From: Deltaproteobacteria bacterium tcs-42
Lineage (GTDB): Bacteria > Desulfobacterota > Desulfuromonadia > Desulfuromonadales > Geopsychrobacteraceae
Assembly: GCA_002049545.1 (NCBI GenBank)
Contig: LLYT01000004.1
Span: 1-59,373 of the forward strand
DNA: 59,373 nucleotides
Direction: 5' to 3'
The notes under the pieces are model-generated. The model searched no databases, was not told where the DNA came from, and saw nothing but the letters and a program-made list of their open reading frames with translations. The position numbers were made by a program, and so were the translations under genes. Positions 1 to 59,373 of this stretch are shown here, in pieces; position 1 is the stretch's first letter, and each line of letters begins with the position of its first letter.

Positions 1-2
1 AA

Positions 3-170
3 CTGGACAGCTGGGTTCGTAAGCGACTGCGCTCCTATATTCACAAGCGCTGGCGGACCTATCGCTGGCCCAAGGAGAACAGACCGACAAGAGAGGATTT
101 TGCGCAGATGGGACTTTTTGAAATGCGTAGTATTGTCCGGCCTAAAACGCTTCAGCCCATGCTGTTCTGA
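3..170 (+). CDS. Group II intron reverse transcriptase/maturase, C-terminal end (partial)
   Basis: The reading frame open from the window edge gives 55 residues and a TGA at 168-170. It begins LDSWVRKRLRSYIHKRW, which matches the maturase (X/GIIM) domain of intron-encoded reverse transcriptases (pattern LDxWxRxRLR...KxW). That domain binds the intron RNA and promotes splicing. After the KRW the tail is short and basic (ending LQPMLF), shorter than in many family members, so this may be a short-tailed class or a trimmed copy. Stop-to-domain-V spacing is about 26 bases, normal for an ORF in domain IV. The catalytic reverse transcriptase domain lies outside the window. Confidence 0.8.
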   Translation: MDSWVRKRLRSYIHKRWRTYRWPKENRPTREDFAQMGLFEMRSIVRPKTLQPMLF

Positions 171-196
171 GTCCCCCAAATGGGGTCATTCACGGG

Positions 197-264
197 GCCG
201 CCGGATGCGGGAAAACCGCATGTCCGGTGGCAACGGAGGGCTTGGTCTTGGTGACAGGGCCATT
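197..264 (+). ncRNA. Group II intron domains V and VI
   Basis: Bases 197-205 pair with 223-231 (nine pairs, one G-U). A two-base bulge (TG, 221-222) and an upper stem 206-210/216-220 with a GAAA-like loop follow, giving the typical domain V outline with its 2-nt bulge. The usual AGC triad is not evident; CGC at 199-201 is a candidate. Bases 238-246 and 253-261 form a second stem with an unpaired A at 256, a good branch-point candidate 7-8 bases before the 3' end. This is read by eye; a covariance-model search would settle it. Confidence 0.7.
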
Positions 265-430
265 CTATTCTCTGATTGCCGAACTGGAAAGCGGGGATGT
301 CCTGACCGACCGGCGAACGCAACCAGAAGCTGTACACTACGACAAAACAGATCGGTACCACCAGCATCAGCAGTATAGCGGTGATGGATGGGGACAAAAG
401 CAGCCACGGTCTGAGAGTTTTCTGTTTCAT
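264..430 (-). pseudogene. N-terminal fragment of PotB-type ABC transporter permease, disrupted
   Basis: From ATG at 430 the frame encodes about 55 residues: a basic start (MKQKTLRPW), one membrane helix (LLLSPSITAILLMLVVPICF) and VVYSFWLRSPVGQDIPAFQF. This is the usual beginning of spermidine/putrescine-type permeases, in which the RP/RS..G..IP.F.FGN segment follows TM1. Homology stops near position 264 where the antisense group II intron ends; beyond that the frame reads intron RNA. Any rest of the gene would be on the far side of the intron, outside the window. It lies downstream of the proline racemase gene on the same strand, so it was probably the transporter of that catabolic unit. Confidence 0.7.
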
Positions 431-543
431 AAAATGGAGTCCTGTTTTTGGGGTTCCATGTTCCTTTTTCGATGCACCGATGACACAGGTTCAGTTGATT
501 AAAACCAGTGTGTTCCGCATAGGCGGCGGCGACATAAATTGAT

Positions 544-1584
544 TTACAGCAGAAAGCCCTGTTTCAGCGGATCATTCTCCTCGACGATAAAATGGTTCAG
601 CCCGGTCAGGTAGGCCATGCCTTCTATTCTTGCGACAAATCCGTCCCGGGAGCCAATTTTTTCCTTGCCGACCAGACTGGCATTAAACGATGTTCGCAGG
701 GGGCTATAATTGGTGTACTTCTGCCCCATAGCAATTTTTCCATAATGATGCAGAAGGGTCAGTTTGGCCGCTGTTCCGGTTCCGCACGGTGAGCGGTCGA
801 CATGGGATTCACCGTAAACAACAACCCCCTGGCCGAAAGCTCTGTCCTGCTCATATGCAGAATCGTAGAATTCGGTGACATCGACACTTTTTACTTCCGG
901 CCGCAGTGGATGGCTGACGCTCAACTGTTCATTGGCAGCCTTGATAATCTTCATGCCCAGATCCGCCAGAAGATCTTTGTTGGCAAGAACCGGTTCGATA
1001 TCGAGCTGTGTCGCATCGACCATGGCAAAAAAACCGCCGGTACAGACCAGATCGACTGTGATGGGGCCGAAGTTTTCCACTTCAACTTCCCTCGCCGTGG
1101 CATATACAAAGGCAGGGATCATGTCGATCGCCACTCCTGTGAGCTGACCGCCGGTGATTGAAAGTCTGCCGTTCATGACTCCCGAAGGGGTATCGACCGG
1201 GATCAGATTCTCCCCTTCGTCAAGTTGCAGGAAGCCGGTTTTGGCCAGGGTCACCAGGGCACCGATGGTTGCATGGCCACATAAATAGGGATAACGCCTG
1301 GCATCCATGTAGAGCAGGCCGAAGCGCGCTTCCGGAGTTACGTTTTCTGTTACCAACGCGGCGACGGTATCTCTGGATCCTCGAGGTTCCTTGGCCAACA
1401 GGCAGCGAACATGATCGTGATCGGCTTTGAAGCTGCTGAGTTTTTCCAGCATGCTGGAACCTTCAGGTTCAGGCAGTCCGCTGACGATCAGTCGTGTCGC
1501 TTCCCCTTCGGTGTGGGAGTCGATGGTTGTGATACAACCCTCAAACACCTGCGCCGCGCGTGAAAAGTTACCAAAAAAAGTCAT
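544..1584 (-). CDS. Proline racemase / 4-hydroxyproline epimerase family protein
   Basis: The 346-residue product has the family length and both active-site cysteines: C102 in LCGHATIGAL and C267 in DRSPCGTGTAA. Two-cysteine members (proline racemase, 4-hydroxyproline 2-epimerase) abstract and return the alpha proton without a cofactor, while the trans-3-hydroxyproline dehydratases lack one cysteine. A racemase or epimerase role is therefore favoured. I chose ATG 1584 (MTFFGNF); an upstream extension to 1656 reads through a hairpin and looks noncoding. It follows an M20 deacylase gene and precedes a broken permease. Exact substrate (proline or hydroxyproline) cannot be told from sequence. Confidence 0.85.
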   Translation of the reverse strand: MTFFGNFSRAAQVFEGCITTIDSHTEGEATRLIVSGLPEPEGSSMLEKLSSFKADHDHVRCLLAKEPRGSRDTVAALVTENVTPEARFGLLYMDARRYPYLCGHATIGALVTLAKTGFLQLDEGENLIPVDTPSGVMNGRLSITGGQLTGVAIDMIPAFVYATAREVEVENFGPITVDLVCTGGFFAMVDATQLDIEPVLANKDLLADLGMKIIKAANEQLSVSHPLRPEVKSVDVTEFYDSAYEQDRAFGQGVVVYGESHVDRSPCGTGTAAKLTLLHHYGKIAMGQKYTNYSPLRTSFNASLVGKEKIGSRDGFVARIEGMAYLTGLNHFIVEENDPLKQGFLL

Positions 1585-1616
1585 TATATATCTTTCACTA
1601 TCTGCAGCTGTCTCCC

Positions 1617-1637
1617 CCCCCTTATCCCATAAGGGGG
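1617..1637. repeat. Short GC hairpin between two operon genes
   Basis: CCCCCTTAT (1617-1625) and ATAAGGGGG (1629-1637) form a perfect nine-pair stem with a CCC loop. It falls between the M20 gene stop (1653) and the racemase start (1584). It resembles short GGGGG-rich intergenic palindromes common in bacteria, and could attenuate or stabilise the message. There is no U-tract on the minus strand. Confidence 0.6.
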
Positions 1638-1652
1638 ATTGATGGGGGAGTG

Positions 1653-2771
1653 TCACTCAAGACAATTTCCGATAATCCTTTGAAAAACCCGGGCGGCCGG
1701 GGCAATCATTGCATCGGGGAAATCATAGTCGCTATTGTGCAGCTCCGCCATATTCAGTCCGGCGCCGATACCAAAAAGTGCCCCTTCGGCGATTGTGGTA
1801 AAACGACCGAAATCCTCGGACCAGCGGAACGGGCGTTCGAGCTCAAGGATCGAGCCGTTGGTGCTGCTCCGGATAATTTCGTTGGCGCGGGCGGAGTTTT
1901 TGGTGGCGTAAAAAATGTCGCTGTATTCAATTGTGCAATCGAGGTTGAAAGAGGCCGCCGATTCATTGGCAAGCGTTTCCGCATAAGCGACAATCGCTTC
2001 CATCGTAGCATCGGTTTCGCTGCGCAGGGTTGCCCATACCTCTGCTTCTCCCGGAGCTGTGCCAAAGGCCTGTTCGCCAAGCTTTGCGCCGACAATTGTG
2101 ATAAAGGCAACTTCTTTGGTCGGGGCCACCCCCGCTGAGAGGTCGGGCAATTTCGCAATGATTCCGGCCAGGGCCGGAGCCGGACTGCGACCAGTTTCCG
2201 GCTGGGCCGCATGGGCCGGAGCCCCCTGAAGTCTGATCGTGATGCCGCGCGATGCCGATGAAAAAGAACCTGTGCGCGTGACAATCTGCCCGAGAGGGAA
2301 GCCCGGGAGATTATGCAGGGCAAAAGCATAGTCGGGCGCAATTTCGGCAAAATGTGGATCGCTGATGATTGCTGCAGCTCCATCCCCGGTCTCTTCCGCA
2401 GGTTGGAACAGCAAAATCACCCGGCCACTGGCTGGGCGCCGGCTGGCCAGTTCCTGGCCGACCGCAGCAAGAATCGCCATATGGCCGTCGTGGCCGCATT
2501 TATGGGCAACACCTGGTAGACTCGAACGGTAGGGCACCGGGTTGCTTTCCTGAATCGGAAGGGCATCCAGCTCGGCACGTAACAGAACGGTCGGCCCCGG
2601 GGCTGTTCCGGAAAAAACCACGGCAACACCGGTTCCCCCCAAATTTTTCAGTATGGAATCGGGCGCCAGAGATGCAAAAAAACGAACGATTCTTTGCGCT
2701 GTTTCGGTTTCGCCCCCGGAAAGTTCCGGGTTGCTGTGCAGCTCATGACGTAGTTCGATGATTCTATCCAT
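1653..2771 (-). CDS. M20 family amidohydrolase (hippurate hydrolase-like)
   Basis: This 372-residue metallopeptidase-like enzyme carries the M20D metal motif HKCGHDGH near residue 90 and FQPAEETGDGA further on; the E-E pair holds the catalytic glutamate. Family members (hippurate hydrolase, N-acyl-amino-acid amidohydrolases, IAA-amino acid hydrolases) remove an acyl group from an amino acid using two divalent metals in the cytoplasm. It is the first gene of a unit with the racemase gene and has a palindromic operator candidate (2804-2819) 33 bases upstream of its ATG. A role in releasing a free amino acid from an N-acyl substrate fits the neighbourhood, but the substrate is unknown. Confidence 0.85.
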   Translation of the reverse strand: MDRIIELRHELHSNPELSGGETETAQRIVRFFASLAPDSILKNLGGTGVAVVFSGTAPGPTVLLRAELDALPIQESNPVPYRSSLPGVAHKCGHDGHMAILAAVGQELASRRPASGRVILLFQPAEETGDGAAAIISDPHFAEIAPDYAFALHNLPGFPLGQIVTRTGSFSSASRGITIRLQGAPAHAAQPETGRSPAPALAGIIAKLPDLSAGVAPTKEVAFITIVGAKLGEQAFGTAPGEAEVWATLRSETDATMEAIVAYAETLANESAASFNLDCTIEYSDIFYATKNSARANEIIRSSTNGSILELERPFRWSEDFGRFTTIAEGALFGIGAGLNMAELHNSDYDFPDAMIAPAARVFQRIIGNCLE

Positions 2772-2803
2772 GCTTACCCAATCCCCGACCTCTTAGTAAT
2801 TTA

Positions 2804-2819
2804 TTTACTATAATAGTGA
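2804..2819. promoter_or_regulatory. Candidate IclR operator, copy 1
   Basis: TTTACTATAATAGTGA is a near-perfect palindrome and almost identical to TTTACTATAATAGTAAA at 9806-9822. A further half-site-like TTACTAAAAA follows at about 2826. The two copies lie upstream of the two minus-strand units of the cluster. The divergent IclR protein at 10027 is the obvious candidate binder (inference). The sequence contains TATAAT/TATTAT and may overlap the -10 element. Confidence 0.6.
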
Positions 2820-3033
2820 CAAAATTACTAAAAACATGAAGTAAGGCTACAACAGCGTTATATTTTCGTCAAGTTTTAGCTCTTCTTCAAGGTCACCAAC
2901 AGAATTAACCCAACCGGTGACCTTCAGCTCCCCATGCGGGGACCGTTCCGCATTTGTTTATATTGCCTCTTAAACCAGGGCCATTCCCCTGTCCCCTCTG
3001 AACCTTCACACCTTGATCAGTCTGAAAATCCAA

Positions 3034-4311
3034 TTATCCTGTTTCTGTCAGGCTTTTCTCAAGGATATTGAGACCTTCCTCCAGTATGTCGTCCGAGATG
3101 GTCAATGGGGCCAGTAGTCTGATGGTGTTGCCGTAAATACCGCAGGACAGCAGAATCAAACCATTTTCAAGGGCCCTGGTTGTCAATGTTTTCGCCGCAT
3201 CAGGGTCAGGGAGATGCTCGCCACTATCCTTGATGAGCTCAAAAGCCACCATTGATCCCAGACCACGGATAGCACCGATCGCTGTTGTATCGCTGCGCAC
3301 TTTCATCTGCTCAATGCGTTCGAGCATGCGAGCCCCGATGGCTGCACTGCGCTCACAGAGATTATCTGCTTCGATAATGTCGAGAACGGCATGAGCCGCA
3401 GCACATCCGACCGGACTGCCACCGTAGGTCCCTCCCAATCCACCGGGCTCCGGGGAGTCCATGATTTTAGCTTTACCGACAACACCCGATAAGGGATAAC
3501 CGCCGGCCAGGGCTTTGGCCATGGTCATCAGATCAGGTTCAATTGCGGAATATTCAGTGGCAAACATCTTTCCGGTGCGGGCAAAGCCTGATTGAACTTC
3601 ATCACAGATCAGCAGGATGCCATGTTGATCGCACAACCGGCGAAGGGACTGCATAAATTCCTTCGGGGCAATATAGAAACCACCTTCTCCCTGGACCGGC
3701 TCAATGGTGATGGCTGCGATCTTTTCGGGCTCGACATCTGACTTAAACAGGCGTTCGAGGGCCGTTAAGCTGTCTTTTGCTGTTACACCATAATGATCAA
3801 TCGGGAAGGGGATATGGTAAATTTCCGCCGGGAAAGGACCAAAACCGGCTTTGTAGGGGACAACCTTGCCGGTCAACCCCATGGTCAACAGAGAACGGCC
3901 ATGGAAAGCTCCGGAAAAAGAGACAATGGCACTGCGTTTGGTATAGTGCCGCGCTATTTTGATCGCGTTTTCGACCGCTTCCGCACCGGTGGTCATGAAG
4001 ATGGTTTTGGCATCTTTGATCGGAGCAATGGCGTTGATCCGTTCCGCCAGCGCAATATAGGTTTCATAGGGGACAACCTGAAACGCGGTATGGGCAAACT
4101 GCGCATGCTGATGGTTGACCGCTTCGATGATTTTGGGATGACAATGGCCGGTATTGCACACGGCAATCCCGGCGGCAAAATCAATATAGCGCCGCCCTTC
4201 AACATCCCAGAGTTCAGCATTTTTTGCTTTATCGACAAATATCGACGTTGCTGAAGCAACCCCGCGCGGTACAGCCGCGTTCCGCCGTTTTGCAAGATCT
4301 ATATTGGTCAT
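3034..4311 (-). CDS. gabT: 4-aminobutyrate aminotransferase-type class III transaminase
   Basis: This 425-residue PLP enzyme has the class III signature: EPVQGEGGFYIAP, DEVQSGFARTGK (the PLP-pyridine aspartate) and MAKALAGGYPLSG (the Schiff-base lysine), followed by GGTYGGSPVGCAA. Length and motifs match GabT, which moves the amino group of GABA to 2-oxoglutarate giving succinate semialdehyde. An AAAGGATG ribosome site precedes the ATG. It is the last gene of the unit running from 9768, 42 bases after the thiolase gene. No succinate-semialdehyde dehydrogenase is nearby, so the true substrate may be another omega-amino acid such as 5-aminovalerate or a beta-amino acid. Confidence 0.85.
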   Translation of the reverse strand: MTNIDLAKRRNAAVPRGVASATSIFVDKAKNAELWDVEGRRYIDFAAGIAVCNTGHCHPKIIEAVNHQHAQFAHTAFQVVPYETYIALAERINAIAPIKDAKTIFMTTGAEAVENAIKIARHYTKRSAIVSFSGAFHGRSLLTMGLTGKVVPYKAGFGPFPAEIYHIPFPIDHYGVTAKDSLTALERLFKSDVEPEKIAAITIEPVQGEGGFYIAPKEFMQSLRRLCDQHGILLICDEVQSGFARTGKMFATEYSAIEPDLMTMAKALAGGYPLSGVVGKAKIMDSPEPGGLGGTYGGSPVGCAAAHAVLDIIEADNLCERSAAIGARMLERIEQMKVRSDTTAIGAIRGLGSMVAFELIKDSGEHLPDPDAAKTLTTRALENGLILLSCGIYGNTIRLLAPLTISDDILEEGLNILEKSLTETG

Positions 4312-4353
4312 TTCTTCATCCTTTTAATGTTAATTTCGTGTTTACAATTCCGT

Positions 4354-5541
4354 TCAGCAAGCCTCAATGATAACGGCTATACCTTGTCCTCCGCCGATAC
4401 ATGCCGCAGCACAACCCAGTTTTTGACCCTTTTCACGCAGTATTCTGGCCAGCGTACCAACCAGACGCACTCCGGTCGCTCCCAGGGGATGTCCAATGGC
4501 CAGTGCACCGCCATGCACATTGACCCGGTTCAGCTCCAGTCCGAGTTCTCTGACAGTATTGAGGACAACGACACTGAAGGCTTCGTTGATTTCCCAAATA
4601 TCAATGTCAGCGGGCGACAGATCAGCATGTCGCAATGCTTTCCCTATGGCCGGAATCGGCCCGGTCCCCATCAACTCGGGACGAACTCCGGCAATTCCGG
4701 TTGTAAGGATTTTCGCTATGGGTTGCACCCCTTTGCGATTGGCGCTGTCTTTACTCATCAGCACCAGCGACGCTGCCCCGGTACTGAGGGGAGAACTGTT
4801 TCCCGCAGAGATGACGCCATTATCCTGAAATGGCGTCTTTAATGTGGCCAGATCGGCAACGCAGGTTTCTCCGCGAATATTCTGATCATCCAGAGTCAAC
4901 AGGCTGTCATTTCCCGGGATTTTGACCGGGACGGTTTCTTCCCGGAAAAAATTCTGTTTGACGGCTGCAGCAGCGAGTTGATGTGAACGGACGGCAAATT
5001 CATCCAGCTGCTGTCGATCAAAACCCTGCTGTTCAGCCAGCAGCTCGGCTGTCAGTCCCATATTCAGACCTGTAACCATATCCCAGTCGGAGGTCTTGCA
5101 ATACACCTCGGGGTTGACTTTAACGTAGCCTTTTTCAAACAGTTTGGGGCCGATAGGCATGCGTGTCATATGTTCCATACCGGCGGCGACAACCGTCTCT
5201 GCCTGACCGCAGGCAATTTCAAAAAAACCTGATTCTATGGCAGCCATGCCGGAACCACACTGCATATCCAGGGATCTGGCGGGGACGCTGGCATCGAGAC
5301 CGGCCAGCAAAGAACTGGTTCGACCACCAAATGTCCATTGTTCCCCGATACCGAGGGCACAACCCACAATAAAATTATCCACAGCGTCCGGCACAACTCC
5401 GACATCCTTAATCGCTGCGGCAACCGTCTGCGCCAGTAGCTCTTCCGCCGTCAAGGGATTAAACGGATCGAGCTCCGGATCCCGAGGCCGGGCCCGACTG
5501 AAAGCCGTGCGTTTGTATGTGCCGATCACAACCTGTTGCAT
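4354..5541 (-). CDS. Acetyl-CoA acetyltransferase (thiolase)
   Basis: A 395-residue thiolase with the acylated cysteine in DMQCGSGMAAIE (near residue 90), the histidine in GGALAIGHPLGATG, and the second cysteine in CAAACIGGGQG at the C-terminus. It either condenses two acetyl-CoA or, in catabolism, cleaves acetoacetyl-CoA or a longer 3-oxoacyl-CoA. A GGAGG ribosome site precedes ATG 5541. Its position beside a 3-oxoacid-type CoA-transferase pair points to the cleavage direction: 3-oxoacid activated to its CoA ester, then split to acetyl-CoA. Chain-length preference is not visible. Confidence 0.9.
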   Translation of the reverse strand: MQQVVIGTYKRTAFSRARPRDPELDPFNPLTAEELLAQTVAAAIKDVGVVPDAVDNFIVGCALGIGEQWTFGGRTSSLLAGLDASVPARSLDMQCGSGMAAIESGFFEIACGQAETVVAAGMEHMTRMPIGPKLFEKGYVKVNPEVYCKTSDWDMVTGLNMGLTAELLAEQQGFDRQQLDEFAVRSHQLAAAAVKQNFFREETVPVKIPGNDSLLTLDDQNIRGETCVADLATLKTPFQDNGVISAGNSSPLSTGAASLVLMSKDSANRKGVQPIAKILTTGIAGVRPELMGTGPIPAIGKALRHADLSPADIDIWEINEAFSVVVLNTVRELGLELNRVNVHGGALAIGHPLGATGVRLVGTLARILREKGQKLGCAAACIGGGQGIAVIIEAC

Positions 5542-5595
5542 GAATCCTCCATTTCTGATGCACGCGCAACAACTCCGTCGATGGCTAAGCCATTA

Positions 5596-6867
5596 TTACT
5601 CCTTCAGTCGACACCATTGAGCCAGGAACAGGGCATAGGCCTTGGCCGTATGAATGATACTTTCAATCTCGACGCACTCGTTCGCACCATGAATCGAATC
5701 TGCTACAGGACCAAAGCAGGTATGTTGACTGCGACCGAAATGGTGAAATGCACGTAGATCCGTCGTGCAGGTCGAAATGTATTCAGCAGGTATTTTACCC
5801 GACAGGGCCTGATGACAGGACGCAAGGGTCCGCAAGGCCGGCTGTTGTGCAGATGCAATGTGTCCGTCGGAGCGGAAACCGTAAAAGGAGACCTCGGGCA
5901 AGTTATCCCGCAGCCAGTCATCTTGAAGTGCCGCCTGTTTGACCACCTGGCGGATTCTTTGCGAAATATCCGCAAATGTCATTCCCGGATAGTAGGACAT
6001 GCGCCCGTGGAGTTCCGCCATAGCCGGGACCGTTGACGGCCAGTCTCCGGCAGAAAAAATACCGATATTAAGGTTCAGCGGGTGCGGGATATCGGCATAC
6101 TCGGCAGGGGCATTCTCGCGGTTCAGATCCGTTTCAAAATTACGCAGGGCGTTGATCAGTGGAAAACTTTTTTCGATCGCATTGGCTCCGGCACCGGCAC
6201 TGAGAACGTGTACGGCCTTCCCCTGGATGGTGATCTTGAACCAGAGCACACCGACCTGGGCGGTATAGAGGGTCGGACCAAACGGCTCCGGAATCAGGAC
6301 GGCATCAGCATCGTAGCCTGCCAGAACACAGCTGAGAGCACCATTGCCGCAACATTCTTCATCAACGACAGTTTCGATGGTGACCGGAGCCTGCAATCCA
6401 AAACCGGCTGCATCGATTGCTTTTACAGCGTAAGTCATGGCGGCAACCCCGGACTTCATGTCTCCACTCCCGCGACCGTAGAGCCAGCCATTCTTGACGT
6501 AAGGCGCGTATGGATCACTGCTCCACGAGGTAAGCGGTTCGGCACTGACAACATCGAGGTGACCGTTAAATAGAGCGCTCTGCCCCCCTTCGGCATCGGC
6601 GGGACGAACGGCGACCAGATTGTCGATACCATCACTGTAATCCCAGGGGCCCGGAGCATAGCCGGGATGAGATCGAACCTCTTCACGATCGACCCTGATA
6701 CGCTCGGGCGGATAACCCAGGGCTGTCAATTGTTGTTCCATGACGGCGACAGCACCAGCCTGTTGTCCCAAAGTGCTCGGCTGCTCGACCAATTTCATCG
6801 TCAGATCGAGGATGTCACTGCGTAACGAATCGACACAGTCGATAATTTTCTGTTGCTGCTTATCCAT
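5596..6867 (-). CDS. M20 ArgE/DapE family deacylase
   Basis: This 423-residue M20A-type zinc hydrolase has the motifs LFNGHLDVVSA (metal His-x-Asp), GRGSGDMKSGVAAM (second metal aspartate), VVDEECCGNGAL (catalytic and metal glutamates) and a late histidine in FHHFGRSQHTCFGP. The family removes acetyl or succinyl groups from amino acids (acetylornithine, succinyl-diaminopimelate and others). It lies in the middle of the catabolic unit between CoA-transferase B and thiolase, and is a different subfamily from the M20D enzyme at 1653. Two deacylases in one cluster suggest the imported compound, or an intermediate, is N-acylated. Not likely biosynthetic ArgE, since no arg genes surround it. Confidence 0.85.
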   Translation of the reverse strand: MDKQQQKIIDCVDSLRSDILDLTMKLVEQPSTLGQQAGAVAVMEQQLTALGYPPERIRVDREEVRSHPGYAPGPWDYSDGIDNLVAVRPADAEGGQSALFNGHLDVVSAEPLTSWSSDPYAPYVKNGWLYGRGSGDMKSGVAAMTYAVKAIDAAGFGLQAPVTIETVVDEECCGNGALSCVLAGYDADAVLIPEPFGPTLYTAQVGVLWFKITIQGKAVHVLSAGAGANAIEKSFPLINALRNFETDLNRENAPAEYADIPHPLNLNIGIFSAGDWPSTVPAMAELHGRMSYYPGMTFADISQRIRQVVKQAALQDDWLRDNLPEVSFYGFRSDGHIASAQQPALRTLASCHQALSGKIPAEYISTCTTDLRAFHHFGRSQHTCFGPVADSIHGANECVEIESIIHTAKAYALFLAQWCRLKE

Positions 6868-6901
6868 TCATGACGCTCCTTCGGCAAAACACCCCTATCT
6901 T

Positions 6902-7552
6902 TCAATAGGTTGGCAATGGTCCCGTGGCAATCTTCAGGGGGGCGGCGGTTTTGGCAATGACCTCGTCGACGCTGACCCCTTCAGCAAGTTCTGCCAACAT
7001 GAGTCCATCAGCCGTCACTTCAATCACCGCCAGATCGGTAATAATTTTGGCCACACAGGCAGGAGCAGTGAGTGGCAGATCACACTGTGGCAGGATTTTC
7101 GCACCTCCCGTTTTGGTGGTGTGCGTCGTCAGAACAACAACTTTTCTGGACTTCTGCGCCAGTTCCATGCCGCCACCGATCCCCGGAGTCATTTTCCCGG
7201 GAATGATCCAGTTGGCAAGGTCGCCATTTTGCGCGACCTGCAAGGCTCCGAGAAAGGTGATATCGATACGTCCCCCGCGAATGATGGCAAATGAAGTCAC
7301 TGAATCGAAAAAGGCTCCACCCTCCACTATCGTGGCATAAGAGGCCCCGGCGTCAATCAGGTCAGGACTTTCATGACCCGCCGGAGCACGTTTTCCCATA
7401 CCCCAGATACCGTTCTCTGATTGTACAAAAATCCCCTGATCGGTGGGCAGATAATCCATCAGCAGAGTCGGTATGCCGATACCGAGATTGACAGCTTGTC
7501 CGGCACTCACCTCACGGGCGGCCCGCTGAGCAATTCTATGTTTGTAGTGCAT
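6902..7552 (-). CDS. CoA-transferase subunit B (3-oxoacid CoA-transferase family)
   Basis: This 216-residue beta subunit carries the SENG motif (VQSENGIWGMG, near residue 51) whose glutamate forms the glutamyl-CoA thioester intermediate in family I CoA-transferases. LGIGIPTL and GIGGGMELAQKSRKVVV are also typical of AtoA/ScoB proteins. The start overlaps the end of subunit A by 17 bases, so the two are translationally coupled. Together they would move CoA from succinyl-CoA or acetyl-CoA to a 3-oxoacid such as acetoacetate. The substrate could also be another short acid. Confidence 0.9.
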   Translation of the reverse strand: MHYKHRIAQRAAREVSAGQAVNLGIGIPTLLMDYLPTDQGIFVQSENGIWGMGKRAPAGHESPDLIDAGASYATIVEGGAFFDSVTSFAIIRGGRIDITFLGALQVAQNGDLANWIIPGKMTPGIGGGMELAQKSRKVVVLTTHTTKTGGAKILPQCDLPLTAPACVAKIITDLAVIEVTADGLMLAELAEGVSVDEVIAKTAAPLKIATGPLPTY

Positions 7553-8237
7553 GATGTGCTAACACCCCATATTCAGCGCCAAACTCTTCGACCTGCACCA
7601 GACGGTCGACAAAAGCACCCGGAAGATGGACCTGGTCCGGGTCGAGGGCTCCGGACGGAACGATCTGATTCGCTTCAACAATGACCAGATCAGCCGCCGT
7701 AGCCATGGCTGGATTAAAATTATAGGCGGTCTGAGTAAACACCAGGTTGCCCATCTCATCGGCTTTTTCGGCATGGATCAGAGCAACATCGCCACGCAAT
7801 GCCGGCTCAATCCGATATGTTTCACCGTTGACTTCGACCCACTGCTTTTTGTCATCATCGAGATGCAGGCCTATGTCGGTTAGAATCCCACCCAATCCGG
7901 CGCCACCGGCACGAATCTTTTCCGCCAGAGTCCCCTGAGGATAGACCTCTATCGCCAGTTCACCAGCGTGCATCATTTTGACTGCCAGGGGATTCAAACC
8001 GATGTGGGAAGCGATCAGTTTCTTTACCTGTCCTGCTTCGATCAGCAGGGATACGCCCAGCCCCGGCTCGCTGGCGTCATTTTTCACCAGGGTCAGATTT
8101 GTTGTCCCCAGTTCCAGCACCTGATGCAGCAGCATATTCGGAGTCCCGGGCTGACCGAATCCTCCAACCAGAATGGTGGAACCCGTTGCGATCCCGGAGC
8201 AGGCGTCAGCTTTGGATAAAACCTTAGATGTCTTCAT
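7536..8237 (-). CDS. CoA-transferase subunit A (3-oxoacid CoA-transferase family)
   Basis: A 233-residue alpha subunit of the AtoD/ScoA type, with STILVGGFGQPGTPNML at the N-terminus and GGILTDIGLHLDD where the family has its conserved GGIPAFYTP/GT region. I placed the start at ATG 8237 (MKTSKVLSK) because the family begins there; the longer frame up to 8318 runs into the ATPase remnant in another frame. No strong ribosome site is seen at 8237, so translation may be coupled to the remnant, whose TAA overlaps the start. It pairs with subunit B. Confidence 0.85.
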   Translation of the reverse strand: MKTSKVLSKADACSGIATGSTILVGGFGQPGTPNMLLHQVLELGTTNLTLVKNDASEPGLGVSLLIEAGQVKKLIASHIGLNPLAVKMMHAGELAIEVYPQGTLAEKIRAGGAGLGGILTDIGLHLDDDKKQWVEVNGETYRIEPALRGDVALIHAEKADEMGNLVFTQTAYNFNPAMATAADLVIVEANQIVPSGALDPDQVHLPGAFVDRLVQVEEFGAEYGVLAHHALQT

Positions 8238-8409
8238 GGGCGACATCCGCAAGGAATTTCGTGGTTCTTTCATTGTGTGGTTTGCCAAACATTTTGGATA
8301 GAGCTCCTTCTTCGACAATGGTTCCGTCAGCCATAATCACGATCCGAGCGACGACTTTATCAGCAAAACCCATTTCGAAGTTCACAACGATCATTGTCAA
8401 CTCAGGGTT
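8224..8409 (-). pseudogene. C-terminal remnant of GlnQ-type amino acid ABC transporter ATPase
   Basis: Directly after the TAA of the aminotransferase gene, and in the same frame, 61 codons read NPELTMIVVNFEMGFADKVV...DGTIVEEGAL...FLADVAHEDI. This is the last quarter of a polar amino acid transport ATPase (consensus VVVTHEMGFAREVADRV..MDGGxIVEEG). Walker A, signature and Walker B regions are absent, and the H-loop histidine (THEM) has become NFEM. It cannot be a working ATPase. The abrupt fusion to the aminotransferase stop marks a deletion that removed the front of the ATPase gene and probably transporter genes with it. There is no start codon of its own. It was too short and lacked a start, so it is easily missed. 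Confidence 0.8.
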
Positions 8410-9768
8410 TTATGATCCCGAATACGACAGTGGCCCAAGCTGTATTGTGGTTTGAGCCAGGGCCCTGTCAAGCAGATCCAGGAGCTTGTCTATTTCACTC
8501 CGGGTAATCGACAAAGGTGGCGCGATCATCACATGATCGCCCGATAATCCATTGATCGGCCGTCGTGGATAGATTATGAGGCCGTTGGCAAAAGCATGGT
8601 CGGTGAGCATATGGTTAACATACAACTCGGGCTCAAACGGTTCCTTGGTCTTTCGATCTTTGACCAGTTCCAGAGCCATCAGCAGCCCCTTGCCCCGCAC
8701 ATCGCCAATAATTTCATACTGTTTCTTCAGCTTAAGTAAACCCGATTTCAGCGCTTTGCCCATTGTAATAGCATTTTGAACCAGGCCCCGTTCGAGGATA
8801 ACATTCAGGACCTCCAGTCCGACCGCACACCCCATCGGGTTCCCCGCCAGGGTATGGCCATGAGCAAAGGTTCCTTTATCGAGCATTTCCTCGACAATAG
8901 CTCCCTGGACCAGAATCCCGCCCATAGGGTAGTAACCTGAGGTCATCCCTTTCGACAGGACCATAATATCGGCATCGATCCCCCAGTGTTCACAGGCAAA
9001 CAAGGCACCGGTCCGACCGAACCCTGTCATGACCTCGTCAAGAATCAGCAGGATCCCGTATTTTTTACAGATCGACTGAATCACTTCAAAATATTCATCG
9101 GGCGCGACAATCGCCCCGGTACTCGCTCCGCCGACCGGTTCCATAACAAAAGCACAGATGCTATCGGGATCCTGTTCCTGGATTGTCCTTTCTAGAAACC
9201 ACGCACATTTGAGTCCGCAGGCCGGATATTTTTTTTGATTGAAGGGGCAGCGATAACAGTAGGGGGATGGAATCTTGGGGTGGCTGTTCAACATGGGGCG
9301 AAAAGGAACTTCGAGCTGCGCCGAAGAGGTGAGCGACAGGGCACCCAGGGTCGAACCATGATAAGAGGGCTTGCGGCTGATGAACTGGTAACGAGAACGT
9401 TCTCCCTTATTGTAGAAATACTGGCGTGCCAGTTTCATCGCCGCTTCGACCGCCTCGGAACCGCTGGAGACAAAAAAAGAACGGTTCAGGCCGGTGGTGG
9501 TCACCTCGGCAAGCTTGTCGGCCAGGCGATGGGCCGGCTCGTTTTCAAATTGGGTGCGGTAGGCGAAAAAGGTCCGTCGTGACTGTTCTGCAATCGCCTG
9601 AAGGATACGGTTGCAGCCGTGGCCGATGTTGCAATTTATGGCGCTGGAGCATCCATCCAGATATTCCTTGCCGTTGGTGTCATACATATAGACGCCTTCG
9701 GCATAGTCGATAAAGGGCAATTCCTTGCGACTTTGGTAAAACAGATGACCGGTTTTGAAGTCTACCAC
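8410..9768 (-). CDS. Class III PLP-dependent aminotransferase
   Basis: This 452-residue transaminase is distinct from the GabT copy. It has VSSGSEAVEAAMK, EPVGGASTGAIV, DEVMTGFGRTGA (PLP-binding aspartate) and VLSKGMTSGYYPMGG (Schiff-base lysine). A cysteine-rich insertion (YCYRCPFNQ..YPACGLKCAW, near residues 170-190) is typical of a subgroup of omega-amino acid/taurine-pyruvate-like aminotransferases. It heads the unit and its ATG lies 38 bases from the palindrome at 9806. The last residues (GPLSYSGS) may come from the deletion junction with the ATPase remnant. Substrate not identifiable. Confidence 0.85.
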   Translation of the reverse strand: MVDFKTGHLFYQSRKELPFIDYAEGVYMYDTNGKEYLDGCSSAINCNIGHGCNRILQAIAEQSRRTFFAYRTQFENEPAHRLADKLAEVTTTGLNRSFFVSSGSEAVEAAMKLARQYFYNKGERSRYQFISRKPSYHGSTLGALSLTSSAQLEVPFRPMLNSHPKIPSPYCYRCPFNQKKYPACGLKCAWFLERTIQEQDPDSICAFVMEPVGGASTGAIVAPDEYFEVIQSICKKYGILLILDEVMTGFGRTGALFACEHWGIDADIMVLSKGMTSGYYPMGGILVQGAIVEEMLDKGTFAHGHTLAGNPMGCAVGLEVLNVILERGLVQNAITMGKALKSGLLKLKKQYEIIGDVRGKGLLMALELVKDRKTKEPFEPELYVNHMLTDHAFANGLIIYPRRPINGLSGDHVMIAPPLSITRSEIDKLLDLLDRALAQTTIQLGPLSYSGS

Positions 9769-9805
9769 GGCAGAACCCCACTTTGAATCAGGGAAACATC
9801 AATTG

Positions 9806-9822
9806 TTTACTATAATAGTAAA
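9806..9822. promoter_or_regulatory. Candidate IclR operator, copy 2
   Basis: TTTACTATAATAGTAAA is a 17-base palindrome in the divergent region between the aminotransferase and iclR-type genes. It matches copy 1 at 2804-2819 at 15 of 16 positions. A half-site-like TTTTTAGTATA follows at 9832. It contains TATAAT on the plus strand and TATTAT on the minus strand, so bound regulator would cover promoter elements in either direction. Confidence 0.65.
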
Positions 9823-9970
9823 TCTCTTTCATTTTTAGTATATCGATGATATTCTTTTGCTGTCAAATAATAAAAAGGCGAGAATAAATTCCTTTTTAAT
9901 TGGAATAATGTTTCTATTATAGATGGTTATGGATACTCGCCCATGAAAAACCATCGGGCTTTGCAGGGTA

Positions 9971-10013
9971 AAATTTTTGCATAGCCATCCAATGTTTTTT
10001 GGCGAGTGCATCA
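9971..10013 (+). repeat. Dispersed TAGCCATCCAATGC repeat, copy 1
   Basis: About 43 bases containing TAGCCATCCAATG, a T-run, and GCGAGTGCATCA. Nearly the same string occurs inverted at 38744-38787, and related copies at 24545-24588 (inverted), 25757-25798 and 41135-41176. Here it forms the iclR leader and ends beside the ribosome site. Confidence 0.75.
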
Positions 10014-10026
10014 AGGATGTTGTCAT

Positions 10027-10803
10027 ATGGCCAGAAACCAGCAGGACTATTTTGCCAAGACCCTCGACAAGGGGATTCGTGTGCTCTGCCTGTTTGATCA
10101 GGATAAGCCGAGCTGGAACCTGTCGGAGATCGCTGACCGGTTGCAGATCAACCTGACTTCAGTCTATCGTCTGGTTAATACTCTGATTGAGCTGGGATAT
10201 CTGGAAAAAGGGGAGCAATCGAAAACGATCAGTTTGGGACCCATGGCGGTTGCCCTGGGGAACCAGTTGCTTCATGGGTACGATCCGAACCGGCTGATAA
10301 GGCCCTTGATTGACGAATGTCATAGCCGTTATGACATCAGTATCGATGTCGAGATGTTTCACTCCAACCATCTGGTCCAGATCTACAGCCGGGAATCGGA
10401 GGGCACCCTGACCTATCGCCAGGAGACCGTCAGTGAAGAGCTTTACTGTATCGGGACGGGCAAGTCGGTGCTGGCATTTCTCCCCCCGGAAGAAGCCGAA
10501 AGGACGATTCAGCAGCAAAGCTTTACCCGTCGAACCGAGCAGACCATCACCTCAGCCGAAACCCTCCGCCACGAATTGGAGGGGATACGTCAACGCGGTT
10601 ATGCCTTGACCAACGAAGAATATATCAATGGTTTGATTGCGATTGCCGCTCCGATTCTCAGTCGAACCAACCGTCAGCCCCTTGGGGCGATTTCCTTCAC
10701 GACAACAACGCTGGAACAAAGCCTGGAACGATTTGATGAAAAGTACGCGACGGTCCTCTGTGAACTGGCAAAGAAGCTGTCTGAAATTATTCCCGATCTT
10801 TAA
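10027..10803 (+). CDS. IclR family transcriptional regulator
   Basis: A 258-residue regulator with an N-terminal winged helix-turn-helix (LSEIADRLQINLTSVYRLVNTL, residues about 31-52) and a C-terminal IclR effector domain (SVLAFLPPEEAERTI, GYALTNEEYINGLIAIAAPI). IclR proteins bind small acids or aromatics through the C-terminal domain and repress or activate adjacent catabolic genes. ATG 10027 has CAAGGATG eight bases upstream; a GTG at 10006 in the same frame is a less likely start. It is divergent from the amino acid catabolic unit, and two matching palindromes make it the probable regulator of both units. Confidence 0.9.
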   Translation: MARNQQDYFAKTLDKGIRVLCLFDQDKPSWNLSEIADRLQINLTSVYRLVNTLIELGYLEKGEQSKTISLGPMAVALGNQLLHGYDPNRLIRPLIDECHSRYDISIDVEMFHSNHLVQIYSRESEGTLTYRQETVSEELYCIGTGKSVLAFLPPEEAERTIQQQSFTRRTEQTITSAETLRHELEGIRQRGYALTNEEYINGLIAIAAPILSRTNRQPLGAISFTTTTLEQSLERFDEKYATVLCELAKKLSEIIPDL

Positions 10804-10834
10804 TTCCAGAACGATCATAACGATATGAAGTTCC

Positions 10835-10852
10835 GCAGAATGTTTATTCTGC
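10835..10852. other. Small hairpin after the IclR gene
   Basis: GCAGAAT, loop GTTT, ATTCTGC: a perfect seven-pair stem 32 bases after the IclR stop. There is no T-run, so it is at best a weak terminator or processing site. Confidence 0.4.
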
Positions 10853-10919
10853 CATCACGCTGGTGAAAACCATGGACTTCAGTTCAAGGCTTTGAGTTGC
10901 TGCTTTTGATTTACAGGAC

Positions 10920-11279
10920 TTAGTAGCTGTTTAAAAATACAAGAATCGCGAGGACAAAGGATATCGCGACAAGGGCAACTATCAAAGGGGGCGGCGTCGA
11001 TTCTTTCACTGGGCTCCTGTCGTGTTCCATGAGTAGTCGCCATACTTCGGTTTCATCTGTGTCGCGTGGAATTTTGTGCAAGACGCTGAGTGCTTCCTGA
11101 GGATCGACAAGGGCAACCTGGTTTCGATACTGCATCTGCAGGTAGATTCCCTGGCGCACCACTTTCAATACGCCGGAAATAGATCCTATCCGGGCGAGTT
11201 CACTACGAACCTTCAATGTGGATGTTTCAGCACGTCTATTCATCTCGACGATCGCATAGATGCTCACTTGACTACTCAT
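10920..11279 (-). CDS. Hypothetical tail-anchored membrane protein
   Basis: I do not recognise this 119-residue protein. The first 90 residues are soluble and begin MSSQVSIYAIVEMNRRAE; they contain heptad-like alternation and a short acidic stretch (PRDTDETEVW). The end is a single hydrophobic helix (PPLIVALVAISFVLAILVFLN) with only SY after it, which is the shape of a C-tail anchored protein exposed to the cytoplasm. It lies 43 bases downstream of ablB on the same strand and may be cotranscribed with ablAB. No function is proposed. Confidence 0.6.
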   Translation of the reverse strand: MSSQVSIYAIVEMNRRAETSTLKVRSELARIGSISGVLKVVRQGIYLQMQYRNQVALVDPQEALSVLHKIPRDTDETEVWRLLMEHDRSPVKESTPPPLIVALVAISFVLAILVFLNSY

Positions 11280-11322
11280 ACTGCTGACTTTTCCTTCCCG
11301 GGACCTGAAATCGGAATGTGGC

Positions 11323-12177
11323 TTAATGGACAGCCCCTGCTAATTTTTTGTTCCAGACATTCATGCTCTCCAGACTGCCGCTGATCTGGGTGTTCTTGAC
11401 CAGGGTGCCGCAAAACTGATAACCATTCTGAGCAAAACAGATATTCATACCGTAGGACGTTGCGCGTGCGATGGTGTAACCGGTTTGAATCCCGGATAGT
11501 TGCAGTTCTTTCTCCAGATTCTGCAGCAGCAGATTGGCCAGACCATGGCCTCGCCAATCTGGATCTGTGGCAAAATCAGTGAGTTCCGCATTACTGTTCT
11601 GGTCGTCAATTTCAGCCGAAGCCAGAGCCAGAAGCTGCTCCCCTTTCCAGATCCCCGTATAGAGAATATTCTCAGCCATGGTCTTGCCAAGATATTCGGG
11701 GTCGTGAATTGGAAAAGGGTAGCTGGCAAAGGTTTTCTGATACAGATCTGCCATCTGGGGACAATCAGCTTGGGTCGCCAAGCGGCAGACATAGCCATCA
11801 AAAAGGTTGACCGAATGGTGCTGTTCAGCTTTCAGGTGGGCAGCTTCAAGGACTTTTTTGACCAGATCTTGATCCGGGTCGACAAGCCGGTCAGCCTGGT
11901 AATAGCGAGCCATGAACAGACCATCTTCGACTCCCTTGAAAAGTCCGGGCACCGCTGCTTCGATGCGGTAGCCATCATCTTTAAATTGTTTCTGCAGACA
12001 ACCCGGGATCTTGATAAAAGCTTTTGAGTAATTGTGTTGTTCCGCAAGCCTGTTGATGCCGGAAATGACTTCAGGAAGGTCTGACGGATCCAGTTTCATC
12101 AGGTAGATCCGGTCATTTTCGGGGCCATGCTGCAAGATTGATTTGCCGAAACTTTCAACTGAATCACTGTTCATCAC
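11323..12177 (-). CDS. ablB: Beta-lysine N6-acetyltransferase
   Basis: A 284-residue protein with a C-terminal GNAT acetyltransferase fold (residues about 140-265; [20 protein letters not shown] holds the acetyl-CoA loop R-x-x-G-x-G/A). Length and the N-terminal region ([21 protein letters not shown]) fit AblB. The enzyme acetylates beta-lysine made by AblA to N6-acetyl-beta-lysine, a compatible solute of methanogens and some anaerobic bacteria. The gene overlaps ablA by 14 bases, indicating coupling. Salt induction is known in methanogens; here control by the neighbouring MarR protein is inferred. Confidence 0.85.
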
Positions 12178-13483
12178 GTCGCTCCATTCTCTCGTTTTCT
12201 CCCGGAGTGAGACTGATCACCTCGTCGTAATCAGAAAGTAATTTTTCGATGCCGGTGGCATCCCTTTCTTCGCCATCGTCCAGTTTCAAGTGGAGTTCAC
12301 AGGCATCGCACTTCCGGTCACAGAATTTCTGTTTGTAGCTGTCTGGCTCCTGATAGGTTGTAATCACGCCCTCGTAGTTGCGCAGCACCACCTTGTTGGT
12401 TGACAGAGAAATCAGATAGTTGGGGGTTAGAGGAATTTTCCCGCCGCCGCCCGGGGCATCAATGACGTAAGTTGGTACCGAAAACCCACTGGTATGGCCA
12501 ATCAGGCTTTCCATAATTTCGATACCTTTGCCAACCGGGGTGCGGAAATGTGACAAGCCTTCCGACAGATCGCACTGATAGAGGTAGTAGGGGCGGACCC
12601 GATTCTCTACCAGCTTGTGTACCAGCGACTTGATAATCCGTGGGCAGTCGTTGATTCCGGCCAGCAGTACCGACTGGTTGCCGAGGGGAATTCCGGCATC
12701 GGCCAACTTGCGTAATGCCTTTTTTGAAGAACTGGTAATTTCGCGGGGATGGTTAAAGTGGGTATTCAGCCAGATCGGCTGGTGTTTCTTCAACATCTCA
12801 ACCAGTTCATCGGTAATCCGATAGGGCAGGACCACCGGCATCCGCGAGCCGATGCGGATTATCTGGACATGCTCGATCTGGCGCAACTCTGTGAGCAACC
12901 AATCAAGATAGGCATCGTTGAGCATCAGGGGATCACCACCGGAAAGAAGGACATCACGAATTTCTGGTGTGTTGCGGATATAATCAAGCCCGCTGCGGAG
13001 TTGATTGCGATCCGGAATCGAATCCATGTCACCGACCTTGCGCTTGCGGGTACAGTGGCGACAGTACATTGCACAAACATTACTGATATGAAACAGCACC
13101 CGGTCAGGGTAGCGGTGGGTGATCCCGGGGGCGGGACTGTCATGATCTTCTGCCAAAGGGTCGGCCATATCGCATTTATCGACTTCCATTTCCTGCGGAT
13201 CAGGAAATGCCTGGCGAAACACCGGGTCATTGCGAAAATCATTGCGGTCGATCAGCGAGAGGTAGTACGGGGTCGTTGACAGAGGAAATTTTTTCAGAGT
13301 GAGTTCAACCTGACGTCTTTCCAGGGGCTCCAAATTGACACCGAGAAGTTTTTCAAAGGTTTCAACCCGGGTGATGGAGTGTTTCAGTTGCCAATGCCAA
13401 TCGGTCCATTTGGAAACGGCAACAACATCATCACGACTTAAATGTTCGGCAATTTTGCGTTGGGTATTGGAATAAATACTCAT
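12164..13483 (-). CDS. ablA: Lysine 2,3-aminomutase
   Basis: A 439-residue radical SAM and PLP enzyme that turns L-lysine into L-beta-lysine. The radical SAM cluster motif is [15 protein letters not shown] (CxxxCxxC) and [20 protein letters not shown] is the SAM-binding GGD segment. The C-terminal cysteines ([12 protein letters not shown]) match the zinc site of the clostridial enzyme. I set the start at ATG 13483 (MSIYSN), with GAGGA close upstream; 13492 and 13525 are in-frame alternatives. Coupled to ablB, so osmolyte synthesis rather than lysine fermentation is the likely role. The enzyme is oxygen sensitive, fitting an anaerobe. Confidence 0.92.
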
Positions 13484-13791
13484 TGTCCTCATCTTTTGTT
13501 GTCCCTGCCACCAGAAAAAAGACAAGCGAAAGTCTCACAGCCGAGCTGTAAAAAATTGTCAAGAAATGGTGCGGGAATCAGGTTTTGCCGCGATATTTAC
13601 GGCTTTGAAAGGGAATTGAGCCAGGAGTTTGTCGATGACGCCCTTAAGGGTGCCGCATGCAATGGTCTCCTCATTGAGTTTTCGTGTATTTAATTCGTAT
13701 AATTATTATTTATTTTCAAATGATTCGTGCACGAACGATATTGCCACAAATAAGTTGCTAAGTCAAATAACGGCAAAATCCCCGGAGATCA
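13484..13791. other. Intergenic region before ablA
   Basis: About 308 bases without a gene between the MarR stop and ablA. It is AT-rich in the middle (13690-13725) and contains the palindrome at 13724-13735 plus TTCGT-type half sites near 13681 and 13694. No convincing small gene or terminator is seen. The likely content is the ablAB promoter. Confidence 0.5.
13724..13735. promoter_or_regulatory. Candidate MarR-family operator TTCGTGCACGAA
   Basis: TTCGTGCACGAA is a perfect 12-base palindrome, the usual size and form of a MarR-family site. It lies in the ablA upstream region and next to the MarR gene. TTCGTGTA (13681) and TTCGTATA (13694) resemble half sites. Binding by the adjacent regulator is inference. 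Confidence 0.5.
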
Positions 13792-14319
13792 TTACTTTTC
13801 GGGAGCAAATAAACCCGTTTCGAGAACCGGTGCGGCACCGATATGGCCGGCTTCCATCAGTTCGACAAGTTTTTCCAGGGCAAGCGTTATGGTGACCTGT
13901 TCAATTTCCGGGAGTTCAGCCAGAGCATTTGAGAGGGTGTCTTGAAGCAGGGAAGGGGCTGCGTTAATCAGTTTGTGACCTTCAGGAGTGATAGAAATAT
14001 AGACCAGGCGTCGATCCTTGCTGTCGCGATTGCGCTCGACCAGTTTCTTTTCTTCAAGGCGATCGATAATACCGACCACCGTACTTGGACTCAGATAAAC
14101 TTTCTTGGCGAGACTGGCACTTGTTAGTGGGCCACTCTCTTTGATCGTCAGCAGGGCGGCAAGCTGGGGACCCGTTATTTTATGTTGAGTCGCCAGTTTA
14201 TGTGAATGGCTGTCAACGGCCCGGATTATCCGGCGCAAAGCCTGGAGAATACGCAGGTCATAACTTCCTTTTGGGATCTCTTGAATCGCACTGGAATTCT
14301 TCTCTGGGGACACGTCCAT
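13792..14319 (-). CDS. MarR family transcriptional regulator
   Basis: A 175-residue winged-helix regulator: ITGPQLAALLTIKESGPLTSASLAKKVYLSPSTVVGIIDRLEEKKLVER covers helices 2-4, with DSKDRRLVYISITPEG as the wing. The start at 14319 has GGAGG seven bases upstream; the longer frame to 14430 has no support. The C-terminal tail (GAAPVLETGLFAPEK) is unusual in sequence but short. It is encoded just upstream of ablAB on the same strand, so it probably controls them. Osmotic or ionic regulation of ablAB by a MarR protein would need testing. Confidence 0.85.
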   Translation of the reverse strand: MDVSPEKNSSAIQEIPKGSYDLRILQALRRIIRAVDSHSHKLATQHKITGPQLAALLTIKESGPLTSASLAKKVYLSPSTVVGIIDRLEEKKLVERNRDSKDRRLVYISITPEGHKLINAAPSLLQDTLSNALAELPEIEQVTITLALEKLVELMEAGHIGAAPVLETGLFAPEK

Positions 14320-14479
14320 CTTAAAACCTCCGAAAATCTGTCTTCGACCAGTCAATTTCTCGTTACGATCGGTAAAGTCCGACAGCCTCCCGGCATCATA
14401 AAGGGGCTTCATGCAATCGGCAAGTTCCATTTATTGATCCCAAGAGTCAAATGTTGACCCAGCTACCATGATTGGTATG

Positions 14480-15760
14480 TTACTCACCCAGCATGATACG
14501 GATAATCTCTTTGTCGGTCTCCTTCATGCCGTCCCGGCCGAGGCGGCCGATATTGTTGATGGTGTTTTCAACCCCTTTGGTGACGATTCCATCGCCGCCA
14601 TAAAATTGCTGCCCGTTTTCAAACATCAGAAAGCCGAGGATCCCGGCATCGACCGATGCGGCAATCTTGGCAGCGCAGGATGGTTTGGCACCGTCACAGA
14701 TAATCCCGGAAACCGTTGCCAGGGCATTGACAATGGTATGGGCCACTTCTTCGAACCGTCCACCGTGCAGCCAGGCAATTCCGGCTCCTGCGCCACATCC
14801 CGCACTGACCGCCCCACAGTATGCCGAGAGTCTTCCGAGTCCGGTTTTTTGGTGGATGGTGACCAGGTTTGCGACGATCAGGGCGCGCAGCAAGGTCTCC
14901 TTGTCGGAATCGATTTCCCGGGCATATTCGATGACCGGGACCGAGGCGGTGATTCCCTGATTACCACTACCAGAGACGATCATGACCGGTAAATTGCAAC
15001 CACCCATCCTTGCATCCGATGCCGCCGCAGCCAAGGCCTTTGCCCGAACCTTGATATCGTCGCCCCAGGAGTCAATCAATACCGAACCTATATTGGCACC
15101 CCAGTCGTTCTTCAGCCCCTCTGTGGCAATTGCCATATTGTAATCAATTTGTGTCTGCAGCAATGGTTCAAGCTCTTCAACGTCTACCGATGCGGCAAAA
15201 TCGAGGATATCTCTGACGTTCATCATGGTGCGGTCGGTCAGCTTTATGGTTTCAATTTCGTTGCAATCCTGATTGGTGTAGATCAGCGTACCGTTCTTTT
15301 TGATCAGGACGATATTGGTATGGTAATGGGAAATTTGGACGCTGGCTTGTGAATTGCCAGAGAAGACAGTGACCGTTAAGTCAAAGGTCAGGTCGCTGTT
15401 TGATTCACTGACCTTGATTTCTTTGGAGTTGAGGAAATCTTCTATTTGCTTTCGTCCGGCATCATCGACAACTGAAATGACCTCGAGAACCTTATTGGCT
15501 TTGCCGATGGTAATTCCCGCAGCAGCAGAAGCCTCGATCCCTCTGAGGTTTCCGGTGTTGGGGACGACGACACTTTTGACATTTTTGATTATATTTCTAC
15601 TGACTTCGATCGCAACGCGTTCCGGTTGTGTCCCGAGAATCTCACGGGCTTTTGCCGCAGCATAGGCAATCGCTATGGGTTCGGTGCATCCCATTGCCGG
15701 AACGAGTTCTTCTTTTAAGATGGCAATGTACGCCTGGTAGCGGCTGTCTGTTGTTTCCAT
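14480..15760 (-). CDS. cyuA: L-cysteine desulfidase family protein (UPF0597/CyuA-like)
   Basis: A 426-residue member of the serine dehydratase-alpha-like family. ELVPAMGCTEPIAIAYAAAKA at the start and the C-terminal cysteines in YCGAVSAGCGAGAGIAW and ICDGAKPSCAAKI supply the conserved cysteines proposed to hold a 4Fe-4S cluster. Known members break L-cysteine to pyruvate, ammonia and sulfide. A GGAGA ribosome site precedes ATG 15760. It appears to be a single-gene unit, with no transporter or cyuR-like regulator next to it. Activity on another amino acid (for example serine) is possible. Confidence 0.8.
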   Translation of the reverse strand: METTDSRYQAYIAILKEELVPAMGCTEPIAIAYAAAKAREILGTQPERVAIEVSRNIIKNVKSVVVPNTGNLRGIEASAAAGITIGKANKVLEVISVVDDAGRKQIEDFLNSKEIKVSESNSDLTFDLTVTVFSGNSQASVQISHYHTNIVLIKKNGTLIYTNQDCNEIETIKLTDRTMMNVRDILDFAASVDVEELEPLLQTQIDYNMAIATEGLKNDWGANIGSVLIDSWGDDIKVRAKALAAAASDARMGGCNLPVMIVSGSGNQGITASVPVIEYAREIDSDKETLLRALIVANLVTIHQKTGLGRLSAYCGAVSAGCGAGAGIAWLHGGRFEEVAHTIVNALATVSGIICDGAKPSCAAKIAASVDAGILGFLMFENGQQFYGGDGIVTKGVENTINNIGRLGRDGMKETDKEIIRIMLGE

Positions 15761-15969
15761 AATTTTTCTCCAGCTGATGAATTGGTGCTGATATTAACTT
15801 GTTTTAAATGGATAGACAAGAATCTGTACTAATGGGGGCTGTGTGCGAAAATATCTTGGCTTCAACGGGCCGAATCGGGTATTTTTTTGAAAGGCAGTCA
15901 GTTTGGTTGTGGATGATTGGCCGGAAACCGGGATTTGTGTGTTGCTGAGATGGAGATTTAAGGTACGAG

Positions 15970-17088
15970 ATGAGTGAATCAATTGAAACTCAGATGCTGG
16001 ATGCCCTCGAGCTTTTTCATTATTCCTACCGGTTCCGTCAACATCAGTTTGTTCTCGTTCTGGACGATGGCGCCCGGTTAGAGCAGCTTATGCTGGATAT
16101 CCGGGTCCTTTACTCATCCCATATCAAAATCGTTATTTTGTATCGGGCCGATCAGTCCATTGGTGATTGTTTGGATCGTTGGGGGCAAAGAGGATTTTGC
16201 TTTCAGCATCTTGCCTCTCAAACACCTGAGCAGGCGCTGGAGGTGCTGCATCAGAAACGGGTATGGGAGAATGTGGCGGTGATTGGTCTGGATTTAAGTG
16301 CGGAGCAGGAAGCCGAACCACTTACCCGACAATCATTGCAGATTGCCGAAGCTCTGGGAGCCGATAAGGTTTTTTTTCTGGGAGCACAGAAAGGTTTAAG
16401 TCGGGGAGGGCGGTTTCTTTCTCATCCCCGCCCGGAAGAGCTGGAAGATTATCTCAACCGGGACGAACCTTTGAATATGGAATCGGTGCGGTTGCGTACC
16501 ATGATTGCAGAAGCCCGGCGTTCCGGGATTGAAATTATAATCCTCGAGGCTAAAAGCGGCACCTTGTATGAGGAAATCTTTACCCACCGGGGCAGCGGGA
16601 CCTTACTGACCGATGACTATCCAAACGTGATTCGGCAGGGACGGGATGGTGATTTAACCGATTTGCTGATGTTGATCAGGCATGATATGCAACAGGGGTC
16701 TATCTTGCCGATTTCTGAAGAATCTATCGCCGCAAATATCGAGAATTATTTTGTTTATACCGTCAATGCAGCGATCGTTGCTTCGGCAACTCTGGTCGAT
16801 TATGGCGAGTGTGCAGAATTGGCAAAATTCTGTACACTGCCGAGATATCAGGGTAAAGGGAGGGCCAGGCAGTTAGCCGTTCAGATGATTGAAAAGGCTG
16901 CTGAGTTAAAGAAGGACTACGTTTTTGCCCTGAGTGTAAGTCCGAAAATGTGGGATTTCTTTTTGGGATTGGGGTTTGAAGAGGTGTCGCGACAAGGACT
17001 ATCGCAAGTTTGGCAGGCTCAGTACGATTTCAGTCGTCCATCCAAAGCGTTCAAGAAAAGTGTAGCAAAAGGGCCGGTGGCGTGTTGA
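15970..17088 (+). CDS. ArgA-like N-acetyltransferase with degenerate amino acid kinase domain
   Basis: The 372-residue protein resembles classical N-acetylglutamate synthase: an N-terminal amino acid kinase-like fold (residues about 1-210), a linker with THRGSGTLLTDDYPNVIRQG (ArgA has HRGTGTL), and a C-terminal GNAT domain (FCTLPRYQGKGRARQLAV is the acetyl-CoA loop, GLGFEEVSRQGL the end). The kinase domain has VLVLDDGA where ArgB/ArgA proteins have a V-K-x-GG stretch, so the fold is strongly diverged and likely only regulatory. No arg genes adjoin; the next gene overlaps it by a few bases. It could be the cell's ArgA or act on another amino acid. Confidence 0.65.
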   Translation: MSESIETQMLDALELFHYSYRFRQHQFVLVLDDGARLEQLMLDIRVLYSSHIKIVILYRADQSIGDCLDRWGQRGFCFQHLASQTPEQALEVLHQKRVWENVAVIGLDLSAEQEAEPLTRQSLQIAEALGADKVFFLGAQKGLSRGGRFLSHPRPEELEDYLNRDEPLNMESVRLRTMIAEARRSGIEIIILEAKSGTLYEEIFTHRGSGTLLTDDYPNVIRQGRDGDLTDLLMLIRHDMQQGSILPISEESIAANIENYFVYTVNAAIVASATLVDYGECAELAKFCTLPRYQGKGRARQLAVQMIEKAAELKKDYVFALSVSPKMWDFFLGLGFEEVSRQGLSQVWQAQYDFSRPSKAFKKSVAKGPVAC

Positions 17089-17933
17089 AGTCTTTTTTCG
17101 AACGTTTTTCTGCAACCGGATATATCTGTGCCCACCGCGGAGCCCGATCTATTGCTCCGGAAAATACCCGTATGGCATTGGATAAAGGGCGCAACTGTGG
17201 TGCTGATCTTTTGGAGATAGATGTTCAGGCGACCGCTGACGGGGAATTGGTTCTGTTTCACGACCATACCCTTGAGCGTACAACCGATATCGCAACGTGT
17301 TCAAAATTCTCAGCTCGTACCCCCTGGAACCTCGCAGAATTTACCAATTCAGAGTTGCAGGAACTGGATGCGGGTTCCTGGTTCCTGCAGTCGGATCCTT
17401 TTGGTACCGTAGCGTCGGGGGATGTTTTAAGCGCCGATTTTCCAGTTATCAGAAGGCAGCAGATTCCGCGGTTACATGATGTATTGATCGATTGTCGTGA
17501 GAACGAATTTCCGGTTAATCTGGAGATTAAAGATCAAACTGGAACGGCCGCAGATGCAACGATCGTCAACCAGATTCTCGATTTGATTAAAGCGACCGGC
17601 ACCGAACATCTGGTGTTACTCTCTTCTTTTAATCACGAGTATCTGCGTCAGGCCAAGCAGCTTCATTCAGCCATGGCCATAGCGGCTTTGGTAGAAGAAA
17701 AACATCCTGATGACCTTGTTGCTTATCTGCATGACCTGGATGTGGATGCCTACCACCCCGATCAGTTGATCACCGATAGTGTGTTGATCAAACAGCTGGC
17801 AGATTTGGGGATACGGGTCAATCTCTGGACCGTTAATGATCTTGAACGAGCACACTATTTTATCGAAGCGGGAGCCACTTTTATCTGCACCGATTGGCCG
17901 CAAAGCATGTCTGGCGGTGGTCATTCTCCTTGA
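17082..17933 (+). CDS. Glycerophosphodiester phosphodiesterase
   Basis: A 283-residue GDPD with CAHRGARSIAPENTRMAL (the HR catalytic motif and first metal residues), LLEIDVQATADGELVLFHDHTLERTT (ExD and the catalytic histidine HDH), LEIK at the fourth strand, and LWTVND near the end. The enzyme splits deacylated phospholipid head groups into an alcohol and glycerol-3-phosphate. No signal peptide, so cytoplasmic. I chose GTG 17082, which overlaps the preceding stop; TTG 17085 is equally possible, while the longer frame to 17010 reads over the upstream gene. Confidence 0.88.
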   Translation: MLKSFFERFSATGYICAHRGARSIAPENTRMALDKGRNCGADLLEIDVQATADGELVLFHDHTLERTTDIATCSKFSARTPWNLAEFTNSELQELDAGSWFLQSDPFGTVASGDVLSADFPVIRRQQIPRLHDVLIDCRENEFPVNLEIKDQTGTAADATIVNQILDLIKATGTEHLVLLSSFNHEYLRQAKQLHSAMAIAALVEEKHPDDLVAYLHDLDVDAYHPDQLITDSVLIKQLADLGIRVNLWTVNDLERAHYFIEAGATFICTDWPQSMSGGGHSP

Positions 17934-17997
17934 GTTTCATCCCGCTTCGTGATAGAAGCACTGACCTGTTCAAGTTGCAAACCGGGACAATTTTGAG

Positions 17998-18480
17998 ATG
18001 GTGACAGTTGAACAAGATCGGTTCTTTATGCAAGCGGCTCTGGAAGAAGCTGCTGTCGCGCAAAGTCTGGGAGAAGTCCCGATCGGGGCGGTTGTGGTGT
18101 TTGATGGTGAAATTGTCGGACGAGGCCATAACCTGCGTGAGACCAGCAACGATCCAACTACCCATGCTGAAATCATGGCGATCCGGCAGGCGGCAAAAAA
18201 ACTGAACTCGTGGCGGTTGCTCGATTGTACTTTGTATGTCACGCTGGAGCCCTGTGTTATGTGTATGGGGGCAATCATTCTGGCACGAATCCCTTATCTG
18301 GTCTTTGGCTGCCGTGACCCCAAAGTTGGTGCTGTCGGCTCAATCTATAATTTTGCTGAAGATCAGCGTTTTAACCATCGGGTTCAGGTTCGAGAGGGTG
18401 TTCTGCAAACCGAATGCAGCACTCAGCTTAGTAACTTTTTCAGGAAATTAAGGGCAGAGAAAAAACAACTAAAAGAATAA
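17998..18480 (+). CDS. tadA: tRNA-specific adenosine deaminase
   Basis: A 160-residue zinc deaminase that converts the wobble adenosine 34 of tRNA-Arg(ACG) to inosine. It has HAEIMAIRQA (zinc histidine and proton-shuttle glutamate) and PCVMCMGAIILARI (two zinc cysteines). VPIGAVVVFDGEIVG at the N-terminus is the typical TadA first strand. It is followed three bases later by a tRNA-Ser gene, a frequent arrangement in deltaproteobacteria. Confidence 0.93.
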   Translation: MVTVEQDRFFMQAALEEAAVAQSLGEVPIGAVVVFDGEIVGRGHNLRETSNDPTTHAEIMAIRQAAKKLNSWRLLDCTLYVTLEPCVMCMGAIILARIPYLVFGCRDPKVGAVGSIYNFAEDQRFNHRVQVREGVLQTECSTQLSNFFRKLRAEKKQLKE

Positions 18481-18483
18481 TAC

Positions 18484-18572
<89 letters not shown>

Positions 18573-18710
18573 TTATTTTGCAGAATCTCAACAGGGATTC
18601 GAAGCGGAGCGAGCGCTGACTGAATGTCAGAAAAGCGGCCAGGGATGGCCGCGTCAGCGAGTGCAGGGGAGCCGACGCAGGAACCGGTGTGATGCCGGTG
18701 ACGAAGTGGG

Positions 18711-18735
18711 CGAATCCCACCCTCTCCGCCAGTTA
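18711..18735 (+). repeat. Duplicate of the tRNA-Ser 3' end
   Basis: 25 bases (CGAATCCCACCCTCTCCGCC plus AGTTA) exactly repeat 18551-18575, i.e. half of the T arm, the acceptor 3' strand, CCA absent only in part, and five flanking bases. The two copies are 160 bases apart. The interval 18576-18710 is GC-rich with several short inverted repeats and no gene. Such tail copies arise from site-specific integration at a tRNA or from tRNA-tail repeat elements. Confidence 0.85.
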
Positions 18736-18737
18736 AA

Positions 18738-18777
18738 ACAAGGGGTTAGCGACTTATGGCTAGCCCCTTGTTTTTTT
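18738..18777 (+). terminator. Rho-independent terminator after tRNA-Ser
   Basis: ACAAGGGGTTAGC pairs with GCTAGCCCCTTGT (one G-T pair) across an 8-base loop and is followed by seven T. It would end the tadA-tRNA transcript and lies after the duplicated tRNA tail. Confidence 0.9.
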
Positions 18778-18917
18778 ATGGCCACACCTGCAAGGGTTGC
18801 AAAACCTGGGATTTCTATCCGCTACCCCCCCCCTCCAGTGTCGTATCCCCCATGAACTGTCGGTACTTGCCGATTCTTTTATATTAAGGGTTGACAAGAG
18901 ATCACTACCTCCCTTAG

Positions 18918-18995
18918 TTTGGTCCTACCACCAAGTCGATAACAATGGTTTCAACTGAAAATAAATGGTTTTACTGTTTTTTGGTAGGTCCAAAA
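18918..18995. promoter_or_regulatory. Twin operator sites upstream of the GntR gene
   Basis: TTTGGTCCTACCACC (18918-18932) contains the palindrome TGGTCCTACCA. TTTTGGTAGGTCCAAAA (18979-18995) is a second palindrome, its reverse strand reading TTGGACCTACCAA. The TGGTNNNACCA core is the known form of sites for FadR-subfamily GntR regulators (PdhR, LldR). Copy 2 ends 10 bases before the ATG at 19006, so autoregulation is likely. Confidence 0.65.
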
Positions 18996-19005
18996 GTGGG
19001 ATAGT

Positions 19006-19740
19006 ATGGGGAATAATCAACTTTTCACACCAGCTCAAACCGGGCGGGCAAGCGAAGATATCGCTCTGCAGATTGAGGCAGCTATCCTTGGCGAAAAAAT
19101 CTTGCCGGGCGAGCGGTTGCCGAGCGAACGGGAACTCCAGGCACAATTTCAAACCGGACGTGGCGTGATCCGCGAAGTCGTTCATGCCCTTAAACAAAAA
19201 GGGTTGGTTGAAATTCGCAAAGGGGGTAAGGGGGGCGCTTACGTCAAAAAGGTTGATGTTGTCAACGCTGGTGAATCTCTGAGTCTGTTCCTGAAGCAGA
19301 ACCGTGTTGACATCGATCAAATTGTCGAATTTCGCGAAAGTCTGGACCGAACTATTACAACTTTGGCCATTGCCCGGGCAGACAGGGACAAAAAACAGCA
19401 GCTCGTCACCGCAACGGAAAAGCTCAGAGATTTTCTTGAACAACCGGAACCGGACCTGGAGCAGCTGGGAGAGTTGGACCGGAATCTCAACATACGCCTG
19501 GCGCAGATGACCGGGAATCAGATCTTTGAATGGGTTATGCGGGCATTGCAGTCAGGCTTCAGCTCCAAAGATTATACCCTCTACGAAGACCGGGAGTTTC
19601 GCGAAAAGACCATCGAAAACTGGTGCGAAACGGCTCGCCATATTGCCGCCAATGAGCCATCGAAAGCCCTGTTGTCGACCAGCGCCCACTACCTGTTGTT
19701 ACAGCAGCTCGTGGCGCGAAAAAAAAACGGAACCACTTGA
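19006..19740 (+). CDS. GntR family regulator (FadR/FCD subfamily)
   Basis: A 244-residue protein with an N-terminal GntR winged helix (LPGERLPSERELQAQFQTGRGVIREVVHALKQKGLVEIR split over residues 38-75; ERLPSERELQ is the hallmark) and a C-terminal all-helical FCD ligand domain. FCD regulators sense carboxylic acids. It precedes betA by 75 bases on the same strand and likely regulates the choline pathway, a role usually held by the TetR protein BetI; the replacement is notable. Ribosome site weak (GTGGGA). Confidence 0.88.
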   Translation: MGNNQLFTPAQTGRASEDIALQIEAAILGEKILPGERLPSERELQAQFQTGRGVIREVVHALKQKGLVEIRKGGKGGAYVKKVDVVNAGESLSLFLKQNRVDIDQIVEFRESLDRTITTLAIARADRDKKQQLVTATEKLRDFLEQPEPDLEQLGELDRNLNIRLAQMTGNQIFEWVMRALQSGFSSKDYTLYEDREFREKTIENWCETARHIAANEPSKALLSTSAHYLLLQQLVARKKNGTT

Positions 19741-19814
19741 AATTCACTCCCACAACAACTTGACTTTAGTTATTAATAACCACCCTTTTACGGCACTTAT
19801 TAAGGAGAGCAGCT

Positions 19815-21473
19815 ATGAAGAAGCCATCCTATGATTACATTATCGTTGGCGGTGGATCGGCCGGAAGTGTTCTGGCCAACCGTCTGAGCGCCAACCCGAA
19901 ACATCGGGTGCTGCTGCTTGAAGCGGGAAAACCTGACTACCGCTGGGATTTCCGTATCCACATGCCGGCAGCCTTAACTTACCTGTTGACCGATAAAACC
20001 TACAACTGGCTGTACGAGTCAGAGCCCGAGCCGCAAATGGACAATCGCCGTGTAGCCCAGCCGCGCGGCAAGGTGCTGGGCGGTTCGAGCGCTATCAACG
20101 GGATGATTTATATCCGCGGCAACGCCATGGATTATGAAAAATGGAGTGCCAACGAGGGGCTTGAAAACTGGGATTATGCCCACTGCCTCCCCTATTTCCG
20201 TAAATTTGAAACCCGCCTGCAGGGGGCCGATGAATATCACGGCTCGAACGGCCCGCTCTGCATATCAACCGCTGAGTGCGACAATCCCCTGTTCAAGGCC
20301 TTTTTTAATGCGGCGGAGCAGGCCGGATATCCCCTCACCGATGATGTCAATGGTTACCAGCAGGAAGGTTTCGGAAAGTTCGATCAGAACATCTACCGTG
20401 CCAGGCGACACAATGCCGCACGGGCTTACGTCCATCCGGTCAAGAATCGTTCCAATCTGACCGTGAAATGCCGGGCGATGGTCAACCGGGTGCTGTTTGA
20501 GGGGAAGAAGGCTGTCGGTGTTGAATATACCAGGGGGAAAAAGACCCATCATGTTTACGGCGGCGAAATTATCTCTTGTGGAGGGGCGATCAACTCTCCG
20601 CAGTTGCTGCAACTTTCGGGTGTCGGTCATGGTGATGAGCTGGAGAAGCTCGGTATTGATGTGGTCAAGGACCTGCCGGGCGTCGGCGAGAATTTGCAGG
20701 ATCACCTTGAACTCTATGTGCAGTACGCCTGCAAACAACCGGTCAGCATGTACCCGGCTCTCAAGTGGTACAACCAGCCGAAAATCGGTTTCGACTGGCT
20801 CTTCCGCCGCAAGGGGGCGGCGGCGACCAATCACTTCGAGGCCGGCGGTTTTATCCGCGGCAACGACCGTGTTGAATACCCCAACTTGCAGTTTCACTTT
20901 CTACCGATAGCCATCCGTTACGACGGTTCGGCTCAGGCCCAGGGACATGGTTTTCAGCTCCATGTCGGCCCGATGAATACCGATGTGCGGGGCCACGTCA
21001 AGATCAAGTCTGCGCAGGCCGGGGACTACCCGGAGATATTTTTCAACTACCTGTCGACCGAACAGGAACGCCGTGAATGGGTCGAGGCGATCCGTTGTTC
21101 GCGAGATATCATCGGCCAGACCGGTTTTGACGGGTTGCGTGGCGAAGAGTTGTCGCCGGGCCCGGAGGCCCAGAGCGATGAAGAAATTCTCGACTTTGTT
21201 GCCCGCGAAGGGGAGAGTGCCTATCATCCAAGCTGCACCTGCAAAATGGGATATGACGACATGGCGGTCGTCGATAAAGAGCTCAGGGTTCATGGCGTTG
21301 AGAACCTGCGGGTTGTTGATGCTTCGGTCTTCCCGTCGATCACCAACGGAAATATTTACGCCCCGGTGATGATGGTGGCCGAAAAAGCGGCCGATATGAT
21401 TCTTGGTAATACCCCGGAGGCCCCATCATCGGCACCTTTTTACCGCCAGCAAAACAAGGAAGACAACACATGA
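19815..21473 (+). CDS. betA: Choline dehydrogenase
   Basis: A 552-residue GMC flavoprotein: YIIVGGGSAGSVLANRLS is the FAD dinucleotide fold, PRGKVLGGSSAINGMIYIRG the GMC signature 1, and SCGGAINSPQLLQLSGVG signature 2. C-terminal YHPSCTCKMG contains the catalytic histidine region and NGNIYAPVMMVAEKAAD the end motif. It oxidises choline to betaine aldehyde, passing electrons to the respiratory chain. AAGGAG precedes ATG. It overlaps betB by four bases (ATGA). Oxidation of choline without oxygen implies another electron acceptor in this presumed anaerobe. Confidence 0.92.
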   Translation: MKKPSYDYIIVGGGSAGSVLANRLSANPKHRVLLLEAGKPDYRWDFRIHMPAALTYLLTDKTYNWLYESEPEPQMDNRRVAQPRGKVLGGSSAINGMIYIRGNAMDYEKWSANEGLENWDYAHCLPYFRKFETRLQGADEYHGSNGPLCISTAECDNPLFKAFFNAAEQAGYPLTDDVNGYQQEGFGKFDQNIYRARRHNAARAYVHPVKNRSNLTVKCRAMVNRVLFEGKKAVGVEYTRGKKTHHVYGGEIISCGGAINSPQLLQLSGVGHGDELEKLGIDVVKDLPGVGENLQDHLELYVQYACKQPVSMYPALKWYNQPKIGFDWLFRRKGAAATNHFEAGGFIRGNDRVEYPNLQFHFLPIAIRYDGSAQAQGHGFQLHVGPMNTDVRGHVKIKSAQAGDYPEIFFNYLSTEQERREWVEAIRCSRDIIGQTGFDGLRGEELSPGPEAQSDEEILDFVAREGESAYHPSCTCKMGYDDMAVVDKELRVHGVENLRVVDASVFPSITNGNIYAPVMMVAEKAADMILGNTPEAPSSAPFYRQQNKEDNT

Positions 21474-22951
21474 AAATTAAAAGAGAACAGATGTACATCG
21501 ACGGGCAATGGGTCGCAGCAGCGGCCGGCGCGACACGGCAGATTATCAATCCGGCCAATCAGCAAATCATCGCTGAGGTTGCCGAGGGTGACCGTGACGA
21601 TGCCCGGGCCGCGATTGGTGCCGCCCGTAAGGCCTTCGATCACGGTGACTGGCCCGATTTACCGGGGGCGGAACGGGCAAGATTCGTCTTTCGCCTGGCC
21701 GACCTGATCGAGCAGAACCGGGAAGAACTGGCCGAACTGGAATCGCTGGACACCGGGAAAACCGTCGAGGAAAGCCGCTGGGACATGGACGATATCGCCG
21801 GGATATTTCGCTATTATGCCGGACTGGCCGACAAGGACGCCGGCGATGTCATCGACTCCCCAAACCCCAACGCCAGCAGCAGGGTGGTGCGCGAGCCGAT
21901 CGGCGTCTGCGGGCAGATATCGCCCTGGAATTATCCGCTGCTGCAGGCGGCCTGGAAACTCGCCCCGGCCCTGACGGCTGGTTGTACGGTGGTCATCAAA
22001 CCGAGTGAAATCACCCCACTGACGACCCTGAAAATCACCGAGTTGTGCATCGAAGCCGACTTCCCCGCCGGCGTGGTCAATACCGTGCTCGGTCCCGGTG
22101 CCAGTGTTGGTGCCGAGTTGTCCGAAAACGATCAGGTCGACCTGATCTCCTTTACCGGCGGCATTGAAACCGGTAAGAAGATCATGCGCGCTGCCAGCGG
22201 TAACGTGAAAAAAATCGCCCTCGAACTGGGGGGGAAAAACCCGCATATCATCTTTGCCGATGCCGACCTGGAAACCGCCCTCGACCAGGTGCTCAACGGG
22301 GTTTTCTTTCACGCCGGGCAGATTTGTTCCGCCGGAACCCGCCTGATGCTCGAAGCATCGATCCACGACTCCTTTGTCGCTGCTCTCAAGGAGAGGATGG
22401 CAAATATCACGATTGGCGACGCTTTTGCCGATACCACCCAGATGGGACCGTTGATCTCGGCTGAACACCGGAGTAAGATTGAAAATTACGTCCAGATTGG
22501 TCTGGATGAAGGGGCACTCCTTGAACTTGGCGGGCAGAGACCGGATGGTGCCGAACTGCAGAACGGGTTTTTCTATCAACCCACCCTGTTTACCGGCTGC
22601 CGCAGCGCGATGCGGATCGTGCAGGAGGAGGCCTTCGGACCGATTATCACGGTCGAGAAATTCACCCGGGAAGATGAAGTGATCGCCGCGGCCAACAGCA
22701 CAATCTATGGCCTTGCCGCGGGATTCTGGACAGAAGATGGCGGACGAATCCACCGGCTGAGCAGGGCACTGCGCTTCGGCACGGTCTGGGTCAACGATTT
22801 CAACTTCTATTTCACTCAAGCTCCCTGGGGCGGCTACAAGCAGTCCGGCTTCGGTCGTGAACTCGGTCGTATGGGGCTGGAGGAATATACCGAAGTCAAA
22901 CATATTTATCAGAATTATCAGCCTGAAGCCCTTAACTGGTTTGGCTGCTGA
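21470..22951 (+). CDS. betB: Betaine aldehyde dehydrogenase
   Basis: A 493-residue NAD-dependent aldehyde dehydrogenase. SPWNYPLLQAAWKLAPAL, ALELGGKNPHIIFADAD (catalytic glutamate) and FFHAGQICSAGTRLML (catalytic cysteine) are present, and the C-terminus has WGGYKQSGFGRELG. Motifs and coupling to betA support conversion of betaine aldehyde to glycine betaine, an osmoprotectant or a substrate. Typical length for BetB. Confidence 0.92.
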   Translation: MKIKREQMYIDGQWVAAAAGATRQIINPANQQIIAEVAEGDRDDARAAIGAARKAFDHGDWPDLPGAERARFVFRLADLIEQNREELAELESLDTGKTVEESRWDMDDIAGIFRYYAGLADKDAGDVIDSPNPNASSRVVREPIGVCGQISPWNYPLLQAAWKLAPALTAGCTVVIKPSEITPLTTLKITELCIEADFPAGVVNTVLGPGASVGAELSENDQVDLISFTGGIETGKKIMRAASGNVKKIALELGGKNPHIIFADADLETALDQVLNGVFFHAGQICSAGTRLMLEASIHDSFVAALKERMANITIGDAFADTTQMGPLISAEHRSKIENYVQIGLDEGALLELGGQRPDGAELQNGFFYQPTLFTGCRSAMRIVQEEAFGPIITVEKFTREDEVIAAANSTIYGLAAGFWTEDGGRIHRLSRALRFGTVWVNDFNFYFTQAPWGGYKQSGFGRELGRMGLEEYTEVKHIYQNYQPEALNWFGC

Positions 22952-22995
22952 GATTCATACTGGACAATTTTTTTAACCCAAACGAAGGAGTTTAA

Positions 22996-23946
22996 ATGAT
23001 GATTACAGCAAGACGAACATCGATTGTTACTCTAGTGATTATGGCCTTATTGCTGCTCCCCGGCATCTCTATGGCGGCGCAGAAAATACGGTTTGCCAGT
23101 GTCAGCTGGCCCGGGGTCTCTGTGAAAACCGAGCTGGGGGTCAATGTTCTCAACAGCCTTGGTTATCAAGCCAGCAATACCGCTTTGTCGGTGCCTATGA
23201 TTTATAAAGCGCTGGAATCTGATGACATTGACATTTTTCTCGGCAACTGGATGCCCTCAATGAAAGGCATTGCCGACAAGTTTTTTAATAATGGTTCGGT
23301 CATCAAGTCCGTTGCCAACATGCCGGGGGCTAAATACACCCTGGCGGCCCCGACTTACGTGATCGAAGGGGGACTGAAAGACTTTTCCGATATCGCTAAA
23401 TTTGCCGACAAGCTGGATCATAAAATTTACGGAATTGAGCCGGGCAACGACGGTAATCAGATTATTCGGGGCCTTATTGATGAGAACCAATTCGGCCTTG
23501 GCGACTTCGAGCTCGTTGAAACCAGTGTCTCAATCATGCTGGCGGAAGTGAAAACGTTCACGCAGGAAGGGAAGTGGATTGTTTTTCTCGGCTGGGCACC
23601 CCACTACATGAACAACATCATTGATATGCAGTATCTGACCGGAAGCACGGCGGAGACCTTCGGGACAAACGATGGTACGGCGACAGTTTATACCAATATC
23701 CGCAAGGGCTTTAGTGAAGAACAGCCCAATGTCGCACGTTTTCTCAAGAATTTTACCTTTCCTATTCCGATGATGAACGAAATTCTGCAACTGCTTAACG
23801 ACGACAGCGGTCTGGACTACAGTGAAGCCGGTCTGTTGTGGATCAAGAACAATCCCGATATTTACCGCAGCTGGTTGGATGGGGTCAGCACCGTTGATGG
23901 AAAACCGGCGCTGCCGGTATTTGAACAATACCTGCGGACGCTTTAG
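22996..23946 (+). CDS. Choline/glycine betaine ABC transporter substrate-binding protein
   Basis: A 316-residue periplasmic protein with a signal peptide (TSIVTLVIMALLLLPGISMA, cut near residue 28) and an OpuAC-type fold. Aromatic residues in SVSWPGVSVKTELG, FLGNWMPSMKG and FLGWAPHYMN fit the aromatic cage that holds quaternary ammonium; the pattern resembles ChoX. AAGGAG precedes ATG. No ATPase or permease gene follows, so it must share a transporter encoded elsewhere. It probably supplies choline to BetA/BetB. Confidence 0.88.
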   Translation: MMITARRTSIVTLVIMALLLLPGISMAAQKIRFASVSWPGVSVKTELGVNVLNSLGYQASNTALSVPMIYKALESDDIDIFLGNWMPSMKGIADKFFNNGSVIKSVANMPGAKYTLAAPTYVIEGGLKDFSDIAKFADKLDHKIYGIEPGNDGNQIIRGLIDENQFGLGDFELVETSVSIMLAEVKTFTQEGKWIVFLGWAPHYMNNIIDMQYLTGSTAETFGTNDGTATVYTNIRKGFSEEQPNVARFLKNFTFPIPMMNEILQLLNDDSGLDYSEAGLLWIKNNPDIYRSWLDGVSTVDGKPALPVFEQYLRTL

Positions 23947-23986
23947 CCCTGAAAATTTTCCTGTTCAGGCTTTGAGCTACAGACCT

Positions 23987-24014
23987 CGGGGGAGGCGGTT
24001 GACCGCCTCCCCCG
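23987..24014. terminator. Strong GC hairpin after the binding protein gene
   Basis: A perfect 12-pair stem (CGGGGGAGGCGG / CCGCCTCCCCCG) with TTGA loop, 40 bases after the stop at 23946. No T-run follows, so termination or mRNA 3'-end protection are both possible. Confidence 0.6.
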
Positions 24015-24056
24015 GGAGTATGTCATGACTCTTATCAGGTGGTGATCGGGTGAAGG

Positions 24057-24437
24057 ATGAAAAAATTTGTCATTAGCAGAAATATTCTGATTTCCTGTGG
24101 CGGGGTCTGGTTGTTTGAATTCTTTTTGGACTACAAGTTGCCGGAAGAAAATAATTTACTTCTGTTTTTCGTCGCGATTCCTGTGGTGTGGGTCACCATA
24201 AGTCAAATGTGGACATCCTTCAGCTATCGGGAAATTGATACCCCTTTGCTGCTATTTTGCACCCATGTTCTGAGCATAATGATGCTGTTTGGAACGGTTT
24301 TTCTGGTCAGCGCCGTATTAAACTCGATCTCTGATAACCTTGATCTTATTGGCATCATCTCATTCCATCTTGTCGGCTGGACAGTTATTGCCGCAATGGT
24401 TATGTACGATGTCGTTGATTCCAGAAGATCGCTCTGA
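24057..24437 (+). CDS. Small four-helix membrane protein, unknown
   Basis: A 126-residue protein with about four hydrophobic helices (ILISCGGVWLFEFF, LLLFFVAIPVVWVTI, VLSIMMLFGTVFLVSAVL, FHLVGWTVIAAMVMYDVV). A GAAGG ribosome site is six bases from ATG. I do not recognise the family. It is separated from the betaine-binding protein gene by a strong hairpin, so functional coupling is doubtful. No conserved polar motif is evident. Confidence 0.7.
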   Translation: MKKFVISRNILISCGGVWLFEFFLDYKLPEENNLLLFFVAIPVVWVTISQMWTSFSYREIDTPLLLFCTHVLSIMMLFGTVFLVSAVLNSISDNLDLIGIISFHLVGWTVIAAMVMYDVVDSRRSL

Positions 24438-24544
24438 GCAATTCCGCACGTGAGAAACGGGACGTCGGAATTATAAATTTCGCCGACCAAACCACCCTTC
24501 CCGCCAGAATAAACACGTTAGCGTTACATTGCTGACCCCTTGAT

Positions 24545-24588
24545 TGACGCACTCGCAAAAAACCATTGGCTGGCTATTGGCCGTTTTT
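24545..24588 (-). repeat. Dispersed repeat, copy 2 (inverted)
   Basis: Read on the minus strand this is a TAGCCAGCCAATGG..TTTTTTGCGAGTGCGTCA version of the dispersed repeat at 9971. With copy 3 it flanks the sigma-54 activator gene in inverted orientation. Confidence 0.7.
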
Positions 24589-24627
24589 AAGAACGATAGT
24601 TGTTAAATCTCAAATATTTGTGATTTT

Positions 24628-24670
24628 AATGTGTCCAAATATTGACACATTATAGAGAATATATTATTGT
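24628..24670 (+). promoter_or_regulatory. Promoter with overlapping inverted repeat
   Basis: TTGACA (24642-24647), 17 bases, TATTGT (24665-24670) form a sigma-70-like promoter for the downstream activator gene. The inverted repeat AATGTGTC / GACACATT (24628-24651, 8-base spacer) overlaps the -35 box, a place where a repressor or autoregulator would act. Confidence 0.6.
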
Positions 24671-24691
24671 GAACTCATCTTTTGTGGTCTC

Positions 24692-25760
24692 GTGTCAAAA
24701 TTCCATTCTTTTAGATCGGATTTCATAAATATGGTTGCTAATCAAGGATTCGGGGGGATGATTGGTCATTCTCCACAGATGCTGGAGCTTTTTGAGTTGA
24801 TTTCCTGTGTCGCGGAAGATGGCGAGAGTACGGTTCTTATTCAGGGGCAAAGCGGTACGGGAAAAGAGCTGATCGCTCGGGCCATCCATGAAAAGAGTCT
24901 GCGCAAGTCCTCTCACTTTGTCCCGGTCAATTGTGCGGCGATTCCTGATGAGCTTCTGGAAAGTGAACTGTTCGGTTATGTCAAAGGGGCTTTTACTGGC
25001 GCTCAGCAATCGAAAACAGGGCGTGTTCAGCTCGCTGATGGCGGGACCCTGTTTCTGGATGAAATCGGTGACATGAAGTCGAGTCTGCAGGCGAAACTGC
25101 TGCGTGTCATTCAGGAGCGTGAAGTTGAACAGGTTGGGGGGGATCAAGCCGATCAAGGTTGATGTGCGGATCATTGCGGCAACCCATCAGAATTTGGAAG
25201 AACTGGTTGCTGCGGGGCAATTTCGTGAAGATCTGTATTATCGCCTTGCGGTGATTCCGCTGATTGCTCCACCTTTATGTGAGCGGCCGGATGATATCGC
25301 TTTATTGATTGAACGTTTTATTGACCGTTTCAGTCGGCGCAAAACGGACAAGCGCACAACCATTGACCCTGTTGCCATGCAAAGTTTGCGATCTTACAGT
25401 TGGCCGGGCAATGTCCGCGAGCTGGAAAACTTGATGCAACGTCTGGTTATTCTGCACCGGGGGAAGCGGGTTACGTTAAAAGAATTACCTGAGAAATATC
25501 GCTGTGTGGAGGTCAAAACGGAAGAAATTTCATCGCCGCCAAGCGAGACTGGCGAACCACCATTTTCCTCAGCCTCTCCGGAGACAGAATGGTCTGATGA
25601 TGGGTTGGATTTCAATGGTTTGATCAGTGAATTTGAAGATCGTCTGATTCTTCAAGCACTCAGTCGAACCGGTGGAAATAAAAAAGAAGCGGCACGAATG
25701 CTTAACCTGAAGCGTACGACGTTGATTGAAAAGATAAAGAAGAAAAATCTGCCAGTATAA
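24692..25760 (+). pseudogene. Sigma-54 dependent transcriptional activator, frameshifted
   Basis: Two frames together encode one AAA+ activator of about 355 residues without a sensory domain. The first part has Walker A ([15 protein letters not shown]), GAFTGA ([12 protein letters not shown]) and Walker B ([11 protein letters not shown]). The second resumes at [17 protein letters not shown] and ends in a Fis-type HTH (GGNKKEAARMLNLKRTTLIEK). The shift occurs in a run of seven G at 25136-25142 where six would keep the frame ([13 protein letters not shown]). The first frame stops at 25162. Start GTG 24692 or ATG 24731. A sequencing error, a slippage-controlled switch or a true mutation would look the same. 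Its target genes are unknown. Confidence 0.8.
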
Positions 25761-25798
25761 GCTAAGCCATCTAATTCTTTTTTGCGAGTGCTTCAGAT
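25757..25798 (+). repeat. Dispersed repeat, copy 3
   Basis: TAAGCTAAGCCATCTAATTC, a T-run and GCGAGTGCTTCA: a diverged copy starting at the activator stop codon and ending just before the chemotaxis cluster. Opposite in orientation to copy 2 at 24545. Confidence 0.65.
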
Positions 25799-25806
25799 AT
25801 AAAAGG

Positions 25807-27699
25807 TTAACTGGCTTTTTTAAAGTGCTGGCTCACTTTATCCTGAATTTCATCATCACTGGCAGGCATCAGCAGAATATCTTTTGCGCCATATTTGACG
25901 GCTCTGAGTACCGCAGAACGGGTCCACTCTGAGCCCGCAAAGATCATTGGTGGCAAAGGTTGACCTGCTGACTGTAATTTGATTGCTGAAGCAAATCCTT
26001 TTTCCCCATCCTGTTCCATAATCAGAACAACACCGAGGACCTTGTGTTGTTGAAAGAACTCTTTGACTTCCTCTTGAAAAGTTAATATCTGACACTCATA
26101 TTTGGCAGAAGATAGAACCTCAACAAAGGGGTCGGCGTCGGTCTTTTGATTGCCAATCACGAGGACGATGGGCGGACCTGTGGGCTCGGGCATCGGTTGT
26201 GCTGGTGTCTTTGCTGATTCCTGACCGCTCGCTTGAGTTGTTGTTGCCGCCGTGGTTGCTTCAGGTGAAGGAGGTCCTCCCCACTCGCCGGGCGCCGGTT
26301 GCTCTGCAGCGTTTGCCTCCGGAGTCGACTGAGCTGGTTGTCCTGCAGCTGTTGCTGTTGATTCTTGAGTTGAGTCGGGGGCTTGCTCATTGTCCAGATC
26401 GAAAACTTCTGCCGGAAAAACCAGCAGAATCCGGTTTAATTCGTGACCTTCCATCTGAATTGCAAAGGAGGCCAGGTAGTAGTTCCCTTCGGGAAATGGT
26501 TGATCTGAGGCGGTTTCAATTTTTGTCGGGACAATTGTTTCTGTTTCGGTTTTGATGAACCGGAGCTGTTTTGGATAACGATCGAGAAACGTCTGGGTCA
26601 GGCTGCCAGATAAAATATTAGCAACTTCACCATAGGCATCTGCAACATCTCCATCAAATTGGCCGTTATTTTTCTGCTCTTCGATTTGATCTTCGGGAAG
26701 CATGATCAGGGTGCCACCGAGAACGACGGCATCTGGCACCTGGATCACCATAAAGCCAAGCCCTTCCCGATCTCCAGTGACCTTCATGTGGGTCAGTACC
26801 GAGTTGTCGTTACAGTGATTGGAAAAAAAGTCGGCTTTGCTGGTCATCACCAGCTGAATGTCATCGCACTTCAAAGGGTGGCCAAGTAATGCCCCGATCT
26901 CCTCACCGGCCTGTCCGATCGTTGCGTTGAATACGACGTCAGTTATTTTTTTGGCATCGGCAAAGGTGGGTTTTTTCTCTGCCGGGGGAGCCGGTTCCGG
27001 TTCGGCAGGAGGGTTATCGCTTTGAACGACCGGTTCAGCTTCTGACGTCAATCCTGCCTCGGGTGGCGCTTCCGCTGGTTGCTGCTCGTCTGGCACTTCT
27101 GTTGCTGTTGCGGGTTCAACGGCATCATCTTCCAATTCAAAAATTGCTGCCGGGACTACGAGTTCCAGCGGTCCAAGGTCTTTATCGCCAATACTTATAT
27201 TGCAACGGCTAACGTGGTAATTCCCCGGGGGGAAAGGCTCATCACTGGCAGGATCGATTTTTGTCGGAATCAGATCTTCGACCGATTGTTTGATGAAACG
27301 GAGGGTTTTTTTATATTTATCGACAAATGACTGAGTGAAAACACCCGCAATGATATTGGCCACTTCACCAAACGCGTCGTCGAGTTCACCGTCAAGTTTT
27401 TCGCTTTGAGCACTCTCCTCAATCACATCTTCGGGGAGCATGATCAAGGTGCCGCCAAGGATGGCAGCAGAGGAGATCCGGGTGAGAAGGTAGCAATCGC
27501 CCTGGCGGTCACCCTCAACTGTCATGCGGGTCAGGGCCGTTTTGCTACGACCCGGATCACTGAAAAGATCATCTTTGGTGGTGAGGTTGAGCTGAATATC
27601 AGAACAGACCAGCTCTTGTCCCAGCAGGGCGCCTATCTCTCCAGCCAGGTTTTCTGTGGCCGACTTGCAGACGACATCAATGATAGCCCGCTGATCCAA
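25807..27699 (-). CDS. Double CheX/CheC-like phosphatase protein with pseudo-receiver
   Basis: A 630-residue protein with two similar CheX/CheC-like domains (about 1-185 and 250-430), two Pro/Ala/Glu-rich linkers (about 190-245 and 440-515) and a C-terminal receiver-like fold (about 520-630). The CheC/CheX catalytic E-x-x-N occurs twice: AFGEVANIIAG and AYGEVANILSG. CheX and CheC remove phosphate from CheY-P. The receiver has lost the canonical residues: VVLIMEQDGEKG instead of an aspartate-ending strand 3, and LLMPAS instead of the lysine-proline. Start TTG 27699 with AGAGG five bases before it. Last gene of the cluster. The two domains share TLRFIK...PTKI blocks, so they arose by duplication. 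Confidence 0.75.
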   Translation of the reverse strand: MDQRAIIDVVCKSATENLAGEIGALLGQELVCSDIQLNLTTKDDLFSDPGRSKTALTRMTVEGDRQGDCYLLTRISSAAILGGTLIMLPEDVIEESAQSEKLDGELDDAFGEVANIIAGVFTQSFVDKYKKTLRFIKQSVEDLIPTKIDPASDEPFPPGNYHVSRCNISIGDKDLGPLELVVPAAIFELEDDAVEPATATEVPDEQQPAEAPPEAGLTSEAEPVVQSDNPPAEPEPAPPAEKKPTFADAKKITDVVFNATIGQAGEEIGALLGHPLKCDDIQLVMTSKADFFSNHCNDNSVLTHMKVTGDREGLGFMVIQVPDAVVLGGTLIMLPEDQIEEQKNNGQFDGDVADAYGEVANILSGSLTQTFLDRYPKQLRFIKTETETIVPTKIETASDQPFPEGNYYLASFAIQMEGHELNRILLVFPAEVFDLDNEQAPDSTQESTATAAGQPAQSTPEANAAEQPAPGEWGGPPSPEATTAATTTQASGQESAKTPAQPMPEPTGPPIVLVIGNQKTDADPFVEVLSSAKYECQILTFQEEVKEFFQQHKVLGVVLIMEQDGEKGFASAIKLQSAGQPLPPMIFAGSEWTRSAVLRAVKYGAKDILLMPASDDEIQDKVSQHFKKAS

Positions 27700-27723
27700 A
27701 ATAGCCTCTTTGTTGCGAGAAAG

Positions 27724-28182
27724 TTAGTTGAGATTATATTTCATCTCAACAAAAAATTGCCCCTGTTCAATGTTGAAAGGGATAATAACCCGGTTGTTTT
27801 TTGTTGAAGAAGCAATGGTGTACGATTTTCCCGATATTGCTGTCGGAATGGCCAGCTCCAGGTTCAAACCCTCTGCAGCGAACCTCTCCTTTAATCCACC
27901 GGCCAGCATATTGGCAATCTCTCCCAGGGCATCTTTGACATCGGCATCGATTGCCTCGATTTCCATGCCAAGCATCGCCCCGGAAATTGCCAGACCGGTC
28001 GTTTCTGGACAGTGAATTCCAAGCATCGCCGAAAAATCGCCGGTCAGACCAATCATCGCCGAAACGTGGCAACCGATGGCCTGCTTTCCCTCTGCAAATG
28101 GCGGATCGGCTGACACTTCCAGGAAAATCATGGTATTAAATAACTCTTCGGTTGTTTCCACAATTTTTTTAGTAAATTCCAC
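27724..28182 (-). CDS. cheX: CheX-like chemotaxis phosphatase
   Basis: A 152-residue single-domain CheX-like protein. DALGEIANMLAGGLK holds the E-x-x-N dephosphorylation motif, and the preceding region has AMLGMEIEAIDADVK. CheX acts as a dimer on CheY-P to shorten the signal. It is followed after 24 bases by the double CheX gene and preceded by another cheX gene. Paralogue of 28218-28733. Confidence 0.82.
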   Translation of the reverse strand: MEFTKKIVETTEELFNTMIFLEVSADPPFAEGKQAIGCHVSAMIGLTGDFSAMLGIHCPETTGLAISGAMLGMEIEAIDADVKDALGEIANMLAGGLKERFAAEGLNLELAIPTAISGKSYTIASSTKNNRVIIPFNIEQGQFFVEMKYNLN

Positions 28183-28217
28183 GGTTTTTCCTTCGGCATG
28201 GGGAGAAAAGAGATGAA

Positions 28218-28733
28218 TTAACTATTTTTACTGATTTGCAGCTCTACCATGAAGGTCTGTCCGTTAAAGGAAAAGGGGACGGCGACCGTTTCTGCATCAG
28301 CCAGACAGTCAACAGCATACTCTTCACCATGGACTGCCGATGGTATAGATAGCTGAATATCACTACCACCAGGATCAAGGATCGCCTTCATGCTGCCACC
28401 CAGCATATTGGCCAGTTCACCAATGGCGTCGCAGACATCTTCATCAATCTCTTCGACATCCATCCCGAGAAAAGCGGTGGTAATTGCCAGCGCAGCTTCA
28501 TTGGGTAAGTGAATTGCCAGCATCCCTTTGGACGTCCCAGCCAGACCGATAATTCCTGAGATGCTGTTGCATAACTTGCTGTCACCGCGCTTAAATGACT
28601 CCCCCGGAGTGACATCCAGCATCACCATACTGGAGAAGATCTCCTGGGTTGCGGCGGCTATATCTTGAGTGTATTTCACATAAGACTCCTTCAAATAGCC
28701 GGAGAAGTCATCAATATGAGACTCCTCCGGCAA
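28218..28733 (-). CDS. cheX: CheX-like chemotaxis phosphatase
   Basis: A 171-residue CheX-like protein with DAIGELANMLGGSMK as the E-x-x-N motif and TTAFLGMDVEEIDEDVC before it. It has about 20 extra N-terminal residues (PEESHIDDFSGYLKESYVK) relative to the neighbour. It lies directly downstream of a cheY gene, so CheY-P from that protein is a likely target. Confidence 0.82.
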   Translation of the reverse strand: MPEESHIDDFSGYLKESYVKYTQDIAAATQEIFSSMVMLDVTPGESFKRGDSKLCNSISGIIGLAGTSKGMLAIHLPNEAALAITTAFLGMDVEEIDEDVCDAIGELANMLGGSMKAILDPGGSDIQLSIPSAVHGEEYAVDCLADAETVAVPFSFNGQTFMVELQISKNS

Positions 28734-28758
28734 AAAGATGGTAAAGCTTTAGCTTTGA

Positions 28759-29130
28759 TTAGAGTAGTGGTCCCAGGGTTTCGTTGATCAAGTCGGGGGT
28801 GAACGGTTTTTTTATGGCCCCTTTGGCCCCGTACGATTTTGCTTCGTCAATAATATCGGCGCCGGTTTCTGTCGAGATCATGACCACCGGGATATCTTTG
28901 ATCGCATCATCCTCTGCTTTCGCTTTGAGAAATTCGAGCCCGGTCATGTTTGGCATGTTGATATCACTGAGGACCACATCAACTTTGTTGGCCGCCAGAA
29001 CATCCAGGGCTTCCTGGCCATCACCCGCCTCAAGGATCTGATCAAAATCGATCCCTGCCTGACGGAGTGAGCGTGAAACAATTTTCCGCATAGTATTCGA
29101 ATCATCGACAATCAAGACTGCTTTACCCAT
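28759..29130 (-). CDS. cheY: CheY-type response regulator
   Basis: A 123-residue stand-alone receiver. VLIVDDSNTMRKIV gives the acidic pair, VVLSDINMPNMTG the phospho-acceptor aspartate (about residue 56), MISTETG the switch threonine/serine, and IKKPFTP the invariant lysine. No output domain. Phosphorylated by CheA and likely binds the flagellar switch or another target. First of two CheY genes in the cluster, between two CheX-like genes. Confidence 0.92.
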   Translation of the reverse strand: MGKAVLIVDDSNTMRKIVSRSLRQAGIDFDQILEAGDGQEALDVLAANKVDVVLSDINMPNMTGLEFLKAKAEDDAIKDIPVVMISTETGADIIDEAKSYGAKGAIKKPFTPDLINETLGPLL

Positions 29131-29166
29131 TTTTTTGCTCCTTTATTATTATGTTGAAAAAGAAAT

Positions 29167-29646
29167 TTATTCATCTTTCATGGCAACCAGAGAGGCTCCT
29201 GCAGCATGAATCTGCAGGGCGTCCTCTTCATCGGTCATCAGTTTCCAGATGATGGTGTTTGCATCGGCCTCCGGCCATTCTTCTTCGCCCAATTCCGGCA
29301 GACCCATTTTGTATTCCTGATCGTCTTCTAAAAGGTTGGTCAGGAATAGTCCGACAATGGTGTTGAGTAATTCATTCTGGATGTCATTCATCTGTGGCTC
29401 GGTGATTTCCTCATCATCAATGCTGAAAATGTTTCCAGTGAGTTTTCTGAGAAAGGTTTTAGCCATGGCCAGGCGAATTTCACCCTGGACGGGGTCGTTG
29501 ATCAATAAACTATTCCAGGCAAGATCCTCTGCAGGGATTTCGTAGGAACGATCAAAGTGTTCCATCACCTCCATAAAAACCATATTTTCGAGGGTCTGGC
29601 TGACCGCATTGATCATCGCCTGGTAGAGGGGCTTATGTTTGAGCAT
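29167..29646 (-). CDS. Divergent CheX-like protein
   Basis: This 159-residue acidic protein fits the CheX/CheC phosphatase fold: MNDIQNELLNTIVGLFLTNLL contains an E-x-x-N (ELLN) at the position of the catalytic helix, and MVFMEVMEH resembles the first strand. It is more divergent than the other copies and ends with AGASLVAMKDE. It lies between the two cheY genes. A phosphatase role is probable but less certain; it could be a scaffold. Confidence 0.6.
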   Translation of the reverse strand: MLKHKPLYQAMINAVSQTLENMVFMEVMEHFDRSYEIPAEDLAWNSLLINDPVQGEIRLAMAKTFLRKLTGNIFSIDDEEITEPQMNDIQNELLNTIVGLFLTNLLEDDQEYKMGLPELGEEEWPEADANTIIWKLMTDEEDALQIHAAGASLVAMKDE

Positions 29647-29673
29647 AGCATATCTCCTTGATATTACAGGGTA

Positions 29674-30048
29674 TTAGTCGTCAAGAAAATCGGCGAGAGC
29701 TTCCATCATGACGGGGGGAGAAACCGGTTTGTTGAGAACCCGGTGAGCTCCCAATGCCAGTAACTGCTCCTCTTTGGCCGGGTTTCCGGCACTGGTAATT
29801 ACAACGACCGGCAAATCACTGAGTTTAGGGCTCGCTTTGACCCATTTGACCAGCGTTTCTCCATCCATAACCGGCATGTTCAAGTCGGTCAGCAGTAGAT
29901 CAACGGGTTGTGCTTTAGCCGCAGTCAACGCCTCTTTACCATGCTCTGCTTCAATAATTTCTGCGTCTCCCAGACCAATTATTTGCAGACAGCGCTTGAT
30001 AAACATTCGGGCCGTTGTCGAGTCATCCGCGATAATGATTCGTTTCAT
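29674..30048 (-). CDS. cheY: CheY-type response regulator
   Basis: A 124-residue receiver: IIIADDSTTARMFIKR (acidic pair), LLLTDLNMPVMDGE (phospho-acceptor aspartate), VITSAGNP (switch residue), VLNKPVSP (lysine). Only moderately similar to the other CheY in the cluster, so the two probably have different targets. One base overlaps the HDOD gene (stop/start ATGA type), showing tight coupling. Confidence 0.92.
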   Translation of the reverse strand: MKRIIIADDSTTARMFIKRCLQIIGLGDAEIIEAEHGKEALTAAKAQPVDLLLTDLNMPVMDGETLVKWVKASPKLSDLPVVVITSAGNPAKEEQLLALGAHRVLNKPVSPPVMMEALADFLDD

Positions 30049-30926
30049 TAGTTTTCATCTCCCGAGCCTGTGAATGAACTTTCGAGTTTTTCAAATTCTA
30101 TATCAACATTGAGCATAATCGATGCGAGGGTTTTTGGACCGATGTTTATGTAATGAGTGTATTCCGGGTCAAGCTTATAGCGCATACTGTCAGACCCGGT
30201 ACCAAAGCCACCCATCATGGCGATATTGTCACCAAGGTGCACGGCATAAACCAGTGCCCGATATTCCTCTTTGGCATTGATTGGCTCATGATGGTGGAGG
30301 ATAACTTCGGCCAGTTCTTCGGGAAGTTTCCAGGCTCTGGCCAGTTCGTACCCGGCTCTGGTATGGTCAAACCCTACCAGTTTTTCTTCGGCATCGAGGT
30401 AATCGAGATCTTCATCGGTTGTGATCATCTCAACCGCATCGGTGACCGATCCATGCAGGTAGTCAGAAATTATTGACTTGCCGATATCGTGTAGCAGCCC
30501 GGCCGTAAAAGCGAGTTCAGAACTGATATCAACACCGCTCTGAGTAACGACTTCTCGCGCAGCAATGGCGGTGCGTAAATCGTGTTTCCATAGATCACCA
30601 CCGGCAGATTCATAACCGGAAAGTTCTTTCTCAAATAATTTTCCGGCAGAATCACCAACCGCAATTCCGACGATAATCCGTTCGCCCAGATAGGAAATTG
30701 CCCGGTCGATCGAGGTAATGGTGTTGATTAGCCCAAAAGCGGCCGAATTGACAATTTTGAGAACGCGTGCGGTCAGGCTGGCATCGGTTCTGACCAAATC
30801 AATAACGTCCATAAGATCGTGATCAGCCTGAGAGGTGATCTGGATAAGTTGACTGGCGCTGGGGGAAAGCATCGGGACCGAGTTGACAACCTTCTGCAGT
30901 TCTTCCTGATTCAATTGTTTCACCAT
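30048..30926 (-). CDS. HDOD domain protein
   Basis: A 292-residue protein with an HDOD domain (a catalytically inactive relative of HD hydrolases): SADHDL-like MDVIDLVRTDASLTARVLKIVNSAAFG, FTAGLLHDIGKSII and VGFDHTRAGYELARAWKLPEELAEVI. The HD pair is present in LLHDIGK but the family is usually non-catalytic and signals through interaction. ATG 30926 follows AGGAGG by seven bases and is preferred to TTG 30932. Coupled between cheD and cheY, an arrangement found in several deltaproteobacterial che clusters. Confidence 0.88.
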   Translation of the reverse strand: MVKQLNQEELQKVVNSVPMLSPSASQLIQITSQADHDLMDVIDLVRTDASLTARVLKIVNSAAFGLINTITSIDRAISYLGERIIVGIAVGDSAGKLFEKELSGYESAGGDLWKHDLRTAIAAREVVTQSGVDISSELAFTAGLLHDIGKSIISDYLHGSVTDAVEMITTDEDLDYLDAEEKLVGFDHTRAGYELARAWKLPEELAEVILHHHEPINAKEEYRALVYAVHLGDNIAMMGGFGTGSDSMRYKLDPEYTHYINIGPKTLASIMLNVDIEFEKLESSFTGSGDEN

Positions 30927-30936
30927 TATCAACCTC

Positions 30937-31425
30937 CTAAAGCTGCCAGTTCGGTTTTCCGGGTGAGCTGAGCGTTATCTGCCCGGCTGAAACGGAGATC
31001 GAAACAGTTCGACTGAAGTTCTTGCCAAGGTCTTCAGCAACAGCGCCCATGCCGTAAGACCAGAGAATCTTTTTGATTGCCAGGGCGTTCCGTTTGCCGA
31101 TCTGGAAGGTATCGTTGCTGTCCATAACATTGGCTCCACCGCAAAGTTTAACAACCATACCTTTGCCGCGCTTGTCGCAGCCAAATTTTGCCATCTGCGC
31201 CAGTAATGCCGGGATTGCGGTGTCGGCAAAATAGCCCGGCTTTTCCCCGGCCTTCGCTTTATTGATGGATGAATCTGGCAGGGCGACATGAGCCATACCT
31301 GCGGTTCTGGTTTTCGGGTCGAGAAAAATTACCGAAACGCAAGATCCCAGCGCAAAAGTTTTTACGTCATCTGCGGGGGAGTTTGATGCGCCGTAATCAC
31401 CAACGCCCAATATGATTTGTCCCAT
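30937..31425 (-). CDS. cheD: Chemoreceptor glutamine deamidase CheD
   Basis: A 162-residue CheD. The catalytic cysteine and histidine are in TFALGSCVSVIFLD and AGMAHVALPDSS, and KLCGGANVMD is conserved. CheD deamidates glutamines in chemoreceptor methylation helices; in organisms with CheC it also stimulates CheC-type phosphatase activity, which is relevant next to many CheX-like proteins. It follows cheB directly. Confidence 0.93.
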   Translation of the reverse strand: MGQIILGVGDYGASNSPADDVKTFALGSCVSVIFLDPKTRTAGMAHVALPDSSINKAKAGEKPGYFADTAIPALLAQMAKFGCDKRGKGMVVKLCGGANVMDSNDTFQIGKRNALAIKKILWSYGMGAVAEDLGKNFSRTVSISVSAGQITLSSPGKPNWQL

Positions 31426-32481
31426 TTATCTTTTCTCCGTAAGCAAACCCAGAAGTGCTGCTGAAATCTTGTCCAGTGGGACCAATTTTTGGGCTCCACC
31501 CTTTTCAAACGCAACCTTGGGCATACCAAAAACAACCGATGACGCTTCATCCTGAGCGATACAGCGAGCACCAGCCTGTTTCATTGCCAACATCCCCTTG
31601 GCCCCATCCTGCCCCATTCCGGTCAACATGGCTCCAACAGCATTGGCTCCCACATGTTTTGCGACCGAGTGCATCATCACATCGACAGAAGGGCAGTGTC
31701 CGCTGATTTTTTCATCGCTTCCAAGGCGGACTTGATAAAATCCGCCGCTACGGACAACTTCCAACTGTTGACCGCCGGGGGCTATCAGAATCAGCCCGGA
31801 GCGAACCCGATCACCGTGCTCAGCTTCTTTAACCTGCATCTGGCAGAGTTGATTGAGGCGTTCGGAAAACATTTTGGTGAAACCGGACGGCATATGTTGG
31901 ACAATCACTGTGCCGGGGGTGGTTGGCGGAAATGTTTCAATGACACGCCGGATCGCTTCGGTCCCTCCCGTTGAAGCACCGATGGCAATAATCTTGTCGG
32001 TTGATTCAGCCAGTGCCGCAGGGGCGGCTGTCGTTTTAGGTGGTGCCGTCGGGCGTTTCCCTTTCCAGTGGGAAACATTGGCTGTTGCAGCCGCTTTGAC
32101 CTTGGTGCGTAGTTCCATCAGCATGCCATTTAAACCCGCTGCCACATTGCTGGTAGGTTTGGCGACAAAGTCGACGGCTCCGGCTTCCAGCGCTTCCATG
32201 GTGATTTGTTTGCCACGCTGAGTTAGAGAACTGACCATGACGATTGGAATTGGATACTGAGGCATCAGTTTACGCAGAAATGCAACCCCGTCCATGCGCG
32301 GCATCTCCACATCCAGAGTCAGCACGTCAGGCTGCAGTTGCATGATTTTATCTCGTGCAATGTAGGGATCGGCAGCTGTCCCAACCACTTCAATGGCGGG
32401 ATCGAGCGACAGGCCTTGACTGAGAATATTTCGCACTAAGGCCGAATCATCAACGACAAGAACACGAATAGCTTGCGCCAT
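31426..32481 (-). CDS. cheB: Chemotaxis methylesterase CheB
   Basis: A 351-residue response regulator with an N-terminal receiver (VLVVDDSALVRN, LTLDVEMPRMDG with the phosphorylated aspartate, FVAKPTS lysine) and a C-terminal esterase: IGASTGGTEAI (serine), VIVQHMPSGFT (histidine), MLTGMGQDGAKGM (aspartate). It removes methyl groups from chemoreceptor glutamates when phosphorylated by CheA. Overlaps cheR by one base. Confidence 0.95.
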   Translation of the reverse strand: MAQAIRVLVVDDSALVRNILSQGLSLDPAIEVVGTAADPYIARDKIMQLQPDVLTLDVEMPRMDGVAFLRKLMPQYPIPIVMVSSLTQRGKQITMEALEAGAVDFVAKPTSNVAAGLNGMLMELRTKVKAAATANVSHWKGKRPTAPPKTTAAPAALAESTDKIIAIGASTGGTEAIRRVIETFPPTTPGTVIVQHMPSGFTKMFSERLNQLCQMQVKEAEHGDRVRSGLILIAPGGQQLEVVRSGGFYQVRLGSDEKISGHCPSVDVMMHSVAKHVGANAVGAMLTGMGQDGAKGMLAMKQAGARCIAQDEASSVVFGMPKVAFEKGGAQKLVPLDKISAALLGLLTEKR

Positions 32482-33341
32482 CAGAGATCACCTTTCTGGT
32501 AGAGTGCCGGCTTCAGGTAGCGGTAAAGGCTCTGGCTTCGACCGAGAGTTTCTGAATGGCCGATAAAGAGGTATCCATCGGCTTCAGTATGCTGGTGATA
32601 GCGATTGACCAGGGCTTCGCGGGTCGTTTGATCGAAGTAGATCATAACGTTACGACAGAAAATCATCTGGAACGGTTTTTTAAATGGAAAAGTTGAGTTC
32701 ATCAGGTTGAAGCGTCTGAAGGTTGCCTCTTTTTTGACTTTATCGACAACGGCCATTTCATTTTGACCAGCAGGGGTAAAATATTTTCTGCGTAAGTTTT
32801 CCGGGAGCTGCATGACCCGGTCTGTTGCGTAACTGCCACGACGGGCAACAGTCAGTGCCTTGTCAGAAATGTCGGTTGCCAGAATACCGGCATCCCAGGA
32901 ACTGTAGTCAGATCCCAGATATTCCATCATCAGCATCAGCAGGGTGTAGGGCTCTTCGCCACTCGAACAACCCGCACACCAGATGCGCAGATCTTTGCGG
33001 TTTTGTTTTTTCAGTCTGTCAATGACGGTGGGTAATGCCGTTGCGGAAAAATAATCAAAATGATCTTTTTCTCGATTGAAATAAGTGTGATTGGTTGAGA
33101 TCAGATCAACCAGTTCACTTAAGGCCGCTTCCGTCTTGTCGTTATCGAGATAATTGAAATAAGCGGAGAATGTCGGCAGATTAAGCTGTCGCATCAGTTT
33201 TTGCAGTCGGCCAACCAGCAGCGAGCGTTTTTGCTCGGTCAGATTGATCCCAAAACGTTGGTAGATCAGATCTCGCAGTTGGGTAAACTCCGAATCTGAA
33301 ATAACCATCAGGTTATTGTTTTGTTGTGGGTTGGCGTTCAT
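32481..33341 (-). CDS. cheR: Chemotaxis methyltransferase CheR
   Basis: A 286-residue SAM-dependent methyltransferase. The N-terminal helical domain is followed by LRIWCAGCSSGEEPYTLLM (SAM-binding) and IFCRNVMIYFD. It methylates glutamates on chemoreceptors, counteracting CheB. No C-terminal pentapeptide-binding extension beyond the usual length was noted. Located between cheW and cheB. Confidence 0.95.
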   Translation of the reverse strand: MNANPQQNNNLMVISDSEFTQLRDLIYQRFGINLTEQKRSLLVGRLQKLMRQLNLPTFSAYFNYLDNDKTEAALSELVDLISTNHTYFNREKDHFDYFSATALPTVIDRLKKQNRKDLRIWCAGCSSGEEPYTLLMLMMEYLGSDYSSWDAGILATDISDKALTVARRGSYATDRVMQLPENLRRKYFTPAGQNEMAVVDKVKKEATFRRFNLMNSTFPFKKPFQMIFCRNVMIYFDQTTREALVNRYHQHTEADGYLFIGHSETLGRSQSLYRYLKPALYQKGDL

Positions 33342-33359
33342 TGTCTGTAGCGGCTTTCG

Positions 33360-33863
33360 TTATTGCTCTTCCAGGTTCTCGGCCAATTTCTGCATTTCAC
33401 TACTGAAGAGGAGTTTGTGGATATCGAGGAGAATTTTGACGTCGTTGTTGATTTTCCCCATCCCCTTGATATAACCATCCTCAGAATTTTTACTGGTGCG
33501 GGGTGCCGGTTCTACGTTGTTTTCGGGGATGTCGGCCACTTCACTGACTTCATCCACAACCAGACCCACTTCAGTGGTATCAATGTTAACCACGATGATA
33601 CAGGTACGATCATCGTAACTGCGATCTTCAATGCCAAAGCGGGCACGAACATCCATAATTGGTACGACTTTGCCGCGCAAGTTGATGACCCCACGGATAT
33701 ATGCCGGCATGTCAGGAACATCAGTAATGCTCTGAATACCTATAATTTCAATGACATATTGAATATCAACACCGTAATCTTCACCAGCGAGATGGAAAGT
33801 CAGGTACTTGTCTTTCTGTGTGTCTTCATCACCAAAATTGGTCAAGGTTGTCTCTTCAGCCAC
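33360..33863 (-). CDS. cheW: Chemotaxis coupling protein CheW
   Basis: A 167-residue SH3-like adaptor: KYLTFHLAGEDYGVDIQYV at the N-terminus, MPAYIRGVINLRGKVVPIMD (the CheW signature) and VGLVVDEVSEV. It links chemoreceptors to CheA in the array. Acidic N- and C-terminal tails are slightly longer than in E. coli CheW. Encoded 12 bases downstream of cheA. Confidence 0.95.
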   Translation of the reverse strand: MAEETTLTNFGDEDTQKDKYLTFHLAGEDYGVDIQYVIEIIGIQSITDVPDMPAYIRGVINLRGKVVPIMDVRARFGIEDRSYDDRTCIIVVNIDTTEVGLVVDEVSEVADIPENNVEPAPRTSKNSEDGYIKGMGKINNDVKILLDIHKLLFSSEMQKLAENLEEQ

Positions 33864-33874
33864 GTGAGCCTCCT

Positions 33875-36178
33875 CTAAATATTATCTTTCGTCTTCTCAA
33901 ATTTGATTTTTTTGCTTTCAGCCGATTCGATCAGGGTGCCTACGTCAAGGATCAGGCAAACATCACCGTCACCAAGAATAGTACAGCCCGAAACACCGGG
34001 GACATTGCCGATAAAGTCTGACAGACCCTTGATCACGGTTTGCTGTTGGCCAAGGATTTCATCAATGAACAAGCAGAAACGGGTCTCCTGTGCTTCCAGG
34101 ACAATCAGGATCCCATCGGCAAGATCCCGAGAGTCAGGTTTTTTACCCAGAATGTCATGCAGTCTGACAATCGGAAGGAAGTTGTCGCGGACCTGTGCCA
34201 GTTCATCACCATCGGGGGTGATCGTGATCTGATCCATTTCCGGGCGGTAAGCTTCAAGCATCGACAGGGTTGGAACGATACAGGTGGAAGTGCCAACCCG
34301 TACGATCATCCCATCGATAATTGCCAAGGTCAGTGGAATCCGCAGGGTTATTTTGCTCCCCTGACCGGGGGTACTGTGAACATCGATCTTTCCCTTGATT
34401 TTTTCCAGATTCTTCTTGACGACATCCATGCCGACACCACGGCCGGAAATATCGGTAATCGCCGCTGCGGTAGAAAATCCGGGGGCAAAAATCAGATTAT
34501 TGATCTGTTTGTCGGTCATGTCAGAGCCGTCACCTTCGATCAGCCCTTTGCTGATGGCTTTTTCGAGGATTTTCTCTTGATTCAAACCACGACCGTTGTC
34601 TTCGATAGTGACCCAGACTTCACCCTCTTCATGACGAGCAGCAAGTATGATGGTCCCCTTTTCTTTTTTGCCGGCAGCCAGGCGCTCGTCCGGAGTCTCC
34701 AGGCCATGATCGAGAGAGTTCCGCAGCAGGTGAACCAGCGGATCGGTAATCGTTTCTATGACCGTTTTATCAATCTCGGTCTCTTCACCAATCAGTTCCA
34801 GCTCAACTTTTTTTCCTGCCTTGACGGAGATATCGTGAACCAGGCGGATCATGCGGCGGAACAACCCTGACACCGGTATCATGCGGATCGTCATGGCCAT
34901 TTCCTGAAGTTCCCGTACCAGTTTCGACAGGTGTTGTCCCGCCTTATTGAAATTTTCCAGTTCCAGCCCTTTCAGGTCCGGATTGTGAATCAACATGTTT
35001 TCCGCAATAACCAGCTCGCCAATCAGATTGATCAGACTGTCGAGCTTGCCCAGTTCAACGCGAATATCCTGCCGTTTCGCCGGGGTTTTTGTCCTCGCTG
35101 CCGGTTTGGCTGCGGCCTTGGATTTTTTGATGGTATCTTGCTGTTTTTTCAGTGCCTGGTCGACTTGTTGCGTAGATGCGGTCCCCTGTTCAACCAGAAT
35201 CTCTCCCACTGGTTTTTTCTGGGTTTGAGCCGCCCTGGAAACAGATTCGTTTTCAACGCCCTCTTCAACCAGAAAATCACCCAGCCGTGGGGCGATAATG
35301 GCTTGCAGGTCACTTAAGTGCTGGTCAAGGTTTTCAACGGTGTCATCTTTGCCGTCAGAAATATTATTGACAGCTTGTTGCAGCACATCAAGGGAAGCTA
35401 ACAGCCGGTTTGCAGGGTCATCCACCGCTAAGCTTGATCCCGATTTGACGCGATCAAGGATATTTTCCATCTGGTGGCTGAGTTTTTCAATCTGTGAAAA
35501 ACCAAAGAAGCCACAATTGCCTTTGAAGCTATGGATATTGCGGAAAATATCGCCAACGGAATCTGTGTCGTCGGGATTTTCACCCCAGGCGAGCAAGCCC
35601 TGTTCGGTATTTTGCAGCAGCTCGTTTCCCTCCTGAACAAAGCTTTGGCGCATCTCGTCGGTGATTTCCATTTGCAGGGAATCTGGTTCGGCAGCCGGTT
35701 GTGCCGCCGGGGGTTCCGGCTCTGCCGGGGTGGTTTCTTCAACCGCCTCAGCTTGAGGTTCACCGCCCCCTTTGGCGAGGGTCATCGCTTGATGAAGTTG
35801 TTCCGATATGTCATCGGCAGGGGCAACCATTGCATCATCGTTATAATCACTTTCGATCATATCGAGGGCTTCTTTTGCAAAGTCGCAAGCGGCGCACAGC
35901 AGGGTGACATGGTTGCCAGCCAGCTCAATCTCATCGTTACGGATCATGTCAAGCAAGTTCTCGGCAGCATGAGCGACCCGTGTCATGTGGTCAAATTCGA
36001 GGAACCCGGCACTCCCTTTCATCGAATGGAAGAGGCGGAAGATCGCATTGATTGTGTCAGAATCGCTGTTCTGACCCAGTTCAATGATTGCCGGTTCCAG
36101 CTGCTCAATCATGTCGCGGCTTTCGGTGGCAAACTCCTGAATAATTTCAATCTGGTCGTCGTCGAGGGGCATACTCAT
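33875..36178 (-). CDS. cheA: Chemotaxis histidine kinase CheA with two Hpt domains
   Basis: A 767-residue kinase. Two phosphotransfer domains are visible, with H51 in FHSMKGSAGFLEF and H216 in IHSFKGNCGFFGF. Residues about 298-347 form a tandem RLGDFLVEEG / VGEILVEQG repeat resembling MshEN-type c-di-GMP motifs. Then come dimerisation (VELGKLDSLINLIGELVIAE), the ATPase (HLLRNSLDHGLETPDERL, DNGRGLNQEK, ISGRGVGMDVVKKN) and a C-terminal CheW-like domain. The Lys/Ala-rich 348-365 is a linker. No separate P2 CheY-docking domain is recognised. First gene of the block after the receptor gene. Confidence 0.92.
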   Translation of the reverse strand: MSMPLDDDQIEIIQEFATESRDMIEQLEPAIIELGQNSDSDTINAIFRLFHSMKGSAGFLEFDHMTRVAHAAENLLDMIRNDEIELAGNHVTLLCAACDFAKEALDMIESDYNDDAMVAPADDISEQLHQAMTLAKGGGEPQAEAVEETTPAEPEPPAAQPAAEPDSLQMEITDEMRQSFVQEGNELLQNTEQGLLAWGENPDDTDSVGDIFRNIHSFKGNCGFFGFSQIEKLSHQMENILDRVKSGSSLAVDDPANRLLASLDVLQQAVNNISDGKDDTVENLDQHLSDLQAIIAPRLGDFLVEEGVENESVSRAAQTQKKPVGEILVEQGTASTQQVDQALKKQQDTIKKSKAAAKPAARTKTPAKRQDIRVELGKLDSLINLIGELVIAENMLIHNPDLKGLELENFNKAGQHLSKLVRELQEMAMTIRMIPVSGLFRRMIRLVHDISVKAGKKVELELIGEETEIDKTVIETITDPLVHLLRNSLDHGLETPDERLAAGKKEKGTIILAARHEEGEVWVTIEDNGRGLNQEKILEKAISKGLIEGDGSDMTDKQINNLIFAPGFSTAAAITDISGRGVGMDVVKKNLEKIKGKIDVHSTPGQGSKITLRIPLTLAIIDGMIVRVGTSTCIVPTLSMLEAYRPEMDQITITPDGDELAQVRDNFLPIVRLHDILGKKPDSRDLADGILIVLEAQETRFCLFIDEILGQQQTVIKGLSDFIGNVPGVSGCTILGDGDVCLILDVGTLIESAESKKIKFEKTKDNI

Positions 36179-36312
36179 CGCAGATCCTCAAAAGGTTAGA
36201 TTTGTTGATGTTTTAATCAGCTTTGCGAATACAAATTAATTATACTAAACAAATAAATAAAATCAAAGAGAAAAATTGTTTTGTGAAATTATTTTTATGC
36301 TGGCAGCAACCA

Positions 36313-36359
36313 TTTGTGCCCCTATGGACAGGAATTGTGGAACTCCATCGGGGCACAAA
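36313..36359. repeat. 15-bp inverted repeat between receptor and cheA genes
   Basis: TTTGTGCCCCTATGG and CCATCGGGGCACAAA form a 15-pair stem with one mismatch. It lies 29 bases after the stop of the CZB/hemerythrin receptor gene. It lacks a T-run in either direction and may partly terminate or process the receptor message. Confidence 0.65.
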
Positions 36360-36387
36360 TTCTCCAATGTTGCTCGGTTTGCTGATG

Positions 36388-38583
36388 TTACCGATTTTGC
36401 AGATATATCCCGTAGCCGTCGCGATCCTGGTTTTCAATATGACTGATCAACCAATCTTTCAAGAAATTATAGATGTCGGATGGTGGCAGCCGTTCTCCCG
36501 ATTTGAGTTTTTCAGCATAAGCGCCGACTTTCTCGACAAAGTTTTTATGGATTTGCTGATGAGCTTCGAGATCTGGATAGTTGTTCTTGCGCATCAGGTC
36601 TTCTTCAGAACGGAAGTGGGTCACAGTATAGTTCACAAGTTCATCAACGACGCCGGAGAGGACCATTCTGTCGCCACCATCCTTCATGCAGCTGAAGAGT
36701 TGATTAATCAGTTCGACCAGGCGGCGGTGTTGTTGATCCATGAGGGTGACGCCGGTATTGTAACTATCCTTCCATTGAAGAGCTGCGCCGTTTTTATTGG
36801 GGGTGGTCGGTTGGGGCGACATATTTCCCCACCCCCCTGCATTGTCCTGTGCCGGCAAAGAAAGCTGCGCTGCTGGAGTTGGGGAATAGCCCTGATGAGA
36901 CGAGCCTTTGAGCCTGAAACGGCTGAGTTGATGTTTTAATTCAGCTGCCTGGCTGGAGAGTTCTTCACTGGTTGCGGCACTCTCTTCAGCGCTGGCGGTG
37001 TTCTGTTGAATCACCTGATCAATCTGTTGCATGCCGGTGTTGACCTGGGCAATCCCTTGTGCCTGTTCATTGCTGGAAACGGCAATTTCTCCAATCAAAT
37101 CAGACACCTTGGCGATTGAACCGACAATTTCTTCGAGGGCGTCTGCGGTGCGTTCGGCGATCCTGGTGCCGTTGCCGGCCTTTTCGATTGAGCCCTCAAT
37201 CAGTTCCGCAGTTTCTGAAGCGGCTTTGGCACTACGCGCTGCCAGATTACGGACTTCTTCTGCAACCACGGCAAAGCCTTTACCATGTTGACCGGCGCGA
37301 GCGGCTTCAACAGCAGCATTAAGAGCTAACAGATTGGTCTGGAAGGCTATCTCATCAATAACTTTGATGATTTTTCCAATATCCTGACCAGCAGCGTTTA
37401 TTTCCCCCATGGCGCTGATCATCTCAGCCATTCGCTCACTGCCATCATTTGCCGCCGTGCTGGCATTGGTCGATAATTGATTGGCCTGCTGGGCATGTTC
37501 GCTGCTGGTGTTGGTCTGGCCACCTATTTCGTTCATCGAGCTGCTGATTTCTTCAACCGATGCTGCCGACTGCGCCGCGCCATCTGACAGGCTCACAGCA
37601 GATTCACTCACCTGTGAGCTCCCCGCATCAATCTGTTCGCTGGCACTTTGGATCTGCAGCATAATCTGGTTAAGGTCCTCACCTAATTTTTTTAAACTTC
37701 CACGCAGCTGATCCCGGTTGTCACGTGGATGAATCTCGAATGTCAGATCACCATTGGCGAGTTTCTGCAAGGAATCGACCACTTCATTGTTTAGCGAGTC
37801 GGCAAAACGATCCATGGTCTTTGCCAGTTGACCAATCTCGTCTTGACGCTCCATGTGCAGACGTGTATCGAGATGTCCGTTTTCAAGATCTTCGATCATT
37901 GTGACAGTTTTCTTCATCGGTGCAGTCATGGAGCGGCTGATGAAAAAAGCCAAGACAGCGCCGATCAATAGTGCGATGACACCGAGGATGGTGGCCCCTG
38001 TTCGGGTACTGTTGGCGGCAGCAATCATTTCGCTGTCGGTCATAATATGTTGCTTGGATATCTCGACGATTTCATCCAGGATCGCGCCGATTTTCTTCAG
38101 GTTAACAGTGGTTTGTTGTTTATAAATGGCCTCAGCCTCAGCCTCAGCCTCGGCCTCGGAGTTGACCGGATTGGATGGACTGAAGACCGCTTTGATTTTT
38201 GCGCCGGAGGCGTGCATAAGTCGGTGGGGTTCTTCAAGTGCTTGTAGTTGTGCCTTGATTTCAGGCAGAACCTCTTCAGCATGTTGGCGCCCTTCTCCGT
38301 AATACCACTTGCCAAGAGCGCAGGTTTTGTGATCCAGCTTTACTTTCAGCTCGGTGATTGCGGGATCATCAAGAAAATTGCGAACTTTATGTGCCCACTT
38401 GAGATGCTTGTTTTCCAGGGAAATCAGAGCGGAACGAATTTTGTTGCCGTCAGAAACCTCGATACCATTATTGCTGGTGGTTGTCAGGCCAAAGATACAC
38501 CAGAGCAGGATCGCCAGAAGTAGTGCAAGAATGGTCCCGGAAAGGAGCATCATTTTGGTTGCGATTTTTAGATTGTTGAACAT
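36388..38583 (-). CDS. Chemoreceptor with CZB and C-terminal hemerythrin domains
   Basis: A 731-residue methyl-accepting protein. TM1 is residues about 10-35. A CZB-type zinc-binding pattern follows: H60 (HLKW), C88 (CALGKWYY), H120 and H124 (HRLMH), matching Hxx[W]..CxLGxW..HxxxH. TM2, HAMP and the signalling hairpin ([21 protein letters not shown]) follow. Residues about 600-731 are bacteriohemerythrin with all ligands: DQQH, THFRSEE, AHQQIH, SHIENQD. Hemerythrin chemoreceptors such as DcrH of Desulfovibrio sense oxygen; CZB responds to zinc or oxidants. An (EA)n run at 143-152 is coded by a six-base microsatellite. Heads the chemotaxis cluster. Confidence 0.9.
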
Positions 38584-38682
38584 TTGAACCTCCGAAGTAG
38601 CATATTAAAAACTTGCCATATACTATACATGGCAGGAAGTCAATGTCAATACGCTAATTGATTGATATTAAGATTGCGGTGA

Positions 38683-38717
38683 CGAAAAAGCGGGGGAACA
38701 CCTTTGTGTCCCCCCGC
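38683..38717 (-). terminator. Rho-independent terminator
   Basis: GCGGGGGGACAC / GTGTTCCCCCGC (one mismatch, four-base loop), followed on the minus strand by CTTTTTCG. It would end transcripts of the heme-c chemoreceptor gene at 38905-40653. Confidence 0.75.
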
Positions 38718-38743
38718 TCCGGTTAAGCGTCGCTATCAGCCAA

Positions 38744-38895
38744 TGATGAACTCGCAAAAAAGCATTGGATGGCTAAGCAAAAATTTCGTCCTACAAGGCT
38801 TGGTGGTTTTTCGGGGGCGAAGGCCTACATCTTGTAGGTCGAGGTCCTGAAAAACCAGCATAACGCCGTAGGGCGGACTTTTTGCGACGCCATCA
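38744..38895. repeat. MITE-like structured element containing dispersed repeat, copy 4
   Basis: The ends TGATGAACTCGCAAAAAA and CTTTTTGCGACGCCATCA are imperfect inverted repeats. Inside are paired arms CCTACAAG/CTTGTAGG and GGTTTTTCGGG / CCTGAAAAACC. The left 44 bases are the inverted form of the repeat at 9971. About 150 bases, no coding capacity. It looks like a small non-autonomous element or a folded RNA. Confidence 0.7.
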
Positions 38896-38904
38896 GCAAA
38901 TAAT

Positions 38905-40653
38905 TTACCAGCCACTGTGACTCCCGGGGAGTTGTGGGACTGGAGATGGGCTACTGAACCCGGGCGATGATTTCAGTTTAAAGCGCCCCAGTTGATTTCT
39001 CAGCTCTGCCGCCTGACTGGATAGCTCTTCGCTGGTTGCCGCACTTTCTTCAGCGCTGGCGGTGTTCTGCTGAATGACCTGGTCGATCTGTTGCATGCCG
39101 ATATTGACCTGGGCAAGCCCCTGCGCCTGCTCATTACTTGAAGCGGCAATCTCGCCAATCAGATCGGTGACCTTCCCGATTGAACCGACGATCTCTTCCA
39201 GCGCTTCGGCAGTGCGTTCAGCGATTTGGGTGCCGTTACTGGTTTTTTCGACCGATCCTTCAATCAACTCTGCTGTTTCAGCGGCCGCTTTGGCGCTTCG
39301 TGCGGCCAGGTTGCGGACTTCCTCGGCGACGACGGCGAAGCCTTTACCGTGTTGACCGGCGCGAGCTGCTTCGACGGCGGCGTTGAGAGCGAGGAGGTTG
39401 GTCTGGAAAGCAATCTCATCGATGACCTTGATGATTTTACTGATGTTCTGCCCCGCTTCATTGATCTCGCTCATCGCAGTAATCATTTCGGACATTCGCT
39501 CACTACCAGCATCGGCCGCGGTGCGTGCGGAGGTTGATAGCTGGTTGGCCTGTTGAGCATTTTCAGCACTGGTGTTGGTTTGACTGCCAATTTCGTTCAT
39601 CGTACTACTGATTTCTTCAACCGATGCTGCCGATTGCGCTGCTCCGTCAGAAAGTATTTGGGCCGAATCGCTCACCTGAGAACTGCCACTGTCAATCTGT
39701 TGTCCGGCGGTTTGAAGCCCGGAAACCATCTGGCTCAAGTCTTCACCTAGTTTTTTGATGGCATGGCGCAAGGTATCGTGATCATCGTGTGGGGTGATCT
39801 CAAAGGTGAGGTCTCCATTGGCCAGTTGCTGCAGTGGGCCGACAATGTCAGTTTGCAGGCTCTCGGCAAGACCATCAAGAGTCCGGGCAGTATCGCCCAA
39901 TTCATCCTGTTGGGTCAGTTTCAGGCGGCGGTTCAGGTGGCCACTGCCGATTTCGGTCAGAACTGTTTTGACTTTGCCGATGGGGGTAACGATCAATTTT
40001 CGCAACATGAAAAATAGTGCCAGCCAGGAAATAACGATGCTGAGCAGTCCCATCCCCAGGTTGCTGATCATACTTTTGCTGCTGGCCGCAGCCAGCGCCT
40101 GATCCTGTTGAGCTTGTTTTTTCTGCAGGTTGGCCAGGCTGAAATCGAGATAGAGAACACCGGCCAGACTGCCGGGTTCGACATCAAAGTGACACTCCAT
40201 ACATTTTTGTTCATAGGAGTGAGAGTGGGCGATGAAAAATGAGTCGGACGTCTCTTTTTCGATACTTATTTTTTCATCTTGGCTGGTGATGTTGATCTGC
40301 GATTGTTTTTGCCCCAGTTGATCCTTTTTGCTCGAATATGCGGTGATCCCCTGTGGGTTGACCAGTCCAACCTCCAACACTCCGGGGACTTCCCCCAGGC
40401 CGGTTATCAATTCATCAAACACATCCATTTCGCCCCGTTCCAGAGACCCCTTTGTACCGATTTCCAACGACTTGAAGATGCCATGTGCCTCGTTAAGTAC
40501 TCCGCTATGGATAGCTTTGATCGACTCTTTCTGCTGGGTATGCAGAAGGCTGCGTGACTGGAGGGCAGCGACAGTAAAGCTGATACCGAGAATGATCAGC
40601 AGAATGACGATCAGAGCCCCACCGATTTTGCTTTGGATGGTGTTCAGTTTCAT
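38905..40653 (-). CDS. Chemoreceptor with periplasmic heme-c binding sensor domain
   Basis: A 582-residue receptor. TM1 is residues about 10-32 and TM2 about 198-222. The periplasmic domain (about 33-197) contains C151-M-E-C-H155, a CxxCH heme c attachment motif, in [17 protein letters not shown] and the signalling domain ([20 protein letters not shown]) follow. Similar heme-c PAS-like sensors are known in Geobacter chemoreceptors, where they respond to redox state. Transcribed alone; its terminator lies at 38683. The C-terminus (LPGSHSGW) has no pentapeptide tether. Confidence 0.9.
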
Positions 40654-40799
40654 AATAGCCTCTTGAGGGTGAGAAAGTGTTCCATACAGGGTTAATAATG
40701 GATATCGGGAGGAATTATAGCAGGAGAGGACTGGAATGGCAACAATTTAATTTAAATTATTTAATTATGGAATATATATATTTAGATGTATGAATAGCC

Positions 40800-41085
40800 C
40801 TATGCAGGCTTTTTGCGCCGCTTTTTCTTCCGATGCCGTTTACGCGGTTGATGTAATGGGGCTTTCTCCGTTTGAGAGCGATGAATGGCCTGGCTCCAAT
40901 CTTCTGATATCAAAATCTTTGGGTTGACGACCCAGCAACAGGTCACGAACGCTACCGCCTACCAGGTAGGCCTTATAGCCATGTCGATGCAAGCGACGTA
41001 GAACTTTTAACGTGTCGGGATCGATCTGTTTACGGGAGATACAATGTTGATCACGGGGGATGATGGTTGGTGTTTTTTTGCTCAT
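40800..41085 (-). pseudogene. pcnB: Poly(A) polymerase PcnB, internal deletion remnant
   Basis: The frame from ATG 41085 reads the PcnB N-terminus: [20 protein letters not shown] and [19 protein letters not shown] with KDFDI. It then leaves the family pattern. In another frame the C-terminal tail follows at once: [15 protein letters not shown] and a long basic run ending KKKRRKKPA with TAG at 40800-40802, as in PcnB tails. The join is near 40905 (ATATCAGAAGATTGG). About 300 central codons, including the second and third catalytic aspartate region and the RNA-binding part, are missing. It is a deletion scar, not a working enzyme. Confidence 0.8.
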
Positions 41086-41134
41086 GATTGCTCGTAGAAT
41101 GGGGTTGAAATCTGCTGGACTATAGCAGATTATA

Positions 41135-41176
41135 CTTTGCATAGCCATCCAATGCTTTTTTGCGCGGAGCTCATCC
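41135..41176 (+). repeat. Dispersed repeat, copy 5
   Basis: ACTTTGCATAGCCATCCAAT, T-run and GCGCGGAGCTCATCC. It lies in the miaA leader, just upstream of its ribosome site, and next to the pcnB remnant. Confidence 0.75.
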
Positions 41177-41207
41177 AAAAAACAATAAGCAGGAGGATAT
41201 TGGACTG

Positions 41208-42119
41208 ATGCAAAACCGATACAATCTACTGGTGATCCTGGGGGCAACTGCCGGGGGAAAGACCGGCCTGGCGGTCAAGGTTGCGACCCGGTTTGATGGC
41301 GAAATTATCTCGGCCGATTCGCGTCAGGTCTATCGGGGGATGGATCTGGGGACGGGGAAAGACCTGGAAGAGTACGGGGAGGTCCCCTACCATCTGATCG
41401 ATATCGCCGAACCGGGGAGTGAGTACAATGTTTTTCAGTTTCAACGCGATTGTTTTGACAGTATCGAAACGATCTGGCAGCGGCAGAGGTTGCCGATACT
41501 CTGTGGCGGTACCGGCATGTACCTTGACGCGGTGTTAAGTGGCTATCGGTTGGTCGCCGTTCCGCCCGATCAACAACTGCGGGATGAACTGGAGCTGTTC
41601 AGCGACAATGCGCTGCAGCAGAAATTGCTGCAACTTAAACCCGATCAGCATAACCGTACCGATCTGGAACAGCGCGAACGGCTGATTCGGGCGATAGAAA
41701 TTGCTGTGGGTGAGCAAGCTGCGGAGCAGGATTTACCCCCTTTAGCCGAAATAACTCCCCTGGTTTTTGGGATTAAATGGCCGCGTGAGGTCTTGCGCAA
41801 ACGGATAGCGGTGCGGTTACGCCAACGTTTTGAAGCGGGAATGATTGATGAAGTGCAGCAATTACATGATGCTGGAGTCCCCTGGGAAAAGCTCGAATTT
41901 TATGGCCTGGAATATCGCCTGATTGCTCAATATCTGCAGGGGAAGTTGAATCGTAATGATATGGGGCAGAAACTGCGGAGTGCCATCGGCCAGTTTGCCA
42001 AACGGCAGGAGACGTTTTTTCGGCGGATGGAAAAGCGGGGGGTGGAAATTCGCTGGCTGGATGGGGAGGGGGATGTTTTTGGGGAGTTGTGTGAGGTGCT
42101 GGCGTCACACGGGATTTGA
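41208..42119 (+). CDS. miaA: tRNA dimethylallyltransferase (divergent MiaA)
   Basis: A 303-residue P-loop enzyme with [36 protein letters not shown] and [12 protein letters not shown], which match the MiaA core (in MiaA the last is normally IDI-x-x-P). [19 protein letters not shown] is another MiaA block. The enzyme adds dimethylallyl to A37 of tRNAs reading UNN codons. AGGAGGA is eight bases before ATG 41208. The sequence is more divergent than normal miaA and the GTGK.. region differs, so it may be a second paralogue. The last codons lie in a repeat (see 42102). Confidence 0.82.
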
Positions 42120-42300
42120 GCTTCCACTCCCCTTTGGCTTCCGCCGGGGCGGAGTAAACTCGGGACTGTCCCCGGTTCCATCGGGGGCTGTCCCGGATGT
42201 TTACGGACTATGAGATTATGGTGATCCGCGTCGCAAAAACCTTGGGACAGCAAAACCGGGACTGTCCCCGCATGGGGGCTGTCCCAGGCTTTTGCGGGTT
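42102..42300. repeat. GGGACTGTCCCC repeat, copy A
   Basis: Begins within the miaA 3' end (GCGTCACACGG) and includes AGTAAACTCGGGACTGTCCC, GTTTACGGACTATGAGATTA and two divergent GGGACTGTCCCC arms. It shares this order with copy B at 42536-42710, which therefore duplicates the miaA stop region. Contains several short false ORFs. Confidence 0.85.
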
Positions 42301-42535
42301 AATCGGCTAAAAAGTCGCAGGGTTGCGACCCCGCACGCCGCCTTCATTTCTTTGTGCGCCCAAAGAAACGAAGCAAAGAAATGCGCCCGAACTCCTTGCC
42401 CGCCATAGCCTTCGGCGACGGCGGGTTCCCTCCGTTTCGTTACGCTTTGCAGCTCAGAAAAAAACTCGCGCCTGTTTGCACAGTCGCTCAAACATTTTTC
42501 TTCGAAACCCTGCAAAGCGCAACGAAACTCCGGCT
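42301..42535. other. Interval between repeat copies
   Basis: No gene found. It carries inverted segments such as CATTTCTTTG...CAAAGAAATG and CTTTGCAGC/CTGCAAAG-type arms, and GCAAAGAAACGAAG-like strings, a style seen in intergenic mobile palindromes of many proteobacteria. Short overlapping ORFs in all frames are not credible. Confidence 0.5.
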
Positions 42536-42710
42536 GCGTCACACGGGGTTCTAACTTCGTGTCCCCTTTGACTTTCGCCGGAGTAAACTCGGGACTGTCC
42601 CCGGTTCCATCGGGGCTGTCCCAGATGTTTACGGACTATGAGATTATGGTGATCCTCGCCGCAAAAAATGGGACAGCCCCCATGCGGGGACAGTCCCATT
42701 TTTTGCTGGT
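42536..42710. repeat. GGGACTGTCCCC repeat, copy B
   Basis: GCGTCACACGG at 42536, then AGTAAACTCGGGACTGTCCC and GTTTACGGACTATGAGATTA as in copy A. Ends with an inverted pair around GGGACAGCCCCCATGCGGGG flanked by AAAAAATGGGACAG / CTGTCCCATTTTTT. The latter is a strong hairpin with a T-rich side just before the glycosyltransferase gene. Confidence 0.85.
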
Positions 42711-42740
42711 ATCCGTTCTTAAACCATTCTCGGCATTGAT

Positions 42741-43994
42741 ATGAACAAACAACTGCAAAAATATCTAAAAAATCGAGCTGCCCTCTCCCCCTGGCAGCTC
42801 GAAGGCTCCAGCCGAACTGATTTTGCTGCCGCAATTATTATCCCCGCCTTGGCAGAGAGGATGGACCTTCCAGCAACGCTCGAAAGTCTCTGTCTCAATC
42901 CATCCGTTTATCTTGCGCAAACTCTGGTGGTCATCGTCATCAATAACCGAGTCGATATTCCTGCAGATCAGTATTCTGATAATCAGGAGACGATCAATTG
43001 GCTGCGATCAAATCCTTATCCACAACTCAATCTTGCCTGGATTGATGCCAGTTCTTCCGGACTCGAACTTCCGGCAAAAGAGGGTGTGGGTTTGGCGCGT
43101 AAAATTGGTTTTGATGCAAGTCTGGAATGGCTCGATTGGAAAATCTCTCCATTATTGATTTCCCTGGATGCCGATACCCGCGTAGACGGCGATTATCTCT
43201 CAACCATTTTTGACCATTTCAGGATCAATACAAATCGGGCAGCGGTGATTCCATTCCGGCACCAATTCGGGTCAGACCCAGAGCAGGAAATAGCCATCCG
43301 CCATTATGAACTCTACCTGCGCAGCTACCTTTTTGGTTTGCGGCTGGCAGGTTCTCCTTATGCTTATCACAGTATTGGCAGTACGTTGGCGTGTTCGGCA
43401 GAGGCTTACATCAAGGCGGGGGGGATGAATCGACGTTGTGGTGGGGAGGATTTCTACTTTCTCCAGCAACTGACAAAAACATCGGGAACTGGAATGGTTG
43501 ACGGGACAGTGGTACGACCTTCGCCCCGTTTTTCCAATCGGGTTCCGTTTGGAACCGGCAAGGCAGTTCAGGGCCAGGTGGAGGAGGGGACAGCATTGTT
43601 CCACTTTGTCCCCGTTGTCGGGTTTCAAATCCTCAAAAAGTGGTTTGCGCTTATTGCTTCTCAGTGGGATCATTCTGCTGAGCAAATCAGTTTGCAGGTA
43701 TTGAATATTTCACCGGTATTACATGAGTTTCTGGCTGAGATTAATTTTGATCAGGTCTGGAAGAAACTGCAGAACAATCATTCTTCCAGGGAACAGCGAC
43801 TGGCCGCTTTTCACGACTGGTTTGATGCTTTGCGAACCCGCCAGTTGTTGACCCGTGTTGAGACTGATTCAGTGGACTCTGCTGAACAAATTGTTGCAGA
43901 GTTATTGAAGTGGGGTGGGTATGCTGAAATTGAGAAACAGGCTGATCAATTGAGGTTGTTGGAGGGCTTGCAGGGGGTGGCAGGGACCAGTTAG
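42741..43994 (+). CDS. GT-A family glycosyltransferase (GT2-like)
   Basis: A 417-residue protein with an N-terminal GT-A type fold: AAIIIPALAERMDLPATLESL (first strand/helix), LLISLDADTRVDGDYL (DxD, metal/nucleotide-sugar binding) and GGMNRRCGGEDFYFLQQL (the GGED of GT2-like enzymes). The C-terminal 130 residues are alpha-helical with no membrane helices, so it acts in the cytoplasm or at the inner face. ATG lies 30 bases after repeat B. The donor and acceptor are unknown; no polysaccharide genes adjoin. The stop codon starts a long palindrome. Confidence 0.72.
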   Translation: MNKQLQKYLKNRAALSPWQLEGSSRTDFAAAIIIPALAERMDLPATLESLCLNPSVYLAQTLVVIVINNRVDIPADQYSDNQETINWLRSNPYPQLNLAWIDASSSGLELPAKEGVGLARKIGFDASLEWLDWKISPLLISLDADTRVDGDYLSTIFDHFRINTNRAAVIPFRHQFGSDPEQEIAIRHYELYLRSYLFGLRLAGSPYAYHSIGSTLACSAEAYIKAGGMNRRCGGEDFYFLQQLTKTSGTGMVDGTVVRPSPRFSNRVPFGTGKAVQGQVEEGTALFHFVPVVGFQILKKWFALIASQWDHSAEQISLQVLNISPVLHEFLAEINFDQVWKKLQNNHSSREQRLAAFHDWFDALRTRQLLTRVETDSVDSAEQIVAELLKWGGYAEIEKQADQLRLLEGLQGVAGTS

Positions 43995-44042
43995 TAAACT
44001 CGGGACTGTCCCCGGTGGAGCCGGGGACAGTCCCGAGTTTAC
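43994..44042. repeat. Perfect 22-bp palindrome (GGGACTGTCCCC family)
   Basis: Bases 43994-44015 are exactly complementary to 44021-44042 with a five-base TGGAG loop. The arm contains AAACTCGGGACTGTCCCCGG, shared with copies A and B. It lies between the converging glycosyltransferase and PilJ-type receptor genes and may act as a bidirectional terminator. Confidence 0.9.
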
Positions 44043-44062
44043 TCCGTTGTTTCTGGAAATAC

Positions 44063-45838
44063 TCAATACTTGCCAAAATCGTCGTCATCCAGGCGAATCT
44101 CTTTGGCTGGCTCCATATTTCCCCAGGATTGATCGGTTTGCGCTTGAGAGTTCTGCGGCGGGGGTGTTGTCGTTGCTGACCGCTGACTTGATGTTGGTAA
44201 CTGAGGTTGTACCGGACTGGCAGCAGAAGATCCGAGGATTTTGAAACGCTCCATCATTTGTTGCAGGAAGTTTGTTTGACCTGACAGTTCTTCAGCGACA
44301 GCAGCTGTTTCTTCGGCACTGGCGGTGGAACTCTGGTTGACAGCACTGAGCTGGGCAAGCCCTTCATTGGCCTGCGCAACTCCCAGAGCCTGTTCGTTAC
44401 TGGCTGCCGCAATTTCATCAACCAGATCTGAAACCTGAATCACCCCCTGGTAAATTTCTTTCAGGGCTTCGGCCGTTTGATCAGCGATCTGAGCTCCATT
44501 TTCAGTTTTGTCCACTGAACCCTTGATCAAATCGGTTGTCTCGCTGGCGGCTTTCGCGCTTCTGGCTGCCAGATTACGAACTTCTTCTGCAACCACGGCA
44601 AACCCTTTGCCGTGTTGTCCAGCTCGGGCAGCTTCTACAGCGGCATTGAGAGCCAGCAGGTTGGTCTGGAAAGCGATTTCATCAATGACCTTGATAATCT
44701 TGCTGATATTCTGACCGGCTTCGTTGATTTCGGCCATCGCTTTGACCATCGCCTGCATGTGGTGATCACCTTTTTCTGCCGACACTTTCGCTGCTGACGA
44801 AAGTTGGTTGACCTGCTCGGCATTGCGGGTGTTATTGGCCGTTTGTTCATTCATTTCCTGCATCGATGCTGAGATCTCTTCCAAAGCAGCTGCTTGTTTG
44901 GTTGCTCCATCTGCCAGTGACGTGCTGGTTGAGGAGACCTGCAATGTGTCTGAAGCAATCTTCTGGCTTGATTGTAATACGGCCTGTAATGTTTCGGATA
45001 TTCCCTGATTGGCATCGGCTAAAGGTTTTGCAATCAATCCCTCTGCCCTAAAGGTGAAATCACCATCAGCCAAGCGATTAAATGCAGTCAGGATTTCATC
45101 TTTAAGGTTATTGGCAAACTGATCCATATTATCAGCCAGATTTCCAATTTCATCATGTTGATTCATGTTCAGGCGATGATCAAGATCACCATTATTCATT
45201 CCGGAAACCATTTTAACGACTGCAAGTAGTGGGTGAACTACCTTCCGGTTGATCAGTAGCCAGATCAGAAATGTGGCAATCAGGACAATGACACCACCGA
45301 TATAGAGGGAGGTGGTTAATCTCGCCACTTTTGCTTGCGATTGGGCTGCGTACATGCCAACAGCTTTATTCATCTCCTTGAGTAAGGGGATGTTGCCGCC
45401 TAGAATTTTGGAAATAGCCTGGTCGACTTGATCGTTATTTGGATCCAGAACGACCTGCACTTGAGTAGAAAAATCCTTCCAGAGTGATTCAACTTTGCGC
45501 ATCTGGGCGAGAATTTCCGGATCGCTGGTTGGCGGGAGATTCATATTACTGTTGCCATCGATCAGACCTTTTAGAGATGTGTCAAACAGGTCATGTGTCC
45601 CTTTTAAGCCGGCACGACATTTTTCAATCGATAGCCCGGATTTGATCGTCATTGCCTCTTTCGACATTTTCTGGGTTAACATGCGCTGCCGTCCGGCAAT
45701 GTTAATGACGGTTGAGTCATCTTTCTGATTTTTGAGGGTGAAAACGGAAAAAAGGACCAGCAAGATGGTGATTAAGGTAATAACTCCAATTGCGCTGGTA
45801 AGTTTGGCTCCGAGACCGAAAGCTTTGGACTGTGACAT
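44063..45838 (-). CDS. Chemoreceptor with PilJ/NarX-type N-terminal domain
   Basis: A 591-residue methyl-accepting protein. TM1 is about residues 10-33; [19 protein letters not shown] matches the PilJ/NarX P-box, which binds nitrate or nitrite in NarX. TM2 (about residues 175-195) precedes HAMP ([19 protein letters not shown]) and the signalling tip [21 protein letters not shown] 45838 with GGAG upstream is preferred over 45856. The C-terminus ([10 protein letters not shown]) is acidic without a pentapeptide tether. Single-gene unit, 18 kb from cheA... the nearest che genes are in the main cluster. Confidence 0.88.
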
Positions 45839-45960
45839 AAAGAGACTCCATATCAATTATGATTCAAGATTTTCCCCCGAACATAGAAAATTATAATTGA
45901 TTAAATTTATAAGTCAAGATAATTTAATAAAAAAATCCACACAATAAGGCGGCAACTAAA

Positions 45961-45991
45961 ACAGGGGTCATCTGATACAGATGACCCCTGT
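45961..45991. repeat. Perfect 14-bp hairpin
   Basis: ACAGGGGTCATCTG, loop ATA, CAGATGACCCCTGT. Lies in the 256-base gap between the divergent PilJ receptor start and ilvE stop; no gene is in this gap. May terminate ilvE transcription although no T-run follows on the minus strand. Confidence 0.75.
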
Positions 45992-46094
45992 AGATATTTA
46001 ATCCATGACGGGTTCAGTTCCCCGCGGCTTGTCGCGTTGGTTGTATGGAATTCAGAAGTGATCCCCCCCAGTTGCTCTGCTCAATCGGGGCAGG

Positions 46095-47159
46095 CTACAG
46101 CAAGGTGACCCAGCCGTGGTTATCGGTCTGGCGACCATACTGGATGGCGGTCAATTTGTTGTAGAGTTCCATGGTCAATTTGCCCGGTTTCCCGTCACCC
46201 AGTTGGACACAGTTGTTTTTATAGCAGAAGGAGCCAACCGGCGAAATAACCACCGCGGTTCCTGCACCAAAAGCTTCCTGCAGGCGACCATTTTGACTCC
46301 CCTCCATAATTTCATCAACACTGAGGGCCCGTTCTTCAATTTCGTATCCCATCTCTTTAACCAGGGTCAGTACTGAACGGCGGGTGATCCCGTCCAGAAC
46401 GGTTCCATGCAGTGGAGAAGTGACAATTTTACCGTCATAGAGAAACAACATATTCATGCTGCCGACTTCTTCAACAAAACGCTTTTCCTTGGCGTCGAGC
46501 CAGAGAACCTGATCATAGCCATTTTCTGCTGCTTCCTTCGCGGCATAGAGACTAGCAGCGTAATTTCCACCGGTTTTTGCTTCGCCGGTTCCCCCTTCGG
46601 TGGCACGCACATAATAATCGGAAATCCAGATTTTTACCGGAGCCACGCCCCCTTTGTAATAAGGGCCGACCGGACTGAGAATAACGTAGCAAAGATATTG
46701 ATCTGCCGGGCGAACTCCGAGCATTGGCTCGGTTGCAATCATGGTTGGACGAACGTAGAGGCTGGTCCCCTCACTGTGTGGCACCCAGTCCTCTTCGAGG
46801 CGGATCAGTTCAAGCATGGCATCAAGGAAGAATTTTTCATCAACCTGTGGCATACACATCCGTTCGGCACTGCGATTAAAGCGGGTGACATTGTCTGCCG
46901 GGCGAAACATGGCAAGGCTGCCATCGGCACGGCGAAAAACTTTTAGACCTTCAAAGATTTCCTGGGAGTAGTGAAGAACCATAGCTGCAGGATCGAGGGA
47001 GATGGGGCCGTAGGGTTGGATACGTGCAGAATGCCAACCTTTGCCGCTATCGTATTCCATGACCAGCATCCGGTCGCTATACTGTTTGCCGAATACCAGT
47101 CCATTTTCGTCTTCAACTCGTGCTTTTGGTGCAGGAACAGGCAGAATTTGTAAGTCCAT
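46095..47159 (-). CDS. ilvE: Branched-chain amino acid aminotransferase
   Basis: A 354-residue class IV PLP aminotransferase of the long, type II BCAT form: LHYSQEIFEGLKVFRRADGS, KTGGNYAASLYAAKEAAENGYDQVLWLD, FVEEVGSMNMLF and GTVLDGITRRSVL. It transfers amino groups between glutamate and the 2-oxoacids of leucine, isoleucine and valine in the cytoplasm. The active-site lysine lies in the conserved K-TGGNYA region, with typical length. Monocistronic here; not linked to ilv genes. Confidence 0.93.
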   Translation of the reverse strand: MDLQILPVPAPKARVEDENGLVFGKQYSDRMLVMEYDSGKGWHSARIQPYGPISLDPAAMVLHYSQEIFEGLKVFRRADGSLAMFRPADNVTRFNRSAERMCMPQVDEKFFLDAMLELIRLEEDWVPHSEGTSLYVRPTMIATEPMLGVRPADQYLCYVILSPVGPYYKGGVAPVKIWISDYYVRATEGGTGEAKTGGNYAASLYAAKEAAENGYDQVLWLDAKEKRFVEEVGSMNMLFLYDGKIVTSPLHGTVLDGITRRSVLTLVKEMGYEIEERALSVDEIMEGSQNGRLQEAFGAGTAVVISPVGSFCYKNNCVQLGDGKPGKLTMELYNKLTAIQYGRQTDNHGWVTLL

Positions 47160-47471
47160 AATGTGATTTCTCCAGCAATTGGGACAATGGGAAGAACTTT
47201 TTTTATCACAGCACCGCCTTGTGCTGCAACAATATCTCCCGGCTGAGCTTGTCCGATGGTGGTTTTTTCAGTATTGTTGCGTTGTGACAGTTCAGCAATG
47301 CCTTGAGGCACCCATTCCAAGGGCTACTTTGCGCCGTCCATGGCCGTTCGTCTGTCGCCGTTCGTGGCGACAGACGCCCTTTCCATGGGTACCACAAGCC
47401 CCTATCAGTCGTGGTGGTGAATCGTTACGTTGCGTTTAAATACAGAGATCATTTGAAGATAAGGGGAGGCG
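47160..47471. other. Divergent intergenic region between ilvE and larA
   Basis: About 312 bases without a credible gene. It holds the 47350-47375 hairpin and the promoters for both genes; a short frame at 47206-47397 (minus) has no family features and overlaps the hairpin. GGGGAGG at 47462-47468 is the larA ribosome site. Confidence 0.5.
47350..47375. repeat. 10-bp hairpin before larA
   Basis: GTCTGTCGCC, loop GTTCGT, GGCGACAGAC: a perfect ten-pair stem in the ilvE-larA gap, with outer CCATGG sites at about 47338 and 47384. Function unknown; could be an operator-like or RNA structure. Confidence 0.65.
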
Positions 47472-48743
47472 ATGAAAACGGTCGAATTAAAATATGGGAT
47501 CAGCTCATTTTCCTGCCAACTGCCCAATATCAGATTGCTGCAACCCGAACAGTTGCCGGAACCATCAGCCGCGGAGCCGTTGATCCATGACGGATTGGCT
47601 CATCCCGTTGGTTCAATGCCTTTGGAGCAAATTTTAAAACCGGGAGAGAGAGTTGCCATAGTCACTTCCGATATCACACGTTACAGTGGCAGTGAAATCT
47701 ATTTGCCGATTTTGATTGCCGAACTCAATGCCATCGGAATTCCCGATCATGATATCGAGATCATTATTGCGCTGGGGATTCATCGCCAGCAGACCGAAGG
47801 GGAACATCGCAAGATACTCGGCTCGCTGTACGGTCGAATTGCCGTTTATGACCACGAATGTGATGATCCTGCTGAACTGGTTGACTTGGGAATGACCGAT
47901 TCTGGTATCGCGGTTCAAGTTAATCGTCGGGTGGTTGAAGCTGATCGGGTGATTGTCACCGGAACGATCGGGTTCCACTATTTTGCCGGATTCGGTGGTG
48001 GACGGAAGGGGTTGGTGCCGGGAGTTGCCAGCCGTGAAACCTGTATGGCGAGCCATTTTGCCGTGTTCAATCCCCCGGAGATTGGCGGGAAACATCCAGA
48101 TGCTGTGACCGGCGTTCTGGATGGCAACCCCGTTGATCTGAACCTGGTGCAAGCGGCCCAACTGGTCAAACCTGACTTTTTGTTGAATACGGTTCTTTCC
48201 CCAGAAAAGAAAATCCTCGGCGTCTTCTGCGGGGATCTGGAAAAGGCCCACCGTGCTGGTTGTGAGATGGTGCGAAAACTGTTTCAGGTGACGTTGGCTG
48301 AGCCTGTTGATCTGGCAGTGATCTCCTGTGGTGGGGAGCCGAAAGATATCAATTTTATCCAGGCACAAAAAGCCCTCGATTATGGTTGTCAAGCGGTCAA
48401 AGAGGGGGGAACCATTATCCTGCTGGCTGCTTGCCGTGACGGGTTTGGCAATCCAACATTTTTCGATTGGTTCCGCTATCAGGATCTGGATGAGTTTGAA
48501 AATGCCTTGCGGGAAGATTATCAGATTAATGGACAGACTGCCCATGCCACGTTGTCAAAAGCACGCCGTTTCCGGGTGATTATGATCAGTGAATTTACTG
48601 CTGGGCAAACGCAAAAGATGGGGATGGAAAAAGCGGATGATCTGGATAGTGCGTTAGAATTAGTCCTCCCCGATTTAGATGAGAAAGCGAAGATTGTTGT
48701 GATCCCCGATGGGGGGATGGTTTTGCCGGTGATTAATTCTTAA
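47472..48743 (+). CDS. larA: Nickel-dependent lactate racemase
   Basis: A 423-residue LarA. IIALGIHRQQTEGEH contains the active-site histidine region (H108 in L. plantarum numbering), YFAGFGGGRKGLVPG the lysine that binds the nickel-pincer cofactor, and CMASHFAVFN a further ligand histidine. It interconverts D- and L-lactate. No larB, larC or larE for cofactor assembly are in the window. Next to a FAD/Fe-S oxidase pair it would let the cell use both lactate isomers. GGGGAGG is the ribosome site. Confidence 0.88.
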   Translation: MKTVELKYGISSFSCQLPNIRLLQPEQLPEPSAAEPLIHDGLAHPVGSMPLEQILKPGERVAIVTSDITRYSGSEIYLPILIAELNAIGIPDHDIEIIIALGIHRQQTEGEHRKILGSLYGRIAVYDHECDDPAELVDLGMTDSGIAVQVNRRVVEADRVIVTGTIGFHYFAGFGGGRKGLVPGVASRETCMASHFAVFNPPEIGGKHPDAVTGVLDGNPVDLNLVQAAQLVKPDFLLNTVLSPEKKILGVFCGDLEKAHRAGCEMVRKLFQVTLAEPVDLAVISCGGEPKDINFIQAQKALDYGCQAVKEGGTIILLAACRDGFGNPTFFDWFRYQDLDEFENALREDYQINGQTAHATLSKARRFRVIMISEFTAGQTQKMGMEKADDLDSALELVLPDLDEKAKIVVIPDGGMVLPVINS

Positions 48744-48957
48744 CGGAGAGGCGGAGAGAGGGAGAGAAAACCAAAACCTTTAGCTTTGCCACCAAGACAC
48801 CGAAGGCACCAGGAAAAGCTTAAAGTCTTCTTTTTGGTTTAAAACTAAAAACCAGCTTTTGACCTCCTTGGAGAACTTGGTGCCTTGGTGGCAATTTTTG
48901 ATTCTAAAGTTTTCTCTCCGATCTCAGCGGCTCTGCGCCTCTTCGTTAAAGCATTTA
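48742..48957. repeat. TTAACGGAGAG hairpin repeat, copy 1
   Basis: Begins with the larA stop (TTAACGGAGAGGCGGAGAG) and ends GCCTCTTCGTTAA. Inner arms include CCACCAAGACACC and GGTGCCTTGGTGG. The ends and arms match the other copies at 50585, 52193, 53720 and 55628. It is a large imperfect palindrome with no coding role. Confidence 0.85.
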
Positions 48958-48972
48958 TAAAAGGATATGGTT

Positions 48973-50526
48973 ATGCCAACAAAAGAAGAGGTTTTCCAGC
49001 GAGTTATTGAGACCGGCTCCTTGCCGACTCTTTCCACCGTTGCTTCCAAATTGATCAATATTACCGGCAAAGAAGAAACCACGATTTACGATATTTCGAA
49101 ATTGATTTCCCAGGACGTGTCACTGTCGACCAAAATTTTGAAGGTGGTCAACTCTTCATTTTATAATTTTCCCAATGAAGTGCGTACGATTCAGCAGGCG
49201 GTTGCCATTTTAGGAACCAATGCGGTGCGGAGCCTGGTTTTATCCTTTTCTTTTTTGAATATGGAGCGTCCCCAGCACGGGGCCGGGTTTAATTATGGGC
49301 GCTTCTGGGAGGAGTCTCTTGCTGCCGCCGTTGCATCCAAATTGATTATGGCGAAAGTTTCAGATCAGGATCCGGAAGAGGCTTTTACCGTCAGTTTGTT
49401 GCAGAATCTGGGCAAGTTGATTCTGGCTTGTGCCTATCGCGAAACTTATGATCAGCTATTGGAGGAGGCCGCCGGGAGTGAAAAGCGGCTGTTAGAGCTT
49501 GAGGATGAGCGGATCGGTGCCAATCATGCTTATGTTGGAGGGGAGGCGGCGAAGCGCTGGAATTTTCCCGATAGTCTGTCAATTCCAATCGTCTACCACC
49601 ATGACCCGGACAGCTATAGTGGCGATGATGCCGATCTTAAAACTGAAATCAGGGTTGTTCATCTGGCAGCTCTGCTGGCCAATATTATGTATTCGGGGAA
49701 TCCCATCGATTATCATGTGCCGTTTCGGGGACGTGCACAAAAAATGTTCAAACTTGACACTGCCAGCATCGATGAGATCCTGGATCAAGCCAATGGGGAT
49801 GTTGCCAATGCAGCAATTTATTTTGGTCTGAACATTGAGGGGACGGCTTCAATCCCGGAGATTTTACAGCAGGCCAATATTGAGCTCAGTTTGCTCAATA
49901 TGAGTTATGAACAAATAAACCGGGAACTTGTTCAATCAAAAATGCAATTGGAAAAAATAACCGCTGAGTTGGAAGAGAAAAATACCTATCTGCAAGAGAT
50001 TGCCAATCTGGATGGATTAACCCAGATATATAACCACCGTTACTTTCAAGAGTCTCTTGATAAGGAAATCAGCAGAAGTATCCGTCAGGAGAATGAGTTG
50101 AGTCTGATCCTGACCGATATCGATAATTTCAAAAAATTCAACGACTTTTATGGCCATCAAGCGGGCGATTATGTGTTAAAAGAGCTCGCCAGCCTTTGTA
50201 CCGGGGTTGTGCGGGAATACGACCTGATGGCCCGTTATGGTGGCGAGGAGTTTGTCTTTATCCTGCCCGAAACGAACCAGGCCGATGCTCTGATTGTTGC
50301 AGAGAAAATCCGTGCGGCAGTTGAACGCCATCCATTCAGTTATGAGGGCGATGACTATCGAGTCACCAGCAGTTTTGGCGTCGCTGTTTTTTCCGGGGTT
50401 GGAAAAATGAAGAAAACTGAACTGATTGAGAATGCCGACAAGGCCCTTTATACGGCGAAGAAAAAAGGGCGTAACCGGGTTGAAGCTTACGCAGAGAAGA
50501 GTGGCTGGTTTGGTAAATCAAAGTAG
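48973..50526 (+). CDS. HDOD-GGDEF diguanylate cyclase
   Basis: A 517-residue protein: N-terminal HDOD (LISQDVSLSTKILKVVNSSFY; LLQNLGKLILAC at the position of HD) about residues 15-260, a coiled-coil linker (about 300-345) and a C-terminal GGDEF domain with ARYGGEEFVFILPE, an active GGEEF. It probably makes cyclic di-GMP from two GTP. An inhibitory-site RxxD is not seen clearly. ATG 48973 is favoured by AAAAGG eight bases upstream; ATG 48967 is too near. Inserted between larA and glcD genes, possibly linking lactate metabolism and motility. Confidence 0.88.
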   Translation: MPTKEEVFQRVIETGSLPTLSTVASKLINITGKEETTIYDISKLISQDVSLSTKILKVVNSSFYNFPNEVRTIQQAVAILGTNAVRSLVLSFSFLNMERPQHGAGFNYGRFWEESLAAAVASKLIMAKVSDQDPEEAFTVSLLQNLGKLILACAYRETYDQLLEEAAGSEKRLLELEDERIGANHAYVGGEAAKRWNFPDSLSIPIVYHHDPDSYSGDDADLKTEIRVVHLAALLANIMYSGNPIDYHVPFRGRAQKMFKLDTASIDEILDQANGDVANAAIYFGLNIEGTASIPEILQQANIELSLLNMSYEQINRELVQSKMQLEKITAELEEKNTYLQEIANLDGLTQIYNHRYFQESLDKEISRSIRQENELSLILTDIDNFKKFNDFYGHQAGDYVLKELASLCTGVVREYDLMARYGGEEFVFILPETNQADALIVAEKIRAAVERHPFSYEGDDYRVTSSFGVAVFSGVGKMKKTELIENADKALYTAKKKGRNRVEAYAEKSGWFGKSK

Positions 50527-50584
50527 ACTTATCTGGTTACGTATCGGATAATGAAGAAAAATTAGCCACCAAGTTTCCAAAAAC

Positions 50585-50760
50585 TTCAAGAGAGGCTTTT
50601 AACACAGAGGCGGAGAGTCCGCAGAGAAATGCTTAGAACCTTTTTTCTTGGCTTTAAGCCCAAAAAACAGATTCTGACTTTTCTTTTCTCTGCCTCTCTC
50701 CGTCTCTGCGTTAAGGCTTTTGACTTTCTTGGTGCTCTTGGCGTCTTGGTGGCCTAAGAA
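50585..50760. repeat. TTAACGGAGAG hairpin repeat, copy 2
   Basis: CAGAGGCGGAGAG at the left, GTCTCTGCGTTAAGG and GGCGTCTTGGTGGCC at the right. Inner arms differ in order from copies 1 and 3 but share CTTGGTG-type and TCTCTGC-type strings. Lies between the HDOD-GGDEF and FAD oxidase genes. Confidence 0.75.
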
Positions 50761-50800
50761 GTTGGAATGTGATTTTGTTTGAATGCAAAGGAAATTAAAC

Positions 50801-52186
50801 ATGCTTGATAAAAATATCATTGCAGCGCTGCAGCAGATCTGCGGAACAGATCAGGTTCTGACCGATAAGGCCGATCTGATCTGTTATTCATACGATGCAA
50901 CCCAGAAACAGTACCTCCCCGACGTGGTTGTCCATCCGGGCAATGTGGAAGAGGTCAGTCAGATTATGAAGCTGGCCAACGAAAAGAAAATAGCGGTTTT
51001 TCCCCGTGGTGCCGGGACCGGGTTTACCGGGGGCAGTGTGCCAACGGCGGGTGGGATCGTCCTTGGTTTGACGCGGCTGGATAACATTCTTGAAATTGAT
51101 GAAGAAAACCTTGTCGCAACGATAGAGCCGGGTGTTGTGACCGAGGATTTTCAAAAGGCTGTAGAAAAGGTTGATCTTTTTTATCCTCCCGATCCTGCAT
51201 CCCTCAAGGTATCGACCATGGGTGGCAATGTGGCTGAATGTGCCGGGGGACCACGCTGTGTCAAGTACGGGGTGACCAAAGATTATATTATCGGTCTGGA
51301 AATCGTGACCCCGACGGGTGATATCATCAGAACTGGCGGACCAACGATGAAAGGGGTGGTTGGTTACGACCTGACCAAGTTGGTTTGTGGCAGTGAAGGA
51401 ACGTTGGCGGTCATCTCCAAGATCATTGTCAAGCTTTTACCGAAACCCGAAGCGAAGAAAACCATGCTGGTGTTGTTCGATTCTATTGACGGTGCGGCGC
51501 AGGCAGTTTCTGCCATTGTCCGGGGGAAAATTATCCCCACAACACTTGAATTTCTCGATGCCCGGACCCTTGACTGTATCCGTCGGGCGACCGATCTGGA
51601 TGTTCCGGATGCGGCACAGGCGGTGTTGCTGATCGAGGTGGATGGTGAGCGGGAGTTTCTGGACAAACAGGTCGCCAGGATTTCCGAAATTGTCCAGCCC
51701 CTTGGAGTGGTTGAAATCCGGGTTGCAGAAACCCCGGCTGAGAGTGAAGCCCTCTGGCAGATCAGGCGCTCTATTTCGGCATCGTTACGCCAGGTCAATC
51801 CCGATAAATATAACGAAGATATCTGCGTGCCCCGTTCCAGGGTACCCGATATGATCCGTAAAATTGAACGGATTGCCGATAAATATCAGATTCCCATTGT
51901 CAATTATGGTCATGCCGGGGATGGCAATATCCACGTCAATATCATGGTTGACGGGAAGATCCCCGGTGACCACGAAAAAGCTGAAAAAGCGGTGGTTGAG
52001 GTTTTTGAAGGGGCGTTGCAGTTGGGTGGAACCATGAGTGGTGAACATGGGGTTGGAACGATGAAAGCGCCGTTTATCGATATGGAACTGTCCGCCAATG
52101 TGCTCGATTATATGAAAATTATCAAGCGGGCACTCGATCCCAACAATATCCTCAATCCGGGAAAGATTTTTCCGAGTGAGGTTTGA
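50801..52186 (+). CDS. glcD: FAD-linked oxidase (D-lactate/glycolate dehydrogenase, GlcD family)
   Basis: A 461-residue FAD_binding_4 enzyme. FPRGAGTGFTGGSVPTAGG and GGNVAECAGGPRCVKYG bind FAD, and NYGHAGDGNIHVNIM and GEHGVGTMKAPFI are the C-terminal VAO/GlcD motifs. It oxidises D-lactate or glycolate and passes electrons to the partner Fe-S protein. ATG 50801 has AAGGA upstream; 50783 is a less likely start. It works with the Fe-S protein at 52438. Confidence 0.88.
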   Translation: MLDKNIIAALQQICGTDQVLTDKADLICYSYDATQKQYLPDVVVHPGNVEEVSQIMKLANEKKIAVFPRGAGTGFTGGSVPTAGGIVLGLTRLDNILEIDEENLVATIEPGVVTEDFQKAVEKVDLFYPPDPASLKVSTMGGNVAECAGGPRCVKYGVTKDYIIGLEIVTPTGDIIRTGGPTMKGVVGYDLTKLVCGSEGTLAVISKIIVKLLPKPEAKKTMLVLFDSIDGAAQAVSAIVRGKIIPTTLEFLDARTLDCIRRATDLDVPDAAQAVLLIEVDGEREFLDKQVARISEIVQPLGVVEIRVAETPAESEALWQIRRSISASLRQVNPDKYNEDICVPRSRVPDMIRKIERIADKYQIPIVNYGHAGDGNIHVNIMVDGKIPGDHEKAEKAVVEVFEGALQLGGTMSGEHGVGTMKAPFIDMELSANVLDYMKIIKRALDPNNILNPGKIFPSEV

Positions 52187-52192
52187 TTTTTT

Positions 52193-52421
52193 TAACGGAG
52201 AGACGCAAAGTTGGAGAGACGGAGAGGAAAGTCAAAATCTTAAATTCAGCCACCAAGACACCAAGAACACCAAGGAAAAACAAAAATCTTTTTCGGGTTT
52301 TAAAACCTTAAAAACGCTTTTGACTTCGGTTGTCTTGGAGCTCTTGGTGTCTTGGTGGCTATTGTATGGTTTTGAACTTTCTCTCCAACTCTCCTTCTCA
52401 GCGTCTCTGCGTTAAAACTGT
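52193..52421. repeat. TTAACGGAGAG hairpin repeat, copy 3
   Basis: TTAACGGAGAGACGC at the left and GCGTCTCTGCGTTAA at the right. Strong inner arms: CCACCAAGACACCAAGAAC and CTTGGTGTCTTGGTGGC. This is the best preserved copy and would form a long stem between glcD and glcF. Confidence 0.88.
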
Positions 52422-52437
52422 TGATAAAGGTTTATGC

Positions 52438-53697
52438 ATGGCCAAGTTGAAAAGTTTAGAAGATTTTCGTGACGAGATAGACCAGTGTGTCAAATGTGGT
52501 GGTTGTCGGGCTTATTGTCCGGCTTTTGGTGCTGAGAAGCACGAAGGGCGGGTTGCGCGGGGCAAGATTGCTTTAGCCGATTCGCTGCTGAAGGGGGATG
52601 TCGATCTCGAAGAAAAATTTCTCCTCGACATGTCCCAGTGCCTCCTTTGCGGCAGCTGCTATGCGCAGTGTCCGAACAAGGTTCATACCGAGGATATTGT
52701 CGCTGCAACCCGGCGGGAGATTGCCAACCGTAAAGGCTTGTCAACCTTTGGCAAAGGGGTTGGTACCGTCCTGAAGAATCAGGGGGTGATGAATCTGCTG
52801 GCCAAGGGGGGCGGGGCGTTTTCCAAACTTTTATTCAAAAAAATTCCTGATCAGAGTGGTCTGCGGCTCCGTTTTCCAGCACCGTTTATCACCTCTGACC
52901 GGACTTTGCCACCTTTAACCGCAAAACCGTTTCGTGAGCGTTGTCCCGAAGTGATTTCCGGTGATGCCGATCAACCGACAGTCCTTTTCTTCACCGGTTG
53001 TGGCATCAATTATATGTACCCCGAATCGGGGGAGGCATTACTCAAAGCTCTGAAGTTTATGGGTGTCAACGTTATCATCCCCAAGGCTCAGGTCTGTTGT
53101 GGCCTTCCTGCGGTTTCTGCTGGGGCGGCGGAGACTGTTGAATCTCTGGCTGAGGAGAATCTGACGGTATTTCAACAGAATGATTACGATTATATTGTCA
53201 CCGCTTGTGCTTCCTGCCATTCGGGATTATCACAAATCTACCCGGGGATGGGGGAGGAGTTTGATCAATACAAAGATAAAGTTAAAGACATCTTTGTGTT
53301 TCTCATCGAGCAGGGATTTGCTGACAAGCTGGCTGAATTGCCGAAGCAGAAAGATCGAATCAAAGTGACCTATCATGACCCCTGTCACTTGCGGAATCAT
53401 GGGATCACCAAAGAACCACGTGCCATCCTGAAAGCATTACCGCAGATCGAGTTTGTCGAAATGGAAGCCGCCGGAACCTGTTGTGGTTTGGGCGGAACCT
53501 ATTCTGTGTACCACTACGACACCAGTAAAAAGATCGGGGCCAAAAAAGCGGGACATATTGCCGAAAGTGGTGCAGAACTGGTCGCCACCGACTGTCCCGG
53601 CTGTATTATGCAATTGCAGGACAGCATCAATCACGCTACTGAAAAGCAGCGCGCGGTTCATATTCTTGATCTGGTTGCTGAGGTCTTGCCGGGTTGA
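52438..53697 (+). CDS. glcF: Iron-sulfur oxidase subunit (GlcF/LldE-like)
   Basis: A 419-residue protein with two ferredoxin-like clusters (CVKCGGCRAYCPAFG, CLLCGSCYAQCPNKV) and two CCG domains (AQVCCGLPAVSAG, CASCHSGLSQ; AAGTCCGLGGTYS, TDCPGCIMQL). CCG proteins accept electrons from the FAD oxidase and pass them to quinone or other carriers. ATG 52438 has AAAGG upstream; the longer frame begins in the repeat. Pairing with the GlcD-type gene makes a membrane-associated lactate or glycolate dehydrogenase. Confidence 0.9.
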   Translation: MAKLKSLEDFRDEIDQCVKCGGCRAYCPAFGAEKHEGRVARGKIALADSLLKGDVDLEEKFLLDMSQCLLCGSCYAQCPNKVHTEDIVAATRREIANRKGLSTFGKGVGTVLKNQGVMNLLAKGGGAFSKLLFKKIPDQSGLRLRFPAPFITSDRTLPPLTAKPFRERCPEVISGDADQPTVLFFTGCGINYMYPESGEALLKALKFMGVNVIIPKAQVCCGLPAVSAGAAETVESLAEENLTVFQQNDYDYIVTACASCHSGLSQIYPGMGEEFDQYKDKVKDIFVFLIEQGFADKLAELPKQKDRIKVTYHDPCHLRNHGITKEPRAILKALPQIEFVEMEAAGTCCGLGGTYSVYHYDTSKKIGAKKAGHIAESGAELVATDCPGCIMQLQDSINHATEKQRAVHILDLVAEVLPG

Positions 53698-53719
53698 TGC
53701 TGTTGCTTCTAAAGGCTAT

Positions 53720-53798
53720 TTTAACGGAGAGACGCTGAGGTGGAGAGAGGTTCACAATTTTGGTTTTTCTCCCCTTTTCTTTGCCTCTGCGTTGAAAT
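53720..53798. repeat. TTAACGGAGAG hairpin repeat, copy 4 (short)
   Basis: TTAACGGAGAGACGCTGAGG at the left, CTTTGCCTCTGCGTTGAA at the right. Truncated compared with copies 1 and 3, missing the CACCAAGAC arms. Lies just after the Fe-S subunit gene. Confidence 0.75.
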
Positions 53799-53807
53799 TT
53801 TTAGGTG

Positions 53808-55586
53808 TTATTCGGGGATCTGGTCCAACTCATCCCATCGCAAATAAGCTTCTTCCAGTTCAATTTCTACCCTCTGCAGTCGCTCTTTCAGGTTGGTGAT
53901 CTGGGAACCATCTCCCTCTTTGTAGATATCAGGATTGGCCATCTGCTCGTGCAGTTCGGTTTGTTCTGTCTCAAGAGAGTCGATTTGTTCCGGTAGCGAT
54001 TCGAGCTCCTTTTTTTCCTTGAAGCTCAGCTTGCGTGGACGCTGTTTGCGTTGAGCCGGTTTGGGTTTCTCCTTCTTTTGTGGCGTTTCCGGTTGCTGTC
54101 GGGTTGCCAGCCAGTCGTCGTAGCCACCGATAATTTCTTTAATGCCGCCGTTACCATCAAATACCAATGAACTGGTCACGACGTTATTCAAAAAGGTGCG
54201 GTCGTGGCTGACCAGAAGGACCGTCCCTTTGTAGTCGAGGAGGAGTTCTTCAAGCAGATCCAGTGTTTCCATGTCGAGATCATTGGTCGGCTCATCGAGA
54301 ATGAGTAAATTGGCAGGCTGGGTGAACAGTTTGGCCAGGAGCAGGCGGTTTTTTTCACCACCTGACAAGACCCGCACCGGGGTGCGAGCGCGTTCGGGGG
54401 TGAAGAGAAAATCTTGCAGGTAGCCGTAAATGTGGCGGGGTTGAGCGTTTATCAGGACCTGATCATGGTCATCGGCAATATTTTGTTTGACACTGCGGTC
54501 CTCATCCAATTGATCGCGAAGTTGATCAAAATAGGCAATCTGCAGATTTGTGCCGTGCCGTAATTTTCCTGTGGTTGGTTGCAACGCTTCGGTCAAAATT
54601 TTCAGCAGGGTGGTTTTGCCACTCCCGTTTGGTCCGATCAGGCCAATCCGGTCTCCGCGCATAATGCGTAAATCAAGAGAATTAATAACCCGGTTGTTAT
54701 CATAGCTGAAACTGAGTTCTTTTGCTTCCAGAACCATCTGCCCGCTACGCTGCCCCGTCTCCAATTGCAGGCGGACCTGCCCGGTTCGATCCCGACGCTG
54801 ACGTTGTTTTTCGCGGAGTTTGTGTAGTTCTCTTACGCGACCCATGTTGCGGGTGCGGCGTGCCTTGATCCCCTTACGGATCCAGATCTCTTCCTCCGCC
54901 AGTTTCTGATCCAGGCGTGCCCGGGCTTTGTCTTCACTGTTCAAGACATCCTGGCGACGCTCTAAAAAGGTCGCATAATTACAGCGATAATCTTGCAGTT
55001 GACCGCGATCGAGCTCGACAATCCGACTGGCCAGATTGCGTGCAAAGGTGCGATCATGACTGATAAAGATCAACGTCTTGCGCAACCGCAGTAAAAAAGT
55101 TTCCAGCCAGCAAATAGCAGTAATATCAAGGTGATTGGTTGGTTCATCCAGTAACAGCAGGTCGGGGTCCTGGACCAGTGCAGCGGCAAGCAGGGCACGC
55201 CGTTTTAATCCCCCGGAGAGGGTCGTTAGTTCTGCTTCTGCTGCCAGGTCAAGTTGGCTCAAGGTCTGTTTGACCCGGATATCGGCCCAATGGGGTTCTG
55301 TCCCCTGCGACAAGAGAGTTTTTTGTAGATAGCGACTGACCATCCCTTCCCATTGCTCCGGGAACTCCTGTGGTACATAGGCAGATTTTACCCCTTGCTG
55401 GCGGATGATCTCTCCAGAATCGGGGGGAGAGTCATTGTTGATCAAGTGTAGCAGCGTTGATTTCCCCGCTCCATTGCGACCCAGCAGGCAGATACGGTCA
55501 CCCGATTCGATCTGCAGGCTCGCGTTATCCAGAAGTTTGGGGCCACCGAAAGCGTGGCTGACCTGGTTGAGGGAGATGATATTCAT
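53808..55586 (-). CDS. uup: ABC-F family ATPase (Uup-like)
   Basis: A 592-residue protein with two ABC domains: Walker A GRNGAGKSTLL and GPNGSGKTTLL, signatures LSGGLKRRALL and LSGGEKNRLLL, and Walker B LLLDEPTNHLD and LILDEPTNDLD. There are no membrane helices. The end (about 525-592) is a charged coiled coil typical of Uup. ABC-F proteins act on the ribosome or on DNA-branch stability. Convergent with the Fe-S gene and flanked by hairpin repeats. Confidence 0.9.
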   Translation of the reverse strand: MNIISLNQVSHAFGGPKLLDNASLQIESGDRICLLGRNGAGKSTLLHLINNDSPPDSGEIIRQQGVKSAYVPQEFPEQWEGMVSRYLQKTLLSQGTEPHWADIRVKQTLSQLDLAAEAELTTLSGGLKRRALLAAALVQDPDLLLLDEPTNHLDITAICWLETFLLRLRKTLIFISHDRTFARNLASRIVELDRGQLQDYRCNYATFLERRQDVLNSEDKARARLDQKLAEEEIWIRKGIKARRTRNMGRVRELHKLREKQRQRRDRTGQVRLQLETGQRSGQMVLEAKELSFSYDNNRVINSLDLRIMRGDRIGLIGPNGSGKTTLLKILTEALQPTTGKLRHGTNLQIAYFDQLRDQLDEDRSVKQNIADDHDQVLINAQPRHIYGYLQDFLFTPERARTPVRVLSGGEKNRLLLAKLFTQPANLLILDEPTNDLDMETLDLLEELLLDYKGTVLLVSHDRTFLNNVVTSSLVFDGNGGIKEIIGGYDDWLATRQQPETPQKKEKPKPAQRKQRPRKLSFKEKKELESLPEQIDSLETEQTELHEQMANPDIYKEGDGSQITNLKERLQRVEIELEEAYLRWDELDQIPE

Positions 55587-55627
55587 AATTTAATTCAGAT
55601 TGTTTTCTGCTGAGGTGTCAGGAATAT

Positions 55628-55743
55628 TTAACAGAGATGGAGAGTAACGCAGAGATCGCAGAGCAAGGCAAAATGCCCTTGTTTGGTTTAAAATCAAAAA
55701 AAGGTTTGTTTCTCTCTGCCTCGCTCCGTCTCGCCGTTAAAGT
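55628..55743. repeat. TTAACGGAGAG hairpin repeat, copy 5
   Basis: TTTAACAGAGATGGAGAG at the left and CTCCGTCTCGCCGTTAAAG at the right, with GGTTTAAAATCAAA in the middle. Shorter than copy 3. Between the Uup gene and the FG-GAP gene start. Confidence 0.7.
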
Positions 55744-55753
55744 CTTTGATTGG

Positions 55754-57472
55754 TTATTGATTCATTTCGTAAATGACCACCGCCGAACGCCCTTTTTGCA
55801 GTAGATTTTTCTGCTTGTATTTAACGACCATGACCAATTCCTCCTCACCGTCATTGTCAGCATCAGCCACAGTGAAATCGGCAAGGTAGCCGTTCTGATC
55901 GGCTGTTTCCCAGGTTTCCTGCAATGCGACTCCATTCCATTTGAGTGCCACAACGCGGCTTTTGTCAAAGTTACGGTAGCGTTCAAAAATGCGGGGACCA
56001 TCATTCTGTGGAACGAGGATTTCTCCAGTGGGAAGCGTCAGTAAGCGTTGTTGAATGTAGACAGGGTGGGTCAGCTCATTTTTGCTGTCTTGTTTATTGT
56101 TAAAAAGAACTTCGGTGCCACCAAAGTGATCTCCCGATTCCCAGAGGGCTGCTCCCCCTGGAGTGGTGACGTGGAGGTTATCAGTGTTTGAAATATGGGC
56201 ATAAAGTCGGTCGTTGTCTGTTCCCTTGAGTGGGGTGAAACTAAATAGATTGAGCTTGGCCGGTAAGGGGATAGCGGCTCCTTGCTTGAGTGTGTCTCCG
56301 GAACGTATGACCCGGAATGGATGACCGGAAAAAGGATTTTCAGAATCATTCAGGGTCTGTGCAATCAGGGTCAAACCTTCTTGTGGCTGGTTAACAACAC
56401 GGAAGAGCCATGGAACCCTGTTGATGGTGATCTGATATTGACCCTGTGAAAATTCGACCACCTGGGAGCTGATTCGGGTTCCGGCACTTGCGCTGACGTA
56501 AATTTCAGCGAGTCCATCAAGATTTGTATCGGCGGAATCAAGGCTTAGTAACTGGACCCCTGCGGCAAAGTTAACCGTTTTTACCGGGATCAGCTTGCCA
56601 TCGGTCATACGCACGATCTGTAGGCGATTCTTCATGGCAACGGCTGTTTCGAGCTGCCCATCAGCGTCAAAATCGGCGACCGAGATACCGACCGGATTTC
56701 CATGCAAATTCGGCCCCACCCAGATGCCATCATTCAGTTGTTGCTCCTGAGTGATTCCCGGGTTTTCCAGCCGCTTGTCTTTCCCTCCAAATCCGATCGA
56801 GCTGGTCAAGCCGTCGATTGCCTGGTTCAGCAGGCTTTTGTCCTTTTGTGGTGGCCCCCCGGGTTGAAAATTATTGGCTTGATAGGATCCAACCAGAGGT
56901 GCGGAGAGCTTTCCGTTGCGGTACTGATATCGTTTTAGTTCAACCCCGGCCGAATTCGTGATTTTCAGGTTGTTGTCGATCAAGACAAAAATCAATTCAG
57001 AGGCGGTTTTGTCGGTATCTCCCAGCCAGTTTAAATGTGGCAGGGCAAGTTGTAATTCTTGTGCCAGAATATTGTCTGATTCAGCGGATTGAAAACGGGT
57101 GGGGGTCTGCTCAAACCGTTTGATCTGATCACCTTTTTTCGGAGCGATGTCTGCAGACAGGGGTTTAGCGTAAGAGTAGCCCGATTTAACCTGGGTCACC
57201 TGAAGATAGCCCTTTGCCAATTCATGAGTTCCAAGAATTTCCTTGGTGTCGGGATGGATGATCTTCTCTCCCGGCATGACTAAAGTGAGTATATCCCCTT
57301 CACGAAGGTTGGCCGAAGCATCCAGGTCAACCAGATATTCTTCACCGATTGGCATGATGATAGTGCCACTGACAGGTGCAAAATCAATTTTTAACTGTTC
57401 AGGAACTTCTGCCAGAGAAGCAAGTGGAAAACAGAGCAAAAGGAGCAAACTTAATTTAGCAATTAATTTCAT
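55754..57472 (-). CDS. Secreted FG-GAP/VCBS-like repeat protein
   Basis: A 572-residue protein with a signal peptide (LIAKLSLLLLLCFPLASLAE). The second half has FG-GAP-like calcium motifs: ISVADFDADGQLETAVAM, ADTNLDGLAEIYVSA and FTVADADNDGEEELVMVV, each with D-x-D-x-D/N-G. These usually form beta-propeller blades in exported proteins. The N-terminal 150 residues resemble extracytoplasmic assembly proteins (IDFAPVSGTIIMPIG) but no family is assigned. Periplasmic or surface, no membrane anchor. Function unknown. Confidence 0.7.
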   Translation of the reverse strand: MKLIAKLSLLLLLCFPLASLAEVPEQLKIDFAPVSGTIIMPIGEEYLVDLDASANLREGDILTLVMPGEKIIHPDTKEILGTHELAKGYLQVTQVKSGYSYAKPLSADIAPKKGDQIKRFEQTPTRFQSAESDNILAQELQLALPHLNWLGDTDKTASELIFVLIDNNLKITNSAGVELKRYQYRNGKLSAPLVGSYQANNFQPGGPPQKDKSLLNQAIDGLTSSIGFGGKDKRLENPGITQEQQLNDGIWVGPNLHGNPVGISVADFDADGQLETAVAMKNRLQIVRMTDGKLIPVKTVNFAAGVQLLSLDSADTNLDGLAEIYVSASAGTRISSQVVEFSQGQYQITINRVPWLFRVVNQPQEGLTLIAQTLNDSENPFSGHPFRVIRSGDTLKQGAAIPLPAKLNLFSFTPLKGTDNDRLYAHISNTDNLHVTTPGGAALWESGDHFGGTEVLFNNKQDSKNELTHPVYIQQRLLTLPTGEILVPQNDGPRIFERYRNFDKSRVVALKWNGVALQETWETADQNGYLADFTVADADNDGEEELVMVVKYKQKNLLQKGRSAVVIYEMNQ

Positions 57473-57561
57473 ATCCTAGTCTACCTTGTATGTCGCGGTG
57501 GTTGGTGTAAAGGCACGCATTCTAGCTGTTTTGCAGATAAATAGAAAGGGGAATGTTGTAA

Positions 57562-58609
57562 GGGGACGCCGTTGCTTTAGTGCTTTAACATCAAAACCCA
57601 ATCAGGTAGGCCGGTTTCTGTTTGAATAAGCCGTTCACCTTTGTCCGCCGCTCGACTGACGGATGATGATCCAATCCCCAAATATTCTGCTGTGGCTGTT
57701 CCTGAATGACCAAGGCGGCGTACGGCACAATAACAGAAAATAGATCTGGCTTCCGAGGCTTCGCCAGATCGAGCCCTTCTCATGAAGCGATCAGTCGATA
57801 TTGAATATTTGTCAACAATCACCATCATTAACTCACCCAGTGACATTTTTGCTTGTGCTGGGGTGTCCAGTAGCCCATAGTCTTGCAGTTGTTGGACAAA
57901 GTCACCACTTCCGAGAACGCGTTCATCGTAAAATTGCGGTTCATCATGATTGGTTCGTCCCGTTTGACTTCGCTTCAACCCTCCGCCAATCAGTTCTGGT
58001 CGTTTCCCTTGTTTGATCCCTTCAGCGACAAATTGCCGATACTGCTGCCGTGCCGATTTCTCATTTTGAGAAAAAAGTGAAAGGACCCAGTCCGTTGCAA
58101 ATTCTGAATTTTTATTCTGTCCCAGTAACTCAGCATGGCCACACCAGGGATACAGCCCGAGTGTTTCTAGGTCATCCACCAATCCTGCTCTGAGTGGATT
58201 AAGGTGAATGTAGCGGATCAATTCAAGCAGGTATGCTTCTTCTTCACAAACGATGGATTTGTAGCGATTCTGGAATAGGTGGCCGCTGCGCTTATGGCGA
58301 CGATTGAAAGTGACCGCATATCCAGTCAGCAGGCGCCGCATAAAGCGGGAGAGCTCAACAGTGTGTGGCCGCAGAAGCAGGTGGAAGTGGTTAGGGATCA
58401 GCGCCCATGCGTAGCAGTCAGTATCTGTTTCTGATAACAGCATCCGCAGGCGCTCAACGAAGTTGCTACGATCCTCATCGTCATAGAAGATCTTGCCACG
58501 CTCAATTCCGCGGACAATGACGTGATGGAGGAGGTTGGGGCTGTCAATGCGAGGTTGTCTTGGCATGGAGGGAAGCTATCATGCTTAAAGCATAAAAGCA
58601 ACAGCGTCC
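57562..58609 (-). mobile_element. RAYT element with inverted ends
   Basis: A transposase gene bounded by similar ends: GGGGACGCCGTTGCTTTAGT (57563 onward) and, on the opposite strand at 58609 leftward, GGGACGCTGTTGCTTTTATG. About 22 of 26 positions agree. The left end overlaps the final codons of the transposase. This fits REP-associated elements, whose ends are the single-stranded targets of the enzyme. Confidence 0.7.
57577..58566 (-). CDS. REP-associated tyrosine transposase (RAYT)
   Basis: A 329-residue Y1-type transposase. The HUH metal motif is in NHFHLLLRPH (about residue 64), and RYIHLNPLRAGLV supplies the catalytic tyrosine. YAVTFNRRHKRSGHLFQNRY is the family helix. The last 150 residues are a long RAYT-type C-terminal domain with a helix-turn-helix look (TATAEYLGIGSSSVSRAAD). 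It nicks REP hairpins by single-strand chemistry. ATG 58566 follows a CATGCC string; the palindrome ATGCTTAAAGCAT lies just upstream. Confidence 0.9.
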   Translation of the reverse strand: MPRQPRIDSPNLLHHVIVRGIERGKIFYDDEDRSNFVERLRMLLSETDTDCYAWALIPNHFHLLLRPHTVELSRFMRRLLTGYAVTFNRRHKRSGHLFQNRYKSIVCEEEAYLLELIRYIHLNPLRAGLVDDLETLGLYPWCGHAELLGQNKNSEFATDWVLSLFSQNEKSARQQYRQFVAEGIKQGKRPELIGGGLKRSQTGRTNHDEPQFYDERVLGSGDFVQQLQDYGLLDTPAQAKMSLGELMMVIVDKYSISTDRFMRRARSGEASEARSIFCYCAVRRLGHSGTATAEYLGIGSSSVSRAADKGERLIQTETGLPDWVLMLKH

Positions 58610-58669
58610 CCGTTTTGTCCCAGCGTCCCCGTTTTGTCGTTTTGTCCCCACCAGCGTCCCCATTTTGCC
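58581..58669. repeat. Tandem AGCGTCCCC repeats upstream of the transposase
   Basis: A palindrome ATGCTTAAAGCAT (58581-58593) is followed by three direct copies of AGCGTCCCCGTTTTGTC or close variants (from 58603, 58622, 58653). The first lies in the element end. They resemble REP sites of the RAYT family. Confidence 0.75.
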
Positions 58670-58674
58670 CAATA

Positions 58675-58706
58675 AAAAAGCCCGTTGCATTTGCAACGGG
58701 CTTTTC
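58675..58706. terminator. Bidirectional rho-independent terminator
   Basis: AAAAGCCCGTTGCA, TT, TGCAACGGGCTTTT: a perfect 14-pair hairpin flanked by A and T runs on both sides. It ends the outer-membrane protein transcript on the minus strand. Confidence 0.92.
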
Positions 58707-58739
58707 TGTGGTGGTACGATTTTTTAACTTCTATAAGAT

Positions 58740-59373
58740 TTAGAAGTTAACTTGCAGTTGTGTCCAGAGGCTGATGCTGTCGTCGTCACCTGCATCGCTG
58801 TCAACGTCTTCATAAATCACGTCAGCCATGAAGTAGGTGTTTGTCGCAACTTTGTACTTAGTGGATGCTGTAACGTTCATGTAGTCGAAGTCTTCAACAG
58901 CATCTTCTTCTTCCATGCCATACACACCCTGGAATTTGTATCCAAGGACATCACTAGCATTGAAGGTTGCATTGAGTCCGAGGCCGATAAAACCAGCATT
59001 GCCTACGAAGCTGTTTGGACCCCAACCACTGAGAGGAGCACCAGCAACAACGTTGCCGCCAACATATCCACCCCAAACTGGGTTGAAGGAATCCCAGTTA
59101 GTAACGTCAACGATAACAGCGTCGTCTTCATCGCCGGCTGCATACAGGAACCAGCCACCAACGCTCATAGCATCACTAACGGAGGTATTAGCATCAAGAT
59201 AGAACTGGGTGCCGGTGTAGTCAGTGCCAGCGCCGTTGTCGCCATCAAGGATGTCGAGTTCAGCTTTGATGGCAAAGTCAGCAACGTTGAAGCTAGTAGC
59301 GATACCAAAAGCACTCTTGTTATCGTCTGTAGCAGCATCATCGAGAAGGGCATAAATACCATTAACGGTGAAA
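58740..59373 (-). CDS. Outer-membrane beta-barrel protein (porin-like), C-terminal part
   Basis: About 210 codons are present, open at the right window edge; the start lies outside. The residues alternate in beta-barrel style (for example YFMADVIYEDVDSD, SLWTQLQVNF) and end in phenylalanine, the sorting signal for the outer-membrane BAM machinery. Aspartate-rich loops (DAATDDNKSAF, DGDNGAGTD) are surface-exposed. Similar proteins in deltaproteobacteria are porin-like diffusion channels. Two shorter frames inside are only later start points of the same frame. Confidence 0.85.
   Translation of the reverse strand, partial: FTVNGIYALLDDAATDDNKSAFGIATSFNVADFAIKAELDILDGDNGAGTDYTGTQFYLDANTSVSDAMSVGGWFLYAAGDEDDAVIVDVTNWDSFNPVWGGYVGGNVVAGAPLSGWGPNSFVGNAGFIGLGLNATFNASDVLGYKFQGVYGMEEEDAVEDFDYMNVTASTKYKVATNTYFMADVIYEDVDSDAGDDDSISLWTQLQVNF

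Follow-up and report, generated by a model that had tools for sequence, protein, structure and literature searches.

The window analysed, a stretch of 59,373 nucleotides from the 2.55 Mb genome of Deltaproteobacteria bacterium tcs-42, contains on its minus strand, at positions 25807-27699, an open reading frame of 630 amino acids that begins with a TTG codon preceded by an AGAGG site; the plus strand of the same segment is interrupted by stops. From the reading frame, Pfam and AlphaFold its product is a tandem CheC/CheX-type protein with a predicted C-terminal pseudo-receiver, named here X2R (two CheC/CheX-type domains and a receiver; relatives with one such domain and a receiver are X1R). The gene is the last of the run cheA-cheW-cheR-cheB-cheD-HDOD-cheYa-cheXa-cheYb-cheXb-cheXc-X2R (36178 down to 25807), which is taken to be a single operon. 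Immediately ahead of X2R lie two canonical CheX genes, cheXc (27724-28182, Pfam CheX 90.3 bits) and cheXb (28218-28733, 85.9 bits), preceded by cheYb (28759-29130), which encodes a canonical receiver by Pfam and alignment, the likely substrate, cheXa (29167-29646, 39.8 bits), cheYa (29674-30048, Pfam) and a gene for an HDOD-domain protein (30048-30932, Pfam), all on the minus strand. The reading frames of 30937-36178, also minus, comprise cheA, recognised by Pfam, and four genes which from their sequences we take to be cheD, cheB, cheR and cheW.

Some features of the surroundings may be recorded separately. CheA (33875-36178, minus strand) has two Hpt stretches and, in the Pfam scan, no match to a P2 domain; its residues 319-360 (VGEILVEQG...) precede the dimerisation domain. 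Adjoining the operon, 36388-38583 (minus) encodes a chemoreceptor with CZB, HAMP and MCP signal domains and a C-terminal hemerythrin. On the other side of X2R, at 24692-25760 (plus), a sigma-54 activator is split over two overlapping frames (profile positions 1-130 and 121-167), which is a frameshift or assembly error, since both parts share one frame in relatives, for example L037 and L008.

Within X2R, residues 1-190 (27130-27699) form D1, delimited by AlphaFold and Pfam, and residues 242-437 (26389-26976) form D2, both being CheC/CheX-superfamily domains and D2 having a fold near that of the FliM middle domain and FliY. They are joined by linker 1 (residues 191-241, 26977-27129; 12 P, 10 A and 10 E in 51 residues), and linker 2 (residues 438-502, 26194-26388; 11 P, 15 A, 8 E and 10 T in the 68 residues 438-505) leads to the pseudo-receiver (residues 503-630, 25810-26193), which has a receiver fold from which the phosphorylation residues are gone. 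The AlphaFold2 model (19 sequences) resolved domains at 3-187, 246-433 and 510-629, mostly with pLDDT 75-96, separated by linkers that are mostly below pLDDT 50 and disordered; with a pTM of 0.39 for the full-length model, the relative placement of the three domains is not predicted. A first-pass annotation made from the sequence alone had described a 630-residue protein with two CheX-like domains and a degenerate receiver on Pro/Ala/Glu-rich linkers, and had proposed structure prediction and a search for orthologues as checks: the reading frame, Pfam, AlphaFold and recurrence in many species confirm the overall description, the composition of both linkers bears out their character, the models give three confident domains with a receiver fold at the C-terminus, and the same architecture was found in many species.

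Searched over the whole of X2R, the Pfam CheX model (PF13690) matched two stretches at 38.3 bits against a cut-off of 27, while D1 and D2 taken singly scored 22.7 and 20.0 bits. A PDB search with a profile of 24 D1 and D2 copies retrieved, at E up to 10, only CheC (E 0.0012) and FliY (E 0.027), and none of the solved CheX chains; in a control, a profile of the operon's own CheXb and CheXc matched these chains from E 8.2e-32. Foldseek placed FliY first for X2R (1.7e-9), followed by CheC (6.0e-8), FliM (3.4e-7) and CheX (1squ, 8.4e-7). In VIA comparisons, for which the full-length model (longer than the length advised for the tool) rather than singly folded domains was used, D2 aligned best with the FliM middle domain (Z 20.9, rmsd 2.1, 167 residues), then with FliY (Z 20.1, rmsd 2.7, 182 residues) and CheC (Z 17.4, rmsd 3.0, 182 residues); no CheX entry is among the best 50 VIA matches, which shows only a lower rank. 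The single-copy Pfam scores, the PDB profile, Foldseek and VIA place D1 and D2 within the CheC/CheX/FliY/FliM superfamily as divergent representatives; by profile and Foldseek they stand nearer to FliY, CheC and the FliM middle domain than to CheX. The first-pass wording of 'two CheX-like domains' was thus correct as to a tandem and only roughly right as to 'CheX-like', given where the profile and Foldseek place the domains.

CheX, a strand-swapped dimer with CheY-P phosphatase activity, carries the catalytic ExxN pair on a single helix of each domain and has two sites in its dimer, and CheC holds two ExxN sites within one domain. X2R has one such motif per domain: E112 and N115 in D1 (27355-27366), invariant in 19 full-length sequences, and E358 and N361 in D2 (26617-26628), placed by the alignment of full-length orthologues and domain copies. 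Among the 154 domain copies that span the motif, drawn from 95 protein sequences, both E and N are retained in 151, the exceptions being D2 of L115 and both copies of L172, all of which have lost the N. The first EIGN of CheC aligns with non-matching residues of D1 and D2, albeit in a weak alignment (E 0.0012), and only the second motif is present.

The gene neighbourhood was compared across 90 distinct loci (best matches of 60 bits or less, L128-L131 among them, left out; two pieces of one split gene counted separately), of which 86 had at least 700 bases of upstream sequence, 78 had 2.2 kb and 59 had 9.5 kb. The nearest upstream homologue was cheX in 84 of the 86 (exceptions L123 and L172), and cheYb lay no more than 3 kb away in 74 of the 78 (exceptions L078, L080, L123 and L172); L172 has neither cheY nor cheX adjoining. 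Homologues of cheA, cheB and cheR were found together within 9.5 kb upstream on the same strand in 36 of 59 loci, and in the other 23 this block is absent, yet cheY and cheX stay. Two loci (L110, L111) have a cheA-like gene downstream instead; at L101, placed with Desulfocapsa by the domain tree, the cassette stands without that block and adjoins fliF and fliH genes, and the gene order of the Geobacter-type loci is cheY-cheX-X1R.

X2R was present in 37 of 60 related genomes, tcs-42 included, with three genomes having a lone receiver at E ~1e-4 (G016, G038, G047) scored as negative. A scan of named genomes gave at least 73 loci, a lower bound because it matches two conserved peptides; by their titles they are mostly Desulfuromonadales, Desulfobulbales and Desulfobacterales, but two pieces come from a bin that carries the label Chloroflexi, and Myxococcota and Planctomycetota account for four distant loci. 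In a phylum set of 395 genomes, with up to 10 candidates scored per genome, the receiver profile gave clear matches (E 1.6e-23 or better; the next, from E 2.6e-11, were not counted) in at least 20 genomes, among them six of Geobacter type (L165-L170) found by this profile only. All 20 clear matches are fused to phosphatase-type domains (one domain in 7, two in 13), so that none of them is a pseudo-receiver free of such domains.

This distribution follows that of FliM. Of the 60 genomes, 35 have both X2R and FliM, two have X2R alone (G030, G035), one has FliM alone (G002) and 22 have neither; in the phylum set FliM is present in 20 of 20 pseudo-receiver genomes against 240 of 395 overall, counts which are not fully independent because the genomes are related. 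Since it occurs almost exactly with FliM in the 60 relatives, X2R belongs to flagellar chemotaxis. No CheZ match exceeded the cut-off in any of the 60 genomes, where two sub-threshold matches were seen.

Near-perfect co-occurrence with FliM, taken with the leading alignments of D2 to the FliM middle domain and FliY, would also fit a role for X2R at the rotor, or as an adaptor, in the manner of FliM and FliY, in which it binds CheY-P and phosphatase activity is not its main function. We consider this quite improbable: the ExxN pair is kept in all but three domain copies, the tcs-42 genome already encodes its own FliM with the N-terminal peptide ILSKDEIADLL, and FliY carries a FliN/SpoA domain at its C-terminus, whereas the 630-residue X2R gave no Pfam match to FliN/SpoA at E up to 10 and ends instead in a receiver fold. 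The order of Z scores says little on function, because the FliM middle domain, which is no phosphatase, and CheC are homologous folds.

The FliM sequences themselves were inspected by eye. FliM is divergent in 22 X2R or X1R genomes outside the Geobacter type (L180-L193 and L204-L215 set), in which the N-terminal peptide reads EIA[DE]LL in 18, EISELL in two and QIEELL in one, with one unreadable; it is EI[DE]ALL in four Geobacter-type genomes and EVDALL in nine of ten pseudo-receiver-free genomes, the tenth being unreadable. The idea that FliM of X2R genomes lacks the CheY-binding peptide was dropped, a variant peptide being visible at the N-termini.

A second gene shares part of this distribution. 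On another contig of the tcs-42 genome (C71, locus L179, 8017-10425) an 802-residue TPR protein with a signal-like N-terminus is encoded ahead of flgB, flgC, fliF and fliG genes. Its family occurs in 14 of the 395 genomes, exactly those with a pseudo-receiver match of E 1.3e-38 or better, and in the six Geobacter-type genomes a homologous TPR gene overlaps or closely follows X1R (two of the six were scanned with Pfam; a profile comparison of five of them with the TPR family gave E 2.3e-31). A strongly hydrophobic stretch (mean of at least 1.9 over 15 residues) lies near the N-terminus in 15 of 16 entries, from which the protein is probably exported. A direct docking of the receiver on this TPR protein, by analogy with FrzS and SgmX, was therefore rejected, as the receiver is cytoplasmic. 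The shared profile may reflect a type of flagellar system inherited as a package, and the TPR protein is possibly an undescribed exported part of the flagellar motor.

A rapidly built tree with 70 domain copies and SH-aLRT support only grouped D1 and D2 of the same lineage repeatedly (9 changes per label, at least 5 for D1 and 4 for D2 being required by starred branches), which disfavours a single ancient D1/D2 duplication. It appears likelier from these sequences that one-domain ancestors acquired a second domain on several occasions, or that the copies homogenise by concerted evolution. Four distant one-domain proteins, candidates for the same family, have a weakly similar phosphatase-type domain (49-60 bits) and each gene stands behind a cheY; by eye, the two from Myxococcota (L128, L129) have a receiver-like C-terminus that keeps the Lys with the Asp replaced, and the two from Planctomycetota (L130, L131) keep VVLLD and have lost the Lys and the acidic pair.

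The C-terminal domain scores below the Pfam receiver cut-off (PF00072, 30.2 bits) both within X2R (16.4 bits) and in isolation (21.0 bits). Modelled alone from 68 sequences, it folds with pLDDT 87.7 and pTM 0.83, and the solved receiver with the highest VIA score is 2qxy (Z 16.6, rmsd 2.1, 117 residues). The tcs-42 receiver contains the strings VVLIMEQDG and LLMPAS. An ungapped alignment of β3 (VVLSD of CheYb against VVLIM) puts M561 (26017-26019) at the phospho-Asp position, where the 68 receivers have M (56), L (6), V (3), I (2) or F (1) and never Asp; in a MAFFT alignment with the operon's CheYs the Asp column shifts two residues further on, to Q563, where D occurs in 7 of 68 and E or Q in most. 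The conserved-Lys position, M611 (25867-25869), is T in 52, M in 10, I in 3 and L in 3, and the loss of Lys is the same under either β3 alignment. The first acidic position (G516) is acidic in none of the 68, the second (N517) is often D, E or N, and D564 of 'EQDG' is V or I in the other 18 full-length orthologues. These 68 sequences come from 84 proteins and do not include the Geobacter type; the 16 left out are 12 in which no receiver was matched (ten split or cut at a contig end, and two from Planctomycetota), the weak L128 and L129, L091 with an altered C-terminus and the truncated L064. In the six Geobacter-type receivers the Lys is kept in all, the acidic pair in five (S-D in L169) and W-T-R in all; the Asp position is Ser in five and Val in one, and no constant acid lies nearby. 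Across these alignments, then, the family shares the missing Asp but not the further erosion. The replacement of phospho-site and lysine reported in the first-pass annotation thus holds throughout the 68 (by the ungapped alignment for the Asp), with an unusual phospho-acceptor conceivable in the seven that have D at the MAFFT column. By model and alignment, the domain is a pseudo-receiver: it has kept the receiver fold and lost the residues central to phosphotransfer.

With these residues gone the domain might be a functionless vestige, a reading we regard as very improbable indeed, as it has been kept across orders, retains invariant non-catalytic residues and has a dN/dS like that of the enzymatic domains. 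Between tcs-42 and five relatives, dN/dS was 0.06-0.13 for the receiver (computable in 3 of 5 pairs), 0.055-0.095 for D1 and D2 (9 of 10 pairs) and 0.29-0.44 for the linkers (8 of 10), synonymous sites being close to saturation; the receiver is under purifying selection, like D1 and D2. Invariant in all 68 receivers are W592, T593, Y603, D607, I608 and P612, and W592-T593-R594 (25918-25926) marks the β4-α4 loop, position 594 being R in 64 and K in 4. Conservation peaks in α3 and from β4 through the β5-α5 loop (0.71-0.82; the intervening α3-β4 loop 0.50) and is low in α1, β2 and α2 (0.35-0.37).

The pattern of conservation bears on what the domain might do. As a pseudosubstrate gate, the receiver would sit as a CheY decoy on the ExxN helices of D1 and D2 (or on CheXb); CheY-P would displace it, which would make phosphatase activity climb steeply with CheY-P. 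It is a relative of CheY tied to CheY-binding enzymes, the long flexible linkers permit contact with D1 and D2, the most constant neighbour of X2R is cheX, and the well-conserved β4-α4 (0.82) and β5-α5 (0.80) loops sit at the former active-site end; yet the full-length model, with its low pTM, predicts no set position of the receiver against D1 or D2, and the β1-α1 loop (0.45) and α1 (0.36) are poorly conserved, which leaves such a gate unlikely in our judgement. A more specific and, we think, improbable form would make the receiver a constitutive CheY-P mimic: Met in place of Asp, Thr or Met in place of Lys and the invariant W-T loop would lock it in a phospho-like shape, and it would bind the ExxN helix of its own D1 and D2, or of CheXb, as a non-hydrolysable decoy, making the phosphatase self-gating. 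Were this true, phosphatase output would depend steeply on real CheY-P, and repeated gain of a second domain would tune the number of gated sites.

The reading we favour, and hold at about even weight, is that X2R acts as a phosphatase on CheY-P and is docked permanently by its pseudo-receiver at a partner in the pathway; it draws on the catalytic pairs kept, the phosphoryl site lost, the constant CheY and CheX neighbours and the conserved non-catalytic face. The single ExxN site of each CheC/CheX-type domain would insert into CheY in its phosphorylated form, with CheYb the likeliest target, and speed the loss of phosphate, with two domains on one chain replacing the two sites of a CheC domain or the dimer of CheX. 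The receiver, unable to take or hold a phosphoryl group, would have been retained for docking in a permanently 'on' state, its docking face being the conserved surface around β4-α4-β5 and α3, and together with the flexible linkers it would hold the phosphatase at a fixed partner of the same pathway. Of these parts, phosphatase activity is predicted with good confidence and CheYb as substrate with somewhat less; docking as the putative job of the receiver is evenly poised. Against the phosphatase reading count, in the sequences, the loss of N from both sites of L172 and from one of L115 and, in the models, the FliM middle domain as best VIA match; X2R could also be regulatory, because the operon's three other CheX proteins could perform all of the dephosphorylation. 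Docking is made plausible by the concentration of conservation in α3 and from β4 to the β5-α5 loop, together with a precedent in FrzS of Myxococcus xanthus, whose pseudo-receiver works by binding the TPR protein SgmX through an α3-β4-α4 surface (PMC12632262, PMC11580455); the overlap of the conserved X2R region with that surface is suggestive, no more. An earlier suggestion that the receiver could dock partners or CheA is to that extent plausible as regards docking, with nothing that points specifically to CheA.

No family of this layout was found above cut-off in Pfam or NCBIfam, nor any description of the architecture in the literature searched (mostly open-access, supplements excluded), in agreement with the first-pass annotation, which likewise knew of none; as far as these searches show, phosphatase-type domains fused to this pseudo-receiver are undescribed. 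The nearest relations are partial. With CheX (PF13690) X2R shares one ExxN per domain and an adjoining cheX; the Pfam model matches the whole protein above cut-off and neither copy singly, and X2R differs in its longer (~190 residues), tandem, receiver-fused domains. CheC and FliY are the nearest solved sequences to D1 and D2 and similar in fold, but CheC has two ExxN sites per domain where X2R has one, FliY has the FliN/SpoA domain not found in X2R, and X2R has a receiver in addition. CheC and CheX dephosphorylate CheY, and the CheA-CheC/CheX fusions of Leptospirae likewise join such a module to a chemotaxis part, theirs being fused to the kinase and that of X2R to a pseudo-receiver (PMC10782961, in the sections cited).

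A che cluster described as a 'unique type' in the flagellated Desulfuromonas strains AOP6 and 2873T has cheA/W/B/R/C/D/X upstream of flagellar genes, with three cheX per genome (PMC8235581 and its Table 3); compared by gene content it is very likely the same cluster type as that of tcs-42, although the passages of that account drawn on here give no description of the fusion protein or of a receiver in it. A scheme for Pelobacter carbinolicus has CheX dephosphorylating CheY (PMC3543383), and the sections cited on three Geobacter genomes give one cheX each and make no mention of such a fusion (PMC2577667). Our analysis suggests that removal of CheY-P in Desulfuromusa and relatives uses up to four CheC/CheX-type proteins encoded in one operon, of which one has no description in the literature searched.

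Aspartate-less and pseudo-receivers (PMC12632262, PMC4395418) share the receiver fold without phosphotransfer residues, as far as the parts cited describe them, and X2R differs in having Met or Leu at the Asp position, where hydrophobic residues are called rare (PMC4395418); surveys based on PF00072 would miss the X2R receiver because it scores below the cut-off. The main text of PMC12632262 mentions neither CheC nor CheX, and PMC4395418 likewise has no CheX, and no CheC as a whole word, in its main text. FrzS is likewise a pseudo-receiver of a motility system that acts by docking; in contrast to X2R, the text cited gives it an N-terminal receiver and a coiled coil and names no phosphatase domain. 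A 2025 perspective, in the part cited, calls the activation and inactivation of bacterial pseudo-receivers a mystery (PMC12632262), and here the X2R family offers clear company (CheY, CheX and FliM), a sharp signature, a measurable attached enzyme and natural variants that differ in the number of phosphatase domains (one or two) and in the erosion of the receiver (partial in the Geobacter type, or complete), through which this question becomes testable in vitro.
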